In this document: one piece after another, positions 1-64,000 of the stretch | Numbering within the stretch: position 1 is the first letter of the stretch | Layout of the letters: every line of letters starts with the position of its first letter | NCBI GenBank assembly: GCA_030646295.1 | Contig: JAUSND010000025.1 | Coordinates: forward strand, 1 to 64,000 | DNA from: Moraxellaceae bacterium | GTDB lineage: Bacteria > Pseudomonadota > Gammaproteobacteria > Pseudomonadales > Moraxellaceae | Length of the DNA: 64,000 bases | Direction: 5' to 3' | Notes under the pieces: generated by a model | Databases searched by the model: none | Told to the model about the DNA's origin: nothing | Seen by the model: the letters and a program-made list of their open reading frames with translations, nothing else | Translations under genes and position numbers: made by a program

Positions 1-58
1 GGGTGCGGCTTCAGCCGCTAATGATCTGCATGGATTCGCGGTTGAAGCCGCTCCCACA
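1..58. repeat. REP-like inverted pair (REPIN-type doublet)
   Basis: Two GC-rich palindromic units face each other. One reads gtgcggcttcagccgc at the window edge. The other, on the opposite strand, reads gggagcggcttcaaccgc and lies at about 38-56. About 20 bases separate them. Each unit folds alone, and the two also pair with each other. The core GGAGCGGCTTCAGCCGC resembles the extragenic palindromes of Pseudomonas and relatives. The unit lies just downstream of a minus-strand gene end (71), the usual place for REP elements. The left unit may be cut by the window edge. Confidence 0.65.
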
Positions 59-70
59 CGAAACAATCTT

Positions 71-730
71 TCAGCGCACCATCGTTTCCGCGCGCAACGA
101 ACCCAGCTCCAGCACCAGCACATCACCGGAATGCAGCGCCGCCACGCCTTCCGGCGTTCCCGTCATCACCACATCGCCCGGCTGCAGCGTGAAAATTGTG
201 GAGATGTACTGCAGCAACGCCAGCACCGGCGTGATCATGTCGGCCGTATTGCCCTGCTGACGAAGCTCGCCATTCACCGTCAACGAAAAGCGCTGGTCTG
301 CCAGATCACCGAATGCCTGTGGCGCCATGAACGGGGCCAGTGGTGCGGCGCCATCAAACGCCTTGGCCACTTCCCAGGGATGACCATTCTTCTTCAGCAC
401 GTTCTGTACATCACGCAAGGTCAGGTCCAGCCCCAGCGTCACACCGGCAATCGCCGCACGGCACTCGGCCTCGCCAGCATTCGTCAGCGTCTTGCCGATC
501 AGCACCGTGATTTCGGTTTCGTGATGGCACTCGCCACGTCCCTGCGGCACAGCAAACGAAGGCGACAATGGCACCAGCGCCGTCGACGGCTTCAGGAACA
601 GGATTGGCGTCTCCGGCACGGTGTTGCCCAGCTCGCGCGCATGCGCCGCGTAATTGCGACCGACACACACCACCTTGCCCACAGGCAATGAACAAGGTGA
701 TCCATCCAGAAACGTGTGCTGATACATCAT
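71..730 (-). CDS. fumarylacetoacetate hydrolase family protein (YcgM/FAHD1-like acylpyruvase)
   Basis: The product is 219 residues, the same length as E. coli YcgM as I recall it, and it starts similarly (MMYQHTFLDG). The FAH fold is marked by VVCVGRNYAAHARELG, by the metal-binding HHETEITVLIG near residue 70, by LDLTLRDVQ, and by PGDVVMTGTPEGV near the C-terminus. Family members hydrolyse acylpyruvates or tautomerise oxaloacetate with Mg2+ in the cytosol; the substrate here is not determined. An upstream GTG at 739 overlaps the stop of the neighbour as GTGA, so the pair is translationally linked; I prefer the ATG at 730 by length. It is downstream of the isomerase gene in the same operon. 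Confidence 0.88.
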   Translation of the reverse strand: MMYQHTFLDGSPCSLPVGKVVCVGRNYAAHARELGNTVPETPILFLKPSTALVPLSPSFAVPQGRGECHHETEITVLIGKTLTNAGEAECRAAIAGVTLGLDLTLRDVQNVLKKNGHPWEVAKAFDGAAPLAPFMAPQAFGDLADQRFSLTVNGELRQQGNTADMITPVLALLQYISTIFTLQPGDVVMTGTPEGVAALHSGDVLVLELGSLRAETMVR

Positions 731-735
731 GGCAA

Positions 736-1299
736 TCACTGACCCTTGAGATCGTGTTCGATCAGGAAAATACGGTCTTCGCCAAAATACATGTCGTCAC
801 CAACAAAAAAGGTTGGCGCACCAAACGCACCACGTTGGGCGGCGCTCTCGGTGGCCTCCTTCAGTTTTGCCTTGACTGCATCATCCTGCGTCTTCGCCAT
901 CAGGTCGGCGCCCAGCAACTCGGTCAGTACCGCAACATCGGCCACATCCTTGTCATCCACCCAGTACGCACGAAACAGCTTGAGCGTCAGCGCCGGCAGG
1001 TCCGCTGGATCTGCCGCCGTCAGCGCACGCATGGCATTCAGGGAGTTGATGGGGAAGCGGCTCGGAAACCGCAGCGGCTCGCCATAGTATTTCGACAGGC
1101 GCTGCAAATCCTTGAGCATGTACTGGCCCTTGAACGGATTAGCGCCCGGCATCATGTTGCCCGACGCCTTGAACACGCCACCAATCAGGAACGGACGCCA
1201 CACCACCGGCGCCAGTTTTTCCAGTCGCGGAATCTGCGTCGCGGCCAGAAAGCTGTAAGGGCTGGCAATGTCATAAAAGAACTCAATGGTCTTGCTCAT
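736..1299 (-). CDS. 2-hydroxychromene-2-carboxylate isomerase / kappa-class GST-like DsbA-family protein
   Basis: The product has 187 residues. The N-terminus IEFFYDIASPYSFLAATQ is the thioredoxin-fold start of kappa GST and HCCA isomerases, with the catalytic serine in SPYS. GAFGAPTFFVGDDMYFGEDR near the C-terminus is the second half of the thioredoxin fold, with the cis-proline. HCCA isomerases act in naphthalene-type ring breakdown using glutathione, but most chromosomal homologues have no known substrate. AAGGAG lies six bases before the ATG. The gene overlaps the next by a few bases at most, so the two are probably co-transcribed, perhaps in aromatic or acylpyruvate metabolism. That pairing is inference. 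Confidence 0.88.
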   Translation of the reverse strand: MSKTIEFFYDIASPYSFLAATQIPRLEKLAPVVWRPFLIGGVFKASGNMMPGANPFKGQYMLKDLQRLSKYYGEPLRFPSRFPINSLNAMRALTAADPADLPALTLKLFRAYWVDDKDVADVAVLTELLGADLMAKTQDDAVKAKLKEATESAAQRGAFGAPTFFVGDDMYFGEDRIFLIEHDLKGQ

Positions 1300-1359
1300 G
1301 ATCCGCTCCTTGTTGTTCGTTTTTATTGCAGGCAGTTGTAGCAGGTTATGGATGGCAGG

Positions 1360-1452
1360 CTATTGATCGTTACCGCGTTTTTTCACCACGATGACCAGCA
1401 CTACCGTGACCACCAGTGCGACCAGGGGAAACCAGAACAGTCCGCTCGGCAT
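1360..1452 (-). CDS. 30-residue single-pass membrane peptide
   Basis: This small frame reads MPSGLFWFPLVALVVTVVLV, followed by IVVKKRGNDQ and a TAG stop. The first 22 residues are one hydrophobic helix and the tail is basic (KKR), giving an N-out/C-in prediction. A GGAG motif sits about nine bases before the ATG. The peptide lies between the D2HGDH gene (ends 1522) and the isomerase gene (starts 1299), all on the same strand, so it could be transcribed with either. I recognise no family. Its size, hydrophobic pattern and ribosome-binding site support it; without homologues it could still be chance. Confidence 0.5.
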   Translation of the reverse strand: MPSGLFWFPLVALVVTVVLVIVVKKRGNDQ

Positions 1453-1521
1453 TTCATTGCTCCAGTTACGTCAAACGTCATCAGGCGCCATCAGCGCATG
1501 CATCAAAAAGACACCACCACC

Positions 1522-2919
1522 TCAGATATCAAGCAGCTTGCCCGGGTTCATCACATTATTGGGGTCGAACACTTTCTTCACGGCTTTCATGTATTCAATT
1601 TCCGCTTCAGAACGCGTGAAGCCGATATAGGGCTTCTTGGTCATGCCGACGCCGTGTTCGGCCGAGACCGAACCGTTGTATTTGGCCACTGTCTCGAACA
1701 CATGCGTGTTCACCACCTTGCACTTGGCAAAGAAATCTTCCCTGGCCATGTCATCCGGCTTAAGGATGTTCAGGTGCAGATTGCCATCGCCAATGTGGCC
1801 GAACCACACCACGCGAAAATCCGGGTACTCCTTGGAGACAATCGCATCAATGTCGGCAATGAAGCCCGGCACACGCTGGATGATCACGGAAATATCGTTC
1901 TTGTAGGGCGTGAATTTCGCAATGGTTTCGGAAATGTCTTCGCGCAGGCGCCACAGGTTTTTCGCCTGGGTTTCGTTCTGGCTCATCACGCCATCCACCA
2001 CCCAGCCCTGCTCGACGCAATGCTCGAACAGCGCCATGGCTTCATCGGCCATTGCTTCGCTCAGCGCCTCGAACTCCAGCAGCGCATAGAACGGTGTCGC
2101 CGACTCGAACGGACGCGGAATACTGGTGTGTTCAATTACCAGCTGCGTCGACAGCTCGGAGAAAAATTCAAACGCGGTGAGGTCCAGCTTTTGCTGGAAC
2201 GTGGCCAGCACCTTCATGACGGAATCAAAATCAGGCGTACCCAGCACCAGCACGCGCAGGTCGCGCGGCTTGCGTTCCAGCTTCATGGTGGCTTCCACCA
2301 CAAAGCCCAGCGTGCCTTCGGCACCAATGAAGAGATGACGGAAATCGTAGCCCGTCGCGTTCTTCACCATGTCCTTGTTCAGCTCCAGATAGTCGCCCTT
2401 GCCGGTAATCACCTTCAGGCCCAGCACCCAGTTGCGGGTCATGCCGTACTTGATCACCTTGATGCCACCGGCATTGGTGCCGATGTTGCCGCCAATCTGG
2501 CTGGAGCCGGCGCTGGCAAAGTCGACCGGGTAATACAGGCCCTGCTCTTCGGCAAAGTTCTGCAGCTGTTCGGTCACCACGCCCGCCTGGATGCGCACCA
2601 TGCGGTCTTCCGGCACAAACTCCAGAATCCTGTTCATATGATCAAAGCTGACCACCACCTCGCCATTGGCCGCCACCGCGCCCGCAGACAGACCGGTACG
2701 ACCGCCCGACGGCACCAGCGCCAGCTTCATCTCGTTGGCCAGCAACACCACGTCACGCACCTGCTCGATGGTGGACGGAAACACAATGACGGACGGGGCC
2801 GGCGCATAGATCTTCGTCCAGTCACACCCCCAGGTTTTCAGGCTGTCCGCATCGGTTTTCACACGGTTCTCGCCAACGATCGCGGTCAGGCGGGACAGGA
2901 TTTCAGGGGCAAGCGACAT
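1522..2919 (-). CDS. FAD-linked D-2-hydroxyglutarate dehydrogenase (GlcD/D2HGDH family)
   Basis: The product has 465 residues. The FAD-binding PCMH domain spans roughly residues 45-220, with PSGGRTGLSAGAV and the FAD-contact stretch SSQIGGNIGTNAGGIKVIKY. The C-terminal FAD-oxidase domain has WFGHIGDGNLHLN and SAEHGVGMTKK, which supply substrate and metal ligands in D2HGDH. The enzyme should oxidise D-2-hydroxyglutarate to 2-oxoglutarate and pass electrons to ETF or quinone. I chose the ATG at 2919 because GGAG lies nine bases before it; 2934 is an alternative. The gene is divergent from serA, as in Pseudomonas, where D2HGDH removes the 2-hydroxyglutarate made by SerA. D-lactate dehydrogenase is the alternative call. 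Confidence 0.88.
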   Translation of the reverse strand: MSLAPEILSRLTAIVGENRVKTDADSLKTWGCDWTKIYAPAPSVIVFPSTIEQVRDVVLLANEMKLALVPSGGRTGLSAGAVAANGEVVVSFDHMNRILEFVPEDRMVRIQAGVVTEQLQNFAEEQGLYYPVDFASAGSSQIGGNIGTNAGGIKVIKYGMTRNWVLGLKVITGKGDYLELNKDMVKNATGYDFRHLFIGAEGTLGFVVEATMKLERKPRDLRVLVLGTPDFDSVMKVLATFQQKLDLTAFEFFSELSTQLVIEHTSIPRPFESATPFYALLEFEALSEAMADEAMALFEHCVEQGWVVDGVMSQNETQAKNLWRLREDISETIAKFTPYKNDISVIIQRVPGFIADIDAIVSKEYPDFRVVWFGHIGDGNLHLNILKPDDMAREDFFAKCKVVNTHVFETVAKYNGSVSAEHGVGMTKKPYIGFTRSEAEIEYMKAVKKVFDPNNVMNPGKLLDI

Positions 2920-3099
2920 GGCAAGCAACTCCATACAGGGCAGGGGTCAGACTGAACGGTCCCGCAGCACAGGGCCGAACTTGCCGGTCAAAAGGGTTCC
3001 GGCCGGCCGGTGTCGCGCGGGGCGCATCATGGTAACATACGCGGCTTATTTTTCCGGCCCGGTCCGCCAGGACCCGGCCCTGCCTGCCCGAGGATGCCC

Positions 3100-4329
3100 A
3101 TGAGCCAGCTCTCTCTCGACAAGTCCAAGATCCGTTTCCTGTTGCTGGAAGGCGTGCACCAGAACGCCCTGGACGTGCTCAAGTCCAACGGCTACACGAA
3201 TATCGAGTACCTGAAGACGGCCCTGGACGAAGACGCCCTGATCGAGAAGATCAAGGACGCCCACTTTGTCGGCATCCGCTCGCGCACCCAGATCACCGAA
3301 AAAGTGCTCGACGCCGCCAACAAGCTCATCGCCATCGGCTGCTTCTGCATCGGCACCAACCAGGTCAAGCTCAAGGCCGCCATGGAGAAGGGCATTCCCG
3401 TCTTCAACGCTCCCTACTCCAATACCCGTTCCGTGGCCGAACTGGTGCTGGGCCAGCTCATCCTGCTGCTGCGCGGCATCCCCGAGAAGAACTTCCTCGT
3501 GCACCGTGGCGGCTGGAGCAAGTCGGCCGAAGGCTCCTGGGAAACCCGTGGCAAGACCCTCGGTATTGTCGGCTATGGCAGCATCGGCTCGCAGCTGTCC
3601 GTGATTGCCGAATCGCTCGGCATGACCGTGATCTATTACGACACCGTCACCAAGCTGCCGCTGGGCAATGCCCGTCAGGTCGGCACCATGGACGAGCTGC
3701 TCGGCACTGCTGACGTGGTTACCCTGCACGTCCCCGAACTGGCCTCCACCAAGAACATGATGAAGGCCGAACAGTTTGCCAAGATGAAGAAGGGCGCCAT
3801 TTTCATCAACGCCGCGCGCGGCACCTGCGTGGATATTGATGCGCTGGCCGATGCCATCAAGAGCAAGCACATTGGTGGCGCCGCCATCGACGTGTTCCCG
3901 AAAGAACCCAAGGCCAACGACGAGATTTTCGAATCGCCTCTGCGCGGCCTCGACAATGTCATCCTCACCCCGCACATCGGCGGCTCCACGCTGGAAGCAC
4001 AGGCCAATATCGGTCTGGAAGTGGCCGAGAAATTTGCACGCTACTCCGACAGCGGCAGCACGCTGTCTGCCGTGAACTTCCCGGAAGTGGCCGTGCCCCT
4101 GCAGCCCGGCAAGCACCGTCTGCTGCACATCCACAAGAACGTGCCCGGCGTGCTGATGAACATCAACCGCGTGTTCGCCGAAAACAACATCAACATCAGC
4201 GCCCAGAGCCTGATGACCAACGAATCCATCGGTTATCTGGTGATGGACGTGGACAAGGAATACTCCACCGTGGCTCTGGAAAAACTGCAGCACATCGATG
4301 GCACTATCCGTACCCGCGTGCTGTACTGA
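3100..4329 (+). CDS. serA: D-3-phosphoglycerate dehydrogenase
   Basis: The product has 409 residues, close to the 410 of E. coli SerA, and matches it through most of its length. It catalyses the first step of serine synthesis, 3-phosphoglycerate to 3-phosphohydroxypyruvate, with NAD. Visible parts are RSRTQITEKVL and IGCFCIGTNQV in the substrate domain, GIVGYGSIGSQL in the NAD domain, the catalytic His in TPHIGGST, and a C-terminal ACT domain (HIHKNVPGVLMNINRVF) that would bind serine for feedback control. The frame is open from 3010, but GAGGA sits seven bases before the ATG at 3100, which also gives the family N-terminus MSQLSLDKSKIRF. It is divergent from D2HGDH across a 180-base gap. Confidence 0.97.
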   Translation: MSQLSLDKSKIRFLLLEGVHQNALDVLKSNGYTNIEYLKTALDEDALIEKIKDAHFVGIRSRTQITEKVLDAANKLIAIGCFCIGTNQVKLKAAMEKGIPVFNAPYSNTRSVAELVLGQLILLLRGIPEKNFLVHRGGWSKSAEGSWETRGKTLGIVGYGSIGSQLSVIAESLGMTVIYYDTVTKLPLGNARQVGTMDELLGTADVVTLHVPELASTKNMMKAEQFAKMKKGAIFINAARGTCVDIDALADAIKSKHIGGAAIDVFPKEPKANDEIFESPLRGLDNVILTPHIGGSTLEAQANIGLEVAEKFARYSDSGSTLSAVNFPEVAVPLQPGKHRLLHIHKNVPGVLMNINRVFAENNINISAQSLMTNESIGYLVMDVDKEYSTVALEKLQHIDGTIRTRVLY

Positions 4330-4358
4330 ACTGGCGGCTGATCCGATAAGGTTGACCC

Positions 4359-4393
4359 CATAAAAAAGCCGGCGCAAGCCGGCTTTTTTATGG
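4359..4393. terminator. bidirectional intrinsic terminator between serA and aqpZ
   Basis: A GCCGGC/GCCGGC stem with a gcaa loop is flanked by AAAAAA on the left and TTTTTT on the right, and the pairing extends to cat/atg outside. It ends the convergent serA and aqpZ transcripts on both strands. Confidence 0.92.
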
Positions 4394-4411
4394 GACTGAA
4401 AAGATACGGGC

Positions 4412-5104
4412 CTACGCTTTTTCTTCGCAACCGATAAACCGGTAAACCCCAGCCCCGATCACGGCACCTGCAATCGGTGCCAGCCAGAACAGCCAGAGCT
4501 GTGCCGTGGCCCAGTCACCAACAAAAACCGCCACCCCCGTACTGCGCGCCGGATTCACCGAGGTATTGGTGACGGGAATGGAAATGAGATGAATGAGGGT
4601 AAGCCCCAGGCCGATGGCAATGGGCGCAAAGCCCTGCGGGGCACGCTTGTCGGTGGCCCCCAGAATGATGATCAGGAACATCATGGTCATCACCACTTCG
4701 GTCACCAGTGCCGCCGTCATGGAGTAGCCACCCGGGGAGTGGGCACCATAGCCGTTGGACGCAAAACCGGCCGAGACGTCAAAGCCGGCCTTGCCACTGG
4801 CGATCAGGAACAGTACGCCACCGGCCACGATCCCCCCCAGCACCTGCGCCACGATGTAGGGCAGCAACTTGTTGGCGGGAAAACGCCCACCGGCCCACAA
4901 CCCGATGGAAACGGCCGGATTGAGATGACAACCCGAGATATGGCCAATGGCAAAGGCCATGGTTAGCACGGTCAGGCCAAAGGCCAGGGAAACGCCATGC
5001 AGGCCAATGCCCACCTCGGGAAAGGCAGCGGCCAGTACCGCGCTGCCACACCCGCCAAGGACCAGCCAGAAGGTCCCGATAAACTCTGCACCATATGCTT
5101 TCAT
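4412..5104 (-). CDS. aqpZ: aquaporin Z
   Basis: The product has 230 residues, one less than E. coli AqpZ. It forms water channels in the inner membrane. Both half-helix NPA motifs are present, in [12 protein letters not shown] near residue 60 and in [13 protein letters not shown] near residue 185. [17 protein letters not shown] begins the first of six membrane helices. The frame is open upstream to 5191, but the family start is [11 protein letters not shown] at 5104, with AAGGA eight bases before it; an ATG at 5113 is possible. It is convergent with serA and divergent from the CsgG-like operon. Confidence 0.95.
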
Positions 5105-5278
5105 GAAGATCATCCTTGTCTGTGGGTGATACGGTAATGCAACCCTATCTTTATGACAGATGCAGGTAAAAAACCAGTGCGTCACCGCCATAAGCAGCCG
5201 TTTAACCCTCCACCCGCAGACATCCGCCTCCAGATTCGATAGTGTCCAACGTTCCGTGCCCCGTGTTCTGGAGGAACC

Positions 5279-6187
5279 ATGCGCCTTGTCCGTTTGCTGC
5301 TCATCCCAGCCCTTGCCCTGACTGCCCAGCTGGCCGAAGCGGCTCGCCCCACGCTGGCCGTACTGCCGTTTACCGTGGACAAGCAGGTGATCATGGTCAC
5401 CCCCGATGCCATCCTGAAGGGCACGGTGGAAAGCCAGACCTCACTGCTGACGGACGAGCTGATTCACCAGCTGGTTGCCACCCGCAAGTTTGACGTGCTC
5501 GAACGCCAGCGTGTTGATGATCTGGTGCAGGAAAAGGAATTTGAGGAAAGCGACTACGCCTCTCCGGATGAAGCACCGAAAATCGCCAAGCTGCTGGGCG
5601 CGGATTACTTTGTGCTGGGCCGCATCGACGACATCAGTGCCGAATCGGTCAGCAAGGCAATCCCCTACTCCACCCAGGTGAGCATCCAGCAGGAAGGCCA
5701 CATCAAGTTGTACCTGCGCGTGATTGATGCGCGCACGGGCCGCATTGTGGCCGCCGAAAAATTCAGCCAGGAAGCCGTGCTGCGCAAGCCCAAGAAAGGT
5801 GAAAGTATCGGCAGCAAACTGCTGTCCGGCGCCGCCGCCGCCATGGTCAGCCGCATTACCGACACCGTGTTCCCGCTGCGGGTGGCCCGCGTGGAAGGCA
5901 AGGTGATTTACCTTAACCGTGGCGCCGAGAGCAGCGGCCTGAAAAAGGGCGATGCCCTTGCCGTGTTCAGCCAGGGCGAAGCCATTATTGATACGGACAC
6001 CAATGAAACACTGGGTCATGCCGAAACCGATGTGGCACGCGCCACCGTCACGGAAGTGCTGCCCCGTTTTGTGAAGGCGGAAATTACCGGCGAGGCGACG
6101 GTCACGACCGGCATGCTGGTACGCAAGGCCGATGCAGAAGTGGCCGCACCCGCTGCGGCTGATACCCCCCGCGGCCCCCGCTGGTAA
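5279..6187 (+). CDS. CsgG-like secreted protein of the LpoB operon
   Basis: The product has 302 residues. A signal peptide ([21 protein letters not shown]) ends near residue 21, with no lipobox cysteine. A CsgG/LpoB-type domain follows: [10 protein letters not shown], then [20 protein letters not shown], and [15 protein letters not shown]. The second half, from about residue 195 ([22 protein letters not shown]), resembles a small beta domain seen in FlgT-like proteins. It should sit in the periplasm. Unlike CsgG it lacks a lipid anchor, so pore formation is not suggested. It begins the four-gene envelope operon that ends with lpoB. Exact function unknown; an accessory role in peptidoglycan synthase control is inference. 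Confidence 0.82.
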
Positions 6188-6215
6188 ACCGGCAAGAGAC
6201 AGGAACGTCCTGAAC

Positions 6216-7598
6216 ATGCGCCTATTTCGCGGGATATCCCTGCTGTTGCTGCCGGTAGTTCTGGGTGGCTGTGCAGCAGGCTCGGTCTTCATGCCTTACC
6301 CCATGCAGGCATCCGGCTGGCAACGCTCACTGGAGCAGAGCCAGCCCGATAGCGCACTGACGGCACTGGATCGCAAGCGCGAAAGTGCTGACCGGCTGCT
6401 CTACCTGCAGGAGCGCGGCCGCATCGGCCAGCTTGTCAGTAACACTGATGCCAGTAAAACCGATTTTGATGCCGCGATCGGTGCGTACGCCACACTGGAA
6501 GATCGCGCCGTGATTTCAGCCTCGGCCACGCTCGCCTCGGGCGCCAGCCTGATCACCAACGACAATGCCCGTCCCTATGCCGGCAGCCTGTACGAGCGCG
6601 TGTTTGTGCATCAGTACCAGGCACTGAATTATCTGGCCAGTGGCGATGGCAGCGCCGCACTGGTGGAAGTGCGCCGGGCCAACCTCATCCAGAACGAAGC
6701 GCTGGCCAAAAAGGAAAACACCGTCGACTCGGCTCGTGAAGACGCCGAAAAGAAAGGGTTTGATGCCGAGCGCTATGACGGCTATTTCACCGGCATGGAC
6801 GTGGCCGCCGGCAGGGTCAAATCCGGCTTCCAGAATGCTGCCACCTTTTACCTCTCGGGCCTTATCTACGAAGCCACCGGTAACAACAACGACGCCTACA
6901 TCGACTATCGCAAGGCGCTCGAACTCGTGCCGGACAACCCCTATGTGCAGCGCGACGTGGTGCGCACCGGGCTCAAGACCGGCATCGAGGACGCGCAGAA
7001 ACTGGCGCGCCAGATCGGCAATGTCCAGTATGGCCCGGCCAAGGGCGAAGGTGAGCTGGTCATCTATCTGGAAGAGGGGTTTGTCCCCGCCAAGGAGGCC
7101 GTCGGCATTCCGATCTGGACCTCCAAGACGCTCAATACCGTGAGCTTTCCGGTCTACTCCGGCAACATTCCGGCCCCCTCCGCCATGGTCGTCGATGTCA
7201 GTGGCCGCACAATGGAAACATCATTGCTGGTGGATACCCGCGCCCTTGCCGTGCGCACCCTCAAGGACGAGATTCCCGGCATGCTGGTACGCGCCTTCCT
7301 GCGCCTGCTGACCAAGCAGGAAATGCAGCGCCAGCTCCAGCAGCAGGACTCCTCCGGCCTGATGGGGCTGGCCGGGACACTCTACAGCCTCGTCACCGAC
7401 AAGGCCGACCTGCGCTCATGGCTGACCCTGCCCGGCAGCGGCCAGGTACTGCGCATTCCCCTGCCGGCGGGCGCGCATCGCGTGGCCGTCCCCGGCATGA
7501 GTGCTCCGCTAGACGTCGAGGTCCGTAACGGAAGACCGACACTGGTGCACTTGGCGGTCCTGCCCGGCAGAACGTACAGTCACATCTATCCTTTATGA
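6216..7598 (+). CDS. COG3014-type TPR lipoprotein of the LpoB operon
   Basis: The product has 460 residues. The N-terminus LLLLPVVLGGCAAGS is a lipoprotein signal with the lipobox LGGC; residues after the cysteine do not show an Asp+2, so outer-membrane sorting is likely. Helical repeats resembling TPRs occur at about 130-250, including GSLYERVFVHQYQALNYLA and NNDAYIDYRKALELVPDNPY. The second half is beta-rich with no known catalytic motif. I place the start at the ATG at 6216, just before the signal sequence, rather than 6132. It lies 28 bases after the CsgG-like gene. Proteins of this family co-occur with LpoB and YcfL in many gammaproteobacteria; the role is not established. Confidence 0.82.
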   Translation: MRLFRGISLLLLPVVLGGCAAGSVFMPYPMQASGWQRSLEQSQPDSALTALDRKRESADRLLYLQERGRIGQLVSNTDASKTDFDAAIGAYATLEDRAVISASATLASGASLITNDNARPYAGSLYERVFVHQYQALNYLASGDGSAALVEVRRANLIQNEALAKKENTVDSAREDAEKKGFDAERYDGYFTGMDVAAGRVKSGFQNAATFYLSGLIYEATGNNNDAYIDYRKALELVPDNPYVQRDVVRTGLKTGIEDAQKLARQIGNVQYGPAKGEGELVIYLEEGFVPAKEAVGIPIWTSKTLNTVSFPVYSGNIPAPSAMVVDVSGRTMETSLLVDTRALAVRTLKDEIPGMLVRAFLRLLTKQEMQRQLQQQDSSGLMGLAGTLYSLVTDKADLRSWLTLPGSGQVLRIPLPAGAHRVAVPGMSAPLDVEVRNGRPTLVHLAVLPGRTYSHIYPL

Positions 7599-7647
7599 CA
7601 TATTCATTCCATCCTCAGGAGAGGAAGGATTACTCAAGGAGAACCCC

Positions 7648-8034
7648 ATGAAACGTCTCGCTACCGCCCTGCTGCTGGGCTCCAGCCTGGTCCTGTCGGC
7701 CTGCTCGTCCGACCCGACCAAAGAGATCGTCAACTACCGCGGTGGCGACATGAAGGGCACCATCAAGGTTGCCCGCTCTGCCGTGGTTGAGACACCCGGC
7801 GGCCTGCCCAAGGCACAGGCCACACTGAAGAACACGGCCGGCACCACCCAGAAATTCGAATACAAGATTGTCTGGTTCGACAGCAACGACATGTCGCTGG
7901 ACGAAGACAATCGCCCATGGAAACCTGCCAGCGTTGCCGGCAAGGATGAAACCACCATCAGCGCCACCGGCCCCAGCGACCGCGCCAAGCGCTTCCAGAT
8001 CCAGATTCGTGAACCCCAGGGAGTGACCCAGTAA
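7648..8034 (+). CDS. ycfL: YcfL-family lipoprotein (DUF1425)
   Basis: The product has 128 residues. The signal peptide ends in the lipobox LSAC, so the mature protein is a lipoprotein starting CSSDPTKE. The body is a small beta-sandwich with QKFEYKIVWFDSNDM, characteristic of YcfL, and ends in FQIQIREPQ. AAGGAG sits about eight bases before the ATG. Its stop overlaps the lpoB start as TAATG, so the two are translationally coupled, as in E. coli where ycfL precedes lpoB. The molecular role is unknown. Confidence 0.85.
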   Translation: MKRLATALLLGSSLVLSACSSDPTKEIVNYRGGDMKGTIKVARSAVVETPGGLPKAQATLKNTAGTTQKFEYKIVWFDSNDMSLDEDNRPWKPASVAGKDETTISATGPSDRAKRFQIQIREPQGVTQ

Positions 8035-8636
8035 TGATGAAGCGCACACTTGTTCTTGTTCCGCTGCTCGCCGCCGGCGTGCTCGGCCTTAACGGTTGTA
8101 CCTCCGTGCAATATGGTGAAGCCACCGCCGTCGAAACCGTGAACACGGACTTCGGCTCGACCGACCTGCAGATGATTGCCGAGAAGATGGTCGATGACAT
8201 GCTGGCATCCGGTGCCGTCGCAGAGATTGGTGCCGGCGGCAAGCGTCCCATCCTCTTTGTCGACAAGATCAAGAACAAGACCACCGAACACATTGATACC
8301 GAGTCCATCACCGACACCATCTCGACCAAGCTGCTCAACTCCGGCAAGTTCCGCTTTGTCGACATGACAGCGGTTGATGCCGTGATGAAGCAGATGGATT
8401 ACCAGAAAAACAGCGGCCTGGTGGACGAGGCCAAGTCGGTACAGATGGGCCGTCAACTCGGCGCCCAGTACATGCTCTATGGCAACTTCTCCAGCATTGT
8501 GAAAACGGCCGGCAATACCAAGGACGTTTACTACAAATTCACCATGAAGCTGACTGACATTGAAAGCGGTCTGGTGGAGTTCCAGAGCGAAAAGGAAATC
8601 CGCAAGACCAAGAAGAAGAGCTTGATGGGCGGTTGA
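8034..8636 (+). CDS. lpoB: penicillin-binding protein activator LpoB
   Basis: The product has 200 residues. The lipobox LNGC ends the signal peptide, so the protein is an outer-membrane lipoprotein facing the periplasm. LpoB reaches through the wall to stimulate the bifunctional synthase PBP1b. The globular domain has PILFVDKIKNKTTEHIDTES, KLLNSGKFRFVDM and LGAQYMLYGNFSSI, all typical of the family. The short linker after the cysteine is less proline-rich than in E. coli. It is the last gene of the operon and is followed by a strong terminator. True pseudomonads use the unrelated LpoP, so LpoB is useful for placing the organism. Confidence 0.9.
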   Translation: MMKRTLVLVPLLAAGVLGLNGCTSVQYGEATAVETVNTDFGSTDLQMIAEKMVDDMLASGAVAEIGAGGKRPILFVDKIKNKTTEHIDTESITDTISTKLLNSGKFRFVDMTAVDAVMKQMDYQKNSGLVDEAKSVQMGRQLGAQYMLYGNFSSIVKTAGNTKDVYYKFTMKLTDIESGLVEFQSEKEIRKTKKKSLMGG

Positions 8637-8686
8637 GACGTGCGGTTACATGGCCGGGTAGCTGATGCTGCCCGCCTGCGCTTGTT

Positions 8687-8726
8687 GCCAATAAAAAAGC
8701 CCGCTTGCGCGGGCTTTTTTATTGGC
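8687..8726. terminator. bidirectional terminator after lpoB
   Basis: GCCCGC and GCGGGC pair around a ttgc loop and are flanked by AAAAAA/TTTTTT, with the pairing continuing to gccaat/attggc. It serves lpoB on the plus strand and the EF-hand protein gene on the minus strand. Confidence 0.92.
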
Positions 8727-8730
8727 CGGA

Positions 8731-10881
8731 TTATTTCATGCCAAACCAGTTTCTCTCGTATCCCCACACGGCACCGGCCACCACCACAATCAGCAGCAGC
8801 CACCACACCCAGCGATGTTTCTTCGCTGCATACGGATCAGTGAGCGAACGCTCGGCACCTGCCGGCAACTCGGCCAGCTGCGTCAGCACCGTACCGAAAG
8901 CAATATTGATGTTGGCCGCCGTATTCACCGCCCAGCCATTGGCATCCAGCAACGGGCCCAGATTGCGTTTGCGCAGCTTGAACCAGGCCAGCACCATCGA
9001 CGGGCCGGACACCAGCAGCATCACGCCCACCACAGCCAGGGGCATCTGCCACCACTTGAGCGCCAGAAAGCCGGCAGCAACTGCTGCCAGTGCCGTTCCG
9101 ATAGCACCAATGGCGAGACCGATGGCGGCAAAAATACCGGCAAACTTGGCAATATCAAACGGCACAGGCGGCGTGGCCGGTGCACCGGCAGGCGCAGGTG
9201 CTGCCGTTTCCACCTTGGTTGCCGCACTCCCCACGCCAGCCGCAGCCTTTTCTTCCATGGCCTTGTCACGTGACGCAGCCATCTTCTGCATCTGGTCCGA
9301 AATCATCTTGCCGATGCGACGATAGGGCGTCCAGAACGCTTCGCGTACGCTGATCGGGTGCTCAACCAGCTTGATGACGTGGGCATCCCAGTCAACGCCG
9401 TTACGGTCATAGAAAATACCGTTGCGACCCGTGGTCAGCTTGCCGGAATCACCCGCAGTAATCGCTGCGACAATCGTCATCTTTTTTGCTTCGCCGGGAC
9501 GCGTGCAATCGCAATACACCAGATAGCTGCCACTGCCGGCGGCCTGTGCACTGTGTTTGGCCATGTCGCCAACCCGCACCGTGAGGTCGCAGCTCTTGCC
9601 ATCAATGAACAGCGTGCCTGCCTGAAAAATTGCCTTGGCACGATGCGTATAGAAGTCACGGAATGAGATGAAATTATTGAGCAGCACCACCAGGTTTTTC
9701 TGGAAACGGACAATACGATCCACATCCAGCAGGCCATCAGCCTCGACGGCGACTGACTTGTCCAGCGCCACCAGCTCCAGCAGTTTTTCCTTGCTGCCAT
9801 CGGCCACCATTGCAGCAATGCGGCCTGCATCCAGCACGTCAATCGCCTGTACCGGTTTTTCAGCAAGCCAGCCCTGATAGGCTGCAAACGTCGAGACAAT
9901 GCCTTGCCACTCGACCGCCGACAGCTCGGACTTTTCACCCAGCAATGGCGTCACTACCTGAGCGCGGAACGTCGCAAGCGCCGACATCCAGCCCGGATTG
10001 ATGCCGTCCTGCAGTGGCAGTGCACGGCCCGCCACCACGTTGGCCAGCGGCAGTCTTGCGGCATCACCGGTGTTGGCAAGATCAAGTGCCGCCAGGCGAA
10101 CCAGCTCGGCCTCTTCGCCATTCATCAGGGCGCCGGCACGCGGATCAAACGACGCCAGTCGCACGCGATTAAAAAAATCATCAATCTTGCCACGCACGGC
10201 ATTGAGCGCTGCCGCCGCCTCTGCAGTGGCATCACCCAGTGGCCGCATGGCGTCATCCGCCGCCGCACGGGCCTGCCAGTCCTGCAGCAAGGCCGCCTGA
10301 TCAAAAAACGCCGTGATTTTTTCTTCGGAGATACCCTGCTCGCCGCTGCGGTCCGCATCGGAGCCAAGCGCAGTAATGATGTCGGCAATGGTCGCCTGTA
10401 CATCAGGATTATCCGCCATCAGTGCCGGCACAATGCCGTCCCCGTTCGGTTTCTCGGGCGGGAACACCCTGGCCAGATCTTCCGTATCCGCCACCTGCAA
10501 CGCAACGGCATCGGCCTTGCCCAGATTGGTAAGCAGGCGAAGGGCCGCTGCGTGCAACGCACGACCTTCTTCATTGTCGGCGAGGGCGGCCAGCGGCAGG
10601 CTGTCGCCACTGAACAACACCTCGGGATCGCCCAGCCGCTGCAGCACCCAGTCCACTGCATTCAGCAACTCCGGCGCGCGAATGCGGCCGTCGTTATCCC
10701 CGTCAAGATAAGCCAGCGTGCGCGCATCAAACTCAAGACCCGTGACCGGACACGCCAGTGCCGTCCACAGCTTCTGGTCGAGGGTACGCAAGGCAGCCAG
10801 ATCTGCCGGCGTATCAAGGCGGACCTGATCAAAACCACCGGAGCGGAAAAAGCGCCAGCGGTGCGGGGTTGCGTCCTTCAT
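8731..10881 (-). CDS. uncharacterised 716-residue membrane protein with an EF-hand-type loop
   Basis: I do not recognise a named family. Near residue 59 there is a canonical 12-residue EF-hand loop, DGDNDGRIRAPE, with Asp at 1, 3 and 5, Gly at 6 and Glu at 12, which predicts calcium binding. The long middle part (about 80-560) is mostly alpha-helical with no catalytic motif. An Ala/Pro linker near 560 precedes three or four membrane helices (GIFAAIGLAIGAIGTALAA, PLAVVGVMLLVSGPSMVLAW, WVWWLLLIVVVAGAVWGY). There is no signal peptide, so the large domain is probably cytoplasmic. It stands alone between the lpoB terminator and a hydrolase gene on the same strand. Confidence 0.8.
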   Translation of the reverse strand: MKDATPHRWRFFRSGGFDQVRLDTPADLAALRTLDQKLWTALACPVTGLEFDARTLAYLDGDNDGRIRAPELLNAVDWVLQRLGDPEVLFSGDSLPLAALADNEEGRALHAAALRLLTNLGKADAVALQVADTEDLARVFPPEKPNGDGIVPALMADNPDVQATIADIITALGSDADRSGEQGISEEKITAFFDQAALLQDWQARAAADDAMRPLGDATAEAAAALNAVRGKIDDFFNRVRLASFDPRAGALMNGEEAELVRLAALDLANTGDAARLPLANVVAGRALPLQDGINPGWMSALATFRAQVVTPLLGEKSELSAVEWQGIVSTFAAYQGWLAEKPVQAIDVLDAGRIAAMVADGSKEKLLELVALDKSVAVEADGLLDVDRIVRFQKNLVVLLNNFISFRDFYTHRAKAIFQAGTLFIDGKSCDLTVRVGDMAKHSAQAAGSGSYLVYCDCTRPGEAKKMTIVAAITAGDSGKLTTGRNGIFYDRNGVDWDAHVIKLVEHPISVREAFWTPYRRIGKMISDQMQKMAASRDKAMEEKAAAGVGSAATKVETAAPAPAGAPATPPVPFDIAKFAGIFAAIGLAIGAIGTALAAVAAGFLALKWWQMPLAVVGVMLLVSGPSMVLAWFKLRKRNLGPLLDANGWAVNTAANINIAFGTVLTQLAELPAGAERSLTDPYAAKKHRWVWWLLLIVVVAGAVWGYERNWFGMK

Positions 10882-10926
10882 GGACTGCTCCTTTCATTCA
10901 AGTATAAAACACAACAGAATCGTTAC

Positions 10927-11886
10927 TCACTGCACAAGGCCAAGCAGCTCTGCAATCGCTGCATGCACGGGGGCCCTCAGGTCTTCGCGCTCGTTCGCCA
11001 GCTGATGTGATGCTTCGGGCAGAATCGTTTCACGAACCACATGGAAGTGCGAGCGCACAAAAGCATTATTACCCCGCCACTCAATGGTTTCATCGCGCAT
11101 GCCCTGCACCAGCAGGACCGGGAAATCACACGGCGGCAGCGTCTGCATGCGTAATACCCACTTGCGCAAGGCGCCAATCCAGCTCATCGGCACCCAGCGC
11201 TCCTGCAAGGGATCATCCTCGCGCACAAAACGCAGAAAGTCGGCATCACTGCTGTTGTTGCGAAAAACGCGAGGCATCGCCGCGCGAAAATGACGCATCA
11301 GCCAGAATCCGAAGCGGATCTGCTGCCACTGCGCCGGACGCAGCAACGGTGCCAGCAGCAGCACCGAACGGAACGCCGGCTTGCGCTCCTGCGCGCATGC
11401 CGACAGCACGTGATCCATCAGGATGGCACCACCCGTACTCTGGCCAATACCAAACCATGGGCCGGGCAAGTCCTCGCCATACTGACTGAATGCCGCGTCC
11501 AGCATCATCTGGTAATCATCGAAATCCGGAATATCAATCCGTTCGCCCGTCGACAGGCCATGGCCCGGCAAGTCCGGCAGGAAAACCGCAAAGCCGCGCT
11601 GCAGACAGTCACGGATCACGTGCCGGTAAAGCCCGGCATGATCCAGATAGCCGTGCAGGATGAACACCGTGCCTCGTGGCTGGAGCGGCATGAACACATG
11701 GGCTGCAATGTGATACCCCGGCGACTCGAAGCGGCCGACGTAATGCCGGACCCCTGTCACCTGGGACTCCATGTCTATGCCGTAATGACGAACGAACTCC
11801 GCCATCGCGCCCCGGATCGGAACGTAGACGGCAAGATCCAGATGCAGCAGCTCACGCCTGATGGCGCCAATATCCAGAGTCGTCAT
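10927..11886 (-). CDS. alpha/beta hydrolase, lysophospholipase-like (Hydrolase_4)
   Basis: The product has 319 residues from the ATG at 11886; a GTG at 11952 would add 22. The oxyanion strand GTVFILHGYLDHAGLYRH, DLPGHGLSTGE, and the nucleophile elbow GIGQSTGGAILM place it with monoglyceride and lysophospholipid lipases. The catalytic acid is probably in LVQGMRDETIEW and the His in PEASHQLANE. No signal peptide is visible, so it is likely cytosolic. No good ribosome-binding site decides between the two starts. The true substrate cannot be told. Confidence 0.87.
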   Translation of the reverse strand: MTTLDIGAIRRELLHLDLAVYVPIRGAMAEFVRHYGIDMESQVTGVRHYVGRFESPGYHIAAHVFMPLQPRGTVFILHGYLDHAGLYRHVIRDCLQRGFAVFLPDLPGHGLSTGERIDIPDFDDYQMMLDAAFSQYGEDLPGPWFGIGQSTGGAILMDHVLSACAQERKPAFRSVLLLAPLLRPAQWQQIRFGFWLMRHFRAAMPRVFRNNSSDADFLRFVREDDPLQERWVPMSWIGALRKWVLRMQTLPPCDFPVLLVQGMRDETIEWRGNNAFVRSHFHVVRETILPEASHQLANEREDLRAPVHAAIAELLGLVQ

Positions 11887-12009
11887 AGGGACTGCTTCGC
11901 GAAAACATGCCTGCGCTTTTATAGCATGATCGCCCGGCAAAATGCGTGACACCCTCGGCTAAAGGGCATGTGCAAGGGCCTGCAATGGATATGCAAAGGG
12001 TTGGCGGAA

Positions 12010-12405
12010 TCAGGTCTGGTCGGTCTTGCGCCGGCCACGGTTCTTGCGGCGATCCGGCTGGATGGCCGCGCCACGGCGGGCCGCACGCCGATCAATGCGA
12101 TGGCGACGATCGGTCCCCGAGCGGCGTTCGATGCCATCCCAGCTACCGGGAGTAATCGGCTCACCGGCTTCATCCGTGATCAGCTCCAGATGGGTGATGA
12201 GCCCCGCCTCGGCCAGGAACTCCAGATAGCGGTTACCCTGCTCGATGTCGATTTCCTGCTTGATGATGGCCGGCAGGGTAGACAGCAATGACTGCACGCG
12301 ATCAGCCGATGTCTTGAACAGGGCCGCCACATTGGCATGCACTTCTTCGGCCGTAAGGCCGGGCAGGTATTTGCCGCGAAAGACAAGACGGTAGTTCCGG
12401 CTCAT
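12010..12405 (-). CDS. uncharacterised protein with basic DRR-rich tail
   Basis: The product has 131 residues. The N-terminal 80 form a compact alpha/beta unit: YRLVFRGKYLPGL, then AEEVHANVAALFKTSADRVQ, and a helix with LEFLAEAGLITHLELI. The last 45 are dominated by arginine and aspartate in repeated short blocks (ERRSGTDRRHRIDRR, later PDRRKNRGRRKTD). Such DRR tails occur in several gammaproteobacterial signalling or PilZ-associated proteins and could bind nucleic acid or acidic phospholipid; that is inference. It stands between the fba terminator and the hydrolase gene, transcribed alone or with the latter. Confidence 0.72.
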   Translation of the reverse strand: MSRNYRLVFRGKYLPGLTAEEVHANVAALFKTSADRVQSLLSTLPAIIKQEIDIEQGNRYLEFLAEAGLITHLELITDEAGEPITPGSWDGIERRSGTDRRHRIDRRAARRGAAIQPDRRKNRGRRKTDQT

Positions 12406-12504
12406 GCTGCATCCTTTCGGTTCTTGTTATATGTCGCACAGCGAAGACTAGGCGGAATGCCGCCATCTGCAAAGTCCCGCCCATTCATACGGCACTAACG
12501 ACAC

Positions 12505-12538
12505 CATGACAAAGGGCGCCAGTGCGCCCCTTGTCATG
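12505..12538 (-). terminator. long hairpin after fba
   Basis: A 15-base stem with one mismatch, catgacaaagggcgc against gcgccccttgtcatg, closes on a cagt loop just past the fba stop. There is no long T-run, so it may act as a Rho-independent terminator only weakly, or protect the 3' end of the tkt-gap-pgk-fba message. Confidence 0.6.
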
Positions 12539-12545
12539 AACCGCC

Positions 12546-13610
12546 TCAGTTGACCTTCGGCGTCAGCTCGCCCTTTGCGTAACGCTCGCTCATTGCATCC
12601 AGTGACAAGGCCTTGATCTTGCTGCCATGGCCGGCAGCACCAAAAGCCTCGTAACGGTCGATGCAGACATCACGCATCGCCACAATGGAATCCTTGAAGT
12701 ATTTGCGCGGATCGAACTCGGCCGGGTTCTTACCGAGGTGGCGGCGAATGGCACCAGTGGCGGCCAGACGCAGGTCGGTATCGATGTTCACCTTGCGCAC
12801 ACCGTGCCGGATGGCCTCGACGATCTGCTCGACCGGCACGCCGTAGGTTTCCTTGATGTCGCCGCCGAACTCATTGATGATCGCCAGCCATTCCTGCGGC
12901 ACGCTGGACGAACCGTGCATGACCAGATGCGTACCGGGAATGCGTGCATGAATCTGCTTCACGCGCTCAATGGCGAGAATGTCACCTGTCGGCGGACGCG
13001 TGAACTTGTAGGCGCCGTGCGAGGTGCCGATGGCAATGGCGAGGGCGTCCACGCCCGTATCCTTGACGAACTGTGCGGCTTCTTCCGGATCAGTCAGCAG
13101 CTGCGAATGATCCAGCACACCTTCGGCGCCCACACCATCCTCTTCACCGGCCATGCCGGTTTCGAGCGAACCCAGGCAACCGATTTCACCTTCCACCGAT
13201 ACGCCACAGGCATGCGCCAGTGCCACCACATTACGTGTCACTTTCACGTTGTAGTCGTAATCCATCGGTGTCTTGCCATCTTCACCCAGCGAACCATCCA
13301 TCATCACGGACGAAAAACCGAGCTGGATGGAGCGCTGGCAAATTGCCGGCGAGGTGCCGTGATCCTGATGCATCACTACCGGAATTTCCGGAAACTCTTC
13401 CACCGCTGCCAGGATGAGGTGGCGCAGGAAGGGAGCACCGGCATATTTGCGTGCGCCGGCAGAGGCCTGCACGATCACGGGCGAATCCGTTTTTGCCGCC
13501 GCTTCCATGATGGCGCGCATCTGTTCCAGATTGTTCACGTTGAACGCAGGAATGCCGTAGCCAAACTCTGCTGCGTGATCCAGCATCTGACGCATGCTGA
13601 TAAGTGCCAT
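12546..13610 (-). CDS. fba: fructose-bisphosphate aldolase, class II
   Basis: The product has 354 residues, the usual size for the class IIB type in Pseudomonas. It joins dihydroxyacetone phosphate and glyceraldehyde 3-phosphate, or cleaves fructose 1,6-bisphosphate, with Zn2+ in the cytosol. Zinc and catalytic residues are visible in [11 protein letters not shown], in VEGEIGCLG, in IGTSHGAYK and in [26 protein letters not shown] is the phosphate-binding loop. It is the last gene of the tkt-gap-pgk-fba operon, 56 bases after pgk. Confidence 0.97.
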
Positions 13611-13666
13611 GTTATTGCTCCACTATCCGTTAATTCGTAATGAGTTCTTGATCAGGTCGTTCTGGA

Positions 13667-14860
13667 TCAGTTTTTGGCGGCTGCTTCTTCCAGCGCCACC
13701 ACCGCCGGGAGCTTCTTGCCTTCGACAAACTCGAGGAAGGCACCACCACCCGTGGAAATATAGGAAATCCTTTCACTGACACCGTACTTGTCGATGGCCG
13801 CCAGCGTGTCGCCACCACCGGCAATCGAGAACGCGGCGCTGTCGGCAATCGCGTGCGACAGCACTTCGGTGCCCTTGCCAAACTTGTCGACTTCAAACAC
13901 GCCCACCGGGCCGTTCCACAGAATGGTTTTCGAGGCTTTCAGCATGTCGGCAAACTGCGCCGCCGTTTTGGGGCCGACATCCAGAATCATGTCGTTGTCA
14001 CCCACGTCTTCCACGCTCTTCACAATGGCCTCAGCGCCATTCACAAACGCCATGAAGTCCTCAATCGGGCCCTTCACTTCGGCCACCACCACATCCACCG
14101 GCAGCGGCACCTTGACCTTGGCAGCAATGGCCTTGGCCGTATCAATCAGGTCGTGCTCGCACAGCGACTTGCCGACATTGAAACCGGCTGCCGCCAGGAA
14201 GGTATTGGCAATGCCGCCACCGACAATCAGCTGATCACAAAGATCCGACAGCGAGGTCAGCACGTCCAGCTTGGTGGACACCTTGGAGCCAGCCACAATG
14301 GCCACCATGGGGCGGGCCGGCGTCTTCAGTGCCTTGCCCAGCGCATCCAGCTCTGCCGCCAGCAGCGGGCCGGCACAGGCCACTTTGGCAAACTTCGCTA
14401 CGCCGTGCGTGGAACCTTCGGCGCGGTGTGCCGTACCAAACGCATCCATCACGAACACATCGCACAGCGCCGCATACTTCTGCGTCAGCTCGTCGGCATT
14501 CTTCTTTTCGCCTTTGTTGAAGCGCACATTCTCGAACAGCACCACCTCGCCGGGCTTTACCTCGACGCCGTTCAGGTAGTCCTGCACCAGCGGCACTGTG
14601 CGGCCCAGTGCCTGCGACAGGTACTCGGCCACCGGCTTCATGGAGTTTTCTTCGGAGAACTCACCCTCGACAGGACGACCAAGATGCGAGCACACCATGA
14701 CGGCAGCGCCCTTTTCCAGCGCCAGCCTGATGGTGGGCAGCGAGGCCTCGATACGGGCAGCGCTGGTCACCTTACCGTTCTTCACCGGCACGTTCAGGTC
14801 TTCGCGAATCAGCACGCGCTTGCCGGCCAGATCGAGATCGGCCATCTTGATAACGGTCAT
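13667..14860 (-). CDS. pgk: phosphoglycerate kinase
   Basis: The product has 397 residues, of normal length. It moves the acyl phosphate of 1,3-bisphosphoglycerate to ADP. The N-terminal substrate domain shows [32 protein letters not shown] and RFNKGEKKN. The C-terminal nucleotide domain shows [30 protein letters not shown], and the closing glycine loops [13 protein letters not shown] and [11 protein letters not shown]. It starts three bases after the stop of the GAPDH-family gene, so translation is likely coupled. Confidence 0.97.
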
Positions 14861-14863
14861 GAT

Positions 14864-15871
14864 TTACTCCTTGCTCAAATACGTACACAAATCCAGCAGC
14901 CGGTTGGCATAACCCCATTCGTTGTCATACCAGACCAGCACTTTTGCCTGCCGCCCGGCAACGCGGGTTTCGGTGGCATCAAAAATCAGCGAATACGGCG
15001 AGTGGTTGAAATCACTCGACACCAGCAGCTCGTCACAAAAACCGAGAATATTGCTGTATTCATTCTTTGCCTTGTCGGCAAACAGGCGATTGATTGCATC
15101 AACGCTGAACGGCTCGCGCCCGACAAAACTGAAATCAATGGCGGCAACATTCTGCGTGGGTACGCGCAGCGAATAGCCATCAATGCGCTCACCCAGCTCC
15201 GGCAGCACGCGACGCAAGGCACCAATGCTGCTGGAGGTGGTCGGAATGATGTTCACGCCGGCGGCACGGGCACGGCGCAGGTCACGATGGGTACGATCCA
15301 GCACCACCTGATCCGAGGTCATGGCATGAATTTCGGTCAGCATGCCGGACTCGATGCCGAAGGCCTCGTCGAGAATCTTCACCAGCGGCACCAGCGCATG
15401 GGTGGTACACGACACGCTGGAAATAATGCGATGCACCGGCTGTACGGTTTCGTGATTCACGCCGAACACCAGCGTGGCATCCACCTCATCAAAAGGTGCT
15501 GCACCGATGATGACTTTTTTCGCCCCCGCCTGCAGGTGCCGCGCTGCCTCGGCACGGGCACGAAACTGGCCGGTGCACTCCAGCACCACGTCAACACCCA
15601 GATCGGCCCACGGCAGGCGCTCCGGCGCCGGCACACTCAGCAAGCGGATGTGACGACCATTGATCTCCAGCATGTTGCCCGCCAGCGACACCTCGCCGGC
15701 AAAACGGCCGTGCGTGCTGTCGTAGCGGGTGAGATGCGCCAGTGCCTCGGCATGACCGAGGTCATTGATGGCGACAAACTCCAGCATCGGATTGGCGCCG
15801 TTTTCAAAATACGCGCGCAGCACATTACGGCCAATACGGCCGTAACCATTGATCGCCACGCGTAATGTCAT
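14864..15871 (-). CDS. gap: type I glyceraldehyde-3-phosphate / erythrose-4-phosphate dehydrogenase family protein
   Basis: The product has 335 residues. The NAD site is VAINGYGRIGRNVLRA. The catalytic cysteine lies in SVSCTTHALVPLV and the partner His in TEIHAMTSDQ. Most GAPDH and Epd proteins have Asn after CTT; here it is His, followed by Ala instead of Cys. NVNIIPTT-like phosphate contacts are present as GVNIIPTTSSSIGALRR, and the C-terminus has VWYDNEWGYANRL. The gene sits between tkt and pgk, five and three bases from them. Glycolytic GAPDH and erythrose-4-phosphate dehydrogenase (Epd, for pyridoxal phosphate synthesis) are both possible; position between tkt and pgk fits either. Confidence 0.85.
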   Translation of the reverse strand: MTLRVAINGYGRIGRNVLRAYFENGANPMLEFVAINDLGHAEALAHLTRYDSTHGRFAGEVSLAGNMLEINGRHIRLLSVPAPERLPWADLGVDVVLECTGQFRARAEAARHLQAGAKKVIIGAAPFDEVDATLVFGVNHETVQPVHRIISSVSCTTHALVPLVKILDEAFGIESGMLTEIHAMTSDQVVLDRTHRDLRRARAAGVNIIPTTSSSIGALRRVLPELGERIDGYSLRVPTQNVAAIDFSFVGREPFSVDAINRLFADKAKNEYSNILGFCDELLVSSDFNHSPYSLIFDATETRVAGRQAKVLVWYDNEWGYANRLLDLCTYLSKE

Positions 15872-15876
15872 GCGCG

Positions 15877-17883
15877 TCAGACCAGTTCGTTCACGGCGGC
15901 CACCACAGCCTCCGTGGTAATGCCGAAGTGGGCATACAGCAACGGTGCCGGCGCCGATTCACCAAACGTGGTCATGCCGATGACACGGCCATCCAGACCG
16001 GCAAACTTCCACCAGTAATCCACGTGCGAAGCTTCCACCACCACACGGGCACGCACGGCAGCAGGCAGCACACCTTCACGATACGCAGCATCCTGCGCCA
16101 TGAATACATCGACAGACGGCAGCGACACCACACGCACGGACTTGCCGGCAGCGGCCAACTGTTTCTGTGCGTCCACCGCCAGCCCGATTTCCGAGCCGGT
16201 CGCAATAATGATGGCGTCGATCTGCGCACCGCTTTCCTGCACCAGCACATAACCACCGCGGGCAATGTCGGCAATCTGCTGCGCGCTGCGCGGCTGGTGC
16301 GGCAGGTTCTGGCGCGAGAAAACGAGTGCCGTCGGACCGTTGTCACGCTCCAGCGCCGCCTTCCAGGACACAGCCGATTCAACGGTGTCCGCCGGACGCC
16401 ACACACTCATGTTCGGCGTGCCGCGCAAGCTGGCGAGTTGCTCGACCGGCTGATGCGTCGGGCCGTCTTCACCCAGACCGATGGAGTCATGCGTGTACAC
16501 GTGAATGGCGCGCTGCTTCATCAGGGCAGCCATGCGCACGGCATTGCGGGCGTACTCCATGAAAATCAGGAAGGTGGCGCCGTAGGGAATGAAACCGCCA
16601 TGCAGGGCAATGCCATTCATGATGGCGCTCATGCCGAATTCACGCACGCCGTAATACACGTAATTGCCGGCCGCATCTTCCTGAATGCCGTGGCAACCCT
16701 TCCACAAGGTGAGGTTGGAACCGGCGAGATCGGCGGAACCACCGAGCAGCTCGGGCAACAGCGGGCCAAAGGCATTCAGCGTGTTCTGCGAGGCCTTGCG
16801 CGAGGCAATGGTTTCGCCTTTCTCGGCGCAGGCATTGATCCAGGCATTTGCCTTGTCGGCAAAATCAGCCGGCAATTCGCCATTCAGGCGACGCAGCAAT
16901 TCTTTTGCCAGCTCCGGATGCTTCTGTTCGTACGTACGGAACAGCGAGTTCCATTGTGTTTCCAGCGCATCACCCTTCGCCGTGCAATCCCATGCTTCGT
17001 ATATGTCGGCAGGAATTTCAAACGGCGCGTAGGACCAGCCCAGCGCGGCGCGCGTCAGCGCGATTTCGGCATCACCGAGCGGCGCACCGTGGCAATCTTC
17101 CTTGCCCTGCTTGTTGGGCGAGCCGGCACCGATCACGGTCCGGCACATGATCAGCGTCGGCTTGCCGGTTTCGGCGTGGGCCTTCTGGATGGCGGCACGG
17201 ATTTCTTCGCTGTCATGACCGTCGATACGACCGATCACCTGCCAGCCATAGGCTTCAAAACGCTTTTTGGTGTCGTCCGAGAACCAGCCTTCCACTTCGC
17301 CATCAATGGAAATGCCGTTGTCATCGTAAAACGCGACCAGCTTGCCGAGCTTGAGCGTGCCGGCCAGCGAGCACACTTCATGCGAGATGCCTTCCATCAG
17401 GCAACCATCACCAAGGAAGGTGTAGGTGTAGTGATCAACCACCGGCAGACCATCGCGATTGAATTGTGCAGCCAGTGTCTTTTCGGCAATCGCCATGCCC
17501 ACGGCATTGGCCAGCCCCTGGCCAAGCGGGCCGGTGGTGGTTTCGATGCCGGGGGCATAACCGTATTCGGGGTGGCCCGGTGTACGGCTGTGCAGCTGGC
17601 GGAAATTCTTCAGGTCGTCGATGGAGAGGTCATAACCGGTGAGGTGCAGCAGCGCGTACTGCAGCATGGAGCCATGACCATTGGAGAGCACGAAACGGTC
17701 GCGATTGGCCCAGCCCGGATTTTTCGGGTTGTGCCGCAACGGCCCCCGCCACAGCACCTCGGCAATATCCGCCATGCCCATGGGCGCGCCGGGGTGTCCG
17801 GAGTTGGCCTTTTGCACGGCGTCCATGGCAAGGGCGCGGATGGCATTGGCAAGGCGGCGTTCGGGCAGAGGGGCGGCAGGCAT
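15877..17883 (-). CDS. tkt: transketolase
   Basis: The product has 668 residues. It exchanges two-carbon ketol units in the pentose phosphate pathway using thiamine diphosphate. [18 protein letters not shown] and the ThDP-magnesium site [18 protein letters not shown] mark the first domain; [18 protein letters not shown] carries the cofactor-activating Glu, and [15 protein letters not shown] the substrate His residues. The frame runs upstream to 17970, but GGAG stands six bases before the ATG at 17883, giving the family-like start [20 protein letters not shown]. It is first in the tkt-gap-pgk-fba operon and divergent from the S8 protease gene. Confidence 0.96.
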
Positions 17884-18072
17884 CAGGGTCTCCGGGGACG
17901 GCTGGCTCCCGGCAAGTGCCGGGCTGGGAAAATGAGGCCGTATTGTCCCTTGTTCGCCGATCAGCAGCAAATGCCCATTGCCCTCATCCGGAAACGCGTG
18001 AATAACCGTACAATGCGCGTCTGGATGCCACCGACTCCTGTACCTGCCGGAGCACTGCTCAAGGAAATGCCG

Positions 18073-19953
18073 ATGTTTTTTCGCCGCTCACTGCCGTATG
18101 CCCTGTCCGCCCTAGTCCTGCCGTCCCTTGTCCTGTCATCTGTTGCACTTGCCGGACCTGCCGCCAAGATTCCGGGCATGATCGTTCCCGACCGGCAGGT
18201 GCCCGTCTCCGGACTGATCGTCAAGTTCAAGCCCCGCAGCGGCAGCATGACCGCCAGCGCGGTCTCCGACCGGCTCAGCGACCTGTCCAGCCTTGCCGGC
18301 ATCAAGCTGCACGCCAGGCGCACGATGTCGCAGGGCGCCACCGTGCTGGGGCTGTCGCGCGCCGTCACCCCGGACGAGGCACGCAGCATTGCCGAGCGCC
18401 TGCAGGGCTCACCCGAGGTGGAATACGCCTCCCCGGACTACCAGCGCCGCATTGCCACCTCGCCGAACGACCCCCTCTACGCCAACCAGTGGTCCCTGCT
18501 TGCCCCGACCGGCAGCTACAACGGCACCACCACCATTGGCGGCATCAACATGCCGTTTGCCTGGGATATCGTCACCGGCAGCACCAGCACCGTCATTGCC
18601 GTCCTCGACACCGGCATCCTGCCCCATCCCGACATCATCAACCAGCTGCTGCCGGGCCATGACTTCATCAGCGATGTCTTCAATGCCAATGACGGCAATG
18701 GCCGCGATGCAGATCCACTCGACGCCGGCGACTGGCTTACCGCCGACGAGCTGGCTGACGGGGCATGCGGGGGCGGCATCGAGAGCAGCAGTTCCTGGCA
18801 CGGCACCTTCGTTGCCGGCGTGGCCGCCGCCACCGGCAACAACAGCACCGGCATCTCCGGCGTAAACTGGAATACCCGCATCCTCCCGGTCCGCGTACTG
18901 GGCAAGTGTGGTGGCGCCGACTCGGACATCATTGACGGCATGCGCTGGGCCGCCGGCCTCACCGTCAGCGGCGTTGCCGTCAACCCCAACCCGGCCGATG
19001 TCATCAACATGAGCCTGGGCAGCCTGAGCGAGTGCACCGTGGCCTGGCAGGACGCCATTGCCGAGGTTCATGCCGCAGGCGTCACCATTGTTGCCGCATC
19101 GGGCAACGAAGGCGTGGCGCAGGTTGGCTCCCCGGCCTCTTGCACCAATATCATCGCGGTAACTGCCCACACCATTGAGGGTCGCAATACCGACTACGCC
19201 AACGTTGGGCCGGAAATCGCCATCAGCGCGCCGGGCGGCGGCTTTTACAGCACCAGCACCGGTAGCGTCGCCGGCTCGGGACGGGAGATACTGTCCCTGA
19301 GCAACACCGGCACCACCACCGCCATTGCCGATACCTATGCGCCCAGCATCGGCACCAGCCACGCCACACCAATGGTTGCCGGTGTGGCCGCCCTGCTCCG
19401 TGCCCTCGCCCCCACCCTGACACCCGACAACATTCTTGCACTGATCCAGGCCGGTGCCCGTCCACATCCGGCGCAAAGCATCTGCCAGTTGCCCAGCCTG
19501 AGCGGCAAGTGCGGCGCCGGCCTGCTGGATGCCACAACAACCCTTCAGGCCGCACGAGCCCAGATCACCGGCAACTACATGCCGGTGGTGAGTCCGCTGT
19601 CCGTGACCGGCAAACCCAGGATTCCCGTGACGTTCCAGGTGACCGCTACGGATGCCGATGGCGACACCCTGACCTATGCGGCCATCAACGGCAGCCTCCC
19701 TGCGGGCGCATCACTTGACGGCGTGACCGGCATTTTCTACTGGGCCACCCCGACCATTGGTACCCATACCCTCCAGGTCGTTGCCTCCGACAGCCAGGTT
19801 TCCAGCAACCCGCAGAACATCACCATCACCATCGCCCCGCCGCCTGTCGTGCCGCCGGCAAGGATCGCCGAAAGCTCCGGTGGCGGCTCCGGCGATCTGG
19901 GCCTACTGCTGCTTGGCGCAATCGGCCTGATGATGCGCGCCCGGCGCAGGTAA
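18073..19953 (+). CDS. secreted S8 (subtilisin) serine protease with GlyGly-CTERM tail
   Basis: The product has 626 residues. A signal peptide ends near ALAG at about residue 26. An inhibitor-like propeptide ([12 protein letters not shown] to [11 protein letters not shown], about 38-122) follows. The S8 catalytic domain carries the triad Asp in [11 protein letters not shown], His in [13 protein letters not shown] and Ser in [16 protein letters not shown] putative Ig-like domain ([15 protein letters not shown]) comes next. The end is a glycine-serine stretch, a hydrophobic helix [12 protein letters not shown] and RARRR, the GlyGly-CTERM signal that rhombosortase cleaves. AAGGA lies seven bases before the ATG at 18073; the much longer upstream frame is antisense to tkt and not coding. 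Confidence 0.93.
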
Positions 19954-19971
19954 TCGGCACAATTGCCCACC

Positions 19972-19998
19972 GGGCGGCCGACAGAGGTGCGGCCGCCC
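19972..19998. terminator. GC-rich hairpin after the protease gene
   Basis: A perfect nine-base stem, GGGCGGCCG against CGGCCGCCC, closes on a nine-base loop 18 bases past the protease stop. No T-run follows, so it is a weak terminator or an mRNA 3' end stabiliser. It could also form the start of the metK leader. Confidence 0.5.
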
Positions 19999-20106
19999 TG
20001 ACTTCCCGGTAGTATTCGCCGTTCCCCCCGGTGCGCTTTGACTCCTTCGGCCCCCGGGCAACCCGCTGCGCCCTTATGACAGGGCCACCCAAAGGAGACA
20101 TTCGCC

Positions 20107-21336
20107 ATGTCTGAGTATTCCGTTTTTACCTCTGAATCCGTATCCGAAGGCCACCCGGACAAAATGGCCGACCAGATCTCGGACGCCATTCTTGATGCCA
20201 TCATTGCCCAGGACCAGTACGCCCGTGTCGCCTGTGAAACGCTGGTGAAGACCGGTGTCGCCATTGTTGCCGGCGAAATCACCACCACCGCCACCATCGA
20301 TTTCGAAAAAATCATTCGCAATGTGATCCTGGATATCGGCTATGACTCGTCCGACGTCTGCTTCGACGGCAAGACCTGCGGTGTGCTCAACCTTATCGGC
20401 CAGCAGTCGCCCGACATCAACCAGGGCGTGGATCGCGCCAAACCGGAAGACCAGGGCGCCGGTGACCAGGGCCTGATGTTCGGCTACGCCACCAGCGAAA
20501 CCGACTCCCTGATGCCCGCCCCGATCCTGTACTCGCACCGTCTGGTCGAACGTCAGGCTGAAGCGCGCAAGACCGGCGTACTGCCGTGGCTGCGCCCGGA
20601 TGCCAAGTCGCAGGTCACGTTCCGCTACGAGAACGGCAAACCGGTCGCTGTGGATGCCGTGGTGCTGTCCACCCAGCACGACACCGATGTCAGCAATGCC
20701 GACATCGAAGCCGGCGTGATGGAAGAGATCATCAGGAAGGTGCTGCCGGCCGAATGGCTGACGAAGGACACCAAGTACTTCATCAACCCGACCGGCCGCT
20801 TTGAAATCGGCGGCCCCATGGGCGACTGCGGCCTGACCGGACGCAAGATCATCGTCGACAGCTACGGCGGCATGGCCCGTCACGGCGGCGGTGCCTTCTC
20901 CGGCAAGGACCCGTCGAAGGTGGACCGTTCGGCTGCCTATGCCGGCCGCTATGTGGCCAAGAACATCGTGGCCGCCGGCCTCGCCGAGCGCTGCGAAATC
21001 CAGGTGTCCTACGCCATTGGCGTGGCCCAGCCCACCTCGATCTCGGTCAACACCTTCGGCACCGGCAAGGTCAGCGATGAAAAGCTCATCGAGCTCATCC
21101 GCGACACCTTCGAGCTGCGCCCCTACGGCCTGGTGAAGCAGCTCGACCTGCTGCACCCGATCTACCGGCCGACCGCCAGCTACGGCCACTTCGGCCGCAC
21201 CCCGCATGAGCTTGAATACGCTTATGAAGTGCGCGAAGGCGGCAAGATCCTGCAGAAGACGCACAAGGCCACTGCCTTTACGTGGGAACGCACCGACAAG
21301 GCTGAAGAGCTGCGCCAGAAAGCCGGGCTGAAGTAA
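20107..21336 (+). CDS. metK: S-adenosylmethionine synthetase
   Basis: The product has 409 residues, about 25 longer than E. coli MetK. It makes S-adenosylmethionine from methionine and ATP. Visible family motifs are [12 protein letters not shown] (ATP and magnesium), the methionine loop [29 protein letters not shown], and the phosphate loop [17 protein letters not shown]. The extra length lies near the C-terminus, around [24 protein letters not shown] precedes the ATG. Its last 186 bases recur, slightly diverged, at 25937-26122, which shows that this gene end was an anchor for a recombination event. With ahcY and metF it forms the methyl cycle of this window. Confidence 0.97.
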
Positions 21337-21354
21337 GTAATCCTTTACTTCACC

Positions 21355-21391
21355 CATGAAAAAGCCCGGCCATGTGCCGGGCTTTTTCATG
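21355..21391. terminator. terminator after metK
   Basis: GCCCGGC and GCCGGGC pair across catgt, flanked by catgaaaaa and tttttcatg. It differs in sequence from the terminator behind the truncated metK copy at 26134-26169, so the two metK ends have distinct downstream neighbours. Confidence 0.9.
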
Positions 21392-21486
21392 TATTGCCGC
21401 ATAACCATATGGCCGCAAACAAGGAATTACGCTTCTCCAACAACAGCTACGCTATTCTGCGCAGGAATTGTCAGGAACGACACCAT

Positions 21487-22164
21487 ATGCACATATTACT
21501 TGTCGAAGATCATGCTGACCTGGCCGCCAATCTGGGGGAATTTCTGGAGGAGCGCGGCGAAACGGTGGATTATGCAGCTGACGGGCTGACTGGACTGCAT
21601 CTGGCCTCCTCGCATCGCTACGATGTTGTTGTACTTGATATCGGCTTACCCGCACTGGATGGAGTAAGCCTCTGCCGCCGCCTGCGTACCGAAGGTACCC
21701 AACCAGTCCCCATCATCATGCTAACTGCGCGCGATACAGAAAACGACAAGCTGAAGGGTTTTGCCTCCGGCGCTGATGATTACCTCACCAAACCCTTTTC
21801 CCTGCCCGAACTGCATGCTCGGCTGCAAGCCTTGGCCCGCAGGGCCACAGGCTACGCCCATACGCTGCAAGTCGCCGATCTCGTGTTCGACACACGAACG
21901 CTGGTGATCCGGCGAGGGAGCCGCCGCCTCAGCCTGCGACCAGTGGAAGTGCGCCTGCTGGAAATCCTGATGAGGGCATCACCAGCCCTCGTACACCGGC
22001 AAGAAGTCGTGAGACAACTCTGGGGCGACACCCCGCCAGGCAGCGATGCTGCTCTTCGCGGTCACATTCACGCCCTGCGAAGTGCCATAGATAACGACGG
22101 CGAAACTGCATTGCTGCACACCATGCATGGTGTTGGCTATCGCATGGGGCATGACGATGCTTAG
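21487..22164 (+). CDS. OmpR-family response regulator of the eptA cassette (PmrA-like)
   Basis: The product has 225 residues. The receiver domain has the acidic pocket LLVEDH, the phospho-acceptor Asp in VVVLDIGLPALDG, and the Lys in DDYLTKPFSLPELH. The C-terminal winged-helix domain has LSLRPVEVRLLEILM and ends in LLHTMHGVGYRMG. The frame is open from 21394, but MHILLVEDH at 21487 is the family start. It overlaps the kinase gene by 14 bases. The setting upstream of a lipid A phosphoethanolamine transferase suggests a PmrA-type regulator answering to metal or cationic peptide signals; I see no clear PmrA box upstream. Confidence 0.9.
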   Translation: MHILLVEDHADLAANLGEFLEERGETVDYAADGLTGLHLASSHRYDVVVLDIGLPALDGVSLCRRLRTEGTQPVPIIMLTARDTENDKLKGFASGADDYLTKPFSLPELHARLQALARRATGYAHTLQVADLVFDTRTLVIRRGSRRLSLRPVEVRLLEILMRASPALVHRQEVVRQLWGDTPPGSDAALRGHIHALRSAIDNDGETALLHTMHGVGYRMGHDDA

Positions 22165-23434
22165 GACCGGCTTGCGCACACGCTTCATTGTTGCTCATGT
22201 CGTCATCGTCATCGTGCTGAACGTCACGTTCGGACTGACCATCAACTGGTTGATTGAATCCTATGAGCACGACCTGCTCTACAAACAGGTCCGTACCGGG
22301 CTGGACCAGTTTGCAGATGCATGGGCCGTGGACAAGAGCAGGCAGCCTCCGGATATTGCAGGCACACAAGTCCTTATCATTCCGCCGGAAAAACTCGCAA
22401 CACTTAACGGCGGCCTGCTGAGCCTGTCGGCAGGCATGCACGACGGTGTAATCATAAACGGCAACGAATACTTTGTCGGACGACGCGATGTCGACAACAC
22501 CCGCATCTACCTTCTGCTGGATGCCGAACCCATAGAGATCATGGAGAAGCGTATGCAGCACTACGCTATTATCGGCATGTTGGCAGCCATTCTCATTGCC
22601 ACCCTGGTCGCACTATGGCTGTCGGGCCAGGTACTCAAGCCACTGACCTCACTATCGCAATGGATACGCTCACTTCATCCCGACCGACCACACCAGCCCT
22701 TTGACAACCGCTACGACGATAGCGCCATTGATGGCATGGCATCGACCATTGAGGCCTATGCCGAACGCATTCATCGCTTTATTGACCGTGAAAAATCCTT
22801 CACAGAGGATGTCAGCCATGAACTCCGCACCCCCCTTGCCGTTGCCCGCAGCACGGTCACATTGCTGCTGGACGATCCGTCACTAACCGCCAACACGCGT
22901 CAACGTATCGAGCGCATGAATCGTGCCGTACGCCAGATGCAGGAACTGATAGAAGCCGTTCTCTTCCTGGCCCGCGAAGATGGTGGCGGCAGCAACACCC
23001 CCATCTATCTCCACGAGCTATTGAGGGAGGTTATCGAATCAAGGGCAGATTTTGCCGCCACTGCAAAGGCATCTATCATCGCAAGTGAAATGAAGGAGCA
23101 GCAGATACATGCACATCCGGGCGTGATCATGTCCATCATTGGCAACCTCCTAGACAATGCCATTCGTCACGGTGGTGCCGGCACCATTACCGTCTCACTG
23201 GAACAAGGACGCCTGTCAATCTGCGATGAAGGCCCTGGCATCCCGGCCGAACAGGTGCCTCTATTGATGGACAGAGGCTCCCGCGGGGCTGGCAGCAAGG
23301 GAAACGGACTAGGCCTGCACATTGTGCAAAGCCTGTGTGAGCGAGAGGGCTGGACAATGACCATCTCACGCGGATCCCAAGGCGGGACATGCATTTCACT
23401 TTGCTTTCCGGCAACAAATCTTACGGCTCTCTAA
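22151..23434 (+). CDS. sensor histidine kinase of the eptA cassette (PmrB-like)
   Basis: The product has 427 residues. One membrane helix (RFIVAHVVIVIVLNVTFGLT) begins the protein, a periplasmic sensor of about 115 residues follows, and a second helix lies near YAIIGMLAAILIATLVALWL. The phospho-acceptor His is in FTEDVSHELRTPLAVARS. The ATPase domain shows IGNLLDNAIRHGG, DEGPGIPAE and GNGLGLHIVQSL. The start overlaps the regulator gene; ATGs at 22151 and 22157 are both usable. It should phosphorylate the upstream regulator and control the eptA cassette. The signal is unknown. Confidence 0.9.
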   Translation: MTMLRTGLRTRFIVAHVVIVIVLNVTFGLTINWLIESYEHDLLYKQVRTGLDQFADAWAVDKSRQPPDIAGTQVLIIPPEKLATLNGGLLSLSAGMHDGVIINGNEYFVGRRDVDNTRIYLLLDAEPIEIMEKRMQHYAIIGMLAAILIATLVALWLSGQVLKPLTSLSQWIRSLHPDRPHQPFDNRYDDSAIDGMASTIEAYAERIHRFIDREKSFTEDVSHELRTPLAVARSTVTLLLDDPSLTANTRQRIERMNRAVRQMQELIEAVLFLAREDGGGSNTPIYLHELLREVIESRADFAATAKASIIASEMKEQQIHAHPGVIMSIIGNLLDNAIRHGGAGTITVSLEQGRLSICDEGPGIPAEQVPLLMDRGSRGAGSKGNGLGLHIVQSLCEREGWTMTISRGSQGGTCISLCFPATNLTAL

Positions 23435-23527
23435 CATCCTTCAAACGCCCCGGAAACGCACTCGCCTCTACGCTCCCCTCCACTGTGCCAGCCTCGCCCC
23501 GGGGCTTTTCCGGCACCCGGAGCGATC

Positions 23528-24235
23528 ATGCAAGAGCAAATCGGTGCCATCCTGTTCCGGTGGCGCAATATCCTGTTTCCCGTCATCTTTACCCTGCTTC
23601 TCGCCTTCGCACCTCCCTCCGGACCCCACGCCACCGAGACAAAAAACCTGCTCTTCTGGTGTGGTTTGACACTGGCCGCTTGCGGAGCCGGCATTCGCCT
23701 TCTGGTCGCCAGTACACATTACGTAAAGCGCGCTGGCAGGAATGGCAGCGTTCATGCCGATGAGCTGTTTGTCGGCGGCCCTTTTGCAGTGACACGGAAT
23801 CCGCTTTATGTCGGCAATGTGCTGATTGCGACAGGTTTTCTGGTCCTGCTGGGCAACTTGTCCGCGCTGGCAGTTGGCGTTCCAGTCACCATCCTGGCCT
23901 ACCAGAGCATCATTTCGACAGAGGAGCGTTACCTGCGCATCCGGTTCGGGCAACAGTACGAAAACTACATTCGTACAGTGCCCCGCTGGCTGCCTGACTT
24001 GACTCGCTGGCAAGCCTCTTTTCTGAATGCCGGATTCTGCTGGCGCCGCGCCATTGCCATGGACTATTCCACGACTGGCGCCGTTATTGCCGGCATCACG
24101 ATCATGGCCATCCGCGGCGACATCACCTCAGGGACACATGTACCCACAACACTCTGGACAATGCTGGCCGGCACTGTAGTGGCCATTGTGTTTGTCAGGC
24201 ACCTCAAAAAATCAGGGCGGCTGCTAACACAATGA
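23528..24235 (+). CDS. membrane methyltransferase of the isoprenylcysteine carboxyl methyltransferase (ICMT) family
   Basis: The product has 235 residues with about five membrane helices. The SAM-binding core of the ICMT/PEMT group is present: GGPFAVTRNPLYVGNVLIA near residue 85 and EERYLRIRFGQQYENYIR near 137, ending in VPRWLP. The extra C-terminal part has two further helices. Bacterial members methylate membrane lipids or small molecules; the substrate here is unknown. It sits between the two-component system and the phosphoethanolamine transferase, overlapping the latter by four bases (ATGA), so a role in lipid or lipid A alteration is a reasonable inference. Confidence 0.82.
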   Translation: MQEQIGAILFRWRNILFPVIFTLLLAFAPPSGPHATETKNLLFWCGLTLAACGAGIRLLVASTHYVKRAGRNGSVHADELFVGGPFAVTRNPLYVGNVLIATGFLVLLGNLSALAVGVPVTILAYQSIISTEERYLRIRFGQQYENYIRTVPRWLPDLTRWQASFLNAGFCWRRAIAMDYSTTGAVIAGITIMAIRGDITSGTHVPTTLWTMLAGTVVAIVFVRHLKKSGRLLTQ

Positions 24236-25914
24236 GTCAAGCCGCCACACAACCGTACTCGCCGATGTCATGGCAGTACCTTCGCCCAAGGCCGGAGATG
24301 CTGGCACTCATAGCCAGCATCTACTTCGCCCTGCTATGCAACACATCGTTCTGGACAGCCATCAGCATTGGGGCTCCAGCAACGAAGGGGCAGGCGGCCA
24401 TCTACTACACCTGCCTTTTTTCTCTCCTGACATCACTGCAATTCATCCTGCTGACGCTTCTGGTCAACCGCTGGACAGCCAAACCTGCTCTTTTCATCCT
24501 CATCATCGTCACAGTGGCCGCTACCTACTTCATGGACAAATACGGGATCTACTTTGATCCCGACATGGTACGCAATGCACTCAATACGGACTGGCGCGAA
24601 ACGCGGGAGCTATTGTCGATGGACATGCTGCCATATTTTTTCCTGCATGCCTCTCCGCCCATGGCATACATCTTTATCATCAATATTCGGACAGAGCCGC
24701 TGCGAAAATCCTGGTGGATACGGCCTGGTGCAATCGCACTCGCCATTGTTGTTGCCTCGATCTCTCTAGCGCCCATCTCACAGAGTCTGGTACCCCAGAT
24801 ACGAGAGAACAAAGGGCTTCGTCACCTCATCACACCCGGCAACTATCTGATATCACTTTTCCGGGTCGCGACGCATCACTCTCACCTGGCCAGGGAGACA
24901 CGAAAACCAGTTGCAGAAGATGCCAAAATATCGACCGGCAGCGACATGAAGCCTCTGCTCTTGGTGATTGTTGTCGGCGAGACCGTGCGGGCAGACCACT
25001 GGGGACTGAATGGATATGCGCGACAAACCACGCCGCGCCTTGCAACCATGAATGTTATCAATTTCCGTAATGCCACGGCTTGCGGAACCAACACTGAAGT
25101 TAGCGTGCCCTGCATGTTTTCTGTTTATGGCAGACGGCACTATGATGAAGACAGAATCAGAAACAGCGATTCATTGCTGCACATTCTTGACCGGACAGGA
25201 ATTCATGTGCAGTGGCGTGACAACCAGTCCGGCTGCAAAGGCGTCTGTGCTGGCTTGGCGACCGTTTCCACAGCTTCACTGCAGAACTCACCACTCTGTA
25301 ATACTGACGGATGTCTTGATATGGCACTACTTGATGGTCTTGCCAACGACATTGGCCGCACTTCTGGCAACCAAGTCATTATCATGCACCAAATGGGAAA
25401 TCACGGACCATCATATTATTTACGCTACCCTGAATCCTTTCGCCGGTTTGCACCAGACTGCCAAACCAGCAACCTAGGTTCTTGCACTACCGCACAGATC
25501 GTCAACTCCTATGACAATGCCATCCTCTACACGGATGAGTTTCTGGCAAGCACAATATCCCTGCTCCGCAAGTTTTCCGGCACGCATCGTGTCGCCATGA
25601 TCTACGCATCGGACCATGGCGAGTCGCTGGGAGAGCATGGGCTGTACCTGCACAGCATCCCGTACTCGATGGCGCCAGCCTCACAGACACACATACCGAT
25701 AGTTTTGTGGATGGCTGACAGTCGCGACTTCGGCATTGATGAACCCTGCATGCGCCAAGGCGCCAATCGTCAGGTGTCACACGACAACCTGTTTCACACC
25801 ATCTTGGGACTGTCCGGGATTACAACCAGCGCCTACGATGTAGAAATGGATCTTTCAGGGAGTTGCAGCCACCTCAGACCCCCATCGCCGACAGCTTCTG
25901 CAGGGCATCGGTAA
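24232..25914 (+). CDS. eptA: lipid A phosphoethanolamine transferase (EptA/MCR family)
   Basis: The product has 560 residues. Five N-terminal membrane helices (about 25-210) precede a periplasmic alkaline-phosphatase-like domain. Zinc and catalytic parts are visible: Glu in [14 protein letters not shown], the phospho-acceptor Thr in [14 protein letters not shown], His in [11 protein letters not shown], and Asp-His in [13 protein letters not shown]. Cysteines in pairs fit the disulphide pattern. The enzyme adds phosphoethanolamine to lipid A and lowers polymyxin binding; that outcome is known for the family. The last 13 or so residues are read from a duplicated DUF4404 gene fragment on the other strand. 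Base composition looks lower in GC than in neighbouring genes. Confidence 0.92.
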
Positions 25915-25938
25915 TCACAGACGTCAGCAGTGGATGCT
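25873..25938 (-). pseudogene. truncated copy of the DUF4404 gene 3' end
   Basis: These 66 bases match 26635-26700, the end of the intact DUF4404 gene, with five mismatches by eye. They encode [20 protein letters not shown] and a stop on the minus strand. The copy overlaps the eptA 3' end and joins the truncated metK copy at TGCT (25935-25938), four bases found in both parents. It is a recombination scar, not a gene. Confidence 0.85.
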
Positions 25939-26122
25939 GCACCCGATCTACCGGCCCACCGCCAGCTACGGCCACTTCGGCCGCACCCCGCATGAGCTGG
26001 AATACGCTTATGAAGTGCGCGAAGGCGGCAAGGTCCTGCAGAAGACGCACAAGGCCACTGCCTTTACGTGGGAACGCACCGACAAGGCCGAAGCGCTGCG
26101 CCAGAAAGCCGGCCTGAAGTAA
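25935..26122 (+). pseudogene. truncated copy of the metK 3' end
   Basis: Bases 25937-26122 match the last 186 bases of metK (21151-21336) with six mismatches by eye, four of them silent. The protein copy ends [10 protein letters not shown] where metK has [10 protein letters not shown]. An ATG at 25934 opens a 62-residue frame, but the ATP and methionine sites are missing, so no function is expected. The mostly silent differences mean the two copies diverged while under selection, as in two related strains, before being joined. A terminator follows. Confidence 0.9.
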
Positions 26123-26133
26123 GCGGCACGGCA

Positions 26134-26169
26134 ATAAAAAAAGCCCGGTGATTACCGGGCTTTTTTTAT
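26134..26169. terminator. terminator after the truncated metK copy
   Basis: AGCCCGGT and ACCGGGCT pair around gatt, flanked by ataaaaaa and ttttttat. In a chromosome without the cassette this would be the terminator of intact metK. Confidence 0.9.
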
Positions 26170-26210
26170 GACAGACTTGCCGTCCACCTGCCAGCAACCA
26201 AGGACAAATC

Positions 26211-26615
26211 ATGACCCGACACACACAGAGCATGTCCAACATGAACCTGATCTGGATGGGGCTGCTGACAGGCGTATTTTTTATCGCTGCCGCCATGTAC
26301 CTGCTCCCTTATGACAGCTCGGGCGCCTTTCCCGGCGGCCAGCTCTGGTGGCTGGCAATCATCCTGCCTGTCGCGCCCACCCTGATCCTGCGCCAGCGCA
26401 TGCGTGCAAAAGAGCGGGAATGGCAAGGCAACAACGAGAAGGAACAGGAACTGCGCACGGCCTACATGCTGTGCTGGTCGGTGGCAGACATGGCCGTGAT
26501 GCTGGGTGCTCCCCTTGGCATGATCAGCGGGCACAAGGAATTGATCATTGGCGGCCTGCTGGTATCGGTCGGCCTGTTGCTGCTGTGCCGGCCGGATGCC
26601 AGCAGGCACATTTGA
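26211..26615 (+). CDS. uncharacterised small membrane protein
   Basis: The product has 134 residues. I recognise no family. Four hydrophobic segments are visible: WMGLLTGVFFIAAAMYLL, LWWLAIILPVAPTLIL, a shorter one around AYMLCWSVADMAVMLGA, and LIIGGLLVSVGLLLL. A charged loop (RQRMRAKEREWQGNNEKEQE) lies between the second and third. AAGGA precedes the ATG by seven bases. It is convergent with the DUF4404 gene, 20 bases apart. In the ancestral order it probably followed metK directly. Confidence 0.78.
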   Translation: MTRHTQSMSNMNLIWMGLLTGVFFIAAAMYLLPYDSSGAFPGGQLWWLAIILPVAPTLILRQRMRAKEREWQGNNEKEQELRTAYMLCWSVADMAVMLGAPLGMISGHKELIIGGLLVSVGLLLLCRPDASRHI

Positions 26616-26635
26616 GCCAACCCGGACAAGCCGGC

Positions 26636-26896
26636 TCAGATTCCCATGGCCGACAGCTTCTGCAGGGCATCGGTAATCACGGACGTCAGCAGGGGATGCT
26701 CCACGGCCATACGGGCCTCCCAGTCGCGCAACTGGGCTTCCAGCGCCTCGGCATCCGGTGGCAACTGGGCCTGCAGACGCTCTTCCAGAGCCTCCAGCTC
26801 CGTGTGCAGTGCCTGCTGCTGACCGGCATCCAGATGATGGTGCTGGAGCGAGGACTTGAGGGCGGCAATCTTCTGTTCGGTCAGTTCACGGGACAT
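26636..26896 (-). CDS. DUF4404 family protein
   Basis: The product has 86 residues, soluble and mostly helical, starting MSRELTEQKIAALKSSLQ and ending [16 protein letters not shown], which is how DUF4404 proteins end. The first two thirds look like a coiled coil (HTELEALEERLQAQL). An in-frame GTG lies at 26902; the ATG at 26896 is better placed, eight bases after GGAG. Its 3' end is duplicated at 25873-25938. Function unknown. Confidence 0.8.
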   Translation of the reverse strand: MSRELTEQKIAALKSSLQHHHLDAGQQQALHTELEALEERLQAQLPPDAEALEAQLRDWEARMAVEHPLLTSVITDALQKLSAMGI

Positions 26897-27084
26897 TTCC
26901 ACAACTCCACAACGGGGACATACGCCCAGTGTAACCCCTAATGAGGGCGAGGGTAGCTGACAGGCATCAAACGCCAGCGCATGAAAATTTTTCCGCCGGC
27001 AAGTCGCGGGGTTTATCGTATCCTGATGTGATCAAGGCCCTCCTGCACTGACCGGGCTGACAACACACGGAAAGGACATCAGTC

Positions 27085-28563
27085 ATGCGCAACTCCCTGT
27101 TTGAGCGACTCAAGCCCTGGCTGCTCGGCGGTCTTGTCATTGCCGCAGCATCCTTGCCAATGCTGGCCTCGGCAGAAGGCGAGAAGGCGAAAGAGCGGCC
27201 AACACTGCAGCCGTGGCATACCGTCGTGCTCAAGCACGAGTTCAAGGCCGGCGACGAAGCCACCGTCAGGACACTCGCCGACTACCAGGCACTGGAGGCG
27301 CGCCTGTTCACCGAGCTCGACGAACGCGTTTACGGTGCTGTCGATGCGCGCGAGAAGTCGCGCATCAACCGCTACTGGGCCGGCAGCAACTCGGATCCGC
27401 GCACCACATTGCCTGACTGGAGCCGTACGCAAATCATGACCGTGGCAAACCCGCGTGGCAGCGTACTGCTCATTCACGGGCTGTCCGATTCGCCGTACAT
27501 CATGCATTGCGTGGCCGAGCACCTTCATGCACAGGGCTGGCACGTCGTGGTGTTCCGCCTGCCAGGGCACGGTACGGCACCGTCGGGATTGCTGAACGTG
27601 AAGTGGCAGGACTGGGCGGCAGCGGTACGTGTAGCCGCAAAGGACCTCGTGGCGACTGTTGGCGCGGACAAACCCTTCGTGCTTGGCGGCTTCTCCACCG
27701 GCGGTGCACTGTCGGTGGAATATGCACTGTCACAACGCCAGGGCGAGGCGATTCCAAAGCCATCAAACCTGCTGCTGTTCTCGCCAGCCATCGGCGTCTC
27801 ACCGATGGCGCGGCTGGCGGGCACGGTGAACGCCCTCTCCGTCATACCGGGCCTGCACAAGATGGCATGGGAAACCCTCCAGCCCGAATACGACCCCTAC
27901 AAGTACAACAGCTTCCCGATGAATGCCGGCTCGCAGATATGGAAGCTCACGCAGCGCATCAATGACCAGATGTCCGACCTGGCAGAGAAAGGCGGGGCCA
28001 CCGGCCTGCCGCACATTCTCGCGTTCCAGTCTGCCGCCGATGCCACCGTGTCGACCAAAGCGGTCATTGATGTGCTGTACCGCCGGTTGCCGAACGAAGG
28101 GCACCGCCTGGTCCTGTTCGACGCCAACCGCGTTGGCCATGACCGCCAGATCCTCAAGCCCGACCTGTTCGCCGCACGCGGCCGCCTGCTCGACGAGCCC
28201 GAGTTGCCCTTCGACGTGGAATTCGTGACGAACGAACAGGATGATGAACCCCTGGTGTCCACCTGGGTCCGCAAGGCCGGCACCCTTGATGTGCAGCACA
28301 TACCGACCGACCTGCAGTGGCCGCGTGACATCTTCGCGCTGTCGCATGTCGCGGTGCCGGTGGCATCAAACGACGCCGTGTACGGCAACGTCGCACCAGC
28401 CAGGGCAGCCAAACGCATCTGGCTGGGTCACGCCGCCCTGTACGGCGAGCGCGGCATGTTGCTGATCCCGGAAACGGCGCTGCTGCGCCTGCGCTACAAC
28501 CCGTTCTTCCCGTGGATGATGCAGCGCGTCGACCAGGCACTGGCAGCACCCGCCGCCCCCTGA
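27085..28563 (+). CDS. exported alpha/beta hydrolase
   Basis: The product has 492 residues. A signal peptide ends around LASA at residue 30, so the enzyme acts outside the cytoplasm. GSVLLIHGLSDSPYIMH forms the oxyanion strand, RLPGHGTAPSGLL follows, and the nucleophile is the Ser in LGGFSTGGALSVEYAL. A candidate catalytic acid lies in AFQSAADATVS, and candidate His residues are HDRQILK and LSHVAV. The long C-terminal part (from about 370) has no clear match. Related proteins are annotated as esterases or lysophospholipases. It is alone between the DUF4404 gene and the ahcY leader. Confidence 0.85.
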   Translation: MRNSLFERLKPWLLGGLVIAAASLPMLASAEGEKAKERPTLQPWHTVVLKHEFKAGDEATVRTLADYQALEARLFTELDERVYGAVDAREKSRINRYWAGSNSDPRTTLPDWSRTQIMTVANPRGSVLLIHGLSDSPYIMHCVAEHLHAQGWHVVVFRLPGHGTAPSGLLNVKWQDWAAAVRVAAKDLVATVGADKPFVLGGFSTGGALSVEYALSQRQGEAIPKPSNLLLFSPAIGVSPMARLAGTVNALSVIPGLHKMAWETLQPEYDPYKYNSFPMNAGSQIWKLTQRINDQMSDLAEKGGATGLPHILAFQSAADATVSTKAVIDVLYRRLPNEGHRLVLFDANRVGHDRQILKPDLFAARGRLLDEPELPFDVEFVTNEQDDEPLVSTWVRKAGTLDVQHIPTDLQWPRDIFALSHVAVPVASNDAVYGNVAPARAAKRIWLGHAALYGERGMLLIPETALLRLRYNPFFPWMMQRVDQALAAPAAP

Positions 28564-28593
28564 GCAACTGTCGCGCCAGCACGACGGGAGGGA

Positions 28594-28622
28594 TGGGCAG
28601 CCTGCGCATTCAGGGGTAGAAT
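28594..28622 (+). promoter_or_regulatory. probable sigma-70 promoter of ahcY
   Basis: A -35 element TGGGCA and a -10 element TAGAAT are separated by 17 bases. Transcription would begin near 28630, immediately before the first riboswitch stem at 28632. The match in position is the main support. Confidence 0.5.
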
Positions 28623-28631
28623 GCCACCTCT

Positions 28632-28723
28632 CCCGAGGAGCGCTGCGACGGAATCCCCTTCCGCCAGGCTCGGGTTCCCGGCCTTTCCCTTGCTGCACCT
28701 TGGCCGGCTGCAACTGCGCTCGC
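28632..28723 (+). promoter_or_regulatory. S-adenosylhomocysteine (SAH) riboswitch
   Basis: The segment starts CCCGAGGAGCGCTGCGAC and has CCAGGCTCGGG at 28664-28674, the conserved SAH aptamer core. CCCGAG (28632-28637) pairs with CTCGGG (28669-28674), enclosing a CGGAA/TTCCG hairpin. GAGCGC (28638-28643) pairs with GCGCTC (28716-28721), making the pseudoknot. A variable hairpin, CCGGCC/GGCCGG (28678-28707), lies between. SAH riboswitches raise expression of ahcY when SAH accumulates. It lies about 95 bases before the ahcY start, and the gene could carry metF with it. Confidence 0.9.
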
Positions 28724-28817
28724 TTGACCCTGATGCGGTTGGCGAGCCTCTGTTGCTGCACTCAAAGCAAACTCCCTGCCGCGTCATTTTTCTGATCCCT
28801 CTATGGAGAATGACGCC

Positions 28818-30236
28818 ATGACTGCCTTTACCACTGTCGACCTCAATACCTTCACCGATTACAAGGTGGCCGATATTTCCCTGGCCGAATACGGCCGCAA
28901 GGAAATCATCCTCGCCGAAACCGAAATGCCCGCCCTCATGGGCCTGCGCAAGAAGTACGCAGCCAGCAAACCACTGGCCGGCGCAAAGATCATGGGCTGC
29001 ATCCACATGACCATCCAGACCGCCGTGCTCATCGAGACGCTGGTCGAACTGGGTGCTGAAGTGCGCTGGTCCTCCTGCAACATTTTCTCGACACAGGATC
29101 ATGCGGCTGCCGCCATTGCCGCTGCCGGAATTCCCGTGTTCGCCTGGAAGGGCGAAACCGAAGCCGAATACGAATGGTGCCTGGAAAAAACCATCCTCAG
29201 CGGCGACAAGCCCTGGGATGCCAACATGATCCTGGATGACGGTGGCGATCTCACCCTGGTCGTGCACCAGAAATATCCGGAGATGCTGAAGACCATTCAC
29301 GGCATCACCGAAGAAACCACCACCGGCGTGCACCGCCTGCTGGAAATGCTGGCCAAGGGCGAACTGAAGGTTCCGGCCATCAACGTCAACGATGCCGTTA
29401 CCAAATCCAAGAACGACAACAAGTACGGTTGCCGCCACTCGCTGAACGACGCCATCAAGCGCGGTGTCGACATGCTGATGGCCGGCCGTCGCGCCCTCGT
29501 CATCGGTTACGGCGACGTGGGCAAGGGCTCTGCCCAGTCGCTGCGTCAGGAAGGCATGATCGTGCGCGTGCAGGAAGTCGACCCGATCTGCGCCATGCAG
29601 GCCTGCATGGACGGCTACGAAGTCGTGTCCGCCTACAAGAACGGCATCAACACCGGCAAGTTCGACGACATCGACCAGCGCCTGCTCGGCGAAACCGACC
29701 TCATCGTCACCACCACCGGCAATACCAACGTGTGCGATGCCGCCATGCTGCGTGCCCTCAAGAACGGCGCCGTGGTCTGCAACATCGGCCACTTCGATAC
29801 CGAAATCGACACCGCCTGGATGCGCACCAACTGGCACTGGGAAGAAGTGAAGCCGCAGGTACACAAGATTTATCGTGTGGCACCGGGCTCCAACGCCAAT
29901 CCATCCGATCCGAACTACCTGCTGCTGCTCTCGGAAGGCCGCCTGGTGAATCTCGGTAACGCCACCGGCCATCCCTCACGCATCATGGATGGCTCCTTCG
30001 CCAACCAGGTGCTGGCACAGATGTATTTGTTTGACCAGAAGTTTGCCGCCCACTCTGCCGCCGTGCAGGAACGCATGCTGAAAGTGGAAGTGCTGCCGAA
30101 GAAACTGGACGAAGAAGTGGCAGCGGCCATGGTCGCCGGCTTTGGTGGCGTGATCACACAGCTCACCACAGCCCAGGCCAACTATATCGGCGTCAAGGTG
30201 GAAGGCCCGTTCAAGCCGGACACATACAAGTACTGA
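28818..30236 (+). CDS. ahcY: adenosylhomocysteinase (S-adenosylhomocysteine hydrolase)
   Basis: The product has 472 residues. It splits S-adenosylhomocysteine into homocysteine and adenosine, with bound NAD, and so removes the product inhibitor of methyltransferases. [33 protein letters not shown] and [19 protein letters not shown] hold substrate residues; [15 protein letters not shown] is the NAD site; the C-terminus [10 protein letters not shown] closes the active site. An ATG at 28803 exists, but GGAGA precedes the ATG at 28818 at the right distance. Expression is under the SAH riboswitch just upstream. Confidence 0.97.
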
Positions 30237-30241
30237 GTTTT

Positions 30242-30273
30242 TTATGGCCCCCTGTCACCGGCAGGGGGCCATA
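30242..30273 (+). other. hairpin between ahcY and metF
   Basis: TATGGCCCCCTG and CAGGGGGCCATA pair nearly perfectly (tcaccgg region as loop) in the 49-base gap. A T-run (30238-30243) lies before the stem, not after it, so this is not an ordinary terminator in either direction. It may stabilise the ahcY message or dampen metF. Confidence 0.65.
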
Positions 30274-30285
30274 ACAGGAATCATC

Positions 30286-31128
30286 ATGAGCAAACATTTT
30301 TCTTTCGAGTTTTTCCCGCCCAAAACGGATGCCGGCGCGGTCAAGCTGCGTGACGTCACCAAAGCGCTGGCAACACTCCAGCCGGAATACTTCTCCGTCA
30401 CCTATGGCGCAGGCGGTTCCACCCGTGACCGTTCGCTGGGTACCGTGCTGGAAATTCAGCACAACTCCGGCCGTCCTGCCGCACCGCATCTCTCCTGCAT
30501 CGGTGACAGCCGGGAAGAACTGGCCGAACTGCTGGCCACCTACAAGGCCAACGGCATCCGTCACATCGTGGCATTGCGCGGCGACCTGCCCTCCGGCATG
30601 GGTGGTGCACATGGCGAACTCGCCTATGCTGCCGACCTGGTGAAATTCATCCGTGACACCACGGGCGATCATTTTCATATCGAGGTTGCTGCCTACCCCG
30701 AGTGCCATCCGCAGGCTGCCAACCTGTCCACCGACATCACCAACTTCGTGAACAAGGTCAAGCAGGGTGCCAGCTCGGCCATCACGCAATACTTCTTCAA
30801 TGCCGACAGCTACTTCCACTTTGTTGATGAAGTACGCAAGCAGGGCGTCGACATTCCGGTGATCCCCGGCATCATGCCGATCACCAACTTTGCCAACCTC
30901 GTGCGTTTCAGCGATGCCTGCGGTGCGGAAATTCCGCGCTGGATCCGCAAGCAGATGGCAAGCTACGGTGATGACACCGTCAGCACCCAGAAGTTCGGGG
31001 AAGACGTGGTCACGCAACTGTGCGAGCAACTGCTGGCGGGCGGCGCACCCGGCCTGCACTTCTACACCATGAACCAGACTGAACCCACGATGGCGCTGTG
31101 GCGCCGTCTGGGACTACCTGGCGCCTGA
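30286..31128 (+). CDS. metF: 5,10-methylenetetrahydrofolate reductase
   Basis: The product has 280 residues. It reduces methylene-tetrahydrofolate to methyl-tetrahydrofolate with FAD and NADH, giving the methyl group for methionine. FSFEFFPPKTDAG is the conserved start with the catalytic Glu; VTYGAGGSTRDRSL, HIVALRGDLPSG and ITQYFFNADSYFHFVDE line the FAD and substrate sites; GLHFYTMNQTEPT ends the barrel. AGGAA precedes the ATG at 30286. It follows ahcY by 49 bases on the same strand, probably as one SAH-controlled unit, and closes the methionine cycle with metK and ahcY. Confidence 0.96.
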   Translation: MSKHFSFEFFPPKTDAGAVKLRDVTKALATLQPEYFSVTYGAGGSTRDRSLGTVLEIQHNSGRPAAPHLSCIGDSREELAELLATYKANGIRHIVALRGDLPSGMGGAHGELAYAADLVKFIRDTTGDHFHIEVAAYPECHPQAANLSTDITNFVNKVKQGASSAITQYFFNADSYFHFVDEVRKQGVDIPVIPGIMPITNFANLVRFSDACGAEIPRWIRKQMASYGDDTVSTQKFGEDVVTQLCEQLLAGGAPGLHFYTMNQTEPTMALWRRLGLPGA

Positions 31129-31137
31129 CGCACAAGA

Positions 31138-31169
31138 ATGAAAAACGGGGCCAAGGCCCCGTTTTTCAT
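31138..31169. terminator. bidirectional terminator after metF
   Basis: ACGGGGCC and GGCCCCGT pair over an aa loop, flanked by atgaaaa and ttttcat. It serves metF and the convergent cytochrome gene. Confidence 0.92.
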
Positions 31170-31483
31170 GGCTGACGGCCAAAACTCCTTACCACCTTCA
31201 CCAGCGCCGCACGTTCTTCTGCCGACAACTTGTCCTTGTATGGCGGCATGATGCGCGGTCCCTGCTCAATTTTTTCCAGAATTTCCTCATCAGTTCGCGC
31301 GGCCTGCCATTTTGCACTGCTGAAATCACGCGAAAAAAACAGATAGCCACGCCAGCTGTCGGCCTGTCCTGTCGCGCCATGACACTTCGCACAATGTGTT
31401 TCGTAAAGGGCGGGGCCATCCACCGCCCGCACCAGTCCACCACACATCAACAACATCACACCCAGCCAGATTCTTGTCTTCAT
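31166..31483 (-). CDS. small periplasmic c-type cytochrome
   Basis: The product has 105 residues. A signal peptide (IWLGVMLLMCGGLVRA) is followed by one haem-binding motif, CAKCH, near residue 33; the distal ligand is probably the Met in RIMPPYKDKLS. The size and the single haem place it with class I cytochromes c. The start at 31483 has GGGAG seven bases before it; ATGs further upstream are closer to or before this site. It is divergent from bioA. Its redox partner is unknown. Confidence 0.87.
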   Translation of the reverse strand: MKTRIWLGVMLLMCGGLVRAVDGPALYETHCAKCHGATGQADSWRGYLFFSRDFSSAKWQAARTDEEILEKIEQGPRIMPPYKDKLSAEERAALVKVVRSFGRQP

Positions 31484-31617
31484 GCCCATGCTCCCTTTCC
31501 CAAGCCCCATCATCCGGTATCAGGCCCTCAATCAGCCTTGCATGCCATGGAGCATAGCGCACCCGGAAGGCTGGAACGCGCACTCTTTTGCCCCTACCAT
31601 CACCGGACAATATTGTG

Positions 31618-33033
31618 ATGACCACCCCAATGAGCAAGACCGACAGCAAGAATGACGCCATTGCCCGCCGCGACCTGCGCCACGTCTGGCACCCCTGCAC
31701 CCAGATGCAGGATCACGAGACGTTGCCCATCATCCCGATCCGCCGTGGCGAGGGGGTGTGGCTGGAGGACTTTGACGGCAAGCGTTATCTGGATGCCGTC
31801 AGCTCGTGGTGGGTCAACCTGTTCGGCCATGCCAACCCGCGCATCAATACAGCCCTGAAAGAGCAACTGGACTCGCTGGAGCATGTGATTCTGGCCGGCT
31901 TCACTCACGAGCCGATTGTCGAGCTGTCGGAACGGCTGGTCGCACTGGCACCCGAAGGGCTGACCCGCTGCTTTTATGGTGACAATGGCTCTGCAGCCAC
32001 CGAGATTGCGCTGAAAATGAGCCTGCACTTCTGGCGCAACAGCGGCAAACCCGAAAAGGCACGCTTCATCTGCCTGGAAAACGGCTACCACGGTGAAACC
32101 CTCGGCAGCCTGAGCGTCACCGACATTCCCCTCTTCTCCGCCACCTACGCGCCGCTGCTCAAGGAGCACCTGCGTGCACCGTCACCCGACTGCTCACGGC
32201 GTGAGCCCGGCGAGACCTGGGAAAGTCATTCCCGGCGCCAGTTCGAGGCCATGGAAAAACTCTTGCAGCAGCATCACCACGAAGTGGCGGCCGTGATTGT
32301 CGAGCCTCTGGTGCAGGGCGCGGCCGGCATGAAAATGTATCACCCGGTATACCTCACCCTGTTACGTCAGGCCTGCGATCATTACGGCGTGCACCTGATT
32401 GCCGATGAAATTGCCGTGGGCTTTGGCCGTACCGGCACCATGTTTGCGTGCGAACAGGCCGGCATCACGCCGCATTTCCTCTGCCTCTCCAAGGGCCTCA
32501 CCGGCGGCTACCTGCCCATGTCGGTCGTCATGACCACCGATGCAATCTACGCCGCATTCTATGATCGCTACGAAACATTGAAAGGATTCCTGCATTCGCA
32601 CAGCTACACGGGCAATGCGCTGGCCGCACGTGCCGCCCTCGCCTCCCTCGATATTTTTGCCAGCGACAACATTATCGAAAAAAACCGCGAACTGGCGCGC
32701 GTGATGGCAGAAGCACTGGCGCCGCTGCAAGACCACCCGAATGTGCTGGAGGTGCGCCAGACCGGCATGATTGCCGCCGTGGAACTGGTCAGGGACAAGA
32801 CATCACGCGAACCCTTCGACTGGCGCGAGCGTCGCGGCCTGCAGATATTCGAGCACGCCCTGGCCAACGGCGTCCTGCTGCGTCCCATCGGTAACGTGGT
32901 GTATTTTGTACCGCCGTACGTAATCACCCCGGACGAAATCCGCTTCATGGTGCAAACGGCCATTGCAGCCATTGACGTCGCCATGAGCGCCACCGCAAGC
33001 TCCAGCGCACACGACAATCTCTATATCCCCTGA
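31618..33033 (+). CDS. bioA: adenosylmethionine-8-amino-7-oxononanoate aminotransferase
   Basis: The product has 471 residues. It makes 7,8-diaminopelargonate for biotin, using S-adenosylmethionine as amino donor and pyridoxal phosphate. Markers are HVWHPCTQMQDH at the start, DAVSSWWVNLFGHANPRIN, YGDNGSAATEIALKM, GYHGETLGSLSVTD, IADEIAVGFGRTGTMFA and the PLP lysine in LCLSKGLTGGYLPMS. The start is uncertain: ATGs at 31618 and 31630 both lack a strong ribosome-binding site. No other bio genes are visible here. Confidence 0.95.
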   Translation: MTTPMSKTDSKNDAIARRDLRHVWHPCTQMQDHETLPIIPIRRGEGVWLEDFDGKRYLDAVSSWWVNLFGHANPRINTALKEQLDSLEHVILAGFTHEPIVELSERLVALAPEGLTRCFYGDNGSAATEIALKMSLHFWRNSGKPEKARFICLENGYHGETLGSLSVTDIPLFSATYAPLLKEHLRAPSPDCSRREPGETWESHSRRQFEAMEKLLQQHHHEVAAVIVEPLVQGAAGMKMYHPVYLTLLRQACDHYGVHLIADEIAVGFGRTGTMFACEQAGITPHFLCLSKGLTGGYLPMSVVMTTDAIYAAFYDRYETLKGFLHSHSYTGNALAARAALASLDIFASDNIIEKNRELARVMAEALAPLQDHPNVLEVRQTGMIAAVELVRDKTSREPFDWRERRGLQIFEHALANGVLLRPIGNVVYFVPPYVITPDEIRFMVQTAIAAIDVAMSATASSSAHDNLYIP

Positions 33034-33036
33034 AAA

Positions 33037-33717
33037 ATGATGCAGACAATTTCACACGTACAGTCAAAAGCGCAGAACCTGCCCACTGGTACACTAGACC
33101 AGCAGACCATCACTACCGATGACAGCGGCTTGCTGCTCTGGAAAGACGTGCAGCAGAACACCCTGCGCAAGACGGTGCTCTGGGGTGGCGCTCTCATGTT
33201 GCTGCCTCTCGCGATTCTGTGGCTGGCCTCGGGCTTTAGCGGAACGGTGCAGGCCCTTCTCGCCATCACACTGTTGCTGGCCGGCCTCATCGCCTGGACA
33301 TCACGCTCCGGCGCCAAACGGTTCAGCCGCCATTACGACCAGTCCCTGGTCGTCACCCGCAAGGGACTGGTACAGGTGATTGCCGGCAAACCCAAACGCA
33401 TCTTGCCCTATGACAACATGTGGCTTGGCCCGGATCGTCTCGTCATCGGCCGCAAGGACATGCCCTTCCGCATGAAATCGATGGCCCGCGAGTTTTCGCT
33501 GTGGCCATCCGCCGACATGCAGCGCCTGCTTTCACCGCACATCGCCCCGGAAAAACAGTTTTCCTCCGACAATGAAATGCTGATGTTCATGCTGCGACGC
33601 TTTCATGGTTATGCCATACAGCGAGTTGTCCGGAAAATACTGTTTTACATCGCCGTCATCGGGCTACTCTTTGGCAAGCTGATTGCCAAGGTGGGCGTTC
33701 TTTTCAACCTGTTCTAG
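33037..33717 (+). CDS. uncharacterised membrane protein
   Basis: The product has 226 residues. I recognise no family. Two adjacent membrane helices (VLWGGALMLLPLAILWLASG and VQALLAITLLLAGLIAW) are followed by a soluble region of about 95 residues with a PH-like beta pattern (QSLVVTRKGLVQVIAGKPKR, then PYDNMWLGPDRLVIGRKDM), and one more helix at the C-terminus (ILFYIAVIGLLFGKLIA). It starts three bases after the bioA stop and nine bases before rsmE, so the three form one operon. Confidence 0.78.
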   Translation: MMQTISHVQSKAQNLPTGTLDQQTITTDDSGLLLWKDVQQNTLRKTVLWGGALMLLPLAILWLASGFSGTVQALLAITLLLAGLIAWTSRSGAKRFSRHYDQSLVVTRKGLVQVIAGKPKRILPYDNMWLGPDRLVIGRKDMPFRMKSMAREFSLWPSADMQRLLSPHIAPEKQFSSDNEMLMFMLRRFHGYAIQRVVRKILFYIAVIGLLFGKLIAKVGVLFNLF

Positions 33718-33726
33718 GCCAACTGC

Positions 33727-34446
33727 ATGCGCTTTTATATCGACGCCGAACTTGACCAGGATGAACTGCAGTTGCCGGAAGATGCAGCGCACCACCTCGT
33801 GCGTGTCTTGCGCGCCAGCCCTGGCGACCAGCTGACACTGTTCAATAACCGTGGGGGTGCCTACGAGGCAGAGCTGATCGATGCCGGAAAAAAATCGGCG
33901 CGGGTACGCCTGCTGAAATTCCACCCGGATGATCATGCCTCGCCGCTACACACACACCTGGGCCAGGTCATGTCGCGGGGCGAGCGCATGGACTACGCCA
34001 TCCAGAAGGCTACCGAACTGGGTGTCACGGAAATCACACCGCTCACGAGCGAGCGCTGCGAACTGAAGCTGCGTGGCGAAGAGCGCGCCGACAAGAAGCT
34101 GGAGCACTGGCGTCGCATTGCCATTGCCGCCTGCGAGCAAAGCGGACGCAACCGCTTACCCGTGATCAACGAGCCCCTACCAGTTGATGAGTGGGCAGCG
34201 GCCATGCAGGCCGACCTGCGTCTGGTGCTGGCACCCGCCGTCACCTCTGCCATGCCTGACGACATCCAGCCTGCCAGCATTGCCCTGCTGATCGGCCCCG
34301 AAGGTGGCCTGTCCGGGCGCGAAATTGCTCATGCGATCGCCAAGGGATTTCTGCCATGGCAGCTCGGTACCCGCATCATGCGCACGGAAACCGCTCCGGT
34401 TGCCGCACTGGCCGTACTGCAAGCACGGTTTGGTGATTTTCGCTAA
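33727..34446 (+). CDS. rsmE: 16S rRNA m3U1498 methyltransferase
   Basis: The product has 239 residues. RsmE methylates N3 of U1498 in the decoding centre of 16S rRNA. An N-terminal PUA-like domain (HHLVRVLRASPGDQLTLF) is followed by a SPOUT trefoil-knot domain. Knot motifs that bind SAM are seen in ALLIGPEGGLSGREI and LGTRIMRTETAPVAALA. MDYAIQKATELGVTEI and IAAACEQSGR-type sequence (IAIAACEQSGRNRLP) are also typical. It is last in the bioA operon, and a terminator follows. Confidence 0.95.
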   Translation: MRFYIDAELDQDELQLPEDAAHHLVRVLRASPGDQLTLFNNRGGAYEAELIDAGKKSARVRLLKFHPDDHASPLHTHLGQVMSRGERMDYAIQKATELGVTEITPLTSERCELKLRGEERADKKLEHWRRIAIAACEQSGRNRLPVINEPLPVDEWAAAMQADLRLVLAPAVTSAMPDDIQPASIALLIGPEGGLSGREIAHAIAKGFLPWQLGTRIMRTETAPVAALAVLQARFGDFR

Positions 34447-34466
34447 AACCCCTGCGATGATCAGCC

Positions 34467-34500
34467 ATAAAAAAACGCCGGCAATACCGGCGTTTTTTAT
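34467..34500. terminator. bidirectional terminator after rsmE
   Basis: ACGCCGG and CCGGCGT pair around caata, flanked by ataaaaaa and ttttat. It separates rsmE from the convergent cytochrome b561 gene. Confidence 0.92.
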
Positions 34501-34519
34501 TTGCACTCACTGAAAAATA

Positions 34520-35065
34520 TCAGAATGGACGCATGCGCTTCATGGTGTCGTCCTTCACGATGAACTGGTGCCACAGCGCGCCCACCACATGCAGGGCCAC
34601 CAGCGCCAGCAGCAGCGGCCACCACACATCCTCGTGCAACTCCTTGATCTGCCCGGCCAGCTCCTTGTTCTCGGTAACAACAACCGGAATCTCGAAAATA
34701 CCGAACCAGGACACTTCACGCCCGCCAAACTGCGACATGACCAGCCCGGACAGCGGCATCATCAACATGACAAAATAAAGACCCCAGTGCACGGTTACCG
34801 CCAGACGATGCTGCCAGACACTGGTCATGACCGGAGCCGGTACCGGCCCGGAGAATCGCCAGCCCAGACGGGCCCAGAACAGGAAGAACACCGAAATGCC
34901 GATGGCCTTGTGCAGGTCCATCCAGGCGCCACGCTCGGGTGACCCCTTGGGAAACTCTTCATGCTGCTCGACTGCAAACCAGGCGCCGACGATCAGCAGG
35001 AACATCAGCCAGTGAAACGCCTGGGCGACCCAGCCCCAGCGCTGCTCTGAATTGCGTGCATGCAT
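34520..35065 (-). CDS. cytochrome b561 family protein
   Basis: The product has 181 residues with four membrane helices. Haem-ligating His residues are expected in VAQAFHWLMFLLIVGAW, in DLHKAIGISVFFLFWARLGW, in LAVTVHWGLYFVMLMM and in LVALHVVGALWHQF. Such di-haem proteins move electrons from quinol, in some cases to superoxide (CybB). GGAGG stands five bases before the ATG at 35065. It is downstream of chpC on the same strand, 69 bases away, and probably a separate unit. Confidence 0.88.
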   Translation of the reverse strand: MHARNSEQRWGWVAQAFHWLMFLLIVGAWFAVEQHEEFPKGSPERGAWMDLHKAIGISVFFLFWARLGWRFSGPVPAPVMTSVWQHRLAVTVHWGLYFVMLMMPLSGLVMSQFGGREVSWFGIFEIPVVVTENKELAGQIKELHEDVWWPLLLALVALHVVGALWHQFIVKDDTMKRMRPF

Positions 35066-35134
35066 AAACACCTCCCGTGTACTGCGTACAGTCTAGGGCA
35101 TCAAGATTAAGGCAGAATGAAATACGACGGCCAA

Positions 35135-35620
35135 TCAGGGCGCAATGCGCGCTTCAATGGCATCCAGATCAGGAATGACTGACAGCTCGCCAGCGTAGCG
35201 AACCTGCAGAAACTCAACGGGGCCGACAGGCGCACCCTCAAGGTCTTCCAGCTGGGCAATCTTGACCTTGGCCACGCGCGGAACACCCTGCACGGCCACG
35301 CCATAAAACGGCAACTGGGTACTGCCGGTAACCGTATTGATAATCACGACACGCTGGTATTCACGCGGGGTGGTTTCACCGTTAAGGCCTTCGAAAGCAA
35401 ACACCGGAATGCTCAGGTCACGCCAGGTAATATAGCCCTGATGCCACTCGTCTGCGCCTGCGGGGGCCGGCAGCATGTCCGTTGCCGGCAACACTTCCGC
35501 CACCGTCACGTTCGGCAGCAGCAACTGGCGCCCGACAATCGGCGCCAGCAGGCAGGCGATGGTTCCGGTGGTAGCACCAAGCAGCGTGGTCTGGTTGAGG
35601 GTAAGCTGGGTGGTCGCCAT
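35135..35620 (-). CDS. chpC: CheW-like adaptor ChpC of the Pil-Chp system
   Basis: The product has 161 residues. The CheW fold is seen in IACLLAPIVGRQLLLPNVTVAEVL, in YITWRDLSIPVFAFEGL and in QLPFYGVAVQGVPRVAKV. CheW proteins couple receptors to the CheA kinase in the cytoplasm. The position, 11 bases after chpB and last in the pil-chp cluster, matches P. aeruginosa ChpC, which is an accessory adaptor beside the main one, PilI. Confidence 0.88.
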   Translation of the reverse strand: MATTQLTLNQTTLLGATTGTIACLLAPIVGRQLLLPNVTVAEVLPATDMLPAPAGADEWHQGYITWRDLSIPVFAFEGLNGETTPREYQRVVIINTVTGSTQLPFYGVAVQGVPRVAKVKIAQLEDLEGAPVGPVEFLQVRYAGELSVIPDLDAIEARIAP

Positions 35621-35631
35621 GTCAGGGTCCT

Positions 35632-36648
35632 TCAGGCCGGCATCGTGATGCGCTGGCGAATATGTTCAACAAGATGGGTCGCCAGCTCTTTCGGCGATCC
35701 ATTGAAAGTCACTACACCGGTGGCGCGCATGGAGTCCGGCTGGCTGGCGCAGGCCGATGTATCGGCTGTCTGTGCCCAGACGAAACCACCGGCCTCCTCC
35801 AGCAAGGGACCGGATATCGAGCCGTCGCCGCCCATGCCACTGAAAATCACGGCGCCGGCACGGTTGCCAAAACGGCGGGTCACATTGGCAATCATCTGGT
35901 CAATCGAGGGAGAGTACGGGCCATCCCACTTGCTATTGCGGTAGATCACCTCGCCCGTCGGGCCAAAATCAATTTCACTGCCAACCGGTGCAATCAGCAG
36001 CTCACCGGCCGTCAGGCAGTCGCCTGCTGCCGCAATCTTGCAGGGCATGCCGTTATGACGCACCAGCACATGGGTCAGGGTGTCCTGCATGCGCTCGTCA
36101 ATGTGTTGTGCCAGCACAAAGGCAACCGGCAGGCCCTTGGGCAAACAATCCAGGAATTCCTTTACGGCGGCAGGACCGCCCAGTGATGCAGCCAGCACGA
36201 CCACCAGCTCCAGCCCGTCGGGGCGGTAGGCCTGGATTTCCTCCGGCAACGCCATCGGCTCGGCCGGTGCGGGCGGAACATGTTGCAGGTCATTCAGCAA
36301 GTCATCCTGTACCGGCTCGCCGACAGTCTCCTTGAGTTTCACAAATACCCGTCGCTCCCAGCGCGGATAACTGCGGGCACCTTGTGGTGGTGCCTCCTCA
36401 AGGCCAAACAGGATGGGGGCCTCGGTATGATCAAGCAGGCGATCGAGGAAGTCGTCATCCTCGTCCTGCATGTCCACCACCCACACATCCAGCTCGGCAT
36501 CGTCCAGCGTCTTTTCATCCAGACGCTCCGGCGAGGTGTTGAGGCTCAACTCGTAACCATGCCCCTTTACCGTTTGCGCAAGCGCAAGCCGTTGCAGGTT
36601 GGAGTCACTGACTACGCCGATGCGGGGGTTGCGACGTTCATTCATCAC
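35632..36648 (-). CDS. chpB: protein-glutamate methylesterase ChpB
   Basis: The product has 338 residues. The C-terminal half is a CheB esterase: the catalytic Ser in VVLAASLGGPAAVKEFL, the His in LAQHIDERMQ and the Asp in FSGMGGDGS are all present. The N-terminal 110 residues (IGVVSDSNLQRLALA, then VWVVDMQDEDDD) look like a degenerate receiver domain. It removes methyl groups from the receptor PilJ, opposing PilK. It starts three bases after the chpA stop. Confidence 0.92.
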   Translation of the reverse strand: MMNERRNPRIGVVSDSNLQRLALAQTVKGHGYELSLNTSPERLDEKTLDDAELDVWVVDMQDEDDDFLDRLLDHTEAPILFGLEEAPPQGARSYPRWERRVFVKLKETVGEPVQDDLLNDLQHVPPAPAEPMALPEEIQAYRPDGLELVVVLAASLGGPAAVKEFLDCLPKGLPVAFVLAQHIDERMQDTLTHVLVRHNGMPCKIAAAGDCLTAGELLIAPVGSEIDFGPTGEVIYRNSKWDGPYSPSIDQMIANVTRRFGNRAGAVIFSGMGGDGSISGPLLEEAGGFVWAQTADTSACASQPDSMRATGVVTFNGSPKELATHLVEHIRQRITMPA

Positions 36649-36651
36649 TGA

Positions 36652-39600
36652 TTACCTCACCGCCGCCGCTGCAAGCAACTCGCCAATGGTCTCGAGCAAC
36701 TGCTCTTCCTGGAAAGGCTTGCCCATGTAGGCATTCACACCGATCTGGAAGGCGCGCTCGCGGTGTTTTTCACCTGTACGCGACGTGATCATGATGATTG
36801 GCAGGTCTTCCAGGTTCGGGTTGTGACGCACCAGCGACGCCACTTCGAAGCCGTCCATGCGCGGCATTTCGATGTCGAGCAGCATGATGTCCGGACGCGC
36901 ATCCTCAAGCTTGGCAATGGCATCCATCCCGTCCTTGGCCAGCAACACCTCGTAACCATGACGCTCAAGCAGACGCGAGGTCACCTTGCGCACGGTCACG
37001 GAATCGTCGACCACCATGACCGTACGGGTACGCTTGGCTTCGGCGGCCGCCTGTGCAACGCCACCCACCGTGACGGAAATACGTGGCTGCGACAGCGATG
37101 CCGCACGCAGCATGGCGACCACGTCAAGAATGATGACCACGGAGCCATCACCCAGAATCGTGGCGCCGGAAATGCCCGCCACGGTGGCCAGCTGCGAGCC
37201 CACCGACTTCACCACGATTTCGCGCGAACCGATAAGCTGGTCCACCTGGATGGCAATGCGCTGGTCGCCGCCACGAATCAGCAGCACCGGCAACGGCAGC
37301 ACATGTCCCACCAGATTGGGCGACTTCACGCCGTGCACAAACTCGCCCAGATAGGACAGCTTGTAGGCCACACCGGCATATTCAAACAACGGGGCATCAG
37401 GTGCGTAGTAGGTTTCCAGCTCATACGGGCTGGCACGCACGATACCCTCGATCTGCGAGAGCGGAATCGCGTAACTGTCTTCGCCGATACGCACCATGAG
37501 GGCACGGTTCACGGCCACCGTGAACGGCAGGCGAACAATGAAGGTTGTACCCTGCCCGGTGACGGACTGGATGGAAACCACACCGCCCATCTGCTTGATT
37601 TCGGACGTCACCACATCCATGCCAACGCCACGGCCGGAAATCTGCGTCACCGCAGCGGCGGTCGAGAACCCGGCATGGAAAATGAACTGGATGACTTCCT
37701 GATCGGAAATTTCCTGGTCGGCGGTAATCAGGCCGCGCTCCAGCGCCTTCTTGCGAACCGCCGGAATGTTGATGCCGCGACCGTCATCGGCCAGGGTCAG
37801 CACCACTTCGCCACCCTCACGGGACAGCGTCAGCGTCACACGGCCCTGTGCCGGCTTGCCTGCCGCAACACGGCCCGCCTGGTCTTCGAGACCATGGTCA
37901 ACCGCATTACGCAGCATGTGCTCCAGCGGCGCGACAATACGCTCAAGCAACGTACGGTCCATTTCGCCTTCGGGATTAATCACATCCAGATCGGCCGGCT
38001 TGTTCACTTCCTGACCGGTCTGACGCACGATGCGCTTCAGACGGGGCACCAGTCGCGAGAAAGGCACCATGCGGGAATGCATCAGGCCTTCCTGCAGCTC
38101 CGTGTTGATACGGGACTGCTGCAACAGCAATGTTTCGGTATCACGCGCCTTGTCGATCAGCGTCGACTTGAGGTCAAGCAAGTCGGAGGCAGACTCGGCC
38201 AGCGCCTTGGACAACTGGTTAAGGGACGAGTACTGGTCCATTTCCAGCGGATCGAACTCTTCGTATTTGCCACCGGTGTCCTCGTTATGGCGCGCCACGA
38301 TCTGCGTTTCCATTTCCGAGTCCATGCGGCGCAGCTGGTCCGCCAGACGCTGAATGGTGGCACCCATTTCTTCCACGGTCTGGGCAAACCCGTGCACACC
38401 CATTTCCACGCGGGAACGGGTAATGGAGGTTTCACCCGCCAGGTTAACCAGCTTTTCCAGCAGGTCCGACGGTACGCGGATCATTTCCTGCGGGCCGCGG
38501 GCAGCCGTGTCCTTGCGGAAGCCGCCCAGCATGGACGGCAGCTGGACGCGTGCACCGGGTTCAGCCGGTGCACGTGGCACGGCCACAGCCGGCATCACCT
38601 CTGCACTGGCAACCGGAGCCGGCGCGGACGGCGCCGCGACCGGTGCCGGTTCGGCAACAGGCGCTTCGGCAGCCAGGCCCGTGCGAATGGACTTGATACC
38701 CGCCAGCACCGCATCCTGACGCACGGCAAGCCCGGCAAAAAACGCATCATCTGCCTGCTTGCTGCCATTCTGGATGGCGACAAGATCAGTTTCCCAGTCA
38801 TGCGCCAGATTACCCAGCGCCTTGAGGCCGGCCAGTCTGGCGCCACCCTTCAAGGTATGCAGATGACGCAGCAGGGCGTCCATCGGTGCCGTGGCGTCGC
38901 GGTTATCCAGCCACTCGGCCAGTGACGACTCGATACCTTCTGCCAGCTCCTCGGACTCCTCCAGGAAAATCTCGAGGATGTCACTGTCAACATTTTCAGG
39001 AACCGGTGCCGCTTCAATGGTCTTTGGCGCCAGCATGTCGAGAGACACCGGCTCGGGCACAGGCTCCGGCGCCACAGGCGTCAGGCTGACCGTATCCGGC
39101 GTCTCCTGGAAATTCTCGGGGTCGGCAATATAGCGCTCGATCTGGTGCACCAGATCATCGGTCTCGGGACAGTTGCCTGCCGACTGCAGCGAATCCACTG
39201 CTGCCGCCAGACGATCATGGCAACGGTTAAGCAGGCCGAACAACGGCTCCGTTGCACTCATGCGTCCATCACAGAGCGCCTCGTAGAGGTTCTCCATGTG
39301 GTGGGCAAGGTCACCCAGGGCGGCAATCTCGGCCATGCGGGCACCACCCTTCAGGGTGTGCAGGCCACGCTGGAGTTGCTGTACCGGCAGGGAGTTATTC
39401 GTGTCGCGGCGCCATTCAGCCAGCTGCATGCTGGTGTCATCAACAATCTCGGCCGCTTCTTCCAGAAAGATTTCCAGCAGCTCGGGATCAAAAGCCTCCT
39501 CAACCACCGCAGGCGCAGCACTGACCGGCGCAACAGCAACAGGTGCCGGGGCAGACGGCGTGACTGGCTCATTCAGCTCAGCCATCATTTCGTCGACGGG

Positions 39601-42600
39601 CAGCTCGGCCCCGTCCGCGGCAGACTCGGCCGACTCCGGGAAAAACTCGGCAAACACCGCATCGGCATCTTCTGCAACCGGCGTGACGACCGGAGCAGTC
39701 ACCTCCGGCACAGGCTCGGCCACAGCGGCGACATCCAGCGAGGCGCCCGACGGATCACGCCGAAACGCATTGATGGCATTCACCAGATCCATGCCGGAGG
39801 GGCAACGCCCCGTGCTGCGCAGATCGCTCACCATGTCGGCCAGACGATCATGGCAGCGCTGCAACAAACCGGTCAGCTCGGGCACAGCCTGGTAGCGTCC
39901 ATCCACCAGACCCTCGTAAAGAAACTCCAGTTCATGGGCCAGATCGCCCAGCGGGCGGATTTCGGCCAGGCGGGCACCGCCCTTGAGCGTGTGCAGATGA
40001 CGCTGCAGGACGCCCAGTGGAGCCAGACTGGCCGGATCACGGCGCCAGTTGTCGAGCTCGATTTCTGCCGCCTCCAGTACCTCGTCAGCCTCCTCCAGAA
40101 AAATCTCGAGCAACTCAGGGTCCACGGACTCCAGTGGCGCAATGTCTGCCGGTGCTTCCCAGTCAGCCGCTTCCGCATCGGTCATGCGCTCTGCCAGGCT
40201 GGAGCGATCCTCGCTTTCAAATGCGGCCGTCACCGGCTCGTCACTGATCTCGTCCCGCGCAGTGGCAGGCGTTTCCAGCAGGTCCAGCAGACGCGTCAGC
40301 ACCGCTTCATTGGCATACACCGTCTGACTGGCAGCCAGCGTATCGAAAACATTGATGATCTCGTCATGTGCGGCCGCAAGATCGTTCATCAGCTCATTGT
40401 CGAGAGACAGCTGTCCGCGCGACAACGAGGCATACACACCGGCAAGGCGCTCGCACACCAGGGCCAATGGCTCGATACCGGCAGAGGCCGCAACCGGGGC
40501 CAGACGCAGAAGCTCATCCTGCAGGGTCTTCTGCATGTCGGCGGCAGTATCCCCGCGCAGCCAGCCATCCAGTTCCCAGGGTGCATCCAGCACATGGTCC
40601 AGACCCAGCTCCATGAAGCTTGCCACGAGACCGGCCTTTGCTGCAGTGACGGAGCTGGTACGCCCGTCATCCAGCTGCTCTGCCTGTTCCCGCTCCAGTT
40701 CCACCAGCCGGTCATGATCCAGTTGCCGGATATGGGCAATCAGCGCATCGGCACCTGCAACGGCACCGCCACCACCCGTACCCAGATTACGGATGCTTTC
40801 GTTGATCAAGCGATGGCCATCGCGCAGCGCCTGCAGATGTGGCTGCCGGGCATTGATCCCCTGGTTACGCAAATCCTTGAACAGGTGCTCCAGTGGTGCC
40901 GCCAGCTCTGCCACCGGATTGATGCCGGCCATCCCGGCCGACCCTTTCAGGGTGTGCAGGGAGCGGATCACTTCATCGGTAATCGCCGCCGACTGACGCT
41001 CTGGTTCCACGCCATCCAGATAGGCCAGCAGTTCCGCCAGATGCGTGTCGGCCTCGCTGGTGAATATCTCCAGCAGTACCGGATCCACTTCAACCGCTTC
41101 AGGCTCGACCACTGCAGGGGCTGATGGCTCAACGTCTTCAGCGGCCAGCTCAGGCTCAACAGACTCCGGCAGTTCATCCGCCAATGCTGGCGCCTCTTCA
41201 GCAAATGCGGCCAGTTCATCCTCAACGGCCAACGACTCAAACGTATCGTCAAGCGCAAACCCGACGGTAACGTCCTCTGCCGGCGTCGACTCGAAAACCG
41301 GCGCCTCATCCATGTCCGGAGCCGCCATCTCAAGGTCAGGCAACTCCTCAAGGTCAGGCAACTCTACAGCTGGCTCCGCCGACGGTACTGTTGCAACAGG
41401 CGCCAGACTGGCGGCCAGTGCATCGAATGCCGCCTCGGCCGCTGCAGTCTCATCCGCCTCGGCTGCCGGGCCGGCATGCGCCTGCTCAGCTGCCTTTGCC
41501 ACATCCAGCGTCGTCAGGACATCGCCACGGCAAACGGCATCCGCCGCCGCCATGAGGGGACTTGTGTTGATGCGTGGTGGCTGGCGGCCGGCAAAATCCT
41601 CAACCAGACCCGGAATGACGGAGAGACACTCCGAGATCAGGTTCACCATGACCTGATCCGGGGCCAGAACCTTGTCACGCACCTTGTTCAGCATGCTTTC
41701 AAAGGCCCAGGCAAGCTCGCCCACCACCTTCGCACCCACCATGCGGCCAGAACCCTTCAGGGTATGGAAGCCGCGACGGAACTCCAGCAGTGAGGCGGTA
41801 TCCTCAAAGTTGGCGGCCCATTTCGGAAAATATTCGTTAATCGCCTCCATCACTTCTTCGGCTTCTTCCACGAAAATCTCGCGGATTTCCTCGTCAAAGT
41901 CGTGATCATCCACCGGCATGCTGGTCAGCACAGGCAGCACAGGTTTTTTCGGAGGCTCGGCCGCAGCAACAGGCTCAACAATTACCGGCGTGACTTCCGC
42001 TACAGTTTCGGCAATTTCCGGTTCCGTTATTTCCGGCTCTGCCAACAGCTCAGCGTCAGACTCGATTTCAAGCGGCGTATCAAAAGCAACTTCAGACTCG
42101 TCAGCAAAGAAAACATCGTCGGCGGTCGGCTCGACTGCGTCCTGCACGACATCGGAGTGGAGCGCCTCATCTACCGGCAAATCAGCAAAGGCCGACTCGG
42201 CCTCGTCATCCAGCCCCAGTGACTCAATGTCACTGTCAGATGCCACCGACTCCAGATCGGCAAGACCTGCCGTTTCCTTGGCCAGCCAGTCGTCTACCGA
42301 GAGCTCATCAGCGGCAGGCGTCAGGTCTTCATCAAATGCCTCGACAGTTCCTGTATCGGGCAGCAAGACCTCGCTTTCCTGCGTCTCCACCAGCAACTCG
42401 GATTCCGGCTCGGCAATGGCATCTGCCATTTCCACTTCGAATGCCGCTTCTTCAGCCGCATTCCACTCGCCAGCATCCATCGACTCCGGCAGCTCTTCTT
42501 CAGCGGACGGCTCGATTTCCTCCGCGGCTACCTCGGCGTCGGGCAGTGCCGCCACACCCAGCTTGTCCAGGCCGCGTTCAGCAATTTCCAGTACGCTTTC

Positions 42601-44211
42601 ACCACCATTGGCATCGTTTGCAATACGCTCCAGGAAATACTCGACCGAGGTAATCACATCGGCCAGCGTATCCATTTCCTGCCACTCGGGACGATGCTGC
42701 TGCCCCAGCAGGCGCTCACTGACATAACGACCGGCCTTGTCCAGAATATTGGCCGGACGCTGCAAGCCGAGAATGGACAAACCGCCACGCACGGTCGAAA
42801 TCAGCTCGGGAATGGTTTCCAGATGCACGGGATTCCACTGCGAAGCGATGTATTCGATAACTGCATCCTTTGCTTTTTCCAGCGCACTGCGGGACTCGCG
42901 CAGCACTGCCGTTTGCGCATCGGATAACTGGTCCTGTGCCGAAAACTCGGACGCCGCGCTGACACCCGGCTGGCCCATGGGCTTTTCAGCCACCATACCC
43001 ATGAGGGTCGCTTCGACATACAACAATGCACCGGCAATATCGAGCAGACGACCATCCTCAGGTGCCTGCCCCGAGCTCGTAATGCCGTCGATGATCTCGA
43101 TCTGTTCCTGGAGAATGCGGCGTGGCTGGCCCAGTCCGAGTACCGCCACGGTATCCGCGACCTGCTTCAGTATCGGCACCAGCGTGCCCAGATCAGAAAG
43201 CTTGCGCTCGCTGCTGCGCACAAAAATATCCAGCGCATCCTTGGCGCGTGCCAGCTCCTCGCACAGCGCATCAACCACGGACTTCATCGCCTCACGATCA
43301 GGTCCGCTCATGCGGGCGCGCTCTTCATTTACCAGCGCATCGCCCGGCAGCGCATCATCCAGACGATAAAGATCCTTGGCCGCACGCAAACGCGGCGAAT
43401 TGCCATGACTTTTGGCAACATAATAAAGCAGGTTCTTGAGCAGCTCCGTGGGCGTGCGCTGGGATGCTTCCTCACCCACCAGACGCAACTGCCGGTCCAC
43501 CTGACCCAGCAACATCTTGACCGATGTTCCCAGATCAATGGTCTTTTCTGTCAGCCCTTCAACAATTGCACTGCTAACCAGCCATAGCTCACGGATCGGC
43601 GCTGCACCGGCCAGTTTTTCCAGCCGCGCAAACACCTGTGCCATATAGCCCAGATTGGCTGGCACATTTTCACTACGGATAAGCCCCAGCAAGGCCACCT
43701 GATACATTTGCCTGATTTTCTTCAGCAAGGCAGGATCAATCGTCGCAGGCGCCACCTGGATGGGTGCGCGCTCACCAGCCGTCAGGTCGGGGGTAAACAG
43801 GGCGGTTTCGGACATCAGCGACTCGCCGCGCGCTGCACGCAAGTCATTGAGCAGTGGCAACAGGACAACCGGCAAATCACGACGCGACGCCTTCACCCGC
43901 TCCAGATAGGGAGGCAACTGCAGGATGGCGCGCATGAGGACTTCCTGCCCGTCCGCGACACGCGAGACCTGATTGTTGATCAGGGCCAGGCAGAGCTTTT
44001 CCATCTCTTCGGCCAGCAGGGCGGCGCCATAAAACTCCACCATCTGCAATGTGCCATGCACCTGGTGCAGATAGGCCAGACAGAAACGCATGCGCGTCCC
44101 GTCTTCAGGGTTCTCCACAAACGCTTCCAGCGCCTGCCGCGCCTGCTTCAGCGTTTCCTCGATTTCACCCTTGACCCAGTCCAGAGCCAGAAAGCTGTGA
44201 TTGTCACCCAT
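36652..44211 (-). CDS. chpA: ChpA, multi-Hpt CheA-type histidine kinase of type IV pilus signalling
   Basis: The product has 2,519 residues, close to P. aeruginosa ChpA. Six Hpt-type segments with His are visible, near residues 49 (HQVHGTLQM), 815, 1083, 1405, 1618 and 1783 (HTLKG each); one more near 471 has Ser at the His position (ISTVRGGLS). Acidic, alanine-rich linkers join them. The kinase core has HMLRNAVDHGLE, LADDGRGINIP and GRGVGMDVVTSEI, then a CheW-like domain, then a receiver domain with VVDDSVTVRKV, LLDIEMPRMDG and MGKPFQ. The start at 44211 matches the P. aeruginosa N-terminus (MGDxH, LxWVKGEI) and has GAGGG seven bases before it. ChpA controls pilus extension, retraction and cAMP. 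Confidence 0.97.
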   Translation of the reverse strand: MGDNHSFLALDWVKGEIEETLKQARQALEAFVENPEDGTRMRFCLAYLHQVHGTLQMVEFYGAALLAEEMEKLCLALINNQVSRVADGQEVLMRAILQLPPYLERVKASRRDLPVVLLPLLNDLRAARGESLMSETALFTPDLTAGERAPIQVAPATIDPALLKKIRQMYQVALLGLIRSENVPANLGYMAQVFARLEKLAGAAPIRELWLVSSAIVEGLTEKTIDLGTSVKMLLGQVDRQLRLVGEEASQRTPTELLKNLLYYVAKSHGNSPRLRAAKDLYRLDDALPGDALVNEERARMSGPDREAMKSVVDALCEELARAKDALDIFVRSSERKLSDLGTLVPILKQVADTVAVLGLGQPRRILQEQIEIIDGITSSGQAPEDGRLLDIAGALLYVEATLMGMVAEKPMGQPGVSAASEFSAQDQLSDAQTAVLRESRSALEKAKDAVIEYIASQWNPVHLETIPELISTVRGGLSILGLQRPANILDKAGRYVSERLLGQQHRPEWQEMDTLADVITSVEYFLERIANDANGGESVLEIAERGLDKLGVAALPDAEVAAEEIEPSAEEELPESMDAGEWNAAEEAAFEVEMADAIAEPESELLVETQESEVLLPDTGTVEAFDEDLTPAADELSVDDWLAKETAGLADLESVASDSDIESLGLDDEAESAFADLPVDEALHSDVVQDAVEPTADDVFFADESEVAFDTPLEIESDAELLAEPEITEPEIAETVAEVTPVIVEPVAAAEPPKKPVLPVLTSMPVDDHDFDEEIREIFVEEAEEVMEAINEYFPKWAANFEDTASLLEFRRGFHTLKGSGRMVGAKVVGELAWAFESMLNKVRDKVLAPDQVMVNLISECLSVIPGLVEDFAGRQPPRINTSPLMAAADAVCRGDVLTTLDVAKAAEQAHAGPAAEADETAAAEAAFDALAASLAPVATVPSAEPAVELPDLEELPDLEMAAPDMDEAPVFESTPAEDVTVGFALDDTFESLAVEDELAAFAEEAPALADELPESVEPELAAEDVEPSAPAVVEPEAVEVDPVLLEIFTSEADTHLAELLAYLDGVEPERQSAAITDEVIRSLHTLKGSAGMAGINPVAELAAPLEHLFKDLRNQGINARQPHLQALRDGHRLINESIRNLGTGGGGAVAGADALIAHIRQLDHDRLVELEREQAEQLDDGRTSSVTAAKAGLVASFMELGLDHVLDAPWELDGWLRGDTAADMQKTLQDELLRLAPVAASAGIEPLALVCERLAGVYASLSRGQLSLDNELMNDLAAAHDEIINVFDTLAASQTVYANEAVLTRLLDLLETPATARDEISDEPVTAAFESEDRSSLAERMTDAEAADWEAPADIAPLESVDPELLEIFLEEADEVLEAAEIELDNWRRDPASLAPLGVLQRHLHTLKGGARLAEIRPLGDLAHELEFLYEGLVDGRYQAVPELTGLLQRCHDRLADMVSDLRSTGRCPSGMDLVNAINAFRRDPSGASLDVAAVAEPVPEVTAPVVTPVAEDADAVFAEFFPESAESAADGAELPVDEMMAELNEPVTPSAPAPVAVAPVSAAPAVVEEAFDPELLEIFLEEAAEIVDDTSMQLAEWRRDTNNSLPVQQLQRGLHTLKGGARMAEIAALGDLAHHMENLYEALCDGRMSATEPLFGLLNRCHDRLAAAVDSLQSAGNCPETDDLVHQIERYIADPENFQETPDTVSLTPVAPEPVPEPVSLDMLAPKTIEAAPVPENVDSDILEIFLEESEELAEGIESSLAEWLDNRDATAPMDALLRHLHTLKGGARLAGLKALGNLAHDWETDLVAIQNGSKQADDAFFAGLAVRQDAVLAGIKSIRTGLAAEAPVAEPAPVAAPSAPAPVASAEVMPAVAVPRAPAEPGARVQLPSMLGGFRKDTAARGPQEMIRVPSDLLEKLVNLAGETSITRSRVEMGVHGFAQTVEEMGATIQRLADQLRRMDSEMETQIVARHNEDTGGKYEEFDPLEMDQYSSLNQLSKALAESASDLLDLKSTLIDKARDTETLLLQQSRINTELQEGLMHSRMVPFSRLVPRLKRIVRQTGQEVNKPADLDVINPEGEMDRTLLERIVAPLEHMLRNAVDHGLEDQAGRVAAGKPAQGRVTLTLSREGGEVVLTLADDGRGINIPAVRKKALERGLITADQEISDQEVIQFIFHAGFSTAAAVTQISGRGVGMDVVTSEIKQMGGVVSIQSVTGQGTTFIVRLPFTVAVNRALMVRIGEDSYAIPLSQIEGIVRASPYELETYYAPDAPLFEYAGVAYKLSYLGEFVHGVKSPNLVGHVLPLPVLLIRGGDQRIAIQVDQLIGSREIVVKSVGSQLATVAGISGATILGDGSVVIILDVVAMLRAASLSQPRISVTVGGVAQAAAEAKRTRTVMVVDDSVTVRKVTSRLLERHGYEVLLAKDGMDAIAKLEDARPDIMLLDIEMPRMDGFEVASLVRHNPNLEDLPIIMITSRTGEKHRERAFQIGVNAYMGKPFQEEQLLETIGELLAAAAVR

Positions 44212-44247
44212 CGTCATGCCCTCAGGGGCCAATGTCATTATTGTTAG

Positions 44248-44340
44248 GCACCCGAAGGTGCTGCATGACAGGCCCGCGACCTGTCCCTACATAATCCGTT
44301 CCTGACAGAAGCGCCCACCCCCGGGCGACCAGCTGTCAGG
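44248..44340 (-). other. three consecutive hairpins between pilK and chpA
   Basis: Three inverted repeats fill the gap. CCTGACAG (44301-44308) pairs with CTGTCAGG (44333-44340), with an inner CGCCC/GGGCG, and spans the pilK stop. GACAGG (44267-44272) pairs with CCTGTC (44280-44285). GCACC (44248-44252) pairs with GGTGC (44257-44261), giving a TTCG tetraloop on the coding strand. None has a T-run. They could set the chpA message level apart from pilGHIJK, by processing or protection of RNA ends. Confidence 0.6.
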
Positions 44341-45220
44341 CTTTACGACGAAACGCCAGCGTATCCGGGTAGTCCACGCGCGCCAGCGCCGGATGCGCCC
44401 AATCCACTGCCTCACCTACCCCCAGCACCAGCAGACCTCCCGGCGTCAGCCGCGAAGCCAGATTGGCCAGGATGTCGCGCTTGCGAAAGCGACGGAAATA
44501 AATCAGGACGTTCTGACAAAAAATAACGTCCATGTCCCCGATCGGCACCCGGTCCAGCTCCATGATGTTGAGCTGGACAAAAGCAATCCGGCGCTTGAGT
44601 TCGCCGGTAACCTGCAACTCCTTGCGCCCCGCCACCGGCTGAAAATATTTCTGTTTCCAGGCTGTTGGCACATTATGCAGACGGCGCTCACCATAAATCC
44701 CGGTACGCGCCCTCGCCAGTGTAGGCAAACTGATATCCGAAGCAGTGACGCCAAAATAAACATCCTGGCGCTGCATGTCCGTCAACTGGGCATCAGTCTG
44801 CATTGCCAGCGAATATGGCTCTTCCCCAGTCGAGCAACCCACACTCCAGAGATTCAGTGTCTTGCGGCGGGGATCCTTTGCGAGCACATCCGCCACATGC
44901 GACTTCACCAGCGCAAACGAACTGGAGTGACGGAAAAAGGAGGTTTCCTGCACCGTAAGACGATCAACCAGGACAGCCCATTCGCGCTCGGCAACCGGGC
45001 CAGCCATCAGTTGTTCATAGTAGGTTTCGTAATCGCTGACACCAATCTCGCGCATGCGGATGCCGAGATTGGTCTCAAGAAAGGAACGACGGGCGACACC
45101 GACAGTCATGCCGGTGCGCGCCTCGATCAGCGTCTGCCATAACTCGAACTGTTCGTCCGAGATAGGCGTAAGCGACTTGATTCCCCAACGGTCAGTGGCC
45201 ACGTCAATAATCCCGTTCAT
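44336..45220 (-). CDS. pilK: CheR-type receptor methyltransferase PilK
   Basis: The product has 294 residues. CheR methylates receptor glutamates with SAM. The N-terminal helical part has ARTGMTVGVARRSFLETNLGIR-type sequence, and the SAM domain shows LTVQETSFFRHSSSF, WSVGCSTGEEPYSLAM and VIFCQNVLIYFRRF. An in-frame GTG is found at 45229; I use the ATG at 45220. It starts about 30 bases after the pilJ stop. The expected target is PilJ, and ChpB is the opposing esterase. Confidence 0.92.
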   Translation of the reverse strand: MNGIIDVATDRWGIKSLTPISDEQFELWQTLIEARTGMTVGVARRSFLETNLGIRMREIGVSDYETYYEQLMAGPVAEREWAVLVDRLTVQETSFFRHSSSFALVKSHVADVLAKDPRRKTLNLWSVGCSTGEEPYSLAMQTDAQLTDMQRQDVYFGVTASDISLPTLARARTGIYGERRLHNVPTAWKQKYFQPVAGRKELQVTGELKRRIAFVQLNIMELDRVPIGDMDVIFCQNVLIYFRRFRKRDILANLASRLTPGGLLVLGVGEAVDWAHPALARVDYPDTLAFRRKA

Positions 45221-45249
45221 GCTCGCCACCAGCTGGCTCGCGAGCTTGA

Positions 45250-47382
45250 TCAGGCGTGCTCGGGCAGCTTGAAGCCGGCTACCGACTGGCGCAACTCGTT
45301 AGCCATTTCCGCGAGATTCCCAATCGACCGTGCTGTCGCAATGGTACCGGCAGTGGTCTGAGAGGTGATCTCCTGAATCACGTTCATGGTGTTGGAGATG
45401 TGGCCCGCCGAAGCAGCCTGCTGACGTGCCGCATTCGAAATGTTCTGAATGAGGTCGGCAAGGTTTCTCGACACCGACTCGATCTCGCCCAGTGCCACAC
45501 CGGCGTCCTGCGCCAGACGGGCACCGCGCACCACTTCGGCCGTGGTCTGCTCCATCGAGATAACGGCTTCGTTGGTATCCGTTTGAATCGTTTTCACCAG
45601 CTGTTCGATCTGCTTGGTTGCAGCAGCAGAACGTTCTGCAAGTCGCTGCACTTCGTCGGCAACCACCGCAAAGCCGCGACCGGCTTCACCGGCCATCGAC
45701 GCCTGGATGGCGGCGTTAAGAGCCAGAATGTTGGTCTGGTCGGCAATGTCGTTAATCAGCGACACGATGTCACCAATTTCCTGTGACGATTCACCGAGAC
45801 GTTTAATACGCTTCGATGTTTCCTGAATCTGCTCACGAATCGTGTCCATACCGGTGATGGTGTTCTGCACCACCTCGGCGCCCTTGTGGGCGATGGCCAC
45901 AGAGCGCTCGGCCACTGCGGCCGATTCGGCAGCGTTGGCAGACACCTGGTCAATCGAGACCGCCATTTCATTCACAGCGGCAGATGCACCCGCAATTTCC
46001 TGCGCCTGATGCTCGGACGCTTCGGCAAGATGCATGGCCGTGGACTGTGTTTCCTGGGCAGCGGCAGACACCTGCACAGCGGTCTGGTTAATGGTGGTTA
46101 CCAGTCCGCGCAGCTGGTCAATGGAGTAGTTGATGGAGTCGGCGATGGCACCCGTAAAGTCCTCGGTCACCGTTGCCTGTACGGTAAGGTCGCCGTCAGC
46201 AAGGTCGCCCAGCTCATCAAGCAGACGCAAAATGGCGTCCTGATTACGACGGTTTTCCGACTCAATCTGTTCGGCACGCGCCATTTCCGTATTACGTTCT
46301 TCTTCAGCACGGATACGGTCCACGTTGGCACGCACACGCATCAGCTGGACGGCGCACACGATGCCGACACCCAGGAAAATAATACCGAGAGCGGTATAAA
46401 TCGTTGTATTCGCACTTTCTGCCACATCAGTGGCCAGCGTAGTGGTTGCCACCAGCATGGCGGGGGAATCGCGGAACACACCATCTGCCGCTTCACGCAC
46501 CTGGAAGAGTTCAGGCGATGTTTCCAGAATCGCATTCGCAGACTGGTTCACCGAGCTTTCAAAACTGTCAGCAATCGCCGTCAGTGCATCCTGGGCTTCC
46601 GGATCAGTCACCTGCTGGATACCCAGCGCAGCATCCCCTTCCATCATGCCCGACAGGACACGACCGAACTGGGCGGCGTCACGACCGAAGGCGTCAGCCG
46701 ATGTCACGGCATCCGCGCCACCCTGCAGCACCTTGTTGACGGAACGGAGAATACGTTCTGCCAGCACCGACTGCTGCTTGGCGACCGCAATCTGCGACGC
46801 CGGAGAACCCGACCGCAGCATGCCTTCTACCACGATGTCGTATTCAGCCTGCAGGTCCGGAACCGTTTCCGACAGCGTCTGGGCCAACTCATGCAGATCG
46901 GTCACCGCCGACTCACCATTGAGCACGATGTCGGTATTTTGCGACACCGGATCCCACACCTTCTGAAGCGCCTCCATTTCAGGGCGCTTCGCGCTACGCA
47001 TGTCCTTCAACTCATCCCAGCGTGTCTGGAACTCCTTGCGCGACAGGCTGAGCTGTTTGAAGGCCGCCTCGTTACCGGCAGACGCTTCGGTCGCGTTATT
47101 GGCGATGTTCTGCGACAACACACGCAACTCGGATGCGTTCTGAATCATCTGGGTGGCATTGATGCCCTTGACACCCACGACGATGAACATGCCGAAGGCA
47201 AAGAAAAAGCCAATGCCCAGACCAATCAGCCAGGGACCGGACTCACCACCAGCCGCAGCACTGCGCCAGAGATTCTGCCAGTACTCACGCTGCAGGAGGG
47301 CGCGGAAACTGTCCTTGGAAAAGACCTGCTTCCACTGAATACTCGCGAACTTGTCGCGTACGGCTTGCAGTTTCGGATTCAT
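45250..47382 (-). CDS. pilJ: PilJ, methyl-accepting receptor of the Pil-Chp system
   Basis: The product has 710 residues. A membrane helix near 50-72 ([20 protein letters not shown]) is followed by a periplasmic part of about 250 residues with two PilJ-type four-helix modules ([18 protein letters not shown], then [18 protein letters not shown]). The second helix lies near 325 ([18 protein letters not shown]), then a HAMP-like linker with [13 protein letters not shown]. The signalling hairpin reads [20 protein letters not shown], the conserved tip. In P. aeruginosa PilJ senses pilin and controls ChpA. Confidence 0.96.
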
Positions 47383-47448
47383 ACCATCTGCCCTCGACGG
47401 CCCCCTGTTTATAATTGTACGAAGCGGACCGGAGTACCCGGCCCAGTG

Positions 47449-47982
47449 TCAGGCGGAAGCCTGGAGGAACTGCGGATCTTCAACCAGCCTGGCCAGACTG
47501 AAGATCGCCCAATCCTTGTCTTCACGCCGGAAAGCCCCCTGAACAAAGGGCCGCAACTCTGCATGCACATGCAGGGCCTCCGGCGAATAATCTTGTACAG
47601 GGAAATGCTGCATCCCCAGAATTTCATCCACCACCAGACCGCTGAAAATGTCACCCTGGTCAATCACCAGGAGGCGGCGGCGGTGTTCCTGCAAGCTTGA
47701 TGCCCGATTGAAGTAACCCAGCATGTCCATGATCGGCAACAGACGACCACGCACATTGGCGATCCCCTTCATCCACGGCTTTACACCGGGAACGTGCGTG
47801 TAACGTGGCACGGCCAGCACTTCGGAAACCTCACCCATTGCTGCCAGGAAATACTGGCCGTCAAGCGTAAAACCTATACCACTCCAGTACTCGACCGCCT
47901 GGCCGTCAGCCGGCAGGCCAAGCGTGCGCTGTTTTGAGCGCTCGGCAATTTCGAGAAGCTTGATGAATCCCTTGGCGGCCAT
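47449..47982 (-). CDS. pilI: CheW-like adaptor PilI
   Basis: The product has 177 residues. The CheW domain is seen in YWSGIGFTLDGQYFLAAMGE, VSEVLAVPRYTHVPGVKPWM, IANVRGRLLPIMDMLGYF and VIDQGDIFSGLVVDEILGM. It links PilJ to ChpA. It lies 21 bases after pilH and 66 bases before pilJ, matching the P. aeruginosa order. Confidence 0.95.
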   Translation of the reverse strand: MAAKGFIKLLEIAERSKQRTLGLPADGQAVEYWSGIGFTLDGQYFLAAMGEVSEVLAVPRYTHVPGVKPWMKGIANVRGRLLPIMDMLGYFNRASSLQEHRRRLLVIDQGDIFSGLVVDEILGMQHFPVQDYSPEALHVHAELRPFVQGAFRREDKDWAIFSLARLVEDPQFLQASA

Positions 47983-48003
47983 GTTGCCTGCTTGTCTTTC
48001 TGG

Positions 48004-48372
48004 TTATTTGCCGGGAATGAGGCCAGCGATGGTCTGCATGAGCAGCGTTTCATCAACCGGCTTGGTGAGATAGTCACTGGCACCCTGACGCTTGCCCCAG
48101 ACACGGTCAGTTTCCTGATCCTTGGTGGTAACAATGACAATCGGAATGTGTGCCGTATCTTCACCCTTGGACAGCTGGCGTGTTGCCTGAAAACCGTTAA
48201 GGCCCGGCATCACCACGTCCATCAGCACCAGATCAGGCAGCTCGGCACGCGCCGTGGCCACGCCATCAGCACCATTGGTAGCCTCAAGCACCTTGTGCCC
48301 GTGCTTTTCCAGGATTTCACGGAAACGGTAGGTTTCCGTAGGGGAGTCATCAACAATGAGAATACGCGCCAT
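48004..48372 (-). CDS. pilH: response regulator PilH
   Basis: The product has 122 residues, a stand-alone receiver domain with no output part. ILIVDDSPTETYRFREILEK has the acidic pocket, LVLMDVVMPGLNGFQATR the phospho-acceptor Asp, and ASDYLTKPVDETLL the Lys. In P. aeruginosa PilH acts as phosphate sink and counters PilG. It lies 25 bases after pilG. Confidence 0.96.
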   Translation of the reverse strand: MARILIVDDSPTETYRFREILEKHGHKVLEATNGADGVATARAELPDLVLMDVVMPGLNGFQATRQLSKGEDTAHIPIVIVTTKDQETDRVWGKRQGASDYLTKPVDETLLMQTIAGLIPGK

Positions 48373-48397
48373 ATCAACCTCGGAAAATCAGTGACAC

Positions 48398-48787
48398 TCA
48401 AGCCTTTGCGTGGACATGCTGCCGGATGGCACCCAGCAACTCTTCCTTGCTGAATGGCTTGGTCAGATACTCGTCCGAACCCACGATGCGGCCCTTTGCC
48501 TTGTCAAACAGGCCATCCTTGGAGGACAGCATGATGACCGGCGTGGACTTGAAGGCCGAGTTGTTCTTGATCAGCGCACAGGTCTGGTAGCCATCCAGGC
48601 GCGGCATCATGATGTCAACAAAGATGATGTCGGGGTTGGAGTCGGCAATCTTGGCCAGGGCATCAAAACCGTCAGTGGCTGTGATCACGGTGCAGCCGGC
48701 TTTCTGCAGAAGGGTCTCGGCCGTACGACGAATCGTCTTCGAGTCGTCGATGACCATGACTTTCATACCGTCGAAATTGTCTTCCAT
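48398..48787 (-). CDS. pilG: response regulator PilG
   Basis: The product has 129 residues and is nearly identical in its centre to P. aeruginosa PilG as I recall it (KVMVIDDSKTIRRTAETLL, IIFVDIMMPRLDGYQTCALI, SSKDGLFDKAKGRIVGSD). The phospho-acceptor Asp and Lys (YLTKPFSKEELL) are in place. PilG promotes pilus extension through PilB and activates the adenylate cyclase CyaB in P. aeruginosa. It is the first gene of the cluster; the 263-base gap upstream, to 49050, should hold the cluster promoter. Confidence 0.97.
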   Translation of the reverse strand: MEDNFDGMKVMVIDDSKTIRRTAETLLQKAGCTVITATDGFDALAKIADSNPDIIFVDIMMPRLDGYQTCALIKNNSAFKSTPVIMLSSKDGLFDKAKGRIVGSDEYLTKPFSKEELLGAIRQHVHAKA

Positions 48788-49050
48788 TGGAACAGCCTTC
48801 TTTGCATGTGAGGCTTTGCGGGCCTGTCTGGACGAATAACAAAATCCGTAATTACGCTATCGAGCAGCCCCAAGGGGCAGAAACGACAGATTGCCAACGT
48901 TTTAGCACAGTTTTCCATGGCCGGCTACAGAGGCAATGCGCAAAAAAAGCCACTCCTAATCAAACAGGGACAATGGCTTAGCGCAACTTTCTGACGAGAC
49001 ACTCAAGGTTGCAGACAGAAGGAAGCCCACCCCTGCGGCCACCCTCCCTG
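48788..49050. other. intergenic gap upstream of pilG
   Basis: This 263-base gap lies between the pilG start and the end of the TSUP transporter gene. It contains an AT-richer core near 48838-48862 and 48930-48960. I could not assign a convincing promoter, terminator or small gene by eye; a short T-rich stretch with no stem near 48940 is the only feature. Confidence 0.5.
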
Positions 49051-49815
49051 CTACCAGCCATGAAGCAATGCATCGGCAATCAGTTTAAGACCAACCCCGA
49101 TGGTCAGCACCTCAAAAGCCAGCTTGACCACCCTGTTCCCCTTCAGCAGCGCCCAGTGCGCCCCCAGATACCCCCCCACCAGAGACCCCGCCAGCAGTGG
49201 CGGCAGCCACTCCCACTTTACGGGCGCCTGCAGCGACAGCATGAGCGCCCCCAGACCATTCCAGAACAACCCCACCAGCACCAGCGTGTAGGAAACCGCC
49301 CGGGTGTAATCAAGACCAAACCAGCGCACCAGCCACAAGGTGACAAAAAGCCCGGTACCGGAGGTCAGCGAGCCATTGAGCACGCCGATCAGGAACAGGC
49401 CCGCCCCGCCCGCCACCAGGCCCTGGACATCGCGATGGCGACGCTCGGCCACCTGCCCCAGTGCCGGACGCCGCCAGGAGTACACACCCACCCCCAGCGT
49501 CAGCAGGCCAAGCGCAAGCTCCGCCCAGTTGTCCGGGACAGCCAGTATGACCTGGGTACCCGCCAGCACGCCGGGTAACCCGCAGGCCAGGACAAAGGCC
49601 GCAAACCGCCAGTTAAAGCGCCCGGAGCGCAGATGGCGAGCCGTTGCCCCTACACCAAGGGCAACACTGGCAATCTTGTGCGTTGCCAGCGCTACCGGAA
49701 AGGACAACCCCATCATGAGCAGGACAGGCAACTGCAGAAGACCCGCGCCACCGCCAGCCAGGGCTGACAGCGTATTGGCCACCAGAGCGACAAGAAACAA
49801 AACCACGACATCCAT
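49051..49815 (-). CDS. TSUP (TauE/SafE) family membrane transporter
   Basis: The product has 254 residues with about eight membrane helices. The family repeats are seen in NTLSALAGGGAGLLQLPVLL near the start and LNGSLTSGTGLFVTLWLVRW in the second half. TSUP proteins export or import small anions such as sulfite, sulfoacetate or thiosulfate; the substrate is not shown here. The ATG at 49815 is used rather than the GTG at 49818. It is divergent from the gene at 49887, 71 bases away. Confidence 0.9.
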   Translation of the reverse strand: MDVVVLFLVALVANTLSALAGGGAGLLQLPVLLMMGLSFPVALATHKIASVALGVGATARHLRSGRFNWRFAAFVLACGLPGVLAGTQVILAVPDNWAELALGLLTLGVGVYSWRRPALGQVAERRHRDVQGLVAGGAGLFLIGVLNGSLTSGTGLFVTLWLVRWFGLDYTRAVSYTLVLVGLFWNGLGALMLSLQAPVKWEWLPPLLAGSLVGGYLGAHWALLKGNRVVKLAFEVLTIGVGLKLIADALLHGW

Positions 49816-49886
49816 CACTGTCCGACCCTGTCACATAACCTTAGAATGAAGGCGAGCATACCGCTGTCTTACGGAGCCACTTAATA

Positions 49887-50549
49887 ATGCATCGCCTCCC
49901 TGTATTCATCCTGCTGCTGGGCACTCTGGCCGGCCAGGCCATGGCCGATGACGCAGACAAGGCACGCTGGTACCGCTTCTACAATGACAAGAACCAGCCA
50001 ACGATCACTGACCGGATCACCGAGGAACATATCTCTCGTGGCTATGACGCGCTTGACAAGAGCATGCAGGTACTCAGGCATGTCCCCGCACAACGGGCAC
50101 TGACCGCAGAAGAGGCCACCGCCGCAAAAGCCCAGCGGGCCGCCGCCAGCAAGCGGGTCGACGATGACAAGCAATTACTGCGCCTCTATAGCAAACCGGC
50201 TGATGCCGAACACACACGAGACCGCCAGACCGACGCCATCCAGCTACGCATAGACTTCAGCAGCAGCTCACTGAACCGCTTGCGCGAAACACGCGCAATG
50301 GAAGCACAACGCGCCGCCGCACTGGAACGCACCGGCAAGCCCGTCCCGAAACCACTGGCTGACAGTATCCGTAATTACGACAAGCAGATTCAGCAACTGC
50401 AGATCGAGATTCAGGCCCGAAAAGCCGAACAGGAAAAAGTTCGTCAGGAGTTTGCACCCATCATCCAGCGACTGAATGATCTGACCGGGCTGCCTGCCGG
50501 CAACGTACTCCAGCCCACCCTGCCAGCAACACGCCCCCAGTCGCGCTGA
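49887..50549 (+). CDS. secreted protein with DUF4124-like N-terminus and coiled coil
   Basis: The product has 220 residues. A signal peptide ends at AMA near residue 20. WYRFYNDKNQPTITDRITEE resembles the start of DUF4124 domains, which lie at the N-terminus of many short periplasmic proteins. The remainder is charged and helical, with a probable coiled coil at about 140-195 (NYDKQIQQLQIEIQARKAEQ). No enzymatic motif is seen. It is convergent with slmA. Function unknown. Confidence 0.8.
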   Translation: MHRLPVFILLLGTLAGQAMADDADKARWYRFYNDKNQPTITDRITEEHISRGYDALDKSMQVLRHVPAQRALTAEEATAAKAQRAAASKRVDDDKQLLRLYSKPADAEHTRDRQTDAIQLRIDFSSSSLNRLRETRAMEAQRAAALERTGKPVPKPLADSIRNYDKQIQQLQIEIQARKAEQEKVRQEFAPIIQRLNDLTGLPAGNVLQPTLPATRPQSR

Positions 50550-50558
50550 CACGCAACA

Positions 50559-50599
50559 CCAATAAAAAAGCCGGCCACTTCAGCCGGCTTTTTTATTGG
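50559..50599. terminator. bidirectional terminator between the DUF4124-like gene and slmA
   Basis: AGCCGGC and GCCGGCT pair around cacttca, flanked by ccaataaaaa and tttttattgg. Confidence 0.92.
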
Positions 50600-50616
50600 C
50601 AATCCCCAACAGTAAA

Positions 50617-51222
50617 TCAGAAGGAAAGCTGGCGAAACAAGGTCTGCTGGAAATATCGCCACTGTGGCTCCCAGTACTCCGTCGGCAACTGGCGGAATCC
50701 TGATCGCACAAACCTGCTGATATGCCCCTCGACAAAAGTCAGCAACAGATTGGCCGCTGCACTGCTGGTAATGGTCGTACCCAGGTTCTCCTTCAGCTCA
50801 GCCTCTCGCAACACCTGACGGATCTGCGCCTCCAGCCGGTCAAAAAACTGCACAATGCGGGCCTGCAGGCGCTCATGCTCCCCGGTCAGCGCATCGCCGT
50901 TAAGAATCCTGGTAATGCCAGGATTGCGTTCGGCAAACATCAGCAGCAGGAAAATCATCTTCTCGCAACGGACACGCGCATCCTTTTCTTCTTCAAGAAT
51001 CAGACCGACACGCGAAAAAACCACCTCCTCGACAAAATCAATCAGGCCTTCAAACATCCTGGCCTTGCTGGGGAAGTGCCTGTACAAGGCGGCCTCGGTT
51101 ACCCCCACCTCTTTCGCCAGTGCCGCAGTGGTGATGCGCGCACCGGGCGCACTCTCCAGCATTGCCGCCAACGCCTGAAGAATGTGCTCACGCCTGGAAA
51201 TCTTTGGTTCAGGAGCAGTCAT
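50617..51222 (-). CDS. slmA: nucleoid occlusion factor SlmA (TetR family)
   Basis: The product has 201 residues. The TetR DNA-binding part has ISRREHILQALAAMLES, then ITTAALAKEVGVTEAALYRH and FPSKARMFEGLIDFVEE. FAERNPGITRILNGDALTGE and YWEPQWRYFQQTLF are typical of SlmA. SlmA bound to chromosomal SBS sites stops FtsZ assembly over the nucleoid. GGAGG lies five bases before the ATG at 51222. It is last in the coaBC-dut-algC-argB-slmA run. Confidence 0.93.
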   Translation of the reverse strand: MTAPEPKISRREHILQALAAMLESAPGARITTAALAKEVGVTEAALYRHFPSKARMFEGLIDFVEEVVFSRVGLILEEEKDARVRCEKMIFLLLMFAERNPGITRILNGDALTGEHERLQARIVQFFDRLEAQIRQVLREAELKENLGTTITSSAAANLLLTFVEGHISRFVRSGFRQLPTEYWEPQWRYFQQTLFRQLSF

Positions 51223-51245
51223 GCCCACCTCCACAACACCACCTT

Positions 51246-52175
<930 letters not shown>

Positions 52176-52182
52176 TCACCAG

Positions 52183-54723
52183 TCAAAAGGGAATTTCAAG
52201 AGAACCGTCGACACTCGCCAGCAGCGTACGGAAGCGCGATTGCACTGCTGCCAACGCCGCAGGCGTACGCCCTTCAAACCGGGCCACTATGCAGGGCGAG
52301 GTATTGGATGCACGCACCAGCCCCCACGCATCCGGCAACTCGACACGCAAGCCATCAATCGTGATGATATTGGCATCGGAGAACTTTGCCTTGGCCTTCA
52401 TGGCCTCCACGAGGGCAAACTTCTTTGCATCCGGCACAGGAATATTGATTTCCGGCGTTGAAGGATTCTCCGGAAACTCTGCAAATACTGCATCAGCGTC
52501 ATCATTTTCAAGCGAGAGGATTTCCAGCAGGCGCCCTGCCGCATAAATGGCATCATCAAAACCAAACCAGCGGTCATTGAAGAAAATATGGCCACTCATC
52601 TCGCCAGCCAGTGCAGCGCCAGTTTCCTTCAGCTTGCTCTTGATGAAAGAGTGCCCGGTCTTGCTCATCACCGGGCGCCCGCCAAGCCGGCTGATCAACG
52701 CACCAAGATCGCGCGTGCATTTGACATCAAAAATAATGTCGGCACCGGGATTTGTGGTCAGGACATGTTTGGAAAGAAGCATCATCAGACGATCCGGATA
52801 AATGTTCTTGCCACTGGCGGTGACAACGCCAATGCGGTCGCCATCCCCATCAAATGCAATGCCGATGTCGGCATTGTTGGCCGCCACCACGCCCATCAGG
52901 TCTTCCAGATTTTCCGGCTTGCTTGGGTCGGGATGATGATTGGGAAATTTCCCGTCCACTTCACAGAAAAGTGGCACCACCTCACACCCCATCGCCTCCA
53001 GTACACGAGGACCAATGACGCCAGCAATACCATTGCCCGCATCAACAACCACCTTCAATGGACGCGCCAGCACGATATCGCCCGTGACACGGTCAATATA
53101 ATCCTGCGCCACATTCTGCTGGGAAAGTGCGCCAGCACCACCGGAGAAGTTGCCTTCCTCAATACGCTGGCGCAGGGACTGGATCTCGTCTCCTGCCAGC
53201 GTGTCATTGGCGATCATGATCTTGAAACCGTTGTAATTACCCGGATTGTGGCTGCCGGTAATCATCACGCCCGTACCGGTACCAATGACCTTGGCGGCAA
53301 AATACAACACCGGCGTCGGCACCATGCCGACATCAATCACATCCCGGCCACTGGCGCGCAAACCCTCAATAAGAGCTGCATTCATTTGCGTTCCTGACAG
53401 TCGGCCATCCCGGCCAACCACCACAACCTGCTCCCCGCGGGCAACCGCCTCACTGCCGATGGCAAGGCCAATCTTGCGGGCAACGGCCTCGGTGAGCCCC
53501 TCGCCAATCACACCCCGGATATCATAGGCACGAAAAATTTCGGCCGACACAGAAGCACTGTCACTTCCGGGCGCAGCCGCCTGCGGAGCTGCTTTTGCCG
53601 GCGTCACCTTTGCCGGCGCCGAGGCCCCACCCAGCAATGCTGCCGAATCTGCGGCAATGGAAAGATCACCAAGTTCGTCGTGATGTTCTGCTGACTTCAC
53701 GACAACCTTGCCGGCACGCAGCTCCGCACCGTACTGCTCAACACTGGACAGCACGGAGGCGCAAACCTTGAAATTCATGTTGATCTTGTTGCGCGTGCCA
53801 TACCGGAAATAATTCTCACAAAAGCTGTCCATCGCCTCTGCATCCTCGCGCAAGCGCTTCTGCAGCATGAGCAGCATGACCAGCAACAAGCCGCCGACCA
53901 GCAACACCGACAACACACCCAGACCAAGCACCATGAGTGACACCGGATTATCACGCCCCAGCGTCTTTACCGGAGCAAACCGCACCTCCCAGCCAGGATT
54001 ACGCGAAGGCGAAACCGCCGTAACAACCTCTTCCACTTCGGACGCACCGCCTGCCGTGAGAATTACCGCCCTTTCGCTGCCGTTACGCTGCACCAGCTCA
54101 AACTTGCCGGCCTCCGGCGCAAACCGGGTCAGCGCCGTGGACAGTGGCCTGAACGGCATACTGAGCAACAAAACACCGACCATGTTTGTGCCATCACTGA
54201 CAGGACGCGCAAACGTCACCACCTGGTCTTTTTCGTAAAATGAGATTTCCGGCGTCACCTTCACCCCGGCCGCCACGCGCAGCACCATGTCCTGATGTGC
54301 AAAACTCAAGCCATTGGGTATTGCCGGGTCAAGCTTTGCATCCACAACCCGCGCATATACAGCGCCAGGGTACCGGGCCGTCAGCGTATTGGACTCGGCC
54401 GTCTCGAGCACATAGGGCAGCAACGCGGTATCACTCAGGGACGACACCGTGGATTCATGCGTACCCAGATAGGCATCCAGCGTTTCCAGATAGTGCTGCC
54501 GGTAAACCCCTGTCATTGCGTCATGCTGTTGGCGCGCTGCAACATCCACCAGATAATACAGGCTCCCCATTACCGCCAGCAGCATGACAACTGCCGCAAG
54601 CAAGCTCGGCAACCCTGCCTGAAGGGGCGTTTTTGCACGCCGCTCACTTGCGGGGCGCGCGGTCTTTTTCTCTGGCTTGCTCTCGTTGCCGCTCTCGGCT
54701 TTTTTCTTTTTACCCAGCACCAT
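52183..54723 (-). CDS. algC: phosphomannomutase/phosphoglucomutase AlgC, long membrane form
   Basis: The product has 846 residues. The C-terminal 455 or so are a full PMM/PGM: IFRAYDIRGVIGEGL, the phosphoserine loop GVMITGSHNPGNYNGFK, the metal site IAFDGDGDRIGVV, the sugar loop EMSGHIFFNDRW and the phosphate site ASNTSPCIVARFEGRT. The first 390 residues hold a basic cytoplasmic segment, a membrane helix (PSLLAAVVMLLAVMGSLYYL), a periplasmic sensor-like domain of about 200 residues, and a second helix (VLGLGVLSVLLVGGLLLVML). The enzyme supplies sugar phosphates for LPS and exopolysaccharide. It lies between dut and argB as in Pseudomonas, where a long form is also annotated. Confidence 0.93.
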   Translation of the reverse strand: MVLGKKKKAESGNESKPEKKTARPASERRAKTPLQAGLPSLLAAVVMLLAVMGSLYYLVDVAARQQHDAMTGVYRQHYLETLDAYLGTHESTVSSLSDTALLPYVLETAESNTLTARYPGAVYARVVDAKLDPAIPNGLSFAHQDMVLRVAAGVKVTPEISFYEKDQVVTFARPVSDGTNMVGVLLLSMPFRPLSTALTRFAPEAGKFELVQRNGSERAVILTAGGASEVEEVVTAVSPSRNPGWEVRFAPVKTLGRDNPVSLMVLGLGVLSVLLVGGLLLVMLLMLQKRLREDAEAMDSFCENYFRYGTRNKINMNFKVCASVLSSVEQYGAELRAGKVVVKSAEHHDELGDLSIAADSAALLGGASAPAKVTPAKAAPQAAAPGSDSASVSAEIFRAYDIRGVIGEGLTEAVARKIGLAIGSEAVARGEQVVVVGRDGRLSGTQMNAALIEGLRASGRDVIDVGMVPTPVLYFAAKVIGTGTGVMITGSHNPGNYNGFKIMIANDTLAGDEIQSLRQRIEEGNFSGGAGALSQQNVAQDYIDRVTGDIVLARPLKVVVDAGNGIAGVIGPRVLEAMGCEVVPLFCEVDGKFPNHHPDPSKPENLEDLMGVVAANNADIGIAFDGDGDRIGVVTASGKNIYPDRLMMLLSKHVLTTNPGADIIFDVKCTRDLGALISRLGGRPVMSKTGHSFIKSKLKETGAALAGEMSGHIFFNDRWFGFDDAIYAAGRLLEILSLENDDADAVFAEFPENPSTPEINIPVPDAKKFALVEAMKAKAKFSDANIITIDGLRVELPDAWGLVRASNTSPCIVARFEGRTPAALAAVQSRFRTLLASVDGSLEIPF

Positions 54724-54758
54724 ATATCCCCCGCCAAATCCTGCCGCCAGAAAAGCCG

Positions 54759-55217
54759 TTAATGCCGGCCCGACGAACCAAAGCCACCCGCGCCACGAGA
54801 ACTGGCATCAAAATCGTCCACCATCCGGAAGTCTGCCTGCACAACAGGCACCAGCACATACTGCGCAATGCGCTCACCCGGCTGGATGGTGAAACTTTCC
54901 TTGCCACGATTCCAGCACGACACCATAAGCTCGCCCTGATAATCGGAATCAATCAGACCGACCAGATTACCCAGCACAATGCCGTGCTTGTGACCCAGCC
55001 CCGAACGCGGCAGCACCAGCCCGGCAAACGCATGATCAGCAATGTAGATGGCAAGCCCGGTACGGATCAGATGAGTTTCCCCCGGGGCAAGCACCAGTGG
55101 TGCATCCAGACAGGCGCGCAGATCAAGCCCGGCCGAACCCTCGGTCGCATAGGCAGGTAACGGAAACTCGGTACCGATGCGTGCATCCAGGATTTTCACA
55201 TCCACGGTTTTCTTCAT
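54759..55217 (-). CDS. dut: deoxyuridine triphosphatase (dUTPase)
   Basis: The product has 152 residues. It hydrolyses dUTP to dUMP, keeping uracil out of DNA. The five trimeric dUTPase motifs are present: [60 protein letters not shown], and the C-terminal [12 protein letters not shown]. It lies between coaBC and algC on the same strand. Confidence 0.97.
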
Positions 55218-55264
55218 GTTCTATCCTTGCAAAAAATCAGCAGTAACTGCACATCAATCCAAAA

Positions 55265-56467
55265 TCACTTCTGCAGGAGTCGCTCAGCCAGCACCTCCAC
55301 CAACTGCCGCGCAATAACGGTCTTGCCCGCCTTGTCCAGATGCCGGTCGCCATCCGCCCAGATCACCGTAAGAGCATTGTCATCGCTCTGGAATCCGATA
55401 TCGGCACGAGCCACATCATTGCAGGCAATCATGTCGAGTTTCTTGCGCAACAGCTTCTCGCGCGCATGCTCAATGACCTTCTCGGTTTCTGCAGCAAACC
55501 CCAGCACAAACGGGCGATCCGGCCGTGCCGCAATGGTCGCCACAATATCAGGATTCTTGATCAGCTCGAGCGCAATCACATCAGCCGACTTCTTTATCTT
55601 CTGCTCGGCTACACGCGCCGGGCGGTAATCTGCCACTGCTGCGGTAGCTACAAAAACATCCGCACCTTCTACGGCGGCCTGCGCCGCCAGCAGCATCTCG
55701 TCGGCACTCACCACATTCACCCGCTTCAGCCGTGCCGGGGTAGGCAGGCTGACCGGGCCGGCAATCAGCGTCACACGTGCACCCGCCTCCACGCAGGCCT
55801 CGGCGATGGCAAAGCCCATCTTGCCGGAGCTGTGATTGCTGAGGTAGCGCACCGGATCCAGTGCCTCACGTGTTGGCCCTGCAGTAATCACGACATGGCG
55901 CCCGGTGAGCAAGCCGCTCTCGAACTGGTCCGCACAGGCAGTGGCCAGCTCGACAGACTCCAGCATGCGACCCTCGCCGACATCGCCACAGGCCTGACTG
56001 CCCGCTGCCGGGCCGAAAACCGCCACACCCCGGGCCTGCAATGTCGCCAGATTGGCACGGGTTGCCGGCGCCGCCCACATCTGCTGGTTCATGGCTGGCG
56101 CTACCGCCAGCTTTGCCTTTGTTGCCAGCCAGAGGGTGGTCAGCAGGTCATTGGCCACGCCCTGTGCCAGCCGCGCGAGACAGTCGGCTGAAGCCGGCGC
56201 CACCAGCACCAGATCCGCCCAGCGGGCCAGCTCGATATGCCCCATCGCCGCCTCGGCCGCAGGGTCCAGCAAGTCGGTATGTACCGGGTTGCCGGACAGC
56301 GCCTGTAGCGTCAGCGGCGTAATGAAGGACTGGGCTGCTGTGGTCATCACCACCTGCACCTCGGCACCGGCATCACGCAGGCGGCGGATCAGGTCGGCGC
56401 TCTTGTAGGCCGCAATACCTCCGGACACTCCGAGCACAATGCGTTTGTTGGCAAGACGTGCAGTCAT
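55265..56467 (-). CDS. coaBC: bifunctional phosphopantothenoylcysteine decarboxylase/synthetase
   Basis: The product has 400 residues. It performs two steps of coenzyme A synthesis. The CoaC flavoprotein half has [18 protein letters not shown], the active-site His in [19 protein letters not shown], and the Cys in [13 protein letters not shown]. The CoaB half has [44 protein letters not shown] and the Lys-rich [18 protein letters not shown]. The ATG at 56467 is the family start; 56494 is open but less likely. It is divergent from radC and begins the run to slmA. Confidence 0.96.
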
Positions 56468-56619
56468 GGGCAATCCATCATGGCGATTCAGCATGGGTAA
56501 CTATGGCGTCGAATGGAGGTGACGCAAAGAGAGCGTAAAGATACCATCCGCCCGCACACTAGCGTAGCGCAGACATGGAAAAAGTCAGCGCCTACTGACC
56601 GGCAAGGAGGCCGCTCACA

Positions 56620-57294
56620 ATGCCCATCACCGACTGGCCGGAGGCAGAACGCCCCCGGGAAAAGCTCATTGCCAACGGCGCCGACAGCCTCTCGGACGCC
56701 GAGCTGCTTGCCCTGTTCATACGCACCGGCATGAAAGGGCGTACCGCACTGGACCTGGCCCGCGACTGGATCACTGCCTTTGGCAGCCTGCGCGGCGTAC
56801 TCGACGCCAGTGCCCGCGAACTCACCGCCCTGCCCGGCCTGGGCCCCGCCAAGTTTGCCGAACTGCAGGCCGCTCTTGAGCTGGGCCGTCGTCATCTCGC
56901 CACCACACTGGAGCGTCATGACGTCATGAGCAGCCCCGAGGCCACCCGGCATTTTCTCAGCTCGCGCCTGCGCGGCCGGCGCCATGAAGTATTTGCCATC
57001 CTGTTTCTGGACAACCAGCATCGACTGATCGCCTTCGAGGAACTTTTCCAGGGCACGCTCGATGCCTGCAGCGTGCACCCCCGGCAGGTCGTGGAGCGCG
57101 CCCTGATTCTCAATGCCGCCGCCGTCATCCTGTCACACAACCACCCGTCGGGCGTGGCCGAACCCTCGGGCGCCGACCGGCACATTACGGACCGGCTGCG
57201 CGAGGCACTTGGCCTGATCGAGGTCCGGGTACTGGATCATCTGGTTGTGGGCGAAGGGCGCCCCGTGTCGTTTGCCGAGCGCGGCTGGCTCTAG
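56620..57294 (+). CDS. radC: RadC family (JAMM/MPN+) protein
   Basis: The product has 224 residues. The N-terminal helix-hairpin-helix part shows [20 protein letters not shown]. The C-terminal JAMM-type metal site reads [19 protein letters not shown], with the two His and Asp that bind zinc. The name comes from an old radiation phenotype that was later assigned to recG; the true role is open. It is divergent from coaBC, as in Pseudomonas, and a tRNA gene follows. Confidence 0.94.
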
Positions 57295-57348
57295 GTCTTG
57301 CCTTGGGCTTTTATAGGGATACGATAAAGTGTCGATGTTGACGTAACC

Positions 57349-57424
<76 letters not shown>

Positions 57425-57659
57425 ATAAAATCAGTTAGTTACAAGACAAGGCGCCCCGCCAGCAAAACCCCATCGATTTTTTGTCCAAATACTGACAGTT
57501 TATGTGGATGGGCATATGGATGGGTAATTGATAGCTCCCGGACGAATCCCACACGTGGACCGCTCAAAAATCACTCAATACCTGGCATAGCGCCGCCGTG
57601 TCACCTTTATACCGGCACAATGACCGCTTCCACCCAGCCATCTTCCTGCATCTCCGGCA
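57425..57659. other. gap after tRNA-Ala with no gene recognised
   Basis: With the promoter that follows, 343 bases separate the tRNA from rpmB. The first part is AT-richer than its surroundings (a run of six T near 57477, gtttatgtggatgggcatatgg near 57498). No reading frame here looks coding, there is no integrase, and I found no second copy of the tRNA 3' end. It could be a remnant of an old tRNA-targeted insertion, but nothing proves that. Confidence 0.4.
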
Positions 57660-57688
57660 TTGCTCCGCCCGGGGAGTTCTGGTATAAA
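57660..57688 (+). promoter_or_regulatory. sigma-70 promoter of rpmB-rpmG
   Basis: A -35 element TTGCTC and a -10 element TATAAA are spaced by 17 bases. The start would be near 57696, leaving a leader of about 70 bases before rpmB. Confidence 0.65.
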
Positions 57689-57767
57689 TCGCACCCCTTG
57701 AAATGCGCCGGCCCTTTTTCCCCGGCGCCAGCGCCTTTTGCGGGCGGAATGCGTCGCGGAGTTCATC

Positions 57768-58004
57768 ATGTCCAAGGTTTGCCAGGTTACCGGAAAGCGT
57801 CCAATCGTCGGTAACAACGTTTCTCACTCGAACATCAAGACCAAGCGTCGTTTCGAGCCGAATCTGCACTATCACCGTTTCTGGCTGGAAAGCGAGAAGC
57901 GCTTTGTACGTCTGCGCGTTTCCAGCAAGGGCATGCGCATCATCGACAAACTGGGTGTAGAGGCCATTGTGGCTGATCTGCGCGCCCAGGGCGTAAAATT
58001 CTAA
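57768..58004 (+). CDS. rpmB: 50S ribosomal protein L28
   Basis: The product has 78 residues, as in E. coli L28. [35 protein letters not shown] and [16 protein letters not shown] are conserved. GGAG lies six bases before the ATG. rpmG follows at 25 bases. Confidence 0.98.
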
Positions 58005-58029
58005 CCAGCTCTTCTCAGGAGACTAAGCC

Positions 58030-58185
58030 ATGCGTGACAAGATCCGTCTCGTGTCGAGCGCCGGTACCGGCTACTTCTACACCACGACCAAGAACAAGCG
58101 TACCAAGCCGGAAAAGCTTGAGATCAAGAAGTTTGATCCCAAGATTCGCCAGCACGTGATCTTCAAGGAAGCCAAGATCAAGTAA
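58030..58185 (+). CDS. rpmG: 50S ribosomal protein L33
   Basis: The product has 51 residues. It reads [20 protein letters not shown] at the start and [15 protein letters not shown] at the end, the L33 pattern. The zinc-binding cysteines of the C+ type are absent, so it is the zinc-independent form. A terminator follows at 58205. Confidence 0.98.
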
Positions 58186-58204
58186 TTGGTCTGCATCCTC
58201 TCTC

Positions 58205-58236
58205 GTAAAAAAGCCCGGCATGCCGGGCTTTTTTAC
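58205..58236. terminator. terminator after rpmG
   Basis: AGCCCGGC and GCCGGGCT meet with only an at-centred loop, flanked by gtaaaaa and tttttac. Confidence 0.92.
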
Positions 58237-58332
58237 GTCCGGGACATGGCTTGTCGGCTTCCCCGGACCGCCCCTGCGTCCGCATAATCAGGCACCGTTC
58301 GCGCCCATCTGCCGCCACAGGATGCATCAGCA

Positions 58333-59145
58333 ATGCCTGAGCTCCCCGAAGTTGAAACCACCCGCCGCGGCATTCTGGATGCCGTGCAGAATCATCGCGT
58401 GCTTGACATACAGGTGCATGAGCGACGCCTGCGCTGGCCTGTACCCGCAGAACTGGCCCGGATGCAGGGACAACGGGTAACCGCCGTCACCCGCCGGGGA
58501 AAATACCTGCTGCTGCACACCGGTGCCGGCACGGCGCTTGTGCACCTTGGCATGTCCGGCAGCTTGCGCCTGGTAAGCCCCGGGACTCCGCGCAAGACAC
58601 ACGATCACGTCGAGCTCACGCTGGACTCCGGCCTTGTCCTGCGCCTGCATGACCCGCGCCGCTTTGGCTGCTTTCTCTGGCTGACGTCCCCGCCCGAAGA
58701 GCACCCCTTGCTGGCGGACCTGGGCCCGGAGCCGCTGGAGGGTGGCTTTGACGGCAGTTGGCTGCACAGGCTTTCGCATGGCCGCAGTGCCCCGGTGAAA
58801 AACTTCATCATGGACAGCCATGTCGTGGTGGGCGTTGGCAACATCTACGCCAATGAGGCGCTGTACCGTGCCGGCATACACCCGTTACGCGCCGCCGGTC
58901 GCATCAGTGCCGCCCGTTATGACACCCTTGCACAGGCCATCCGTGACATCCTGGCCTATGCCATCGGACGTGGCGGCACCACCTTGCGCGACTTTGTAAA
59001 CAGCAAGGGCGAGCCCGGCTATTTCCAGCTCGAGCTGGATGCCTACGGGCGTGGCGGAGAGCCCTGCCACCACTGCCAGAGACCAATGAAAGAGGTTCGC
59101 CTTGGCGGGCGCAGCACCGTTTTCTGCCCGCAATGCCAGCATTAG
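58333..59145 (+). CDS. mutM: formamidopyrimidine-DNA glycosylase
   Basis: The product has 270 residues. It removes 8-oxoguanine and formamidopyrimidines from DNA. The N-terminus [13 protein letters not shown] has the catalytic Pro and Glu. RRGKYLLL holds the conserved Lys, [15 protein letters not shown] the helix-two-turn-helix, and CHHCQRPM with FCPQCQH the C-terminal zinc finger. The protein start is fixed, since the Pro after Met is catalytic. Confidence 0.97.
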
Positions 59146-59305
59146 CCCCTTGTCAGGCTGTGACCGATTTCACCCTCCACCGGCTTGCATCCCTGCCGGA
59201 GAGCGTTTAGAGTCAATAATGTCAGAAGTTTCAGGCCCTTGTGGCGACTTCCTAATAACAGTATCAAGATGCCCGGCAAGCCAGCTGCCTTTTGAGGGAA
59301 ATATC

Positions 59306-59656
59306 ATGGTATCCATTCAGCGCCGCCTTACCGCCCTGTTCATGTCGCTCATGCTGGGCCTGGCTGCCATGCCTGCCTCCGCCGAAGACATGAACGACGA
59401 CCAGATCAACCAGCGCCCAAGCGGCATGGCCATGTTTGGTGATGCCGTTCTGGCCCGCCCGCTGCTGCTGGCCGGCACCCTGGTCGGCACCGGCCTGTTT
59501 GTGATCACCCTGCCCTTCTCTGCCCTGGGCGGCAATGTGAAGGAAACTGCCGACACGCTCGTGGTAGGACTGGCAAAATCAACATTTACGCGCTGCATGG
59601 GCTGCACCGAAACCCAGGACAAGTGGAAAGACGTACAGGCAGCCGAGCAGAAATAA
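59306..59656 (+). CDS. uncharacterised exported or membrane protein
   Basis: The product has 116 residues. A signal peptide ends near ASA at residue 26. A glycine-rich hydrophobic segment (LLLAGTLVGTGLFVITLPFS) follows and probably spans the membrane. The C-terminus has two close cysteines (TRCMGCTETQ). The frame is open upstream to 59102 inside mutM, but GAGGGA stands before the ATG at 59306. Related genes lie next to mutM in Pseudomonas and are of unknown function. Confidence 0.75.
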   Translation: MVSIQRRLTALFMSLMLGLAAMPASAEDMNDDQINQRPSGMAMFGDAVLARPLLLAGTLVGTGLFVITLPFSALGGNVKETADTLVVGLAKSTFTRCMGCTETQDKWKDVQAAEQK

Positions 59657-59665
59657 TCACTGCCC

Positions 59666-60485
<820 letters not shown>

Positions 60486-60570
60486 TCAGTCAATCGTAAT
60501 CTGCACGAAGAATAACGGAATACCGTCCCAGTCTCCATGACCCGTCAGCACACATCCGGGCGTGATGATC

Positions 60571-61185
60571 TCAGGGCGTAATGGTCGCCACGGCACGCTT
60601 GACCTTGTCTTCACCCCAGCTCTTGGGCTGGGTCGGAGCAGCACCCGGCACAACCGTGGTGCCCAGCCCCGCCTTGTCGAGCTCGACCGTACCTTCGGCC
60701 GTCTGCACATAGACGCCCTTGCCCTCCAGCATGATCACGTCCAGGCCATTCTCGGTGAGACCGTAGCCGCCCCAGAAATCCGTGCCACGCACGCCGATCG
60801 TGGCTACCTTCGTGCGCACTTCATAGCGGTGCGCACGCTTGGTGATAAAACCGGTGATACTGCGGAAGGCGCCGCGCGCCAGATCAAACGTAGCGACGTT
60901 GGGCTTGTCGCGATAAATGCGGTATTCGCGAATGGTGAACTCGCTGTCCTTGCCAACCGTGACGAGCGAGCCATCACGCAGGCGCAACTCGATAATGCTG
61001 GACGGCCCCGTCACGAAACGGTCGCCCATGCAGACCTTTACACCAACAAAGGGCGTGAACTGGCGCGTCGGGCGCTCAACCCGGACATCGCCAACAATAC
61101 GCAGGACATCCCCGACACGGCAGGGCGCGGCCTGCACCAGCGCAGGAACCAGCAGCAACACAAGAATACCCAGCAGACGATTCAC
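60571..61185 (-). CDS. exported FecR-domain protein
   Basis: The product has 204 residues from a GTG start. GGAGG lies five bases before that GTG, and the protein then opens with a good signal peptide (LLGILVLLLVPALVQA). A FecR domain follows: GDVLRIVGDVRVERP, SIIELRLRDGSLVTVGKDSE and VATIGVRGTDFW. Such exported FecR proteins without sigma-regulator context are common and of unknown role. The gene is alone between coaD and the GMC oxidoreductase gene. Confidence 0.83.
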   Translation of the reverse strand: MNRLLGILVLLLVPALVQAAPCRVGDVLRIVGDVRVERPTRQFTPFVGVKVCMGDRFVTGPSSIIELRLRDGSLVTVGKDSEFTIREYRIYRDKPNVATFDLARGAFRSITGFITKRAHRYEVRTKVATIGVRGTDFWGGYGLTENGLDVIMLEGKGVYVQTAEGTVELDKAGLGTTVVPGAAPTQPKSWGEDKVKRAVATITP

Positions 61186-61279
61186 ATAAACCTCCGGCAA
61201 CAGATCGTGGCCCACCACGCAAGCCATCGAGCCTAACCGGAGACTAGCCGGGTATTGCCCAAAATGCAGCCCTACAAAC

Positions 61280-62902
61280 TCATCTTGCTGCGACCGGTAA
61301 CGGCTTCAGCTCGGCCGCCAGCATCGTCGCCAGACGCGCCACCATGCCATAGATGGACAGCTGCGGATTGGCGCCGATACTGGTGGGGAACAAGGACCCG
61401 TCCATGACGGACAACTGGTCCAGGTGCAGGAAGCGCCCGTTGCTGTTGGTGACTGCCCGTGCCGGGTCCTCCCCCATGGCACACCCTCCCATGACATGGG
61501 CCGAACCGATACGGGTCTGGAACTTCTCGATGGGCAAGGTCTTGATGGCCTGCTGGCACTGGGCCCAGCTGGTGAAGTACGGCAGATTGAGCTGATTCAG
61601 CCGCACCGCTTTTGCACCGGCGGCAAACTGGATTTCTGCCATCGCCAGAAAGGCGCGTCGCAAGCCATCACGCAGGGCGTCGGTCAGCGGATAATCAACC
61701 GTCGGCGCACCGTCATCACGCAGACTGACCGTGCCGCCCGGACTATCCTCGACAAAACCGTCGCGGCACAGGGCGATCAGGCCATTGATATGCCCCAGTC
61801 CCTGCATCTCCTGTGACAGGGCAGGACCATGTCCGCCCAGCAAGCTGGACGCCAGACCCGGCTGCAGCGGAATGGCTTCGATCTTGAACCCCATCGGCCC
61901 GGTCGCGCCATCCTTCCACTGGAAGTGATCGGAATACAGGGACTGCGGCGCACCGCTCCAGGGTTCGATTTTCTCGTCAAAGCGGGCAAACACGGCATTG
62001 ACCGGGTGCAGCATGGTGCGCTTGCCAATGGTGCGGTAGGGGTCCGGCACATCCGAGCGCAACAGGAGCCCGGGATTGTTGATGCCGCCACCGGCCAGCA
62101 CCACATGGCGGGCGCGCACGGTCAGCGCCACACCTGTCGGGGTAACGCCATCCTGCTGCATGCCCAGACACAGCACGCCGGTGGCACGCTTGCCGTCATG
62201 CAGGATTTTTTCGGCACGGGCACGATGATAAAGACGGGCACCATTCCTGAGTGCTTCCGGAATGGTGGTGACCAGCATGGATTGCTTGGCATTGGTGGGG
62301 CAGCCAAGACCGCAATAGCCCAGATTCCAGCAGCCGTCCACATTGCGGGGAATGCCCTGCCAGCTCCAGCCAAGCTTGTCGCACCCGCGACGGATGACGT
62401 CATTGTTGGCATTGGCCGGCACCGTCCAGGTGCCAATTTTCAGCCGCTGCTCCATGCGCTCAAACCACGGGGCCATCTGCTCCTTCTGCATGCCCTTCAC
62501 ACCATGCACATCCGTCCATTGCCCCAGTGTGAGTGGTGGTGTGCGAAAGCTCGACGTCCAGTTTACCGTGGTCGACCCGCCGACACTGCGCCCCTGCAGG
62601 ATCGTGATGCTGCCATCCTTGCTGGCACGGGCACCGCCCTCCTGATACAGGTCACGGTAGGCTGTGCGCTCATCCAGACGAAAATCACGCGAGGTGCGCA
62701 ACGGTCCTTCCTCGATCAGCACCACATCAAGCCCGGCCTGCACCAGGATTTCTGCTGCCGTGCCGCCACCCGCACCCGTACCGACAATCACCACATCGCA
62801 ACTGATTGTTTCATCCCGACGCAACTGTCCGGCATGCACCGACTTCCAGCCCGCCTCAACACCTTCGGCAAACGCATCCTTGATATCGCGAATCTCGACC
62901 AT
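61280..62902 (-). CDS. GMC-family FAD oxidoreductase
   Basis: The product has 540 residues. The FAD site is VVIVGTGAGGGTAAEILVQ near residue 37, and GRSVGGSTTVNW is the GMC signature. Cys-containing GYCGLGCPTNAKQSML is typical of the long-chain alcohol and gluconate-type members. The active-site His pair is probably in GSAHVMGGCAMG and near ANPQLSIYGM. GAGGT precedes the ATG at 62902. The gene directly follows a Tat-exported partner gene (10 bases) and an aldehyde dehydrogenase gene, so oxidation of an alcohol through aldehyde to acid is a fair inference. Pseudomonas has the same three-gene order. Confidence 0.9.
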   Translation of the reverse strand: MVEIRDIKDAFAEGVEAGWKSVHAGQLRRDETISCDVVIVGTGAGGGTAAEILVQAGLDVVLIEEGPLRTSRDFRLDERTAYRDLYQEGGARASKDGSITILQGRSVGGSTTVNWTSSFRTPPLTLGQWTDVHGVKGMQKEQMAPWFERMEQRLKIGTWTVPANANNDVIRRGCDKLGWSWQGIPRNVDGCWNLGYCGLGCPTNAKQSMLVTTIPEALRNGARLYHRARAEKILHDGKRATGVLCLGMQQDGVTPTGVALTVRARHVVLAGGGINNPGLLLRSDVPDPYRTIGKRTMLHPVNAVFARFDEKIEPWSGAPQSLYSDHFQWKDGATGPMGFKIEAIPLQPGLASSLLGGHGPALSQEMQGLGHINGLIALCRDGFVEDSPGGTVSLRDDGAPTVDYPLTDALRDGLRRAFLAMAEIQFAAGAKAVRLNQLNLPYFTSWAQCQQAIKTLPIEKFQTRIGSAHVMGGCAMGEDPARAVTNSNGRFLHLDQLSVMDGSLFPTSIGANPQLSIYGMVARLATMLAAELKPLPVAAR

Positions 62903-62912
62903 TGTATTGACC

Positions 62913-63467
62913 TCAGCCCACAACGCGCGGGGGAATGTAATTGATGGCGCCCCAGGCGCGCGGCTGCATGTACCAGTTCATTGCGATCATCTGGGTCAGC
63001 GCGACATAGCCGGCACGCAGGAGACCGAAGCGGCTATGGCTCCATGACGCGAGGAAGGCACTGATGTCTGCCGGAGCTGCTTCTGCCCAGTCCTTGTCCA
63101 GCCCCACAATGGTGTATCGCGTCGGGGGAAATGTCAGCAGATCAAACAACTGGTTAACCTGTTGCTGCCCGGCACGACTGCTGGCGGCCAGCAGCGAATC
63201 CAGCAACTGGATACTTTCATTCACGACAACCGCACGTGACTCGTCGGCAGGCAGGGCCCCTTCAAGTACAACCGGCATGAGTGCACGCAGGACCACCAGA
63301 TCCCCCGCACGCAGCACCCGCAGGCCGGCCGCCGGAGGCGCGCTGGCACACCCCGTCAACGCCGCAGAAAACGAAACCGTCGAGAGGGCAAGGGCGCCCC
63401 AGAAGCCGGTACGCAGAAAATCGCGACGGCCCGTGTCTACGGAAAGTGATGCAGCAACAGGCTTCAT
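62913..63467 (-). CDS. Tat-exported lipoprotein, partner of the GMC oxidoreductase
   Basis: The product has 184 residues. A twin-arginine signal, GRRDFLRTGFWGALALS, is followed by the lipobox LTGC near residue 40, so the mature protein may be lipid-anchored. The body is helical (VVLRALMPVVLEGALPAD, QQQVNQLFDLLTFPPTRYT) and ends with MNWYMQPRAWGAINYIPP. It resembles the small gamma subunits of membrane gluconate-type dehydrogenases. GGAG lies six bases before the ATG. The GMC gene that follows has no signal of its own, so the partner might carry it through the Tat system. Confidence 0.83.
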   Translation of the reverse strand: MKPVAASLSVDTGRRDFLRTGFWGALALSTVSFSAALTGCASAPPAAGLRVLRAGDLVVLRALMPVVLEGALPADESRAVVVNESIQLLDSLLAASSRAGQQQVNQLFDLLTFPPTRYTIVGLDKDWAEAAPADISAFLASWSHSRFGLLRAGYVALTQMIAMNWYMQPRAWGAINYIPPRVVG

Positions 63468-63500
63468 GAAACGCTCCAGCCATCAACAAAAACTTCATTC

Positions 63501-63540
63501 ATAAAAAAGGGCTTTCCGGCAGGGAGTGCACGGAAAACCC
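63501..63540 (-). terminator. terminator of the aldehyde dehydrogenase gene
   Basis: On the minus strand GGGTTTTCCG pairs with CGGAAAGCCC, one G-U pair included, and TTTTTT follows. It lies between the dehydrogenase stop (63565) and the start of the Tat lipoprotein gene (63467), so the latter may need its own promoter or readthrough. Confidence 0.75.
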
Positions 63541-63564
63541 TTGTGACGCCATCAGTTCTGCAGA

Positions 63565-64000
63565 TTACTTGAGCAGATAGTTCTTGATGATCTTGTGAAC
63601 ACCCTTGTTGAACGGCGGAAGCACGTAGCGCAGGGCATAAAACTTCGGCTTTTCCAGCACAGCCTTGGCATTCGACATTGCCATGAAGCCTTCGCGGCCA
63701 TGGTATTTGCCCATGCCTGACGCCCCGACACCACCAAAGGGCAAATCATCAACACCCACATGGCTCATCACTTCATTGACGCACATGCCACCAGAGTGGG
63801 TATTGGCAGCCACATAATCGGCCCGACCGGAGTTCCAGTCGAAATAATACAGCGCCAGCGGGCGTGGACGGCTGTTGATGTAACCCAGCGCATCATCCAG
63901 CGTGGAGTATTCGGTAATGGCCAGCACCGGTCCGAAAATTTCATTCTGCATGATCTGCATGTCCGGCGTAACACCGGTCACCAGTGTTACCGGGATCTTG
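63565..64000 (-). CDS. aldehyde dehydrogenase, C-terminal part (cut by the window edge)
   Basis: Only the last 144 or so codons are inside the window; the frame runs open off the right edge. MQNEIFGPVLAITEYSTLDD, HSGGMCVNEVMSHVG and LPFGGVGASGMGKYHGREGF are the end of an NAD(P)-dependent aldehyde dehydrogenase, of the coniferyl aldehyde dehydrogenase type. The catalytic Cys lies outside the window. It is upstream of the Tat lipoprotein and GMC genes and could oxidise the aldehyde made by the GMC enzyme. Confidence 0.9.
   Translation of the reverse strand, partial: KIPVTLVTGVTPDMQIMQNEIFGPVLAITEYSTLDDALGYINSRPRPLALYYFDWNSGRADYVAANTHSGGMCVNEVMSHVGVDDLPFGGVGASGMGKYHGREGFMAMSNAKAVLEKPKFYALRYVLPPFNKGVHKIIKNYLLK

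Follow-up and report, generated by a model that had tools for sequence, protein, structure and literature searches.

LpoB is the textbook example of outer-membrane control over peptidoglycan synthesis. Does an LpoB gene packed behind three other envelope genes serve PBP1B, as a sequence-only reading of this locus had proposed for all four, or does it belong to a different kind of assembly? The window analyzed here is a 64,000-nt stretch of a Moraxellaceae bacterium (contig JAUSND010000025.1), in which four same-strand, tightly packed genes fill positions 5279-8636 according to the ORF list and the sequence read:

Gene 1, 5279-6187, + strand: 302 aa, soluble periplasmic CsgG/FlgT-like protein with a C-terminal Trp tail.
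Gene 2, 6216-7598, + strand: 460 aa (counting starts at the lipobox ATG, within a frame open since 6132), TPR lipoprotein, COG3014 in the earlier reading, lipobox LGGC.
Gene 3, 7648-8034, + strand: 128 aa, YcfL/DUF1425 lipoprotein, lipobox LSAC.
Gene 4, 8034-8636, + strand: 200 aa, cluster-type LpoB, lipobox LNGC (Cys22), short N-terminal segment without Pro.
Strong intrinsic terminator 3' of gene 4, 8687-8726, + strand: palindromic 18-pair stem with A/T runs on both sides.

The intergenic gaps are 28 nt (genes 1/2) and 49 nt (genes 2/3); genes 3 and 4 share one base (TAATG), and an alternative gene 4 start is possible at 8037. A promoter scan of positions 5000-8900 returned no sites, with 1.0 expected from shuffling. 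ORFs, gaps and profile matches confirmed the set of CsgG-like, COG3014, YcfL and LpoB genes at this place, and the description of two LpoB neighbors with a lipobox and one soluble CsgG-like protein was borne out (a lipobox in genes 2 and 3, an ordinary signal peptide without lipobox in gene 1). In lipoprotein sorting, the residue after the Cys (Asp or not) bears on the outer-membrane destination. Since no Asp stands directly behind the lipobox Cys in genes 2, 3 and 4, outer-membrane sorting is expected for all three.

Gene 4 matched TIGR02722 (8e-62, 208.6 bits, above the cut-off of 110.55) and Pfam LpoB PF13036 (3e-53), and gene 3 matched DUF1425 PF07233 (1.1e-18), with 3o0l as a solved relative (1.5e-8). 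The literature treating LpoB together with YcfL includes PMC6883915, in the part of that paper available. Gene 2 gave only sub-threshold TPR matches in Pfam/NCBIfam, and a literature search under the name COG3014 found nothing; the family is defined here by alignments A1 (without L016 and L021) and A3 (37 of 38 cluster representatives, the incomplete L061 being omitted). A D-x-R-x-W-x-x-L-P motif at gene 2 residues 398-406 is invariant across 38 aligned sequences. The predicted model of gene 2 (pLDDT 88.5, pTM 0.88) matched TPR folds only (Foldseek, VIA), including TadD 8odn and PilF 2ho1, so that the part beyond residue ∼278 was barely tested by the fold search. The COG3014 profile run against PDB sequences likewise found chiefly TPR proteins.

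COG3014 and LpoB are linked far beyond the window. In one order (119 genomes), 47/47 strong COG3014 loci had LpoB within 2 kb, and in a class set of 185 genomes, of which only 11 were scanned with the COG3014 profile, COG3014 was present in 34/36 strong-LpoB genomes (Fisher 3.9e-35). Strong matches were defined post hoc, in the class as E <= 1e-20 for LpoB and E <= 1e-14 for UB2H (dropping 16/52 LpoB and 46/151 UB2H genomes with weaker matches) and in the order as E <= 6e-30 for LpoB and E <= 1e-50 for COG3014 (dropping 19/69 and 12/58 genomes, respectively). Among 80 named loci, fetched by similarity to the window, LpoB lies downstream of COG3014 in 72 of the 73 that are full-length, and the exception stops at a contig end; after clustering at 70% identity, LpoB was found in 35/35 and YcfL in 33/35. 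Genome sets and named loci partly coincide (e.g., G139 and G220 denote one place, as do L034 and L089), and for the many carriers that are metagenome bins the completeness is not stated. Gene 1 is optional, being present at 18/33 loci in three different positions and not found beside the other 15/33. The coherence read from the window holds for genes 2 and 4, mostly with gene 3, whereas gene 1 separates.

We give about an even chance to the reading that these genes encode an outer-membrane lipoprotein module with a near-inseparable core of COG3014 and cluster LpoB, usually YcfL and an optional FlgT-like protein, which acts as a scaffold for peptidoglycan enzymes and has PBP1B as a lineage-specific client. 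The sequence basis of this putative module is the linkage, the lipoboxes, the carriers without detected UB2H, the short LpoB N-terminus and the grouping of E. coli-type LpoBs; its function, as we infer it, is most likely that of a scaffold for peptidoglycan enzymes. COG3014 would form the scaffold on the inner face of the outer membrane, a conserved N-terminal segment would keep cluster LpoB near it without a swinging linker, and the FlgT-like protein may dock via its C-terminal Trp tail. Such an assembly would position or restrain peptidoglycan enzymes and couple the outer membrane to the wall. In some Gammaproteobacteria PBP1B may have turned client; the E. coli lineage would have added a Pro-rich linker to its LpoB and lost COG3014.

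The earlier proposal, that LpoB activates PBP1B and its neighbors tune the activation, we consider unlikely. It is consistent with the LpoB profile match of gene 4 and with the PBP1B carrying UB2H in the window genome itself (G000:C14, UB2H 1.8e-20), but this PBP1B gene adjoins the gene for an LpoP-like lipoprotein, which combines TPR with a Pro-rich stretch, and not the LpoB cluster. The LpoP of Pseudomonas aeruginosa, as described in the available part of PMC7267771, has the same Pro-rich-then-TPR layout; the window protein, encoded outside the cluster, has 193 residues vs. 259 in LpoP, and its Pro-rich stretch is shorter. PBP1B-type UB2H was not found in 19 of 30 cluster carriers, hand-chosen from the 80 named loci (one of the 19, G186, has a short UB2H match above cut-off in a 1301-codon frame, which we read as Mfd). 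A diverged UB2H could escape detection. In the class, UB2H was present in 24/32 COG3014 genomes and not found in 8/32, and it occurred in 27/36 LpoB genomes vs. 78/149 without LpoB (p = 0.015), a weak association; LpoB follows COG3014 (34/36) far more closely. In Vibrio cholerae, published genetics place lpoB in the PBP1B pathway, and the LpoB there may or may not be of the cluster type. These genetics and the 24/32 class genomes with UB2H speak for the earlier proposal and against the scaffold reading. A complex devoted to PBP1B only was rejected as the general function, on the 19/30 carriers and the weak UB2H association.

The cluster LpoBs also differ from that of E. coli in the stretch between the lipobox Cys and the domain anchor, which has 49 residues and no Pro in gene 4 and 80 residues with 17 Pro in E. 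coli LpoB. The long Pro-rich linker is absent from the cluster LpoBs (95 in the linker count, near-copies included, of which a few, such as L049, are not beside COG3014 in the stretch read, and 10 had no lipobox detected by our script), which argues against PBP1B as their common target. Taken alone, the linker argument is weak because even on a short tether LpoB may have access to some of the periplasm. The N-terminus of cluster LpoB is short and conserved. An EHI pattern occurs in 57/95 cluster LpoBs, in 28/30 of those selected for alignment A5 and in 0/21 of the E. coli type, and it overlooks a QHI form that occurs in Desulfuromonadales. By "E. coli type" we mean the LpoB of E. coli and 20 further fetched sequences, which are weaker LpoB matches or pairs (n = 21); in two of the 21, the 45 residues of the Pro count contain no more than 2-3 prolines.

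In an LpoB tree (87 of 146 rows after removal of near-copies, midpoint root), 19/21 E. coli-type rows group with the cluster-type LpoBs of one order. They do not form one clade: the tree calls for at least three changes, with two lineages in the group and the remaining 2/21 rows elsewhere, and it has long branches and unsettled bootstrap. YcfL and LpoB are adjacent in E. coli K-12, as in the cluster, and the genes flanking them (in E. coli ycfL-lpoB-thiK-nagZ-ycfP) are common to some COG3014 clusters; the 8 kb of K-12 sequence inspected there contain no COG3014 gene, and E. coli LpoB departs from the cluster type in its Pro-rich linker and long tree branch. The E. coli ycfL-lpoB pair is probably a remnant. 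We find it moderately probable that LpoB is an ancient partner of COG3014 (with YcfL and often the FlgT-like protein) that was not born as a PBP1B activator, that the PBP1B-LpoB pair of E. coli was rewired recently, through gain of the linker and loss of COG3014, and that the module spans Proteobacteria to Desulfuromonadales, Brocadia and Omnitrophota. If many LpoBs sit in a PBP1B-independent module, the automatic label "PBP1B activator" would often be misleading, and three poorly understood lipoprotein families would acquire a common context. The origin of the E. coli PBP1B switch would also become testable, via the two LpoB types that coexist in seven genomes and in Aeromonas caviae.

Gene 1 matched Pfam CsgG PF03783 (1.5e-17, 64 bits, above the cut-off of 20.8) and Pfam LpoB (2.9e-7, above cut-off); FlgT_M (3.1e-6, 27.9 bits vs. 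31.2) and FlgT_C (5.8e-4, 20.7 bits vs. 27) stayed below theirs, in the domain order M-C of FlgT. The top Foldseek folds for its predicted model (pLDDT 78.9) were 3w1e (6.8e-17) and 8z5n_0 (3.2e-16), both structures of Vibrio FlgT; CsgG and PelC folds matched as well. The global TM against 3w1e is only 0.38 (rmsd 12), so the domain orientation differs. Gene 1 resembles Vibrio FlgT in how its middle and C-terminal domains are folded and ordered, but it lacks the N-terminal domain (its alignment begins at FlgT residue 98), has a conserved Trp tail (Trp among the last three residues in 36/36 aligned sequences) and is also present in genomes that yielded no FlgI. With the curli pore CsgG it shares the profile but not the lipoprotein nature. 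The suggestion that gene 1 is a paralogue of LpoB stands as distant homology (hhalign probability 97.2, E 4.3e-11), although among solved folds FlgT, rather than LpoB, comes closest to it. The gene 1 relatives in Desulfuromonadales rest on an iterated profile made in this analysis; of two checked in Pfam, L077 gave no match and L099 fell just below the CsgG cut-off, and two from other groups (L062, L071) passed.

FlgT, CsgG and PelC are known ring formers. By analogy with PelB-PelC or CsgG, the LpoB-fold and FlgT/CsgG-like proteins might build a ring in the outer membrane that exports or assembles something, with the TPR lipoprotein serving it. We hold this to be quite doubtful: the gene 1 folds and the matches of COG3014 to the TPR pilotins TadD and PilF point that way, but the pilotins are two among many TPR folds, and gene 1, the best ring candidate, was not found beside 15/33 loci. 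One small gene family recurs directly behind LpoB in 5/54 loci having a close downstream gene, and its single analyzed member (L035) is an OmpA-like beta-barrel; the downstream gene nevertheless varies between groups, and no exported substrate is apparent among neighbors that were not systematically annotated. That gene 1 is the flagellar H-ring protein FlgT, beside a lipoprotein operon by chance, is very improbable and was rejected: FlgT is its best fold and FlgI, the flagellar P-ring protein, is present in 17 of 32 hand-chosen carriers, but the search gave no FlgI for the remaining 15, including the window genome (97.4% complete) and the five Moraxellaceae-like near relatives examined, and gene 1 keeps with the cluster in all three of its positions.

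Published counterparts of the proposed scaffold module are known from the available parts of two reports. In Campylobacter jejuni, cj0089-cj0090-cj0091 are co-transcribed and encode 453-aa (TPR-type), 122-aa and 207-aa lipoproteins (PMC3100323); gene order and approximate sizes match genes 2-4, a likeness drawn from the published descriptions, not from sequences. Unlike the window cluster, the operon described there has no CsgG/FlgT-like gene. Cj0089 is reported as inner-membrane associated and a cj0091 mutant has an adherence defect (PMC3100323), which fits poorly with a shared outer-membrane scaffold. HP1457, the Helicobacter orthologue of the 207-aa lipoprotein, is called an LpoB homologue, and HP0018 is a TPR lipoprotein homologous to Cj0089 (PMC11394524). 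According to the same text, hp0018 is solitary in H. pylori, unlike the clustered gene 2, and in many enterohepatic Helicobacter the HP0018-type gene adjoins the LpoB homologue, as in the window. Its authors infer for Helicobacter the direction of a PBP1B complex (PMC11394524). The HP0018 deletion led to hypervesiculation and reduced helical cell shape, and co-IP (one replicate) gave AmiA and MltD as candidate partners (PMC11394524), observations that favor the scaffold reading.

Next, we examined the gene cluster itself and the DNA around it. The sequence-only reading placed four linked envelope genes in the window, and four tightly spaced ORFs were indeed found there on one strand, followed by a terminator:

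5279-8636, + strand: gene 1 (soluble CsgG-family protein, CsgG/FlgT-like), gene 2 (COG3014 TPR lipoprotein; lipobox present, TPR matches weak), gene 3 (DUF1425/YcfL) and gene 4 (LpoB, score above the curated cut-off)
8687-8726: strong terminator 3' of gene 4
8731-10881, - strand: gene for a 716-residue protein, convergent with the operon
4362-4389, 8693-8720, 26137-26166, 50564-50594, 58207-58234, 59669-59696: a palindrome of the AAAAAAGCCCGC type, in six similar copies

The spacings are 28 and 49 bases, and genes 3 and 4 overlap by one base. The COG3014 label of gene 2 comes from the sequence-only reading; the family was defined here through our own alignments. With one mismatch permitted, the palindrome gave 12 strand matches in the window vs 0.48 expected, and the six copies are probably a favoured terminator form.

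The linkage of COG3014 to LpoB is far beyond chance. With a single protein as query, COG3014 was present in 32/185 genomes of the class set, all 32 with a strong LpoB; after a profile run on 11 of the 185, it was found in 34/36 strong-LpoB genomes. In the order set (119 genomes), the 47 strong COG3014 loci, spread over 46 genomes, each have LpoB within 2 kb; four of the 50 strong-LpoB genomes are without COG3014, and LpoB there has the E. coli setting hinT-ycfL-lpoB. Among the 80 named loci, which partly overlap the genome sets, 73 are uncut on the downstream side, and LpoB follows COG3014 in 72 of them and YcfL in 62 (35/35 and 33/35 after clustering at 70% identity); YcfL is missing from nine Shewanella loci. 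The expectation that the four genes would not separate freely thus holds for COG3014 with LpoB and mostly for YcfL, but not for the CsgG/FlgT-like gene, which adjoins 34/67 loci (18/33 clusters) either upstream, mid-cluster or 3' of LpoB, and by coordinates lies ~3 kb or less from COG3014 in 5/32 class genomes. The window closely resembles Moraxellaceae bacterium UBA8513 (97% over gene 2). Cluster record titles include Moraxellaceae, Shewanella, Piscirickettsia, Hylemonella, Geobacter, other Desulfuromonadales, Candidatus Brocadia and Omnitrophota, many of them metagenome bins with possibly wrong labels. L054, a record titled Pedobacter whose gene 2 is 69% identical to the window's, is probably a mislabelled bin. 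The Hylemonella gracilis cluster (L059, L060; gene 2 58-59% identical, UB2H matches only Mfd-like) was possibly acquired by horizontal transfer.

The cluster had been proposed as a PBP1B/LpoB regulatory complex for peptidoglycan synthesis. The window genome does encode PBP1B with the UB2H docking domain, but only 11/30 named carriers, all gammaproteobacterial records, have UB2H at full length within a frame the size of PBP1B; 16 gave no UB2H match and three gave short partial matches, two of them in Mfd-sized frames. UB2H was not found in 8/32 COG3014 genomes of the class set, and its association with LpoB is weak (27/36 vs 78/149, p = 0.015), 78 class genomes having UB2H but no strong LpoB. 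PBP1B therefore does not seem to be required by the module. Against this stands genetic work in V. cholerae, whose LpoB may be of either type: the accessible text assigns lpoB to the PBP1B pathway, but notes one difference, a csiV lpoB double mutant being viable and a csiV mrcB double mutant not obtainable (PMC4063736). Outside the window (contig C14 of the same genome, 7000-17000), the PBP1B gene is directly followed by that of a lipoprotein of 193 residues that combines a Pro-rich stretch with TPR repeats, a layout matching LpoP, described in the available part of PMC7267771 as the PBP1B activator in Pseudomonas.

LpoB occurs in two types, the cluster type beside COG3014 and the E. coli type (E. 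coli LpoB and weaker matches, 21 rows). The distance from lipidated Cys to domain anchor is 45-53 residues in 84/85 measured cluster-type proteins (62 in the other; 49 in the window) vs 80 in E. coli LpoB, where the stretch includes 17 prolines. Prolines in the 45 residues past the Cys have a median of 2 in cluster-type proteins (named/class, 0-4, n=85; order, 0-2, n=29) and 12 in the E. coli type (2-19, n=21). E. coli LpoB lacks the conserved cluster-type motifs, e.g., FGSTDLQ near the N-terminus and NKTxEHIDTES in the domain. Both types are found together in seven genomes, and also in one Aeromonas caviae replicon, NZ_AP026896.1, a chromosome-sized record (4.94 Mb) deposited as a plasmid.

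On the simplest reading of its history, E. coli ycfL-lpoB is a remnant of the module, which would have lost COG3014 and gained a linker. In an 87-sequence LpoB tree, 19/21 E. coli-type rows group with 10 cluster-type rows of the sampled order (29 rows; support 99/97, with long branches flagged by the tool and the bootstrap unsettled). The E. coli-type rows of this group form two lineages, the larger with a stem of 2.41, and the label needs at least three changes on the tree. Genes that adjoin ycfL-lpoB in E. coli recur among 30 order clusters inspected over ~1.5 kb per side (ycfP at 15, nagZ at 5, a thiK-like gene at 5, hinT at 2). A literature search from which subscription journals were mostly absent found no proposal deriving E. 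coli LpoB from a COG3014 cluster.

The three-gene core itself is already published, from C. jejuni (cj0089-0090-0091), for which the accessible text reports co-transcription and activation by CmeR (PMC3100323). Deletion of the Cj0089 homologue HP0018 in H. pylori gave hypervesiculation and less helical cells; co-IP in one replicate yielded AmiA and MltD as candidate partners, and the authors remarked on synteny with the LpoB homologue HP1457 (PMC11394524, available part). The best available inference, with about an even chance of being right, is that the module serves as a scaffold for wall enzymes. New here are the optional FlgT-like member, the apparent independence from PBP1B and the proposed rewiring history.

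Gene 1 had been suspected to be an LpoB paralogue. The two are distant homologues, but the gene 1 model (pLDDT 78.9) matches FlgT first and CsgG next. Gene 1 is not linked to flagella: FlgI was found in 17 of the 32 examined carriers and not in the other 15, including the window genome. All 36 aligned gene 1 relatives have a Trp within the final three residues, which suggests a docking peptide. Two consecutive CsgG-like genes lie between COG3014 and YcfL in L086, L095, L096, L099, L100, L108, L114 and L125 (iterated profile), the first of the two in L099 carrying a PEGA domain.

Gene 2 gave a confident model (pLDDT 88.5), with structural matches to TPR folds; a TPR domain precedes a mixed alpha/beta part bearing a D-x-R-x-W-x-x-L-P motif. 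Genes 3' of LpoB vary by group; among 54 loci where a gene follows closely, a 164-residue lipoprotein was seen in 12, a large lipoprotein in 8 and a small protein in 5. The small protein of L035, the one run against Pfam, is an OmpA-like outer-membrane beta-barrel.

Genes adjoining LpoB in the fetched loci
L077, L080, L083, L088, L096, L097, L099, L100, L102, L104, L107, L120: 164-residue-type lipoprotein gene 3' of LpoB
L035:5219-5770, with relatives in L092, L119, L121, L122: small-protein family, grouped by blastp
L050:4420-5448 and 7384-7962: LPP20-type lipoproteins flanking LpoB-COG3014 on both sides, above the Pfam cut-off
L051:4899-5951: LPP20-type lipoprotein between COG3014 and LpoB, slightly under the Pfam cut-off
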